Below, piece by piece: positions 1 to 23,630 of a stretch of 23,630 nucleotides of DNA. Below the pieces are notes generated by a model. It had not been told where the DNA came from, did not search any database, and saw nothing but the letters and a program-made list of their open reading frames with translations. Position numbers and translations under genes: made by a program. Source of the DNA: a virus; IMG/VR virus record IMGVR_UViG_3300034166_000567, positions 1 to 23,630 of that record; one strand, given 5' to 3'. Numbering within the stretch: the stretch's first letter is position 1; every line of letters begins with the position of its first letter.

Positions 1-8
1 TAAATGCC

Positions 9-38
9 ACCTGAGCAAGTGGATGCAAAAACTGCTCA
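9..38 (+). other. Stem-loop just upstream of tRNA-Asp
   Basis: GAGCA (13-17) pairs with TGCTC (33-37), with a bulged A and two further pairs, enclosing an A-rich loop. ACCTGAGCAAGT and AACTGCTC recur in the same order on the - strand at 16856-16880, so this looks like a reused RNA element. Its function is unknown; it may belong to an RNA that begins left of the window. Confidence 0.35.
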
Positions 39-41
39 CAT

Positions 42-115
42 GGTCCGTTAGAATAGTTGGTTAGTTCGCTACCCTGTCACGGTAGAGGTCACGGGTTCAA
101 GTCCCGTACGGATCG
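42..115 (+). tRNA. tRNA-Asp (anticodon GTC)
   Basis: A full cloverleaf can be drawn. Acceptor GGTCCGT (42-48) pairs with ACGGATC (108-114) with one G-T pair. D stem GAAT/GTTC is at 51-54/64-67. Anticodon stem CTACC/GGTAG is at 69-73/81-85 with loop CTGTCAC, so the anticodon GTC is at 76-78. T stem ACGGG/CCCGT encloses TTCAAGT. The discriminator is G115 and CCA is not encoded. Confidence 0.93.
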
Positions 116-160
116 CAAGTATAAATATGCAACGCAATGCATAAAAATCGGGGCGCTCCC

Positions 161-176
161 TGTGATCTATATCACA
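161..176. promoter_or_regulatory. CRP/GlxR-type palindromic operator
   Basis: TGTGATCTATATCACA is a perfect 16-bp palindrome that fits both the CRP consensus TGTGA-N6-TCACA and the actinobacterial GlxR form TGTGANNTANNTCACA. It lies about 100 bp upstream of the first protein gene, in the only long intergenic gap at this end. It could instead be the stem of a hairpin, since ATTTTT follows a few bases later. Binding is inferred from sequence alone. Confidence 0.5.
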
Positions 177-183
177 TGAGATT

Positions 184-262
184 TTTATCAAAACTTAATT
201 ACGATAGAGTGATATTTTTCCTGGAATTTAATTACGAAGAGTTGATTTTTTTCCCGAAACCT
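184..262 (+). repeat. ATTACGA/TTTTTCCC elements, copies 1 and 2
   Basis: Two consecutive degenerate copies of a roughly 45-bp intergenic element. Each has ATTACGA (198-204 and 231-237), then about 9-12 bases, then a T run ending in CC, then CCTGG or AAACCTG. Three more copies occur at 2956-3045 and 3433-3480. Copy 2 runs into the promoter of the first gene, which suggests a regulatory site. Confidence 0.6.
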
Positions 263-270
263 GCTAGAAT
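242..270 (+). promoter_or_regulatory. Promoter of the first small-gene operon
   Basis: TTGATT (242-247), a 17-nt spacer and TAGAAT (265-270), with exactly 6 nt to the ATG at 277. The spacing predicts a transcript starting at or next to the ATG, so it would be leaderless. ATTACGA copy 2 ends 4 nt before the -35 box. Confidence 0.65.
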
Positions 271-276
271 TAATCT

Positions 277-441
277 ATGACCCAAACAATGAGAACGATT
301 GACGAACTAGTCAATGAGATGTACATGGACAACGAGTCCCATCTCGAATACATGGAAAATATGAACGGTGGAGATTGTGATTGTGCAATCCACACTACCT
401 TGAATACAATAGTCAAATACTGGTGGGATGAGGAGAACTAA
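277..441 (+). CDS. Small hypothetical phage protein (54 aa)
   Basis: ATG at 277 follows a -10 box by 6 nt and has no Shine-Dalgarno sequence. The product is acidic and Met-rich, with a CDC motif near residue 34 and a C-terminal YWWDEEN. Its stop shares one base with the next start (TAATG), so it begins a translationally coupled run. No family recognised. Confidence 0.75.
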   Translation: MTQTMRTIDELVNEMYMDNESHLEYMENMNGGDCDCAIHTTLNTIVKYWWDEEN

Positions 442-563
442 TGTTGGGCTATGAACTACAAGATCTAAATGATATGACTTATGGCATTGACTCTGCCCTA
501 TTGATGATAAACCAGGACGAGAACCCTGCTAATGGACTATGGGCAGAAGGGTACTTTGACTAA
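441..563 (+). CDS. Small hypothetical phage protein (40 aa)
   Basis: It starts inside the TAATG overlap with the gene before it and ends in an identical overlap with the gene after it. This coupling is the main evidence that so short a frame is real. The product is acidic and soluble, with no recognisable motif. Confidence 0.7.
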   Translation: MLGYELQDLNDMTYGIDSALLMINQDENPANGLWAEGYFD

Positions 564-763
564 TGTGGACTAAGCATGACTATGTATGTACTAACTGTGA
601 TGCTCTTATTGAGGTCACTGCCCTGGAGATACCAAGGGTAGATCCTGACTGTATTTGCGCCAGAGGAATGGTTATTGGTATTGGCTCATCCCCTGCGTAT
701 CAACCTGTGATGGAAGTCACACCCCGTGAAGTTGTAAAAATCAACACGAACCCGTATAATTAA
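563..763 (+). CDS. Small zinc-ribbon protein (66 aa)
   Basis: Cys9-x2-Cys12 and Cys30-x-Cys32 form a likely four-Cys zinc site. The pattern (Y-x-C-x2-C at the N terminus, then Pro and C-x-C about 20 residues later) also occurs in the 45-aa product of 12923-13060, so the two look like distant paralogues. The start overlaps the previous stop by one base. Its last codons TAT AAT TAA also form the -10 box of the next gene. The role is unknown; a nucleic-acid or protein adaptor is possible. Confidence 0.75.
   Translation: MWTKHDYVCTNCDALIEVTALEIPRVDPDCICARGMVIGIGSSPAYQPVMEVTPREVVKINTNPYN
732..760 (+). promoter_or_regulatory. Internal promoter embedded in a coding end
   Basis: TTGTAA (732-737), a 17-nt spacer and a perfect TATAAT (755-760) lie inside the end of the upstream gene, 6 nt before the ATG at 767. 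It predicts a second, leaderless transcript within the operon. Confidence 0.65.
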
Positions 764-766
764 TAT

Positions 767-970
767 ATGGACCTAAATACATTCGAAGAATATGTAAGAC
801 TGCACCTGCTGTCCTTGGAGCAAGACTCTGAGGAACTACAAGCCAAAATGGATACTTATACTGACTATGATAATGACGAGTATCGTTCTTTAGAAATAGA
901 GGATATCTCAACCAATGGACAGATTCTTGCCTGCTACCACTTTTTGTCAGTGCTAGAGGCTACAATATAA
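767..970 (+). CDS. Small acidic hypothetical protein, tandem paralogue A (67 aa)
   Basis: Leaderless start 6 nt after TATAAT. The product is acidic and predicted helical. The stretch from YTDYDNDEY onward can be aligned with YTDHENEQY in the next gene, with matching spacing to a following Gly-x-Leu and aromatic positions, so the pair probably arose by tandem duplication. No family recognised. Confidence 0.8.
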   Translation: MDLNTFEEYVRLHLLSLEQDSEELQAKMDTYTDYDNDEYRSLEIEDISTNGQILACYHFLSVLEATI

Positions 971-972
971 CT

Positions 973-1239
973 ATGACAACAACACAACTAGACCCACGAC
1001 TACAAAAACTGGTTGACCTAGGAGAGTCTGGCACAGACATTCTACATGGTGAACTAAAAAACCTTATGTATCAAACCGAGCAAGCATTGGCTGAGTATAC
1101 TGACCATGAGAATGAGCAGTATGACCAAACCGTAGACCGTCTACATCTAGAGGGTATGCTTGACGCTTATGTAGAAGTATACCAACTAACATATGGCCTA
1201 GCCTTTGCTATCAGTGATAGGATTAAAAACAATGGGTAA
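973..1239 (+). CDS. Small acidic hypothetical protein, tandem paralogue B (88 aa)
   Basis: The ATG is 2 nt after the previous stop, and TACAAT (961-966) lies exactly 6 nt upstream, so it may have its own leaderless promoter. The C-terminal half resembles the upstream gene (YTD-x2-N-x2-Y, then a helical segment). It appears soluble and helical. Function unknown. Confidence 0.8.
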   Translation: MTTTQLDPRLQKLVDLGESGTDILHGELKNLMYQTEQALAEYTDHENEQYDQTVDRLHLEGMLDAYVEVYQLTYGLAFAISDRIKNNG

Positions 1240-1603
1240 CTTTATTGAGATGACCATGGAAGAGTGGGAAGCCACTTACAAGCCTATAGATAATCATCTT
1301 GACACTAATGCCTCCTTTGACGGTATTATGTTTGAGACCTATGGTAGTGAGGTAGAGTTTGTTAAGTCTCAATCCCCTGCCAATATCTGGATGTTTGGGG
1401 ATGGGGACGATGGAGGCCTCTATATCTGGAATGGCTGGGGATTTGTAAATAGATTAGGATACTTTGTCACTGAGGTACCGTGCCCTGATGGTCTGACCAT
1501 TCAGATACAGGTGGCTGAGCCTGACTTGACATGTGATTTCTGTGGTGATATACTTGATGAAGAACTACCCCACGACCCACTATGCGAAGGAATAAATGTA
1601 TGA
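1232..1603 (+). CDS. Hypothetical phage protein with C-terminal zinc motif (123 aa)
   Basis: The ATG at 1232 overlaps the previous stop by 8 bases. An in-frame TTG at 1205 lies deeper in the upstream gene and is less likely. The middle is Gly/Trp/Asp-rich, and the C terminus has Cys-x2-Cys, then His and Cys (CDFCGD ... HDPLC), suggesting one zinc. The last bases ATGA couple it to the next gene. No confident family. Confidence 0.78.
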   Translation: MGNFIEMTMEEWEATYKPIDNHLDTNASFDGIMFETYGSEVEFVKSQSPANIWMFGDGDDGGLYIWNGWGFVNRLGYFVTEVPCPDGLTIQIQVAEPDLTCDFCGDILDEELPHDPLCEGINV

Positions 1604-1785
1604 CAGAATATGTATGCCCACGATGTTCAGATAGTTACGATAGCGACAACTTATGGTTTATAGAAAATGCTGGCTACATAGCACTTGGCATTTGTCCTGA
1701 GTGTCGTACTCCTGATGAGTTTGACATCACTAGTAAAAATTGGAAAACCTACCTAGCATCAAAAGGAATCGGAGCAAACAAATGA
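1600..1785 (+). CDS. Small zinc-ribbon protein (61 aa)
   Basis: Two CPxC knuckles (CPRC near residue 6 and CPEC near residue 33) are typical of a zinc ribbon. The ATG at 1600 shares ATGA with the upstream stop; the upstream in-frame start at 1582 would overlap more and is not preferred. It probably binds zinc and may contact nucleic acid or a host protein; the target is unknown. Confidence 0.75.
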   Translation: MTEYVCPRCSDSYDSDNLWFIENAGYIALGICPECRTPDEFDITSKNWKTYLASKGIGANK

Positions 1786-1928
1786 ACGAATACAAAGTAG
1801 AAATCATCTTTGAACCCACTGGTGATTACATGACATTTAGATACGAGGCTGAATCAGATAATGAAGAGGACCTCTGCAATGAAATATTAAGCCAACTATC
1901 AATTGTATCCTGGAAGGAAGAAAACTAA
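1782..1928 (+). CDS. Small hypothetical protein (48 aa)
   Basis: Start in an ATGA overlap at 1782, stop in a TAATG overlap at 1928. The N-terminal half has alternating hydrophobic residues typical of beta strands (YKVEIIFEPTG). The C-terminal half is acidic. Function unknown. Confidence 0.72.
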   Translation: MNEYKVEIIFEPTGDYMTFRYEAESDNEEDLCNEILSQLSIVSWKEEN

Positions 1929-2296
1929 TGGGAGCACGTATTAACTTTGTATTTAAAGACGTCGAGGATGAAGCACACGTAGTTCTATATAGCCACTGGG
2001 GTGAGACAGAATGGCAACGGGACCTAGCAATGGCCCTGCAGCATTCAAAGCCTAGGTGGAAAGACTATGCCTACTTCAACCGTATGATGATTAGTTATCT
2101 TATCCAAGACTCCGTGCTTGAAGAGACAGGGTTTGGAATTTATGCTATCAAGGGCACCAACTTTGAACTAGGTGAGACGACGGTAGTTATCGATGTTGCC
2201 AAGGAAACTATCTATGAGGCAGGCAAGGAACTACAGGTTGACTGGCAAATGTTTATCAATGCCTACATTCCTAAAGTTTTAGTTGAGCAGATCTAG
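1928..2296 (+). CDS. Hypothetical phage protein (122 aa)
   Basis: Last gene of the first operon, coupled to its upstream neighbour by TAATG. The sequence looks like a globular alpha/beta protein: an N-terminal strand region (INFVFKDVEDEAHVVLYSHW), a Trp-rich helix, and a mid segment with strand-like IDVAKETIYEAG. No catalytic motif recognised. Two hairpins follow its stop codon. Confidence 0.82.
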   Translation: MGARINFVFKDVEDEAHVVLYSHWGETEWQRDLAMALQHSKPRWKDYAYFNRMMISYLIQDSVLEETGFGIYAIKGTNFELGETTVVIDVAKETIYEAGKELQVDWQMFINAYIPKVLVEQI

Positions 2297-2314
2297 GGAG
2301 TGGGTCCCCTAGAT
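2291..2314 (+). other. Hairpin at the end of the first operon
   Basis: ATCTAGGG (2291-2298) is the exact reverse complement of CCCTAGAT (2307-2314) around an 8-nt loop, and the stop codon lies in its left arm. No T run follows, so on its own it is more likely an RNA-protecting or pausing hairpin than a terminator. Confidence 0.5.
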
Positions 2315-2320
2315 TAATAA

Positions 2321-2365
2321 GGTGGGAGGGGCTGGCGTGGGGCTTGCCCTTCCCCCTACTTTTTG
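2321..2365 (+). terminator. Probable rho-independent terminator
   Basis: A G-rich left arm (GTGGGAGGGG) can pair with a C-rich right arm (ending CCCCCTAC), with G-U pairs and one mismatch, followed directly by TTTTT. It separates the first operon from the pair of genes at 2391-2904. Its right arm also contains the -35 box of the next promoter. Confidence 0.55.
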
Positions 2366-2372
2366 ATACAAT
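2344..2372 (+). promoter_or_regulatory. Promoter for the 2391-2904 gene pair
   Basis: TTGCCC (2344-2349), a 17-nt spacer and TACAAT (2367-2372). Unlike most promoters here it gives a short leader, and the first gene has a clear AGAGGAG ribosome binding site 7 nt before its ATG. Confidence 0.55.
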
Positions 2373-2390
2373 AGAACAGAGGAGATACCT

Positions 2391-2627
2391 ATGGCTTATT
2401 CAGTACGAAAACCAACGCACAATAAAGAAACCCGTATGGCAGAGCAGTTAGGCAGACTCCTTACCCAAGATTTTGCGGTAGACTTAGAAAGAGTAGGATA
2501 CTACATGGTAAGAAACCTACCCTTGATTAACTACCACAGACTAGAGGTTTTGAGTTTGACATCTATGGAAGAGTATGATAAACTTATGTTAGAGATGAAA
2601 GGACCCGCAAATGGACTACGCAGATAA
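2391..2627 (+). CDS. Hypothetical phage protein (78 aa)
   Basis: It has a true Shine-Dalgarno sequence (AGAGGAG), unlike the leaderless genes around it. The product is basic at the N terminus and helical, with no recognised domain. It overlaps the next gene by 17 nt. Confidence 0.78.
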   Translation: MAYSVRKPTHNKETRMAEQLGRLLTQDFAVDLERVGYYMVRNLPLINYHRLEVLSLTSMEEYDKLMLEMKGPANGLRR

Positions 2628-2904
2628 GACAGGCATGTTAGGTCAACTATGGATTGACTATCGAGAGGATGACAACTTCTCCGTATTTATGGAATACAAC
2701 GACATTGGTTTGCCATTGTCCTATGTAGTGGCAGAAGGTTTGGTACCTGCTCTAACACCACTAGGTGAGGACTATGTTGATGAAACCATTCAGATGTTGT
2801 TTAAACTAATTGATGTTACAGAGCAAGAGGTAGACCTATTGCCTACCATTAACCTAGACACAGTTCTAGAACTAGCATACCAAAAGAAAAACACGCTAGA
2901 GTAA
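2611..2904 (+). CDS. Acidic hypothetical phage protein (97 aa)
   Basis: The ATG at 2611 is preceded by AAAGGA at good spacing inside the end of the upstream gene. The product is acidic, with an aromatic N-terminal half and a leucine-rich helical C-terminal half. No family recognised. A GC-rich hairpin follows immediately. Confidence 0.78.
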   Translation: MDYADKTGMLGQLWIDYREDDNFSVFMEYNDIGLPLSYVVAEGLVPALTPLGEDYVDETIQMLFKLIDVTEQEVDLLPTINLDTVLELAYQKKNTLE

Positions 2905-2932
2905 TCTGGCCCCTGCGGGGGCGCCCACCAGA
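2905..2932 (+). terminator. GC-rich two-level hairpin, possible terminator
   Basis: TCTGG (2905-2909) can pair with CCAGA (2928-2932), enclosing GCCCC-TGC-GGGGC. The structure begins right after the stop codon. There is no T run, so termination is probable rather than certain. Confidence 0.45.
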
Positions 2933-2955
2933 CATATCGGACAAACCAGACATCT

Positions 2956-3045
2956 AGGTTTTTCAAAACATCATTACGAACGATCAAAAATTTTTCCCCA
3001 AACCTGGACATATTACGATGAAGCAAATCTTTTCCCCAAACCTGG
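2956..3045 (+). repeat. ATTACGA/TTTTTCCCC elements, copies 3 and 4
   Basis: Copy 3 has AGGTTTTTCAAAA, ATTACGA (2973-2979), then TTTTTCCCC and AAACCTGG. Copy 4 has ATTACGA (3012-3018), TTTTCCCC and AAACCTGG. The two ATTACGA cores are 39 bp apart and share the 12-mer CCCCAAACCTGG. They lie 60-130 bp upstream of the gene at 3103. Confidence 0.65.
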
Positions 3046-3090
3046 CTTATACCATACAAACCTTTATATGTCAAACCTTCATATCAGGTG

Positions 3091-3096
3091 TATAAT
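3091..3096 (+). promoter_or_regulatory. -10 box of a leaderless gene
   Basis: Perfect TATAAT, 6 nt before the ATG at 3103. A weak -35 (ATGTCA, 3068-3073) is at 17-nt spacing. Confidence 0.6.
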
Positions 3097-3102
3097 ATAT
3101 CT

Positions 3103-3375
3103 ATGACCCCAAGACACTTTGCTGCATATGCTAAGAATGATCCTAAAGGATATCAAGCATTCTCCGATTCTATGTGGAATGGTTTTGTATCTATTACCCA
3201 TAAAATTGGTTTGTCTCCTTTCTTTTCATTTACCCCCGATTTTTTGGAGGGACTAAACGCAAATCAGATTGGCAAGCAATTGGGCAATGTTTATAATCAA
3301 ACGATGACTGATAATCCTGTTAGTGGCACCTTCGCCGATGGCGAAATCCCAGGGGATCAAGACCAAACCCCATAA
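3103..3375 (+). CDS. Hypothetical protein inside the repeat-rich region (90 aa)
   Basis: The ATG at 3103 is chosen over an in-frame GTG at 3088 because TATAAT lies exactly 6 nt upstream and overlaps the longer form. The product has an N-terminal helical part rich in aromatic residues and an acidic, flexible C-terminal tail. No family recognised. It is the only gene in the origin-like region, so a role in replication or its control is possible, on position alone. Confidence 0.72.
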   Translation: MTPRHFAAYAKNDPKGYQAFSDSMWNGFVSITHKIGLSPFFSFTPDFLEGLNANQIGKQLGNVYNQTMTDNPVSGTFADGEIPGDQDQTP

Positions 3376-3432
3376 CAAATAACCCCTATAGAATAACAAA
3401 CCTTTTATCCTGGTTTCTTAAATATTTGATAA

Positions 3433-3480
3433 AGGTTTTTCAAAATAAGATTACGATTGTGGCAAATTTCTCCCTGGTTT
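3433..3480 (+). repeat. ATTACGA element, copy 5
   Basis: It has AGGTTTTTCAAAA as in copy 3, ATTACGA at 3450-3456, then GGCAAATTTCTCCC and CTGGTTTT. It lies 65 bp upstream of the consensus promoter at 3520. Confidence 0.6.
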
Positions 3481-3519
3481 TGGGAGATTTTTTATGGGCA
3501 AAATCATGCATACAAGGAC

Positions 3520-3548
3520 TTGACAAACCAAGGTTTTGCATGTATAAT
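3520..3548 (+). promoter_or_regulatory. Perfect consensus sigma70 promoter without a gene
   Basis: TTGACA (3520-3525), a 17-nt spacer and TATAAT (3543-3548) are an exact match to the vegetative consensus. No credible start codon or gene follows, and transcription would run through the heptamers, iterons and DnaA boxes. It may make a primer or regulatory RNA. The spacer itself contains an AACCAAGGTT palindrome. Confidence 0.7.
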
Positions 3549-3576
3549 GCCCAAACCTTACAATGGGATATGAGGT

Positions 3577-3605
3577 TTGACAATATCGAGCATATGTGGT
3601 ATGAG
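3577..3605 (+). promoter_or_regulatory. Second promoter-like site in the origin region
   Basis: TTGACA (3577-3582), a 17-nt spacer and TATGAG (3600-3605). The -35 and -10 regions both overlap AGGTTTG heptamers, so a protein bound there could block it. Confidence 0.45.
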
Positions 3606-3670
3606 GTTTGAAGGTTTGGAGATGTGAGGTTTGGCCCCAGTGAGATTACGACGCCATCTATAAAAGGGCT

Positions 3671-3702
3671 CTATACTCCACTATCCTCCACTTTACTCCA
3701 CT
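3671..3702 (+). repeat. Three tandem 10-bp repeats (iteron-like)
   Basis: The units CTATACTCCA, CTATCCTCCA and CTTTACTCCA follow one another without a gap, so CTCCACT recurs at 3676, 3686 and 3696. The 10-bp period puts every copy on the same face of the helix, as in protein-binding iterons. Confidence 0.65.
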
Positions 3703-3739
3703 TCTAGACTGTCTAATAATATAATCAGTAAGATTAATC

Positions 3740-3792
3740 TGTGGATAACTTGTGGATAACTCATTAAGTAAAGGCTAAGAACCTGTGGATAA
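3740..3792 (+). other. Three perfect DnaA boxes
   Basis: TGTGGATAA (reverse complement of TTATCCACA) occurs at 3740-3748, 3751-3759 and 3784-3792, all in one orientation. The spacings are 11 and 33 bp, about one and three helical turns. Three exact 9-mers within 53 bp are very unlikely by chance. Confidence 0.75.
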
Positions 3793-4335
3793 CTATGTTC
3801 TTGTAAATATTTGAAGGGAGATCCGAAGCCTTCCCTTGTTCACAGGGGTTGTATAGTGTTGTTCATTATTGTCGTTATAGACTAACAATCCCTGAGAAGG
3901 AACTAACACTTTCCACTCTTTGGCATCCTTATCCAAATAGTTAAAGGTTCCACCATCCTCAAGTGACCATTGAGGGTTAACATAAGATGTAAACACCTTC
4001 CTATCTGTTTGAGCAAAGCCATCACTATGCAATGGTATGTATGATCCTGGAGTCCATAAGTAAACCATTATCTGCAAAGCCTCATCTGCACTAGCAACAT
4101 TTAACTCTATAAACTCTTCTTTTATTTTTTGAATAATCTCATCAGGTGGAAAATAGATTATCACTGGAGAACTGTCTTTGACAATTTGAGGATCCCAAGA
4201 GGCATTGGTCTTTGTGGTGATAGGGTTTGGAAATCCAAGGGGATGTAAATCTTTGACTCCATAATAGTAGGATGTAGCCCAATCAAATATATCTGAACAT
4301 AACTCTTTACTTAGCCCATTGTCAAAGATTTTCAC
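3793..4335 (-). CDS. 2-oxoglutarate/Fe(II)-dependent oxygenase (180 aa)
   Basis: Likely iron- and 2-oxoglutarate-dependent hydroxylase of the prolyl-4-hydroxylase type. The iron ligands are visible as His103-x-Asp105 (HSD) and His160, and Arg169 or Arg171 is the likely 2-oxoglutarate anchor (RLRIS). The region before the second His has the usual hydrophobic strands. It starts at GTG 4335, exactly 6 nt after TATACT, so it is leaderless. It ends against the third DnaA box. The substrate is unknown. It is more diverged than the other oxygenases here and lacks their NDDYDGG signature. Confidence 0.8.
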   Translation of the reverse strand: MKIFDNGLSKELCSDIFDWATSYYYGVKDLHPLGFPNPITTKTNASWDPQIVKDSSPVIIYFPPDEIIQKIKEEFIELNVASADEALQIMVYLWTPGSYIPLHSDGFAQTDRKVFTSYVNPQWSLEDGGTFNYLDKDAKEWKVLVPSQGLLVYNDNNEQHYTTPVNKGRLRISLQIFTRT

Positions 4336-4372
4336 ATAAAAAGTATAGCACAGGATATGCTATTATAGACAT

Positions 4373-4936
4373 ATGGAATATAAGCCAAACACAAAGGTTA
4401 AGAATCCAACTTCAGAGTATTCTCTGGTAACAGTTCCTAGGACAGGCTCTCACTATCTTCAAGATAGAATTGAGCAGCACACAGGGGTATATGTCAAGAA
4501 ATATCATCATCTACAAGATAACAAAATGATAACGATAGTAAGAGACCCAGTAGACTTTATATCCTCTTATGTGGCTATGGACGCTCTATACTATGAGGGA
4601 AGTCTTGAGAGGTTTCTAGCCGAACCAGAGAAGTACTGCTTTGGTGACTGGTTTGGTCAAAATGATATAGCCCTCGTTGACAGATTTGATATTATAGTAA
4701 AGTATGAGTCTTTGACAGATTCACCACTTGAAACAATAACAAAGATAGCAGAAAAAATGTCACTTGAGATAATTGAACCCAGATACAAGAGCAATGTCAC
4801 AGACATGCCACATAGGAATTATTTAGCATCTAGTAAAAATTTCAAAGAGTACGACAGAATAAGAAAAATAGTCGAACAACAAGACCTTACAAGGACATAT
4901 CAGATTTACCATAAGTTCTTGACTAAGGCTATCTAA
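4373..4936 (+). CDS. Short sulfotransferase-like protein (187 aa)
   Basis: Two signatures of PAPS-dependent sulfotransferases are present: a 5'-phosphosulfate loop PRTGSHYL (22-29) and a 3'-phosphate motif VRDPVDFISS (56-65). A KYESL segment downstream also fits the family. At 187 aa it is shorter than typical members (about 250-300 aa), so the acceptor-binding part is reduced. TATTAT lies 6 nt before the ATG, divergent from the oxygenase at 3793-4335. It probably transfers sulfate to a sugar, peptide or small molecule. A second copy is at 8469-8984. Confidence 0.8.
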   Translation: MEYKPNTKVKNPTSEYSLVTVPRTGSHYLQDRIEQHTGVYVKKYHHLQDNKMITIVRDPVDFISSYVAMDALYYEGSLERFLAEPEKYCFGDWFGQNDIALVDRFDIIVKYESLTDSPLETITKIAEKMSLEIIEPRYKSNVTDMPHRNYLASSKNFKEYDRIRKIVEQQDLTRTYQIYHKFLTKAI

Positions 4937-4946
4937 CTGCTATAAT
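4919..4946 (+). promoter_or_regulatory. Promoter of a micro-membrane protein
   Basis: TTGACT (4919-4924), a 16-nt spacer and TATAAT (4941-4946), 6 nt before the ATG at 4953. The -35 overlaps the end of the sulfotransferase gene. Confidence 0.65.
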
Positions 4947-4952
4947 TAAACC

Positions 4953-5039
4953 ATGAAACCTTTTCTCATTATGATGCTTGGCCTATTCATCTTTCTAAAC
5001 TATATGGCCTATCTACAACAAATCCGTATGGGTGGATAA
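4953..5039 (+). CDS. 28-aa membrane micro-protein
   Basis: A short frame behind its own strong leaderless promoter. The product is almost one hydrophobic helix (FLIMMLGLFIFLNYMAYL) with a short polar tail (QQIRMGG), so it is probably a single-pass inner-membrane peptide. It could be a toxin-like or superinfection-exclusion peptide; nothing in the sequence decides this. Confidence 0.6.
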   Translation: MKPFLIMMLGLFIFLNYMAYLQQIRMGG

Positions 5040-5057
5040 AACCACGGCAAATAAAGA

Positions 5058-5372
5058 TTACGAACACTCCTTTATAGCCCTATTGACCATATGGATCAAA
5101 CCTCTTCGAGTTATCTTAGATGCATCAAATGTCTCCGTATAACCCCCTTGTGGCATATCTGCCTTAGTTAGATAGTGTCCATGCTTATTGGTGAGTGTTC
5201 TTACTACTAGGGTTTCTACTGATCTTGCTTTATCCCGTTCGGAAAACCACCAATACTTAATCAATATCCAACCTTTGGTCCTATGGCTTGCAAACCTTCT
5301 TCCGCTTACATCTGATATACCTATTTTGACAGCCTTATACACAGGACTGTATAGTATATATAATAGGGTCAT
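5058..5372 (-). CDS. GIY-YIG-like nuclease (T5orf172/MUG113 type, 104 aa)
   Basis: The N-terminal LLYILYSP then VKIGIS fits the variant GIY-YIG core of the T5orf172/MUG113 families, followed by a conserved Arg (26), a His (29) and the helix RDKARSVET with the candidate catalytic Glu. Such domains occur in phages as stand-alone, often homing-like, nucleases. It starts 6 nt after TATAAT on the - strand, so it is leaderless, and is divergent from 5421. Other functions cannot be excluded. Confidence 0.6.
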   Translation of the reverse strand: MTLLYILYSPVYKAVKIGISDVSGRRFASHRTKGWILIKYWWFSERDKARSVETLVVRTLTNKHGHYLTKADMPQGGYTETFDASKITRRGLIHMVNRAIKECS

Positions 5373-5378
5373 TAGTCT

Positions 5379-5414
5379 ATTATACTTGACTTCCCCCGCA
5401 ATTTCTGATATGAT
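5379..5414. promoter_or_regulatory. Compact divergent promoters
   Basis: On the + strand TTGACT (5386-5391), 17 nt and TATGAT (5409-5414) stand 6 nt before the ATG at 5421. On the - strand TATAAT (5384-5379) stands 6 nt before the ATG at 5372. The - strand -10 box is 1 bp from the + strand -35 box, so two polymerases could hardly bind at once. Confidence 0.65.
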
Positions 5415-5420
5415 TTAGAT

Positions 5421-5630
5421 ATGAAGTCATCTAGAGCAGGGGCTTTAGCCCAAAGATCATTTGTAAAACCAGAAAAAGTCAACCTTGGTCCAGAGGCAGC
5501 CAGCATACTTAAAAATCTTGAGCGAGCCAGAAACTATGGAAGCAAAAGAAAGTATAATGCCGAACTTAATAAGTTGGCTAAGAATCATCCAGAGTTTGCT
5601 GAAACAATCCTAACATTTGTTTGGAAGTAA
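5421..5630 (+). CDS. Small basic hypothetical protein (69 aa)
   Basis: Leaderless start behind a near-consensus promoter. Lys/Arg-rich and helical, with a segment NLERARNYGSKRKYNAELNK (20 residues) that could be a nucleic-acid-binding helix. Followed directly by two zinc-finger micro-genes. Function unknown. Confidence 0.7.
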   Translation: MKSSRAGALAQRSFVKPEKVNLGPEAASILKNLERARNYGSKRKYNAELNKLAKNHPEFAETILTFVWK

Positions 5631-5723
5631 ATGGAAAAATGTAGCCATACCTGGTATATGCGAGAGCCAGGAATTATGTGTACTAAATGTGGATTAATCT
5701 GGGAAAAGGGGATAGATGAGTAG
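5631..5723 (+). CDS. 30-aa zinc-knuckle micro-protein
   Basis: The ATG is immediately after the preceding stop. Cys4, His6, Cys17 and Cys20 (KCSHTW ... CTKCG) make a plausible zinc site. It overlaps the next micro-gene by 8 bases. The coupling and Cys pattern support it despite its length. Confidence 0.6.
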   Translation: MEKCSHTWYMREPGIMCTKCGLIWEKGIDE

Positions 5724-5820
5724 AACTATAGTCTGTCCTGTCTGCAAGAAAGAGTGGGATTTTAGAAAAGGTTTTGCTCACGAAAGTCTATACAAGCATA
5801 TGAAGGATTGTAAACCATAG
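5716..5820 (+). CDS. 34-aa zinc-finger micro-protein
   Basis: Cys7-x2-Cys10 followed by His28 and Cys32 (CPVC ... KHMKDC) resembles a C2HC zinc finger, a fold that binds DNA, RNA or protein. It starts inside the upstream gene and ends in a stop followed directly by a hairpin. Confidence 0.62.
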   Translation: MSRTIVCPVCKKEWDFRKGFAHESLYKHMKDCKP

Positions 5821-5835
5821 TGCCCGTATAGGGCA
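5821..5835 (+). terminator. Small hairpin after the zinc-finger gene
   Basis: TGCCC-GTATA-GGGCA forms a perfect 5-bp stem right after the stop codon. There is no adjacent T run, so termination is uncertain. Confidence 0.35.
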
Positions 5836-5897
5836 TAGGGAGGTGTAGAACTTCTATTTTGCGCCGAACTTTAAAGAGTATATGATAAAATATATCC

Positions 5898-6023
5898 GTG
5901 AATAAACTGGATTCATCATATAGCAAATTTATGGCCTACAGGATAGCCTGTACTCAATGCGACGAACTATACCCTCAGACAAGCGACGAACCATTTGTCT
6001 GTAATATCTGCATATCTGATTGA
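5898..6023 (+). CDS. 41-aa zinc-ribbon micro-protein (GTG start)
   Basis: GTG at 5898 lies 6 nt after TAAAAT. The product has CTQC (18-21) and CNIC (35-38), a standard zinc ribbon. The 15-nt gap to the next gene holds that gene's own TATAAT. The role is unknown. Confidence 0.6.
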   Translation: MNKLDSSYSKFMAYRIACTQCDELYPQTSDEPFVCNICISD

Positions 6024-6038
6024 TGGTATAATAGTTAT

Positions 6039-6653
6039 ATGTCATATGCCATCAACAACAAGCCAGTAGGAAATAATCCTGACTCAATCGAAAGAACTGA
6101 GTCATATCACAAATTTTTAAATAAATTAGGAAACTCTGCAGAAAACATTATAACTATTCCTAATTTTTTAACACAAGAAGAAATATCTTATCTTATGGAT
6201 GGTCTAGAAGATAGACACTCTCACCGTTTTGTTTCTCAAAAAGGTCCTAATGGAGAGCCATTAACCTACATGCGTAAGTATGATGGTCTGCCAGATAAGT
6301 CCAATCTTATAGGCAGAGTTAAAGATGAAATAAAAAAAGCATACAACTTAGAAGATATTGAGATAGCAGAAAAAGAAGAATTCTTGGGCGTTGTTCACTG
6401 GGAGACTGGATCTTACTTAAACACACATGTGGATGACCTTGGATATGTAACAGAAAACCACTTACCAATTATTATTTATTTAAATGATAACTATGAGGGT
6501 GGAGAGATTAAGTTTGAAACACATGATGTTTGTATTAAGCCAAAGACTGGTGACTTAGTCGTATTCCCTGGGAATATGCACTACGCTCATGAAGTTAAAG
6601 AGGTTTTATCTGGTGATAGATACACTCTGCCTATTTGGTTTACGGTAGTTTAA
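6039..6653 (+). CDS. Prolyl-4-hydroxylase-like 2OG-Fe(II) oxygenase (204 aa)
   Basis: Leaderless start 6 nt after TATAAT (6027-6032). The iron triad is His130-x-Asp132 (HVD) and His184 (HEV), and Arg194 is the likely 2-oxoglutarate anchor. Between them are the family's hallmark strands: YLNDNYEGGEIKF, then KPKTGDLVVFPG. These match the C-terminal domain of the fusion at 6899-8326. First of a three-gene unit (6039-8326). The substrate is unknown; phage members of this type are often suspected of modifying proteins or small molecules. Confidence 0.9.
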   Translation: MSYAINNKPVGNNPDSIERTESYHKFLNKLGNSAENIITIPNFLTQEEISYLMDGLEDRHSHRFVSQKGPNGEPLTYMRKYDGLPDKSNLIGRVKDEIKKAYNLEDIEIAEKEEFLGVVHWETGSYLNTHVDDLGYVTENHLPIIIYLNDNYEGGEIKFETHDVCIKPKTGDLVVFPGNMHYAHEVKEVLSGDRYTLPIWFTVV

Positions 6654-6654
6654 A

Positions 6655-6906
6655 ATGACAGATGACATGAAAAAAAGAAAACTTCTAGATGGTTCTGAGG
6701 TCAATGATTACGATTATCCAATTGATTTAATTTTGCATACAAAAGCACCAGGTAAGTGGAAGTTGATTGACCTTGAAACAGGACAAGAATATCTTGGATC
6801 AGACGTATCTCATGAAACATTTGGAGAACTTTTAAGAAGCAAAGTTGCAAAGGCTAAGATAGGTTCTTGGTTTAAAACAAAGGGAAGAGTAATAAAAAAT
6901 GGATAA
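6655..6906 (+). CDS. Small conserved-looking protein between two oxygenases (83 aa)
   Basis: It starts 1 nt after the upstream stop and overlaps the downstream gene by 8 nt, so it is co-translated with both oxygenases. The middle has DYDYPIDLILHTK and WKLIDLETGQEY, which look like beta strands, and the C terminus is basic (KVAKAKIGSWFKTKGR). It could be a substrate-carrier or accessory protein. No family recognised. Confidence 0.75.
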   Translation: MTDDMKKRKLLDGSEVNDYDYPIDLILHTKAPGKWKLIDLETGQEYLGSDVSHETFGELLRSKVAKAKIGSWFKTKGRVIKNG

Positions 6907-8326
6907 TACCAATAAGCCTATAACATTTCACTGGATGTGGAGAAGACACTGGCAGATAAACGATAGCATTGAGAACCTAGACCTTAAGGGAATTCTTTCT
7001 ATGGCACAAGAACTAGATGGTGCTAACGTTAAATCTGTTTTACTTCCCTATGGCCCAGGAGGTATTGATTTTTCATTAGTTATACAAGAAGCATTACAAA
7101 AAACAAATCAACTGATTATGACAATTGCCCTGCCAGCATATGGAACAAGTCCTGACTATGCTGCTAAGATTGTTGACACGTTAAATAAGTTTGCACCTGG
7201 AAGAATTGGCGTAAACCTAGTTTCTGGAAGATGGGGTGATGAAGGAAACGACAAGTCTGAGAAGATAGTTATAGACCACTATATGCACGACCCTTCACTT
7301 ATTGACACTCTTGCAAAAAGGGTTGCCATCTCTGCAGTTTGGATGGACAAATTTATGAATTTAATGAGTGCCCATGAGCACAAAACCCACATGGCAGTTG
7401 TTGGCTCTTCAGATACAACAATTGGTATAGCAAACAAACATTGCGAATATATATATGTTGATGACAACCTATTGTTTAAGGACCAGTTTAAAAAGATTGA
7501 TCTGGATAAGGTAAAGCCAATAGTCATTATTGACCCACTTATTACTACCCATCCAGACGATGAAAAGCATGTTAAGTATGACAAGAATGCACCAGTTAGA
7601 CAACAAAACCACTTAATAAAAGGAAAGTTAGTCGATGTTGTTGCACAAATAAGAAACCTGTCTGAGAAGTTTGGCATTTATGACTTTATGATTCATACTG
7701 ATCAAGAAGATATTAGCAAGTTGCTAGATATGGTAAAAAACTTTAATGATATTGTAGTGCCTGAAGGAAATGTAATAGGTTACTCTGACCTAACGGTACA
7801 AAACTTTAATAATATCGGAAGTGATCCTAGAAATGTAAAAGTATTTAATAATTATTTAAGCAAAGAAGAATGTGACCATATTATAGGACTTATAAATAAT
7901 ACAGAGACAAGTAATAATCGTCCCTTGCAACCAGACGATTCTGGAAATCCTACACTGTCTTTATTATATTACGATTCACTCAGGTATTCAGAAAGATATA
8001 TCCCTGGTATTCAGTCTATCGTAGAAAAAGAATTTAATGTAAAACTAAAACCAAGAAATTCTCGTTTTGCTCAATGGGTTCATAATAATAGTCAAACTAT
8101 TCCAATAGATGATATGGGTCATAAAGACTCAAACCATTTAGCAGGATGGGTTTATTTGAATGATGACTACGATGGTGGTGGTTTGTCATTTTTTAATCAA
8201 GGACTATCCCTTAAGCCAAAGGCTGGTGATCTAATTCTATTCCCTGGGAATCCTCATTATTGGTACCATGTTGGCCCAGCAAATGGCTCAAGATACATTA
8301 TGCCAATATGGTTTGATTTTGTTTAA
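6899..8326 (+). CDS. Luciferase-like monooxygenase fused to a 2OG-Fe(II) oxygenase (475 aa)
   Basis: Residues 1 to about 290 look like a flavin-dependent luciferase-like monooxygenase (TIM barrel) related to the SsuD/alkanesulfonate group: FHWMWRRHWQIND at the N terminus, LLPYGPGGIDFSLVIQEAL, and GRIGVNLVSGRWGDEG followed by an aromatic DHYMHDP region. Residues from about 310 form a prolyl-4-hydroxylase-like domain: His408-x-Asp410 (HKD), WVYLNDDYDGGGLSFF, KPKAGDLILFPG, His457, Arg465. One continuous frame spans both halves. It would use reduced flavin and O2 in one half and 2-oxoglutarate, Fe(II) and O2 in the other, perhaps oxidising one substrate twice. The combination is unfamiliar to me. 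It overlaps its upstream partner by 8 nt. Confidence 0.82.
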   Translation: MDNTNKPITFHWMWRRHWQINDSIENLDLKGILSMAQELDGANVKSVLLPYGPGGIDFSLVIQEALQKTNQLIMTIALPAYGTSPDYAAKIVDTLNKFAPGRIGVNLVSGRWGDEGNDKSEKIVIDHYMHDPSLIDTLAKRVAISAVWMDKFMNLMSAHEHKTHMAVVGSSDTTIGIANKHCEYIYVDDNLLFKDQFKKIDLDKVKPIVIIDPLITTHPDDEKHVKYDKNAPVRQQNHLIKGKLVDVVAQIRNLSEKFGIYDFMIHTDQEDISKLLDMVKNFNDIVVPEGNVIGYSDLTVQNFNNIGSDPRNVKVFNNYLSKEECDHIIGLINNTETSNNRPLQPDDSGNPTLSLLYYDSLRYSERYIPGIQSIVEKEFNVKLKPRNSRFAQWVHNNSQTIPIDDMGHKDSNHLAGWVYLNDDYDGGGLSFFNQGLSLKPKAGDLILFPGNPHYWYHVGPANGSRYIMPIWFDFV

Positions 8327-8329
8327 TGG

Positions 8330-8335
8330 TATAAT
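8330..8335 (+). promoter_or_regulatory. -10 box for 8342
   Basis: TATAAT 6 nt before the ATG at 8342, in the gap after the fusion gene. No convincing -35 is seen. Confidence 0.5.
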
Positions 8336-8341
8336 TATTAA

Positions 8342-8467
8342 ATGGAAAAATCTAAGTGTTTTTTTTGCAATAAAGATGCAACTCATTACGACATAGTTGT
8401 AGATCACTCTGACTATATTGTTGCAGATGTTTGTTTAGATCATCTCTCTATGGGTCTTATATCATAA
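8342..8467 (+). CDS. 41-aa zinc-binding micro-protein
   Basis: Leaderless start 6 nt after TATAAT. Cys6-x2-Cys9 (CFFCN) and Cys31-x2-His34 (CLDH) form a plausible zinc site. It ends 1 nt before the sulfotransferase gene and is probably coupled to it. Confidence 0.62.
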   Translation: MEKSKCFFCNKDATHYDIVVDHSDYIVADVCLDHLSMGLIS

Positions 8468-8468
8468 T

Positions 8469-8984
8469 ATGTCAAATATAGTAATTGTTACATATCCTAG
8501 ATCTGGGGCAAACTACCTGTCAAATTTGCTACTAAATAACTGTAGGAAAGATATAAAATATTTTCATATTCCAGAGAAGCCTGATAGGTTTATTATAACT
8601 GTTGTACGAGATCCTTTTGAATCTATTCACTCTCATGTGACCATGAGAAAGCATTATCACCCAGATGAAGATTATAGCAAAAGATACAATAACGAGTATC
8701 GGGATATGTGTAACTTTTTATATAAAAATGCAGACATTGTTATTAAGTATGAAGATCTGGTAGAATTTCCAGAGAAAGTATTATCAAGGATTTGCAGTGA
8801 TCTTAACTTTGATATAGATCCATTAGACATCCCTGTGCCTATAACAGAAGACAATAAAGAAAACACATATTTAAGATCAAGCAAAATCTCTCAAAAGTAT
8901 AATGAAAAGCATTTTGATATAAATGATATAGAGGATTGTTATGGTCCATATACAAAACTATTATCAAAAAGAATTGATCTGTGA
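8469..8984 (+). CDS. Short sulfotransferase-like protein (171 aa)
   Basis: The 5'-phosphosulfate loop is YPRSGANYLSNLL (9-21), and the 3'-phosphate motif is VRDPFESIHSH (46-56). A KYEDLVEFPEKVL segment follows, as in cytosolic and bacterial sulfotransferases. At 171 aa it is near the minimum for the fold. It lies between the oxygenase unit and an SGNH hydrolase gene, which suggests a shared modification pathway. It shares layout with 4373-4936 but is well diverged from it. The acceptor is unknown. Confidence 0.82.
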   Translation: MSNIVIVTYPRSGANYLSNLLLNNCRKDIKYFHIPEKPDRFIITVVRDPFESIHSHVTMRKHYHPDEDYSKRYNNEYRDMCNFLYKNADIVIKYEDLVEFPEKVLSRICSDLNFDIDPLDIPVPITEDNKENTYLRSSKISQKYNEKHFDINDIEDCYGPYTKLLSKRIDL

Positions 8985-8996
8985 CAGAGTTCTAAG

Positions 8997-10001
8997 ATGT
9001 ATTTAACAGAAGACATTCTACATTTTTATAAAAATAACAGCAAAAATAGTAGATACCTAAATAAATATTTTACAGGTACGGGCCATGTGGGACGATATGA
9101 TTCATATCAGGTGGGAGTTGTTGATAATAAATCAAACGAAAATGCTTTTATATCTACAGTTGATGAGGACAACACATATGAAATCAATGAAATTGGTCTT
9201 CGTGGAGAAGTTTATAAAGATGCAGATTTTTTAGCCTCTGGTTGCTCTATAACTTTTGGTATTGGTGTTCCAGAAAATGGAAGATGGACGAACATTTTAA
9301 ATGATAAAATCAATAAGAATGTTATGAATCTAGGAAACCCTGGAGCATCCGTACGAACTATTTGTCATAATACTATTCGATATTGTATGAATAACAAAAT
9401 GCCAAAAGAAATTTTTTGTTTAATGCCAGATTTTTTTAGAAGTATGGTTGTAGTAGATAAAGAATTTTATAAATCAAAAGTCAATAGAGGAGACCTTAAA
9501 GAGTCTGAGATTTTAGAACTAACCTACTGTAGTCCTAGCCTTATGTATTATGAAAATCATATTTTTATGCAAATAAAAGATCAAAAATATATAGAAGACT
9601 CGACTTCCCCACACCAATTAATTTTAGATGCTATAGATGATATTTATATCTTAGAATCATTTTGTTTATCAAATAATATAAAATTATATTGGACAACTTG
9701 GCATAGGCCGAGTTCTTTAATTATGGAAGAATTAGTAAAGTTAAAAGACTTCAAATTAAAAAATTTTTTACCTTTTATAATGTTTAGCAAATCAGATAGT
9801 TTTAGAGATAATATAGAGAAACATTGTGATTTATTTCACGAATCTGAATTTAAGGATCATTTGTGCTGGTCAAAAGGATCTGACTATTCTGTTATAAATT
9901 ATAAAAAAGCGCCAAAAGAATATCACCCAGGAATTCATTTTCATCAGCATGTGGCAGATTTTTTTTATAGCCGATATAGTCAAAATAATACAATAGTTTG
10001 A
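8997..10001 (+). CDS. SGNH/GDSL hydrolase-like protein, copy 1 (334 aa)
   Basis: Block I is SGCSITFG with the candidate nucleophile Ser84, preceded by INEIGLRG, a common lead-in of SGNH domains. Block II is NLGNPGAS (Gly113). The C-terminal HPGIHFHQH (310-318) probably supplies the catalytic His. Such enzymes are esterases or acyltransferases acting on acetylated sugars or lipids. There is no signal peptide, so it should act in the cytoplasm or on the virion. It has close paralogues at 11376 and 13635 and shares a 102-bp identical stretch with 11376. Very AT-rich. Confidence 0.78.
   Translation: MYLTEDILHFYKNNSKNSRYLNKYFTGTGHVGRYDSYQVGVVDNKSNENAFISTVDEDNTYEINEIGLRGEVYKDADFLASGCSITFGIGVPENGRWTNILNDKINKNVMNLGNPGASVRTICHNTIRYCMNNKMPKEIFCLMPDFFRSMVVVDKEFYKSKVNRGDLKESEILELTYCSPSLMYYENHIFMQIKDQKYIEDSTSPHQLILDAIDDIYILESFCLSNNIKLYWTTWHRPSSLIMEELVKLKDFKLKNFLPFIMFSKSDSFRDNIEKHCDLFHESEFKDHLCWSKGSDYSVINYKKAPKEYHPGIHFHQHVADFFYSRYSQNNTIV
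9393..9494 (+). repeat. 102-bp exact repeat, copy A
   Basis: Base-for-base identical to 11778-11879, including all synonymous positions, while the flanking coding sequence differs at many sites. It encodes the same 34 residues in both SGNH genes. Confidence 0.92.
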
Positions 10002-10026
10002 CTTTTTGCTCAGTTTAGGATATACT
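9998..10026 (+). promoter_or_regulatory. Promoter of the 10033-11332 operon
   Basis: TTGACT (9998-10003), a 17-nt spacer and TATACT (10021-10026), 6 nt before the ATG at 10033. The -35 box includes the last bases of the SGNH gene. Confidence 0.7.
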
Positions 10027-10032
10027 AAATAT

Positions 10033-10263
10033 ATGATTCAATGGATTGCTGATTACGCACACTGGGTGCTTGCCTGCATTGGCGTATCTGGTATTTACTT
10101 TGTAGGTCGCAAGACTCTATGGGGATGGTTCGTACTATTGTTCAATGAGTGCTTGTGGATAGCCTATGCTTTAGTAACAGACCAATACGGGTTTATCTTT
10201 GCAGCAGTAGCCTACGGTGCTGTTTATATTAGATCTTACCTACACTGGAGACGAGATGCCTAG
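10033..10263 (+). CDS. Three-helix membrane protein (76 aa)
   Basis: The ATG at 10033 is preferred to a start at 10006 because the -10 box lies exactly 6 nt upstream. Three hydrophobic segments (around WVLACIGVSGIYF, WFVLLFNECLWIAYAL and FIFAAVAYGAVYI) and a basic C-terminal end (HWRRDA) suggest an inner-membrane protein. No family assigned; a small transporter subunit or exclusion protein are options. It begins an eight-gene operon. Confidence 0.75.
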   Translation: MIQWIADYAHWVLACIGVSGIYFVGRKTLWGWFVLLFNECLWIAYALVTDQYGFIFAAVAYGAVYIRSYLHWRRDA

Positions 10264-10465
10264 ACATTACGATATACCCGATCCATTTCAAACCTTTGTC
10301 GCCAAGAAGTATGCTAACGCTAAGGGTGCTGTGTATGATTTCTTTTCTAAAGAATGGTATATGAAGTGTGGATGTTGTAAGGAAGAGTTGTTTGCTCCAT
10401 CCCGCAAAATTTTAACTAAGATACGCCTATACCACACAAGAAACGAGTGCCTTAATGGATACTGA
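10256..10465 (+). CDS. Small Cys-rich protein (69 aa)
   Basis: The ATG at 10256 has GGAG upstream and overlaps the previous stop by 8 nt. CGCC in the middle and H-x4-C near the end (HTRNEC) could bind zinc. It overlaps the next gene by 11 nt. Function unknown. Confidence 0.7.
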   Translation: MPRHYDIPDPFQTFVAKKYANAKGAVYDFFSKEWYMKCGCCKEELFAPSRKILTKIRLYHTRNECLNGY

Positions 10466-10577
10466 ACAAAACTTCGATCAAGAGTTTAGTGTTGAAGACA
10501 TTACGAACGCCATTGTAAATCAGGCTAAGGCTGAAGTTAAGTCTAGGTTTGGAAATAAGAAACGGCATAGACAATGA
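10455..10577 (+). CDS. 40-aa hypothetical protein
   Basis: It starts within the end of the upstream gene and ends in an ATGA overlap with the next one. Acidic first half, strongly basic C terminus (RFGNKKRHRQ). No motif recognised; kept because of the coupling on both sides. Confidence 0.6.
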   Translation: MDTEQNFDQEFSVEDITNAIVNQAKAEVKSRFGNKKRHRQ

Positions 10578-10681
10578 CATGCAATGTCTGTGGACTATCT
10601 AAAGAATCAGAATGGTTTTGGAATTCTCACCAAACAATGTCGGATGGAAAGGTCTGGTGTGTAAATGCCAAGAGAGCCTAA
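10574..10681 (+). CDS. 35-aa zinc-binding micro-protein
   Basis: Start in an ATGA overlap. CNVC (residues 3-6), then His19 and Cys29, form a possible zinc site. The stop is followed at once by ATTACGA and the next start. Confidence 0.58.
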   Translation: MTCNVCGLSKESEWFWNSHQTMSDGKVWCVNAKRA

Positions 10682-10691
10682 GATTACGAAG

Positions 10692-10790
10692 ATGGACTGG
10701 AGAGCATTGGGCTATTGGCCAGTTTATAAGGATGGAAAGAAGGTGTGGGAAAAAGATGATAAATCATTCAACCAAGACAGAAAGAACTAA
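10692..10790 (+). CDS. 32-aa hypothetical micro-protein
   Basis: Short frame 10 nt after the previous stop, with ATTACGA in the gap. The product (MDWRALGYWPVYKDGKKVWE at the start) is aromatic and basic and looks like folded protein rather than a random frame. Less certain than its neighbours. Confidence 0.45.
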   Translation: MDWRALGYWPVYKDGKKVWEKDDKSFNQDRKN

Positions 10791-10863
10791 AATACTTCCA
10801 TTACGATGGATAGGAAATATATGTGGAGAGTTTGCTGGCAACCATATTGTTAAGTGTGTTAAT

Positions 10864-11076
10864 ATGGATGAAGATGAAGAGTATGGTTTTCTCTATAAAT
10901 ACCACGCATTTATGTGGAAGTACCTTAATAAGCCTTACGAGTGGTGGGGAACTTATTACACCATAGATATGAAGTCTTGGAAAGAAGAGTTAGATAAGAT
11001 TAAGATTGACATGTCTGACTCTGGCTGGGATGACTATGATGAGTTTGGGAAAGCATATTGGGAGGATAAAGAATGA
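10864..11076 (+). CDS. Acidic aromatic hypothetical protein (70 aa)
   Basis: The ATG at 10864 is the first reasonable start after the stop at 10790. The frame stays open as far as 10612, but that part overlaps other genes and looks like a shadow. The product is acidic and rich in Trp/Tyr (YEWWGTYYTID). A 15-codon ATG frame at 10806 just upstream may be a decayed or frameshifted N terminus. It overlaps the next start by ATGA. Confidence 0.65.
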   Translation: MDEDEEYGFLYKYHAFMWKYLNKPYEWWGTYYTIDMKSWKEELDKIKIDMSDSGWDDYDEFGKAYWEDKE

Positions 11077-11246
11077 GTATAGACGATATGATCTTGCGAG
11101 AAGAAATTGCAAGGGCTATAGAGGCCATACCTATTGAACCATCAGTTACAAATGCTTTAGGTATGCGTATAGAGGCAGCAAAGATTGCAAGGGGAGAAGA
11201 TAATTATATGACTACTATTTTTGAGAGGCAGGTGGATTTCGAATGA
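11073..11246 (+). CDS. Small helical hypothetical protein (57 aa)
   Basis: It is bounded by ATGA overlaps on both sides. Mostly helical and charged (MILREEIARAIEAI, MRIEAAKIARGED). No domain recognised. Confidence 0.68.
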   Translation: MSIDDMILREEIARAIEAIPIEPSVTNALGMRIEAAKIARGEDNYMTTIFERQVDFE

Positions 11247-11332
11247 TTAGTTTATTTTTTTTAGTCCCAGCATTTATTGCTGGCTATGTGGCATGCTATT
11301 TTATTATGACATACAAGGTAAATCAAGACTGA
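11243..11332 (+). CDS. 29-aa single-pass membrane micro-protein
   Basis: Starts in an ATGA overlap. One hydrophobic helix (LFFLVPAFIAGYVACYFIM) with a short charged tail. Probably an inner-membrane peptide and the last gene of this operon. Confidence 0.6.
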   Translation: MISLFFLVPAFIAGYVACYFIMTYKVNQD

Positions 11333-11364
11333 CAAGGACTTATACCAAATTTTTCTTTTTATGA

Positions 11365-11370
11365 TATAAT
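11365..11370 (+). promoter_or_regulatory. -10 box of SGNH copy 2
   Basis: TATAAT 5 nt before the ATG at 11376. The -35 region is weak (TTATAC at 19-nt spacing). Confidence 0.5.
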
Positions 11371-11375
11371 TAATT

Positions 11376-12389
11376 ATGAAATTTTTAACAAGAGATATTT
11401 TAAGTTTTTATAAATCAAATTACGAAAACAGTTGGTATTTAAAAAAGTTTTTTTCAAATACAAAAGAGGTTGGGCTGCATAAGCCATTTCGTAAAGATAT
11501 TGTGAGTTCTCAGCGTAATTTTAAAGACAATGTTGTGGAAACAATTGATGAAGTCAATACATATGAAACAAATTCTATTGGTTGCAGAGGAAAGATTGAT
11601 GAAGATTCAGAAATCTTTGCATCTGGTTGCTCCATAACCTTTGGTCTTGGTGTTCCAGAATTCGGAATGTGGACAGAATTACTAGGAAAAAAAATTAACA
11701 AAAGTGTCACAAACTTGGGCAGTCCTGGAGCCTCAGTAGAAAGCATTTGTACTAATATTATTCAATATTGTATGACCAACAAAATGCCAAAAGAAATTTT
11801 TTGTTTAATGCCAGATTTTTTTAGAAGTATGGTTGTAGTAGATAAAGAATTTTATAAATCAAAAGTCAATAGAGGAGACATGGGAACAAGAGATAGCCTA
11901 GAATATATATACTCTAACCCAACTATAGTTAAAGATAATAGATCATTTTTTATGGAAGTAGAAAATCAAAAATATATAGAAGATTATACTTCTCCACATC
12001 AATTAATTCTAAATTCCTTAAACCTTATCTATATTTTAGAATCATTTTGTTTATCAAACAACATAAAACTATATTGGACAACTTGGCACTCACCAAGTTC
12101 TTATATTTTAGACGAATTAAGCAAAATGGAAAATTTTAAATTAAAAAATTTTACATCTTTATACTCTCCTAGCCTATATTATAATAAGGGCCTTGGTGAA
12201 CTAGTAGACTCTGTTTGTAGTCCTCATACCCATGAACACGAGTTTAAAAATCATCCATCTTGGAATATAGGTTCTGATTATGCTTTTATAAATGGAGAAA
12301 AAACATTTAAAAATACTCACCCAGGGATACACATTCAAGAGCACATTGCAGATTTTTTTTACAATTTATATAATGATAAAGATAAATAA
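11376..12389 (+). CDS. SGNH/GDSL hydrolase-like protein, copy 2 (337 aa)
   Basis: Same architecture as copy 1: block I SGCSITFG with Ser86, block II NLGSPGAS, and HPGIHIQEH (315-323) near the C terminus. It is very similar to copy 1 over most of its length and less so to copy 3. The divergence is uneven: one 102-bp block is identical to copy 1. The gene has its own TATAAT and no Shine-Dalgarno sequence. Its likely role is esterase or acyltransferase on a sugar or lipid; the substrate is unknown. Confidence 0.78.
   Translation: MKFLTRDILSFYKSNYENSWYLKKFFSNTKEVGLHKPFRKDIVSSQRNFKDNVVETIDEVNTYETNSIGCRGKIDEDSEIFASGCSITFGLGVPEFGMWTELLGKKINKSVTNLGSPGASVESICTNIIQYCMTNKMPKEIFCLMPDFFRSMVVVDKEFYKSKVNRGDMGTRDSLEYIYSNPTIVKDNRSFFMEVENQKYIEDYTSPHQLILNSLNLIYILESFCLSNNIKLYWTTWHSPSSYILDELSKMENFKLKNFTSLYSPSLYYNKGLGELVDSVCSPHTHEHEFKNHPSWNIGSDYAFINGEKTFKNTHPGIHIQEHIADFFYNLYNDKDK
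11778..11879 (+). repeat. 102-bp exact repeat, copy B
   Basis: Identical to 9393-9494. The boundaries fall inside coding sequence at the same codon positions of both SGNH genes, as expected of gene conversion or recent recombination. Confidence 0.92.
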
Positions 12390-12406
12390 AATCAACAAAC
12401 CTTTAT

Positions 12407-12435
12407 TTGACAAATCTAAAAATCTAAGGTATACT
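12407..12435 (+). promoter_or_regulatory. Promoter of the HAD phosphatase
   Basis: TTGACA (12407-12412), a 17-nt spacer and TATACT (12430-12435), 6 nt before the ATG at 12442. A CAAACCT heptamer lies just upstream at 12396. Confidence 0.72.
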
Positions 12436-12441
12436 TAAAAA

Positions 12442-12891
12442 ATGAAACCAACAGCACACATATATGATGTAGATGGAACCCTAGCCAATGTAGATCCATA
12501 CCTGCACTATGTTCGTGGCTCTAATAGGGACTACAACGCCTTTCATGAGGCTTCTATAGATGCCCTGCCAAATGTAGAGGTTGTTGAGATGCTAAATAAT
12601 TCTGTTAGTGATGGACACTCTATCCTGGTTGTCACATCTCGTAAAGAAAAGTATCGTGGGCTGACGTCTATGTGGCTTGCTAAGAATAACATTAGATCTC
12701 ATGGGTTGTTTATGAGGGCAGACGATGACAATAGACCAGATTACGAAGCAAAGAAAGACATGCTTGATAATATAAATAAACTATGGGATGTTACCTATGC
12801 TGTTGATGATAATCCTAATGTGATAAGGTTGTGGGAAGACCACGACATTCCTACAAAAAAAATAGGAACTTGGGACGGTAATAAGAATTGA
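12442..12891 (+). CDS. HAD-superfamily phosphatase, polynucleotide 3'-phosphatase-like (149 aa)
   Basis: Motif I is YDVDGTLA (nucleophile Asp9, acid/base Asp11), motif II is VVTSRKEKYRG, and the last motif is DDNPNVIRLW. The order and the TSR plus DDNP motifs resemble the phosphatase half of phage polynucleotide kinase (T4 PseT), with no kinase domain. It could trim 3' phosphates during nucleic-acid repair, or act on nucleotides. Leaderless behind a strong promoter. Confidence 0.8.
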   Translation: MKPTAHIYDVDGTLANVDPYLHYVRGSNRDYNAFHEASIDALPNVEVVEMLNNSVSDGHSILVVTSRKEKYRGLTSMWLAKNNIRSHGLFMRADDDNRPDYEAKKDMLDNINKLWDVTYAVDDNPNVIRLWEDHDIPTKKIGTWDGNKN

Positions 12892-12916
12892 CTTCCACCA
12901 CAGAGAATGGTATGAT
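12888..12916 (+). promoter_or_regulatory. Promoter of the zinc-ribbon gene at 12923
   Basis: TTGACT (12888-12893), a 17-nt spacer and TATGAT (12911-12916), 6 nt before the ATG at 12923. The -35 box overlaps the stop codon of the HAD gene. Confidence 0.7.
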
Positions 12917-12922
12917 TAGACT

Positions 12923-13060
12923 ATGAATAAAAGAGTAAAAAAGATTTACAAGTGTTCTTCTTGTGAAACAATGATTACGATCATAACAAGAGTGCACGAA
13001 CTTCCAGAATCAATTATTTGTCCATGTGACAATGTAGCAGAAGATCAGGGATCAAAATGA
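12923..13060 (+). CDS. 45-aa zinc-ribbon protein
   Basis: Cys11-x2-Cys14 and Cys33-x-Cys35 (KCSSCE ... ICPCD) mirror the layout of the product of 563-763, so the two are probably paralogues at opposite ends of the + strand gene set. Leaderless start; ATGA overlap with the next gene. Confidence 0.68.
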   Translation: MNKRVKKIYKCSSCETMITIITRVHELPESIICPCDNVAEDQGSK

Positions 13061-13218
13061 AAAAATCAAACAATAAAGTATCTCAACACAAGATCAAAAG
13101 AGCAAATAAAAATAAGAAAAGAATACAAGACAAGACGCATCTGTCAAAGTTTGAACGCAGGCAAGAATTTATTAGACAGCAGATAATCTCTGGGGCCTTA
13201 TCAGTAATTAATCGATAG
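13057..13218 (+). CDS. Very basic small protein (53 aa)
   Basis: It starts in an ATGA overlap. More than a third of residues are Lys or Arg in the first 40, so it probably binds nucleic acid. The C terminus is more hydrophobic. No family recognised. Confidence 0.65.
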   Translation: MKKSNNKVSQHKIKRANKNKKRIQDKTHLSKFERRQEFIRQQIISGALSVINR

Positions 13219-13232
13219 AAAGGTTGTGTTCG

Positions 13233-13376
13233 ATGGTTTATCCTGACGACTTAAAAGAAATATCAAAAGATCTAAAGCGTTACATTATCAAAGAGCATAT
13301 GAAGAGATATTACTACTCAACCGTTGCCCTTGGCTCCTTTGTCATAGGAACACTTTTTGGCATACTCATATCATAA
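13233..13376 (+). CDS. 47-aa membrane-anchored protein
   Basis: AAAGG lies 8 nt before the ATG, so this gene has a Shine-Dalgarno sequence. The first half is charged and helical; the second half is one transmembrane helix (STVALGSFVIGTLFGILIS). It is followed 6 nt later by the tRNA cluster. Confidence 0.62.
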   Translation: MVYPDDLKEISKDLKRYIIKEHMKRYYYSTVALGSFVIGTLFGILIS

Positions 13377-13382
13377 GGACTA

Positions 13383-13457
13383 GCACCAGTAGCCAAGTTG
13401 GTTAAGGCACCGAACTCATAATTCGGCTATTCGTAGGTTCAAGTCCTACCTGGTGTA
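13383..13457 (+). tRNA. tRNA with anticodon CAT (Met or Ile2)
   Basis: Acceptor GCACCAG pairs with CTGGTGT (13450-13456) with one G-T pair. The anticodon stem CCGAA/TTCGG encloses CTCATAA, giving CAT. The T arm has the TTCAAGT loop. It could be elongator Met, or Ile with C34 changed to lysidine; sequence alone does not decide. CCA is not encoded. Confidence 0.9.
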
Positions 13458-13461
13458 CAAA

Positions 13462-13535
13462 GCGAGTGTTGCATAATGGTAGTGCACCATCCTTCCAAGT
13501 TGGTAGTGCCAGTTCGATTCTGGTCACTCGCTCCA
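13462..13535 (+). tRNA. tRNA-Gly (anticodon TCC)
   Basis: Acceptor GCGAGTG pairs with CACTCGC (13525-13531). The anticodon loop CTTCCAA gives TCC, and one T-T mismatch is visible in the anticodon stem. The T loop is TTCGATT. CCA is encoded at 13533-13535. Confidence 0.9.
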
Positions 13536-13536
13536 T

Positions 13537-13609
13537 ACCTCTGTAGTTCAGTGGACAGAACGATGGACTTCTAAGCCATGCGTCGCAAGTTCGATTCTTG
13601 CCAGGGGTA
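13537..13609 (+). tRNA. tRNA-Arg (anticodon TCT)
   Basis: Acceptor ACCTCTG pairs with CAGGGGT (13602-13608). The anticodon loop CTTCTAA gives TCT, reading AGA, a codon common in the AT-rich genes here. The pair closing the anticodon loop is A-G. The T loop is TTCGATT. Confidence 0.88.
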
Positions 13610-13622
13610 CACAACAAGATGA

Positions 13623-13628
13623 TATAAT
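13623..13628 (+). promoter_or_regulatory. -10 box of SGNH copy 3
   Basis: TATAAT 6 nt before the ATG at 13635. A possible -35 (TTGCCA, 13598-13603) lies in the 3' end of tRNA-Arg at a long 19-nt spacing. Confidence 0.5.
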
Positions 13629-13634
13629 TATAAA

Positions 13635-14669
13635 ATGGATTTATCGAATAAAAATATTTTAAATGTTTATGAAAATTATCAAAAAAGTAATTACATACTT
13701 AATAATTTTACAGACACACAACAACTCTCTTGTTTTTTACCAAACCAGGACAACCCATTTGATCTTAAAGGATTTTATAGTCCTGTAAATCAAGTCGACG
13801 AAGTCAATGATTATACAATTAATGAGTTGGGATTTCGTGGTAACTTAAAAAAAGATGCTAAAATTATTGCTGTAGGATGTTCTTACACCTTTGGTGTTGG
13901 GGTGCCAGAAAGCGGAACTTGGCCAAGTATTTTAAGTTCAGAAATAAACCAAGATGTTTTGAATTTAGGGGTTCCTGGTATTACAATAAGACAAGCATCT
14001 GAATTAATAGTTAAATATGTTTCAAAATATAATAAACCAAAAACTATTTTTGCGCTATTTCCTCCATTTTTTAGAACTAGTTTAATATCAGATGCAGATT
14101 TTTATTATAACACCAAAAGTATAGATCCAAGGAAACAAGAAGAAAGGGATCGGCAGATTTCTTTTAAACCTTTGATCGTTTATAATCGTACTAGAAAAGA
14201 AATGTTTTTTAAAAAACAAAATTATTCTCTTTTTTTTAATTCAAAAGAAAAAAGTTTACCTTACATGGAAAATGTTTTTTCACCACATCAGTTGATATCT
14301 GACTCTATTGAGTCAATATCACTAATACAAAATTTTTGTTATTCACATGGAATAGACTTTTATTGGTCAACATGGGACAATGCAAGTTCTGCGTTAATGG
14401 ATGTTTTAGTTAAAATTCCTAATTTTAAACTAAAAAATTATATAAAGTTTGCTGATGATGAGTTTGATAACTATCACACAGACGATGGCAAATTTCCAAC
14501 TAGTTTTTGTAATTTATCACATAATTCTAAACTTGTTGATCATCCTTCTTGGGAACAAGGTTCTGATGTTGTTTATAGTTATGATAAAATACTTAATTTC
14601 TCACCACATCCTGGAATTCATTTTCAACACCACGTAGCAGAATTATTTAAGGGGTACTCTACTTTTTAG
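13635..14669 (+). CDS. SGNH/GDSL hydrolase-like protein, copy 3 (344 aa)
   Basis: The most diverged of the three SGNH paralogues. INELGFRG precedes block I GCSYTFG (Ser83), block II is NLGVPGIT, and HPGIHFQHH (325-333) lies near the C terminus. Conserved mid-region features with the other copies are SPHQL and the W(S/T)TW motif. Leaderless, directly after the tRNA cluster. Its last 11 bases overlap the convergent gene at 14659-14787. Confidence 0.77.
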   Translation: MDLSNKNILNVYENYQKSNYILNNFTDTQQLSCFLPNQDNPFDLKGFYSPVNQVDEVNDYTINELGFRGNLKKDAKIIAVGCSYTFGVGVPESGTWPSILSSEINQDVLNLGVPGITIRQASELIVKYVSKYNKPKTIFALFPPFFRTSLISDADFYYNTKSIDPRKQEERDRQISFKPLIVYNRTRKEMFFKKQNYSLFFNSKEKSLPYMENVFSPHQLISDSIESISLIQNFCYSHGIDFYWSTWDNASSALMDVLVKIPNFKLKNYIKFADDEFDNYHTDDGKFPTSFCNLSHNSKLVDHPSWEQGSDVVYSYDKILNFSPHPGIHFQHHVAELFKGYSTF

Positions 14670-14787
14670 GATTCTTTGGTTCGTATGGTGCTATCTTAGA
14701 CTTAACTCTACCATCTTTATACAGTCTAACAATCCATCCATCTTTAATCTGAATAGGATTAAACGCTGTTGCTTTTTTCTTTGGCAT
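14659..14787 (-). CDS. 42-aa basic hypothetical protein
   Basis: It starts in a TAATG overlap with the Cys-rich gene upstream. The N terminus is Lys-rich, followed by a strand-like core (GWIVRLYKDGRVKS). Its end overlaps the end of SGNH copy 3 by 11 bp, a convergent arrangement. Function unknown. Confidence 0.65.
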   Translation of the reverse strand: MPKKKATAFNPIQIKDGWIVRLYKDGRVKSKIAPYEPKNPKK

Positions 14788-15767
14788 TATAGTGAGTGTC
14801 TTTCTGTTTGTACCTTTGTGTAGTCCTTGCCAAAATCAGCAAACAAAGCCTTATCTTTTTCACGATTAACGATTCCTCTCGACCACGAGAAACCTGCGTC
14901 TCCACCCCATGCTAACCACATGATGTAACCGTTAGAAGGATTTGCTGAGTTACCCCAGTCCTTGCCCTTCTTATCTACCTCATGGCGTGAGAAGTATGAA
15001 TACATTCTCTTGACAGTACTAAGAGAAATAGTTTCTCCTCTTGCTAACTGCCCTGCACGAGTCCAACCAACTGCAGTTCCTGCACCAGTTGCTTTACCAT
15101 CTTCTTTAAACTTAATTGCTCTACGAGCAGCAGATCTTGCTCCTGCTGGTGGTGAGTAGCCTTCAGCCTTTGATACTGAATCTGTTTCATATTCAACTGT
15201 GTCATCATCTTCAAATAGATCATCTGCTTTTGCATCAGGCACACAATTAGGAACTGGTCTACCATTTGCACCTGGCTTCATACCACGCTGTACATAACCA
15301 TCCCAGCAAGGTGCTTGCTTGTTTACATTAGCACAACAATCTGATTTCATTTCTCCAGCCTGACACTGTGGGCATTCTTCGCATGCAACATTTAGTTCTT
15401 TACACATTGGACAGCCACAACCCTCATATTCTTTTTTAATCTTTTCTTCTTCTTCCTTGTACGACTTGCCCATCTGTGAATCGTACATTGCCATTGCTGT
15501 TTCTGAATCCATTGTGTGATTATCCATATCTGCTTTTTCAGCATCCTTGTACATCATGCCAATACTGTATGCTGTTGGCTTCCATGTACCGTTTTCTTCT
15601 TTATGTATTCTGACTGACATTGCTGGATTTTCTGGTGGCATTGAGACTAAGGAATATTCTGATCCAGGGGTACCAAGTATCCCACCTTCGTTCATGATGT
15701 GCTCTATAACACCATGTACAACCCCCTCAGAGGTTGATCCCATGACAAAGTCGCCTTCTTTTAGCAT
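14787..15767 (-). CDS. Multi-domain Cys-rich phage protein (326 aa)
   Basis: The start at 15767 is chosen because TATAAT lies 6 nt upstream. Residues 1-60 look like an SH3-like barrel (KEGDFVMGSTSEGVVHGVIEH). The middle is acidic and then Cys-rich (GCGCPMC, CEECPQC, DCC), leading to PCWDGYVQRGMKPGANGRPV, a motif I associate with phage structural or head-associated proteins. The C-terminal 110 residues (ARRAIKFKEDGKATGAG ... GDAGFSWSRGIV) are also phage-type. A virion or maturation role is possible but not shown here. Confidence 0.72.
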   Translation of the reverse strand: MLKEGDFVMGSTSEGVVHGVIEHIMNEGGILGTPGSEYSLVSMPPENPAMSVRIHKEENGTWKPTAYSIGMMYKDAEKADMDNHTMDSETAMAMYDSQMGKSYKEEEEKIKKEYEGCGCPMCKELNVACEECPQCQAGEMKSDCCANVNKQAPCWDGYVQRGMKPGANGRPVPNCVPDAKADDLFEDDDTVEYETDSVSKAEGYSPPAGARSAARRAIKFKEDGKATGAGTAVGWTRAGQLARGETISLSTVKRMYSYFSRHEVDKKGKDWGNSANPSNGYIMWLAWGGDAGFSWSRGIVNREKDKALFADFGKDYTKVQTERHSL

Positions 15768-15792
15768 ATAACTATTATAGCATGCCTTAAAA

Positions 15793-16434
15793 CTAAGCCT
15801 GGGCAATCTCTGGGTCGTCAGAAAAGGCTATGCTTACAGAATGTCTTGGGCACATGGACTCAACACTATGGACAACCCCTTTTGGTATATAGGCTGCATC
15901 TCCTTCACTTAATAATACTTCATAGTTTAAATCTTTATTTTCATGAAAAATTTTCCACAGACTTTGTCCGCTACCCTGAATAAAAAATCTGTCTTGCTGG
16001 TCTGAGTGAACTTCAGGATCCCAAGACTCAGTTGGCCATCCGTCCACCCCATAATCATGAACTGTAAGTTCTTTTGGAATCTTTTTAGAATTATCTTTAA
16101 CAAATTTTGAAAAAAGGTTGGCTAGATTCTTATCTGCCATCGTATTCCTGTTTCTATTTATGAAATGAATGATCATCATTGAAAAAATTACATGTCCATT
16201 ATGATACAAAGAAATATCTGCTACTGCTTTTTTGTAATATTCTAAAACTCTTGTATCCTTTTCAATAACCATAGTGCCAAAAGAGTTATAGTCTATAGTT
16301 CCAGTTTCTTTTGCACTATCATAAAAACCATCTATATCTTTCCAGGAAGGAAAATCTTTATAAAAATTTTCTACAACATGCAGTCTTCTTTGTTTCGTAG
16401 CAGAGATCAGGTCTTCTTTTGTAATTAGTGTCAT
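15793..16434 (-). CDS. JmjC/cupin-like 2OG-Fe(II) oxygenase A (213 aa)
   Basis: His143-x-Asp145 (VHSD), RFFIQGSGQSLWKIF, then GDAAYIPKGVVHSVES with His189 give the iron triad in the layout of the cupin_4/JmjC ribosomal-oxygenase family. Those enzymes hydroxylate protein side chains such as His or Arg in ribosomal proteins, so a host or phage protein substrate is possible. Leaderless: TATAAT lies 6 nt before the ATG. A close paralogue is at 17434-18048. Confidence 0.78.
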   Translation of the reverse strand: MTLITKEDLISATKQRRLHVVENFYKDFPSWKDIDGFYDSAKETGTIDYNSFGTMVIEKDTRVLEYYKKAVADISLYHNGHVIFSMMIIHFINRNRNTMADKNLANLFSKFVKDNSKKIPKELTVHDYGVDGWPTESWDPEVHSDQQDRFFIQGSGQSLWKIFHENKDLNYEVLLSEGDAAYIPKGVVHSVESMCPRHSVSIAFSDDPEIAQA

Positions 16435-16454
16435 GTAAAAATTATAGCATACTC

Positions 16455-16721
16455 TTAGCCATTTAAACGATAATGTGTCCTTATCCTGTGGCAGTTAGCA
16501 CAAACCACCTCACACTTTTCAATCTCTTTTTTAATAGCCTTCCATGAAAAACCATCGTGTATCATTCTGGATATATTGTACTTCTTATCTCTTATGTGAT
16601 CAAAGTCTAGGATTATGTGGTTACCAACACCACAGTCCACACAGCCAGAATCCTCTTTTATCTTAGCAAGCATCTTCTTATACTGCTGCTTATTATAATG
16701 GTCTAACTCTTTGTCAGTCAT
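16455..16721 (-). CDS. HNH endonuclease (88 aa)
   Basis: A small HNH domain: CVDCG, then DFDHIRDKK (HNH core His), and CEVVCANCHRIRTH with the second zinc pair and final His. The start at 16721 is preferred over 16763 because it lies 7 nt after TATAAT. Free-standing phage HNH proteins are often homing nucleases or act in packaging. This one sits next to a structured non-coding region and between two paralogous oxygenase genes, which suits a mobile nuclease. Confidence 0.85.
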   Translation of the reverse strand: MTDKELDHYNKQQYKKMLAKIKEDSGCVDCGVGNHIILDFDHIRDKKYNISRMIHDGFSWKAIKKEIEKCEVVCANCHRIRTHYRLNG

Positions 16722-16970
16722 TGTTATTATTATACCGCAAAATATTAGGTCCCACACAGGCAATTCACCTGACTTGCGCCACGGTCTCTATCCAATGGGT
16801 AACTAATCCATCACTAAGGTCCTGTGTGGGACAATTATATTGTAGCATGTCAATGGAGCAGTTTATAGACTTGCTCAGGTCTCCCAGGGTGCGACCCTGG
16901 CTTATCCGTACTCAGCAATAAGGTTGCTAAAAGCAACTGCATGTATCATGACGGAATGTTATCCATTATA
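16722..16970 (-). ncRNA. Structured non-coding region (249 bp)
   Basis: No credible gene. On the - strand, just after the Hsp20 stop, there is a TATAAT, then hairpins GTTGC/GCAAC (16937-16923), CCAGGGT/ACCCTGG (around 16883-16899) and GAGCA/TGCTC (16878-16856). A second TATAAT follows, then a 12-bp inverted repeat (16832-16749). The density of stems suggests one or two structured RNAs. I could not fit any part to a tRNA, tmRNA or group I intron core. Confidence 0.4.
16749..16832 (-). repeat. 12-bp perfect inverted repeat enclosing 60 bp
   Basis: GTCCCACACAGG (16749-16760) is the exact reverse complement of CCTGTGTGGGAC (16821-16832). Smaller stems (CAGG/CCTG, GATGG/CCATT) nest inside on the - strand, giving a tRNA-sized closed structure. 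The - strand TATAAT lies 1 nt upstream of the left arm. Confidence 0.7.
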
Positions 16971-17375
16971 CTACTGAATTTCAATAGTCTTTGGAAGTTT
17001 GTCTTCTGGGATCTGCTTTTCAAGTTTGACATCTAAGATACCATCTTTAAATTCAGCCCCAATAACTTCAACGAACTCAGGAAGGGTAAAGATATCTGTA
17101 AACTTGCGAGCAGCAATTCCCTTGTGTAGATACTCTGCACCCTCTGGTAACTCAGCATCCTGCTTTTCGCCCTTGATTGTAAGTTTGCGATTGTCTAGCG
17201 ATACTGAGACATCATCCTTAGAGAATCCAGCCAAAGCAAATGAAAGAATATATTCTTTATCATTTAGTTTAATCTGGTTATAAGGTGGATAGTTTGTTGT
17301 TGTTGTTACCTTCTGAAAATTTGAGAAGGTGTTGAAAAAAGGATCATTAAAAAGATCCAGTGCTGTTTTTACCAT
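16971..17375 (-). CDS. Small heat-shock protein, Hsp20 family (134 aa)
   Basis: An alpha-crystallin domain is clear: YNQIKLNDKEYILSFALAGF (20 residues), then KDDVSVSLDNRKLTIKGEK, AARKFTDIFTLPEFVEV and the closing FKDGILDVKLEK. The N terminus (LDLFNDPFF) resembles IbpA-type proteins. It holds unfolded proteins in the cytoplasm; phage copies may aid capsid folding. Unlike most genes here it has a leader and a strong ribosome binding site (AAAGGGG, 7 nt before the ATG), suggesting high expression. Confidence 0.93.
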   Translation of the reverse strand: MVKTALDLFNDPFFNTFSNFQKVTTTTNYPPYNQIKLNDKEYILSFALAGFSKDDVSVSLDNRKLTIKGEKQDAELPEGAEYLHKGIAARKFTDIFTLPEFVEVIGAEFKDGILDVKLEKQIPEDKLPKTIEIQ

Positions 17376-17432
17376 GTTATTCCCCTTTCAAGCGAATAAG
17401 TTAATTTACCCCCCATTTGGGCAGGTATTAAT

Positions 17433-17438
17433 ATTATA
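17433..17438 (-). promoter_or_regulatory. -10 box of the Hsp20 gene
   Basis: TATAAT on the - strand, whose middle is the stop codon of the upstream oxygenase gene. Transcription from here gives a leader of about 50 nt with a CCCAAATGGGG hairpin before the ribosome binding site. The -35 is weak. Confidence 0.5.
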
Positions 17439-18048
17439 GCACAGGTTCATCAGAAAAGGCTATACTTATTGAGTGTCTTGGACCTACAGACTCAACACTG
17501 TGCCTTACACCTTTTGGAATATATGCTAGGTCACCTGGGTTTAAGATAATTGCATCAATCAAATTTTCTGAATCATCAAAAAGTCTCCATAGGCTTTGTC
17601 CACCACCTTGTACAAAGAACCTGTTTTCTCTATCAAAGTGTACTTTAGGATTCCAAAAATCTCCATCTATCCCATGATCTTTAATAGTAATATTATCTGG
17701 AATTTTTTTAGGGTTGTTTTCACGAAACCTGTTAAACAAACTTAAACAATCGGGATCACCAATAATATTATTATTTCTATTTATAAAATGCACTATTACC
17801 ATACCAAAAAGAAAGTACCCTTTATAAACTTCATTGATTCTATGGAGTATATCTTTGTAATAATAGAATATAATTTCTTTTTCTTGTGCCTGAAATGATC
17901 CAAAAGACATATGCACTACCTTTTTATCTAAATCATATATATCTGATATGTCTGACCAAGAAGGAGTCTTTGTAAGAAAATTTCTTGATACATGAATTCT
18001 TTTTTGTTCTGTTGCCAATATTAGGTCATTCTTTGTTATTTTGGTCAT
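17434..18048 (-). CDS. JmjC/cupin-like 2OG-Fe(II) oxygenase B (204 aa)
   Basis: The start at 18048 is chosen because TATAAT lies exactly 6 nt upstream; the longer frame from 18072 would include the promoter. His137-x-Asp139 (VHFD), RFFVQGGGQSLWRLF and YIPKGVRHSVES (His183) match oxygenase A almost motif for motif, so the two are paralogues. It probably hydroxylates a protein or small molecule. Confidence 0.78.
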   Translation of the reverse strand: MTKITKNDLILATEQKRIHVSRNFLTKTPSWSDISDIYDLDKKVVHMSFGSFQAQEKEIIFYYYKDILHRINEVYKGYFLFGMVIVHFINRNNNIIGDPDCLSLFNRFRENNPKKIPDNITIKDHGIDGDFWNPKVHFDRENRFFVQGGGQSLWRLFDDSENLIDAIILNPGDLAYIPKGVRHSVESVGPRHSISIAFSDEPVL

Positions 18049-18054
18049 ACTTAA

Positions 18055-18082
18055 ATTATAGCATATCCCCATATGGTATAAT
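18055..18082. promoter_or_regulatory. Divergent leaderless promoters
   Basis: On the - strand TATAAT (18060-18055) serves oxygenase B. On the + strand TATAAT (18077-18082) stands 6 nt before the ATG at 18089. The two -10 boxes are only 16 bp apart. Confidence 0.6.
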
Positions 18083-18088
18083 TAAAAT

Positions 18089-18763
18089 ATGAATAGTCAC
18101 AAAGTTATAAAGGGTCCATTAGAGTATCATGAAGAAAAAGAATATGGGTATAATGAAATAGAAATAGCAAGACCTATATCTCAAAATCAACTAAATAATG
18201 CGAGAATCTTTACTTCAAAATATGAATACGCAAAAACTTTAAATAAAAATATAGTATATTTAGAAGTTGGTGTTGGATGGGGTAACTCTGCTGATATTTT
18301 TATAGGCCAGACAAATGCTACAAGTGCAGATCTTTTAGATTGGTACAATAACGCTCCTGGAGTTTTACACCCAGGTGGCAACGCTCCAGAAGATAAGTCA
18401 ATAACTCACGAAGAACATATAAAAAATAAATTTTCTCACTACCCCAATGTAAATACTATAAAGGGAGATGCGATAGATGTGCTTCCTATTTTAAATAAAA
18501 GGTATGACCTTATACTTTTAGACATCGGAAGAGAAAGACTTATGACAAGAAAACTAATATCAGATTCAGCAAAATTAGTTAATGTTGGTGGGGTTATAGG
18601 ATTAACCTCTTATATAAATTATGATAGTCTAATGTATGAAGGCCATGTCGGTATATACCAAAGCGTAAATGAATTTTTACACTTTAATACAAACTGGTCT
18701 GTTGATGCATTAGTTTTGCATAATCTTGGGTTTCATGATATATATATTAAAAGAAACTCGTAA
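18089..18763 (+). CDS. Class I SAM-dependent methyltransferase (224 aa)
   Basis: Motif I is YLEVGVGWGNSA (around residue 57), an acidic/Asn segment follows, then INTIKGD-type GDAIDVLPIL and RYDLILLDIGRE (motif IV region), and VNVGGVIGLTSY (post-motif). The layout fits Methyltransf_24-like enzymes, which often methylate sugars or small molecules. It is the only + strand gene in this part of the window. The substrate is unknown; sugar or glycan methylation would suit the neighbouring modification genes. Confidence 0.78.
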   Translation: MNSHKVIKGPLEYHEEKEYGYNEIEIARPISQNQLNNARIFTSKYEYAKTLNKNIVYLEVGVGWGNSADIFIGQTNATSADLLDWYNNAPGVLHPGGNAPEDKSITHEEHIKNKFSHYPNVNTIKGDAIDVLPILNKRYDLILLDIGRERLMTRKLISDSAKLVNVGGVIGLTSYINYDSLMYEGHVGIYQSVNEFLHFNTNWSVDALVLHNLGFHDIYIKRNS

Positions 18764-18774
18764 TGAAATAGAAA

Positions 18775-18802
18775 AGCAGGCCTGCTAAATAACAAGCCTG
18801 CT
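18775..18802 (-). terminator. Rho-independent terminator of the holin-like gene
   Basis: On the - strand AGCAGGC (18802-18796) pairs with GCCTGCT (18781-18775), followed by TTTTC. It lies 14 nt beyond the stop of the gene at 18817. The same stem faces the end of the + strand methyltransferase gene. Confidence 0.72.
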
Positions 18803-18816
18803 AGTCTATAGCAAAA

Positions 18817-19116
18817 TTACTTTACTTGGCTATTTGTTCTTCCGCCACCTGATGACTTCTTTACAGGAGCCTTCTTTGCGGTCTTCTTAACAACCTTTGC
18901 AGACTTAACTGCCTTATCAACCTCTTCAACTGAAGGCATTCTTCCGAATGCTGTGTCTGAAGGGTTGGCTGCTCTCAATACAACTGGTACAAGCGCACCA
19001 AGTAATGAGTATGCAAGTGTCTGTGGATCTGTTACTCCAGATGCATACAACGCTGTTGCTGCACCAAGAACTGATCTTCCATATGACGCTAGTACTGCTT
19101 TGATTTGTTCGTTCAT
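18817..19116 (-). CDS. Holin-like two-helix membrane protein (99 aa)
   Basis: Two short hydrophobic segments (SVLGAATALYASGV and LAYSLLGALVPVVLRAA) precede a Lys/Ala-rich tail (KKTAKKAPVKKSSGGG), a layout common in actinophage holins, which open the inner membrane to let lysins out. The ribosome binding site is excellent (AGGAGG). No lysin gene is visible next to it, so the holin call rests on topology. Confidence 0.5.
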   Translation of the reverse strand: MNEQIKAVLASYGRSVLGAATALYASGVTDPQTLAYSLLGALVPVVLRAANPSDTAFGRMPSVEEVDKAVKSAKVVKKTAKKAPVKKSSGGGRTNSQVK

Positions 19117-19133
19117 TTTTTCCTCCTAGGATA

Positions 19134-19286
19134 TTACTTTGTTAGTTCTGTATAATGATTTATACAGACATCTCTAATCTGTGTTTCGGTTGCATATAAT
19201 TTTTCTGCTTCAAGTTTACAATCTAGCACATGACAATAATAAAAAGCAATGTGCTCTAGATCTTCGTATGACTTAAAAGTTATCAT
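19134..19286 (-). CDS. 50-aa hypothetical protein
   Basis: Starts in an ATGA overlap with the oxygenase gene upstream and ends just before the holin-like gene's ribosome binding site. Contains three Cys and several His (YYCHVLDCK, CINHY), possibly metal-binding. No family recognised. Confidence 0.62.
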   Translation of the reverse strand: MITFKSYEDLEHIAFYYCHVLDCKLEAEKLYATETQIRDVCINHYTELTK

Positions 19287-19837
19287 CTGACTAAACCTAG
19301 TGCTGGTCTTTGCACACTGGATCCAGCATACTTAAACCATTGAGTAGCAGAATACCTTTCTTTTAAAGTATTTTCAAGCACCTCATGCCAGTAGTCTGAA
19401 TTGCTAGGGAAGGTAATAAAACTGTTAGACTTTGGCTTAATCTTTAGGTTATGATCCATAAAGTTTATTTCTCCTCCATCATAATCATCGTTAAGATAGT
19501 ATATAACTGCAAAATCTCCTGCGGTATCTGCATGCTCGTTCATTTTATAATTTTTTTCAAATTTAACTAAAGGCGTTCTTTCATTTTCAAAAGAATAAAG
19601 TTCTACATTGTAGGAGTCTATACATTTTTGATAAGCAAGCATAAAAACCTTATCCAGAATTTTAGAAATTTCTTTTGGCATTTTTTCTGGTGAAAATGTT
19701 TGAACTCCCCAAGGCTGAACATTCCAAGAATCTATATTAATAGCATAGTCAAGTAGTTGCTTATGCTCTTCTTTAGATAAAACATTTTCTGTGATTTTTA
19801 TATTGTCTACAGAGTTTCCTAAGTTTTTATTTGTCAT
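19283..19837 (-). CDS. Prolyl-4-hydroxylase-like 2OG-Fe(II) oxygenase (184 aa)
   Basis: Iron triad His102-x-Asp104 (HAD) and His151 (HEV), with Arg161 as 2-oxoglutarate anchor. YYLNDDYDGGEINF and KPKSNSFITFPS are the family strands. Leaderless, with a TATAAT that doubles as the last codons (Tyr-Asn-stop) of the oxygenase gene just upstream. It is a tandem paralogue of that gene: both begin with a GNS-x-DNI segment and share the QPW motif. Confidence 0.88.
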   Translation of the reverse strand: MTNKNLGNSVDNIKITENVLSKEEHKQLLDYAINIDSWNVQPWGVQTFSPEKMPKEISKILDKVFMLAYQKCIDSYNVELYSFENERTPLVKFEKNYKMNEHADTAGDFAVIYYLNDDYDGGEINFMDHNLKIKPKSNSFITFPSNSDYWHEVLENTLKERYSATQWFKYAGSSVQRPALGLVR

Positions 19838-19840
19838 ATA

Positions 19841-20443
19841 TTAATTATACCATTCTGCTTTTTTGTTAAAACTGGAGCCAGTAAATTGAAACCACATGGC
19901 TGAACTATATCTGTCATTGTCTACAATTTCAAGCACTTCGTGCAAATAATTTTCATTTCCAGGGAAAATTATTAAACTATTAGGTTTTGGTTTAATTTGT
20001 AACTTATGGTCTGGGAAGTTGATTTCTCCACCAGTATAGTCGTCGTTAATATAATATACTGAAGCAATATGATTACCCTCAGACGAAAGGGTGTCCACAT
20101 GAGGATCTAAAGAAAAACCCTTTACAAACTTAACCAGATGTATTGCAGACTTATGAAAAGGATTAATATCCACATTATAAAGTTCTACAGACTTTTTATA
20201 AACAAGTTGAAATACTTTATTTAGTGTTGTGAGAATTTCTTCAGGCAAACTTTCTGATTCAATAGTTATGGCTTCCCATGGTTGCTTTTCCCAAGATCTG
20301 GCATTTTTTACGTAATTAAGAAGATTTGTGTGCTCTTCTTCGGACAAAACTTTTTCTATATACTGTATATTGTCTGTAGAGTTTCCTATTTTTGCAACAT
20401 TTGCTAAATATATCTCATCTTTTTCTGAAGGACTTTTAATCAT
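19841..20443 (-). CDS. Prolyl-4-hydroxylase-like 2OG-Fe(II) oxygenase (200 aa)
   Basis: Iron triad His115-x-Asp117 (HVD) and His168 (HEV), anchor Arg178, family strands YYINDDYTGGEINF and KPKPNSLIIFPG. TAGAAT lies 6 nt before the ATG, and the start overlaps the upstream stop (ATGA). It is a paralogue of the downstream neighbour, with an extra N-terminal segment of about 14 residues. Confidence 0.88.
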   Translation of the reverse strand: MIKSPSEKDEIYLANVAKIGNSTDNIQYIEKVLSEEEHTNLLNYVKNARSWEKQPWEAITIESESLPEEILTTLNKVFQLVYKKSVELYNVDINPFHKSAIHLVKFVKGFSLDPHVDTLSSEGNHIASVYYINDDYTGGEINFPDHKLQIKPKPNSLIIFPGNENYLHEVLEIVDNDRYSSAMWFQFTGSSFNKKAEWYN

Positions 20444-20847
20444 GTATCTATTCTACCATAATCTTCTGGCAGTAGTTTCTTTAATTCTTTATATGCTCCT
20501 GAAATTTTCTTCATTGAGTGGTAGTGTGGGTAGGCTGATCCGACCACCCCATATTCATCAAAGTAGGATATCTCAGGCTCAATATCAGTAATAAAATTAT
20601 CTAATCCTTTTTGAACCTCTTCTATATATTGGTATGCCCAATCACGAGAATCTGAAACAAATTTCAAAAAATCCTCATTAGACTGATCTTTGTCTGTTTT
20701 GTTTATATTACTGGTTAATTGCTGCATCAACAAAGCCTCTAAAGTTTTAGCGATAAGAGCCTTGTTAGCCCTTTTTTGTAGAACATATAGGGATAAGAAA
20801 AGCAAGGTTAAAGAAGACAAGATACATATAAAAATTAACTCAATCAT
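20440..20847 (-). CDS. N-terminally membrane-anchored phage protein (135 aa)
   Basis: Residues 2-22 form one hydrophobic helix (IELIFICILSSLTLLFLSL), followed by a long soluble helical part with a YFDEYG segment. It probably faces the cytoplasm. ATGA overlaps on both sides place it in the - strand operon. No enzyme motif recognised. Confidence 0.75.
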   Translation of the reverse strand: MIELIFICILSSLTLLFLSLYVLQKRANKALIAKTLEALLMQQLTSNINKTDKDQSNEDFLKFVSDSRDWAYQYIEEVQKGLDNFITDIEPEISYFDEYGVVGSAYPHYHSMKKISGAYKELKKLLPEDYGRIDT

Positions 20848-21083
20848 AGTTCTTTTCCACCCTCTCTTACTAATAGAACAATCGCTCCATTATCTTCTAG
20901 TGCTTTTTTAACACGGATCATATACTCTACAGCCTGCTTTTTAAGTTCAACTGTTTCTAAAGACATAAAGTCTTTTTCTTTTGCTTTTACAGTAATGAAA
21001 CTATCATTGTCAATGATCTGTAAAGAAAACCCCTTGGGGCAGTGCAATGATCTGAACGCTCTTCTCATTTGGTCTGTATACAT
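20844..21083 (-). CDS. Small hypothetical protein (79 aa)
   Basis: It ends in an ATGA overlap with the membrane-anchored gene and begins 1 nt after the WhiB-like gene's stop. A beta-rich N-terminal half (FSLQIIDNDSFITVKA) leads into a helix and a last strand (AIVLLVREGG). No family recognised. Confidence 0.72.
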   Translation of the reverse strand: MYTDQMRRAFRSLHCPKGFSLQIIDNDSFITVKAKEKDFMSLETVELKKQAVEYMIRVKKALEDNGAIVLLVREGGKEL

Positions 21084-21084
21084 A

Positions 21085-21356
21085 TTACTCCATTGTTAAC
21101 GACTGCCAAGTTTTTCCCCAGTCAGTCTTACTCTTGTGGCTAGAAAACTCTTTAGAGACTTCTCCATTTTCCAAGTATACACCACCCCAAACTCCCCATT
21201 CTTTCCCAGATATTCCTACAGAAAAGCACTCTTTTCTTACAGAACAATTAGAACACATTAGGTCTACTGCAGGTCTTAGAAGTTCATCTTCTTCGTACTT
21301 GTCAAAGAATACATTTGTGTCATAGTCCAAGCATGCAGCATCATCTTTTCACTCAT
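21085..21356 (-). pseudogene. WhiB-like transcription factor, apparently frameshifted
   Basis: The main frame shows the WhiB hallmarks: CSNCSVRKEC and GVWGG, with FFDKYEED before them. The first iron-sulfur Cys (AAC, encoded at 21333-21331) is in frame upstream, but no usable start precedes it: a TGA lies seven codons before the TTG at 21330. The only good ATG (21356) begins MSEK in another frame. One extra A in the AAAA run at 21349-21346 would join them as MSEKDDAACLDYD. So this is a sequencing indel, a programmed -1 slip at A-AAG, or a real mutation. WhiB proteins bind a 4Fe-4S cluster and steer sigma factor activity. Confidence 0.7.
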
Positions 21357-21367
21357 ACCTATTCATG

Positions 21368-21580
21368 CTACCTTACATACTTGTCAGGTATTTCCCATCC
21401 AGTTCTAGAAACGACAAAAATCTTTTTTAAGTGCCAAGCATTATTTTTTAATGCTCCTTGCTTTGATGTAAAGGCCTTATCTGACCTTGTCATCTCTACA
21501 ACATCCCATCCATCCCAGGAAAGGTTGCTGCTCTTGGAAACAATTGCTTCCATTTGTTCAAGAGAACTGATTGATACCAT
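21368..21580 (-). CDS. Small hypothetical protein (70 aa)
   Basis: AAGGAG lies about 8 nt before the ATG, so this gene uses a ribosome binding site. The product is alpha/beta with a Trp-rich core (WDGWDVVEM, NNAWHLKKIFVVSRTGWEI). It ends 11 nt before the WhiB-like start. No family recognised. Confidence 0.75.
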   Translation of the reverse strand: MVSISSLEQMEAIVSKSSNLSWDGWDVVEMTRSDKAFTSKQGALKNNAWHLKKIFVVSRTGWEIPDKYVR

Positions 21581-21592
21581 TGTGTGTACTCC

Positions 21593-21943
21593 TTAGAAGT
21601 TATATACGTTTGTGTTGATGTTTTTTGATCTTGATAAATTTACTATTCGAGAAGCCTGCTCTTTTGGATTAGAAACAAAAGCAAAATGATTAAAACTGTC
21701 TATGTTTTCTTCAATCCATTCAGGTGTAACTCTGAATAACTTGATAGTCTTTCCTCTAGACTTCATTCCTCTTTCAGAAAGATTAACAAACTCAGATGCC
21801 ATTGCGCTAATGTTTCCTGGACCAGCCGTATACAAGTAAAAATCTTTTTCACTTTCTTCTAGTTCAGATAAGGCAACTGCCATTGCTCTAAGAAAAATGT
21901 TATAGTTATTGAAACTAGGCGTTCCCTGCACCCCTACTATCAT
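21593..21943 (-). CDS. SLOG/Rossmann-like protein (116 aa)
   Basis: The N-terminal strand VGVQGTPSF, a helix, the strand DFYLYTAGPGN and a following helix ISAMASEF resemble the DUF2493/DprA-like SLOG fold, which binds nucleotides or DNA. A later strand pair (TIKLFRV, HFAFVSNP) completes a Rossmann pattern. AAGGG lies upstream of its start, which is inside the last 29 bases of the membrane-protein gene. Function in the phage is unknown. Confidence 0.6.
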   Translation of the reverse strand: MIVGVQGTPSFNNYNIFLRAMAVALSELEESEKDFYLYTAGPGNISAMASEFVNLSERGMKSRGKTIKLFRVTPEWIEENIDSFNHFAFVSNPKEQASRIVNLSRSKNINTNVYNF

Positions 21944-22328
21944 TGCTTATCCCTTCTCTTAGTTTGTCTAATATGAACAACATCTTGTCTAATTGTACCC
22001 TATCCATGTTGCTTGTGTCAACTTGTACAGCAGAATCTTTGCTAATCAGGTCATCTACCATTGGTGCTGTATAAAAAGCATTGTCCTTTATCCAATAAGC
22101 AGTATCTTCAACAATAATTACTTTAACATTTTCTTTTTCTTGACGAATTTTTGATTGACTTTTTTTGTTTATTTTTTCAATATATTTTTTTTGCTTAGAG
22201 TATTGATTATGAATCATAGCCTGAGTCATCATAGGCTCATAAACTGTTTTATTTTTAAAGAATACTACATATCCTATTATTAATAATAAAGGAACAGTTA
22301 AAGCCAATGCTCCGTACAAGTTGTTCAT
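21915..22328 (-). CDS. Single-pass membrane protein with basic coiled region (137 aa)
   Basis: The ATG at 22328 has GGGGG 6-7 nt upstream and is preferred to the in-frame TTG at 22340. Residues 4-27 are a transmembrane helix (LYGALALTVPLLLIIGYVVF), followed by a Lys/Gln-rich helical segment (KQKKYIEKINKKSQSKI) and a soluble domain. TACAAT lies about 20 nt upstream as a promoter. Function unknown. Confidence 0.75.
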   Translation of the reverse strand: MNNLYGALALTVPLLLIIGYVVFFKNKTVYEPMMTQAMIHNQYSKQKKYIEKINKKSQSKIRQEKENVKVIIVEDTAYWIKDNAFYTAPMVDDLISKDSAVQVDTSNMDRVQLDKMLFILDKLREGISNDSRGAGNA

Positions 22329-22398
22329 AAATACCCCCAAGTAACCATTGTATCACTTTTCTCGCAGAATGTAAAACAAATTGATAAACGCTATTTGT

Positions 22399-22620
22399 TT
22401 AAACTCTTAGTCTCCAGTTCATGGCTTTAGGACCTTGTTTTATCATTTGAAACATGTGGTGCTTATATTGTTCGGTTAGTTCTGAATATAGTTCTGGACT
22501 AACTACTTCAAGTTTATCGGTAATAGAATAAAGCATCTCTCCCTTGTCATCAATACCAGCCATCTCAATAGCCCCTTGCATAATTAAATGCTCTACCAAT
22601 GCCTCGCTTTTTGCGCTCAT
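22399..22620 (-). CDS. Small helical hypothetical protein (73 aa)
   Basis: Helix-rich, with an ALVEHLIMQGAIEMAG segment and a middle MLYSITDKLE that recall winged-helix-like small phage proteins. GAGAGG lies 11 nt before the start. No confident family. Confidence 0.7.
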   Translation of the reverse strand: MSAKSEALVEHLIMQGAIEMAGIDDKGEMLYSITDKLEVVSPELYSELTEQYKHHMFQMIKQGPKAMNWRLRV

Positions 22621-22654
22621 TATTTAATCAACCTCTCTTTGACATTCTTTGAAC

Positions 22655-23221
22655 TTAATAGGATATTTCTTTTTCTTTTATGTTCGTTGCCCAAATAGGC
22701 ATTGACATTCTTACACCAGATAAAACCTCAGTGATCTTGTGTACCTCTGTAGACTCAAAAATAACAAGACTTAACCTTTTTGGCTTAATTGTAAGATTTC
22801 TATGTGGAAAATTTAAATATCCTCCATCAAAATCTTCATTTAAATAAATAATCCCGCTTCTAAATAAATGCTCTGCCCCCTTATGGTTGTCTGCATGCTC
22901 CGTAAGAATGCTTTCTGGTCCCAACATTAGCATAAAAAGTGATGCTAGGTATATCTCTTCACTATCTTTAAAAAAAAGATTACACTCTAGTAAAAATTTA
23001 TCAGAGTATTTTTTTAATAAATGTAGTACTTCTGAGTGATCTGAGAATGTGTTTCGTTCTGGTATGTGTGACTCATACCTTACCTTATTCTCAATTCTAT
23101 GTCTTAGGGGTACATAAAATTTGTTTTTATCTAAACAGTTATTTTTTATATAACTTACAAGTGTGTCGGCATCTTCTAAAGTTATAAAATTTTCTACTAC
23201 ATTTATTTTAAAATCTGTCAT
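22655..23221 (-). CDS. Prolyl-4-hydroxylase-like 2OG-Fe(II) oxygenase (188 aa)
   Basis: Counted from the ATG at 23221: His109-x-Asp111 (HAD), YLNEDFDGGYLNFP, KPKRLSLVIFES, His161 (VHKI) and Arg171 give a complete triad plus 2-oxoglutarate anchor. A GTG one codon earlier is also possible. The start overlaps the stop of the nuclease gene, so the two are coupled. The substrate is unknown. Confidence 0.88.
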   Translation of the reverse strand: MTDFKINVVENFITLEDADTLVSYIKNNCLDKNKFYVPLRHRIENKVRYESHIPERNTFSDHSEVLHLLKKYSDKFLLECNLFFKDSEEIYLASLFMLMLGPESILTEHADNHKGAEHLFRSGIIYLNEDFDGGYLNFPHRNLTIKPKRLSLVIFESTEVHKITEVLSGVRMSMPIWATNIKEKEISY

Positions 23222-23628
23222 CACTTTCCAGACTTTGCTCTGGCCTTCTTCAAAGCGTCAAAATCTTTGACCTTTGTTTCTCCCATGTATCCCCAAGCAT
23301 GTCCATCATTGATCATCTTATCATTAATAGAAACGGTGTCTCCATCAAGATAAACCCAACCAAGAATACGACCAAACTTTTCAGACGAGTTCATCTTCTC
23401 TGTCTTAATAACTACAGACTTAGCACTCTCAATGGCAGCCTTCAAATAAGCCTTTGCTTCCAGCCCTAAAGCCTTTTCAGCCTTGTCTGCTGTACGAGAC
23501 TCAGGTGTATCAATTCCAGCCAGTCTGACTCTTGAACTAAAAGAAATGTCAAACCCTAAATCAATATCGACATCAATGGTATCTCCATCAACGACCTTTG
23601 TTACTTTCTTTACATAATATTCAAACAT
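23221..23628 (-). CDS. Staphylococcal nuclease-like (thermonuclease) protein (135 aa)
   Basis: The three core motifs of the SNc fold are present: VVDGDTIDVDI, VRLAGIDTPESRT (catalytic Arg and Asp/Glu region) and FGRILGWVYL. A calcium-dependent DNA/RNA endonuclease is expected. There is no signal peptide, so it acts inside the cell, perhaps on host DNA. The gene is complete and begins 3 nt from the window edge; its promoter is outside. Confidence 0.88.
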   Translation of the reverse strand: MFEYYVKKVTKVVDGDTIDVDIDLGFDISFSSRVRLAGIDTPESRTADKAEKALGLEAKAYLKAAIESAKSVVIKTEKMNSSEKFGRILGWVYLDGDTVSINDKMINDGHAWGYMGETKVKDFDALKKARAKSGK

Positions 23629-23630
23629 TA

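Follow-up and report, generated by a model that had tools for sequence, protein, structure and literature searches.

Luciferase-like (LLM) enzymes and 2OG oxygenases are each common, and members of both groups resemble parts of the phage gene described here. Among the former, SsuD and MsuD, group C two-component flavin monooxygenases, share with the phage LLM domain the TIM barrel (N-terminal two thirds), the GSS phosphate loop, the His and Arg of the phosphate site and the Asn and Val of the O2 pocket. In contrast to these enzymes, to which it is about 25-30% identical over part of its length only, the phage domain is about 100 aa shorter, has lost most of the lid and the sulfonate-binding residues, is fused to a 2OG fold and comes from a phage where no reductase was seen. 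The top structural match, kvPepI, is an F420H2-dependent ketone reductase of pepstatin biosynthesis (PMC12081711), with a compact LLM barrel like that of the phage domain at 13% identity. Phage LLM proteins per se are not new, since the BFVD holds examples of about 250 aa; two from uncultured Caudovirales, named 'Luciferase-like domain containing protein' (A0A6J7WN64 and A0A6J7WQ01), show the same compact fold (TM 0.72-0.81 by target), but these are of about 250 aa, 16-19% identical and unfused. With regard to the 2OG side, the P4H-like oxygenases (PF13640; PBCV-1 vCPH, Pseudomonas P4H) have in common with the fused domain the fold and the 2OG arginine, whereas the HxD...H motif is missing from every copy of the fused domain, and the gene upstream has all the defining residues. 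A fusion of LLM and 2OG domains, in phages or elsewhere, was not described in the open-access literature searched, in keeping with the suspicion of a previous sequence-only reading of this DNA that the architecture was undescribed in phages.

The window, as we call the whole stretch of DNA analysed (23,630 nucleotides of IMG/VR virus record IMGVR_UViG_3300034166_000567), carries such a fusion at 6899-8326 (Table 1). Our best explanation, which we hold tentatively and with somewhat less than even confidence, is that 6039-8326 would constitute a phage modification cassette, in which an iron hydroxylase and a flavin enzyme are coupled via a metal-less 2OG adaptor.

Table 1. Features of the cassette and its surroundings (window positions, except for the split copies, which are given by relative).
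Feature	Position	Strand	Evidence
-10-like TATAAT, probably a (near-)leaderless promoter driving the three genes	6027..6032	+	6 nt before the first ATG
Upstream P4H-like Fe(II)/2OG oxygenase, triad intact (HVD...H...R)	6039..6653	+	PF13640 3.8e-13
Small conserved 83-aa protein	6655..6906	+	phrog_4098 4.5e-8; tblastn to T4-like phages
LLM-pseudo2OG fusion gene, 475 aa	6899..8326	+	frame reading, homologue scans, alignment
LLM TIM-barrel domain, residues 1-284	6899..7750	+	NCBIfam SsuD models, PDB profile search, hhalign, AlphaFold/Foldseek; stand-alone 283-aa ORF in L209, L203, L182 and others
Linker, residues 285-301	7751..7801	+	alignment: length and sequence vary; stop/start falls here in split relatives
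Pseudo-2OG domain (2OG-oxygenase fold without iron triad), residues 302-475	7802..8323	+	Pfam, alignments
Pro402-Ile403-Asp404, position of the HxD metal motif	8102..8110	+	alignment with intact paralogues in the window
Tyr456, position of the second metal His	8264..8266	+	alignments
Arg465, position of the 2OG-binding Arg	8291..8293	+	kept in 73/73 distinct C-domains
TATAAT just past the fusion stop, probably the start of the next transcript	8330..8335	+	sequence
Sulfotransferase-like protein, usual next neighbour	8469..8984	+	PF13469 3.6e-8
GDSL/SGNH-like motif protein (GCSITFGIG)	8997..10001	+	motif and neighbour clusters; SGNH name inferred
Split copies	L209:4001-5408, L203:4001-5408, L182:2886-4290; also L207, L210, L196, L279, L280, L330		adjacent LLM and pseudo-2OG genes

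Fused and split forms of the gene

The frame runs for 475 codons with zero internal stops. A first scan of viral contigs gave 132 close relatives, the closest 80 of which were fetched, all of them full length; further scans brought the total to 77 distinct LLM versions, comprising 65 fused, eight split and four cut by a contig end. As the 65 intact fused versions come from many metagenome data sets, the fusion is not an artefact of assembly or frameshift. The claim that a single frame joins an LLM-like and a 2OG-fold half was thus borne out, and the search for such fusions in viral metagenomes that had been proposed along with it was productive. Rough dN/dS values are about 0.09 for the LLM domain and about 0.14 for the C-domain (dS near 1), and among 57 distinct sequences the LLM domain is the better conserved of the two. 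The cassette is under strong conservation, hence matters to infection, and is carried by many actinobacterial phages.

The eight distinct split relatives keep LLM and pseudo-2OG as neighbouring separate genes in an unchanged order. In these copies the first frame ends at residue 283 (TTTAAY-TAA) and, in those whose junction was read (TTTAAY-TAA-TATG), an ATG one base past the stop opens a pseudo-2OG gene of 183-184 aa, the two genes of L209 occupying 4001-4852 (LLM) and 4854-5408 (pseudo-2OG); an AAGGAG-like ribosome site lies inside the end of the LLM frame. In the LLM tree the split copies fall, with weak support, in at least two places, so that at least two changes of state are needed, and the identical junction in both places suggests that the splitting is old. 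Since split and fused forms keep the same gene order, the two domains are probably coupled in function, whichever direction the fusion or fission went. The fused and split versions, together with a graded loss of the metal triad described below, offer a natural experiment on the retention of the 2OG fold.

The luciferase-like domain

Three separate routes agree in placing the N-domain within the predicted LLM fold. By sequence models, the SsuD profiles of NCBIfam match the N-domain in 24/24 relatives scanned, the match in the protein of the window covering residues 28-128 only and reaching 28 bits against curated cut-offs of 510-518, and the score with the Pfam Bac_luciferase model falls under the cut-off of that model. 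By profile comparison, SsuD and MsuD rank first in a PDB profile search (4e-5), and a profile-profile alignment (hhalign) against SsuD plus four plasmid LLM proteins covers residues 24-183 with a single-comparison P of 1.3e-10. By structure prediction, an AlphaFold model (mean pLDDT 77) has eight strand/helix repeats and retrieves LLM enzymes from the PDB with Foldseek at E about 1e-12 (best 7e-13), in the order kvPepI, MsuD, SsuD and SfnG, the short barrel of kvPepI being the best-fitting (TM 0.69-0.71 by target). Residues 1 to about 290 had initially been taken as luciferase-like, and the TIM-barrel match obtained here substantiates it. No close relative that could indicate the origin of the phage domain appeared in a scan of bacterial genomes, and plasmids gave only ordinary LLM enzymes with 23-35% identity.

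To look into the active site, the residues of the FMN/O2 pocket and of the sulfonate site (W195, R225, R296 and the RGGA loop) listed for MsuD (PMC8234197) were transferred, keeping that numbering, by alignment to E. coli SsuD. Nine of the 13 FMN/O2 residues examined are identical: L46, A75, N104 and V106 of the O2 pocket, G108 at the ribityl chain, and H123, R126, S177 and S178 of the phosphate site. T49, R77 and Y127 are replaced by Tyr, Pro and Val, respectively, and L193 lies outside the alignment. The residues at the top of the barrel and at the phosphate site are invariant or nearly so among the 57 distinct sequences. Most of the usual lid region is absent. Of the sulfonate residues, W195 corresponds to Y186 in the alignment to SsuD, and nothing matches R225, R296 or the RGGA loop. 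Because the flavin residues are mostly kept and the sulfonate ones are gone, the domain probably still binds a flavin-type cofactor, either FMN or F420, and is not an alkanesulfonate monooxygenase. Flavin reductases of the PF01613 and PF03358 families are missing from nine long relatives, so reduced flavin would need a host source.

The loss of the sulfonate residues speaks against the sulfur-containing substrate formerly suggested, and likewise makes it extremely improbable that the LLM domain scavenges sulfur for the phage or its host, with sulfonates as the source of released sulfite and the sulfotransferases as further users of the sulfur. SsuD and MsuD being the nearest solved sequences, and the sulfotransferases lying close by, are the points in favour of such a role; neither a flavin reductase nor a sulfonate transporter was seen near the cassette. 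The neighbouring sulfotransferases may still sulfate something.

The same barrel could instead be a reductase or dehydrogenase dependent on F420 or flavin, not a monooxygenase, and take as substrate what the upstream hydroxylase produces. The first rank of an F420H2-dependent enzyme, kvPepI, in the structural search is in line with this idea, as are the absence of the lid and of several FMN contacts, and actinobacteria, the phylum of the probable host, include F420 users. The retention of L46, A75, N104 and V106 in the O2 pocket and the preference of the sequence models for SsuD argue for oxygen chemistry instead, and we regard a reductase as unlikely.

A 2OG-oxygenase fold without its iron ligands

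The C-domain matches PF13640 with 27.6 bits, just over the curated cut-off of 27, in an alignment that begins at residue 408, corresponding to position 24 of the 98 in the profile, and so leaves out the profile start. The metal positions were located by aligning the domain with the other five 2OG proteins of the window, which maps the HxD...H triad to Pro402-Ile403-Asp404 and Tyr456; an independent alignment to PiuC also puts the PiuC His on Y456. Over 73 distinct C-domains, counting fused and split copies, the residues found are P/S/R/A/Q/L/H at 402, D/N at 404 and Y/H at 456, in the combinations PDY (46), SDY (10), RDY (5), ADY (4), PNY (3), PNH (2), QDH (1), LDH (1) and HNH (1). A complete HDH triad occurs in none of the 73. 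In a few divergent fusions (L129, 1687-3159, and L307, L336, L337 and L340) the second metal His is present and another ligand is lost, and L336, L337 and L340 keep the first His too, which makes up a graded series of triad loss.

The sequence-only reading had described here a complete prolyl-4-hydroxylase-like domain, with His408, Asp410, His457 and Arg465 in its site. The fold (PF13640, residues 302-475) and the arginine, which is universal in our set, withstand this analysis, and the completeness does not, with the iron triad gone. In fact, the three proposed ligands lie six residues (first pair) and one residue (H457) after the homologous positions, and two of them are variable among the unique full-length fusions: position 408 is H/S/R/I, with H in 41/63, and position 457 is H/N/D/S/I, with H in 38/63. 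We consequently rejected them as metal ligands.

The strands of the double-stranded beta helix are present in the AlphaFold model of the domain. Its mean column identity is 0.81, with 0.88-0.89 in the strands that surround the old metal position versus 0.75 in the N-half. As these strands are the best-conserved part of the C-domain, its pocket is under selection. In all 73 sequences there is little or no variation at D405 and D410, and K409 and H413 do not vary within the main group of 70. These four are, with W417, Y456 and R465, the conserved residues lining the pocket region. Judging from these alignments, the C-domain is a conserved pseudo-oxygenase and not a product of simple decay, where the pocket may have acquired a new use or a metal may sit on other residues.

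This last alternative bears on the original idea that both fused domains are active with different oxygen chemistry, so that one polypeptide performs two oxidations. The folds are the correct ones for it, the 2OG arginine is retained, and D405, D410 and the nearly always conserved H413 could hold a metal in another geometry. Against it, the first and last metal His are gone in nearly all copies, the full triad in every one, and the ligands that are missing differ between lineages (HNH, QDH, LDH, PNH, PDY), as would be expected if metal binding had been lost. With the iron facial triad missing from every C-domain, we consider two active domains very unlikely. As for the proposal of a two-step oxidation device, the step assigned to the fused 2OG half fails with its triad, and only the product of 6039-6653 could supply it.

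That upstream enzyme shows the residues H-D-H-R in 60/60 distinct versions. They are likewise present in 30/36 of the other 2OG proteins of these contigs, and the remaining six have the pseudo-2OG pattern and are, according to a tree and to ORF maps, the C-halves of split copies. A PDB profile search with the upstream enzyme finds a bacterial P4H at 7e-9, and its structural model has prolyl 4-hydroxylases (algal, PBCV-1 and Pseudomonas P4H) as top Foldseek matches. From sequence and model, the product of 6039-6653 is most likely the working iron hydroxylase of the unit. A minor observation concerns annotation: phrog_2297 and phrog_274 are labelled 'DNA endonuclease (V)' though clear 2OG oxygenases match them (6039-6653 of the window at 4e-26), and a BFVD 'DNA endonuclease V' also came up as a 2OG-fold match, so that these labels look wrong.

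The close relationship in fold between the pseudo-2OG domain and the upstream enzyme, along with the reduced lid of the LLM domain, would also fit a fusion without catalysis of its own, structural or regulatory, for instance a partner controlling the upstream oxygenase. Nevertheless, the near-invariant residues at the top of the barrel and at the phosphate site, and an LLM domain more conserved than the C-domain, are hard to reconcile with a barrel that does no chemistry, and we judge this role quite improbable.

The three-gene unit, its neighbours and the host

The 83-aa gene starts 1 nt after the upstream 2OG gene and overlaps the fusion gene by 8 nt, which agrees with the co-translation of the three genes noted before. 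A -10-like hexamer stands before the first gene in 27/27 distinct relatives, compared with 10.5% for the ATGs of the window overall. Since the TATAAT that follows the fusion stop probably starts the next transcript, we take the three genes as one unit. Across the window, 16 of the 32 gene starts have a TATAAT-like hexamer 3-9 nt ahead of the start codon (against the same 10.5%), among them those at 767, 4373, 6039, 11376, 13635 and 18089 on the plus strand and at 4335, 5372, 16434, 19837 and 20443 on the minus strand; a test with fixed 7-nt spacing gave no excess of the hexamer, whereas one with variable spacing did. This suggests that leaderless transcripts with -10 promoters are widespread in the window.

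Of the 80 fetched loci, 79 have the upstream 2OG gene next to the fusion and 66 the 83-aa gene; a sulfotransferase-like gene is nearby in 69 and a GDSL/SGNH-like motif protein in 60. The sulfotransferase following the fusion in the window had already been recognised and is upheld by its Pfam match. The 8997-10001 protein, for which Pfam gave zero matches, has paralogues at 11376-12389 and 13635-14669.

All of this is accommodated by the cassette that we tentatively favour. The separate P4H-like protein would act as the Fe(II)/2OG hydroxylase, and the fusion would bring a flavin-dependent LLM enzyme tied to an iron-free 2OG fold in which the pocket and the 2OG arginine are retained. The pseudo-2OG domain would serve as an adaptor, either docking the LLM domain onto the active 2OG enzyme or binding substrate or 2OG for it, and the two active sites would act in sequence on one target. 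This would probably be a side group of a glycan, lipid or protein, located on the virion or the surface of the host, and the sulfotransferase and SGNH-type proteins encoded close by may add further decorations to it. The proposal builds on fold, architecture, operon, triad loss, conservation and the coexistence of split and fused forms, to which it would add the activity of the LLM domain, physical docking, a shared substrate and the assembly. As counterpoints, sharing an operon alone proves no common substrate, and the LLM domain lacks most of the lid and several flavin contacts.

It is also conceivable, if rather doubtful, that the proteins form a heteromeric redox machine, in which the active iron hydroxylase is paired to a flavin or F420 enzyme via a sister domain that lacks the metal and has its 2OG-type pocket put to a new use. 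If true, this would be the first described pseudo-2OG-oxygenase physically linking iron and flavin oxygen chemistry, with both fused and split forms in nature. Moreover, the cassette opens the question of why a 2OG fold persists once iron binding is gone, and its defined partner makes it an approachable case among the many 2OG oxygenases of aquatic phages without an assigned role.

Copies of the 83-aa protein share 63-90% identity among relatives, and its gene adjoins the LLM gene in 70/70 distinct copies from the fetched loci, which had been chosen as the closest. It is similar to the C-terminal ~50 aa of a GlmU-like protein found in T4-like phages and looks like a C-terminal phage domain encoded on its own; the GlmU-like proteins (L146 4510-6189, L147 2489-4177 and L212 986-2662) adjoin arabinose-5-phosphate isomerase genes. 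That the oxygenases might modify the 83-aa protein as a precursor peptide was also considered and is unlikely, since nearly all of its positions are conserved and there is no variable core. A role in defence or counter-defence was discarded as well, PADLOC having returned generic '2OG' models alone.

Regarding the host, a WhiB gene (PF02467) lies at 21085-21330 of the window and also occurs in 8/9 long relatives, whiB being a marker used for actinophages (PMC6802176, PMC10202952). In one relative, G001, which has a G+C content of 38%, a DnaE-like polymerase shares 52-55% identity with its counterparts in Streptomyces phages. The WhiB genes suggest an actinobacterial host, and a freshwater actinobacterium is likely. 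The class II ribonucleotide reductase was set aside as an indication of the host: its one match fell on a contig of 3.2 kb (L211, JAFMJX010000223.1) from a Chitinophagaceae MAG, which encodes a segment of the enzyme with 84% identity to the G001 version and is probably a stray phage contig.

Other features of these genomes deserve mention. Six 2OG-fold domains occur within the 23.6 kb of the window (3793-4335, 6039-6653, 7802-8323, 19283-19837, 19841-20443 and 22655-23224) along with two JmjC/cupin proteins (PF08007; 15793-16434 and 17434-18072), so that genes of the non-haem iron oxygenase type are densely packed in this phage. A cluster of three tRNAs (Met, Gly and Arg) is found at 13383-13610, between SGNH-like genes. 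Finally, a NodU/CmcH-type carbamoyltransferase (PF16861/PF02543) is encoded in the relative L138 (7558-8979; G001 47558-48982), and the same contig has, by eye, glycosyltransferase- and epimerase-like genes, which are further signs of glycan tailoring.
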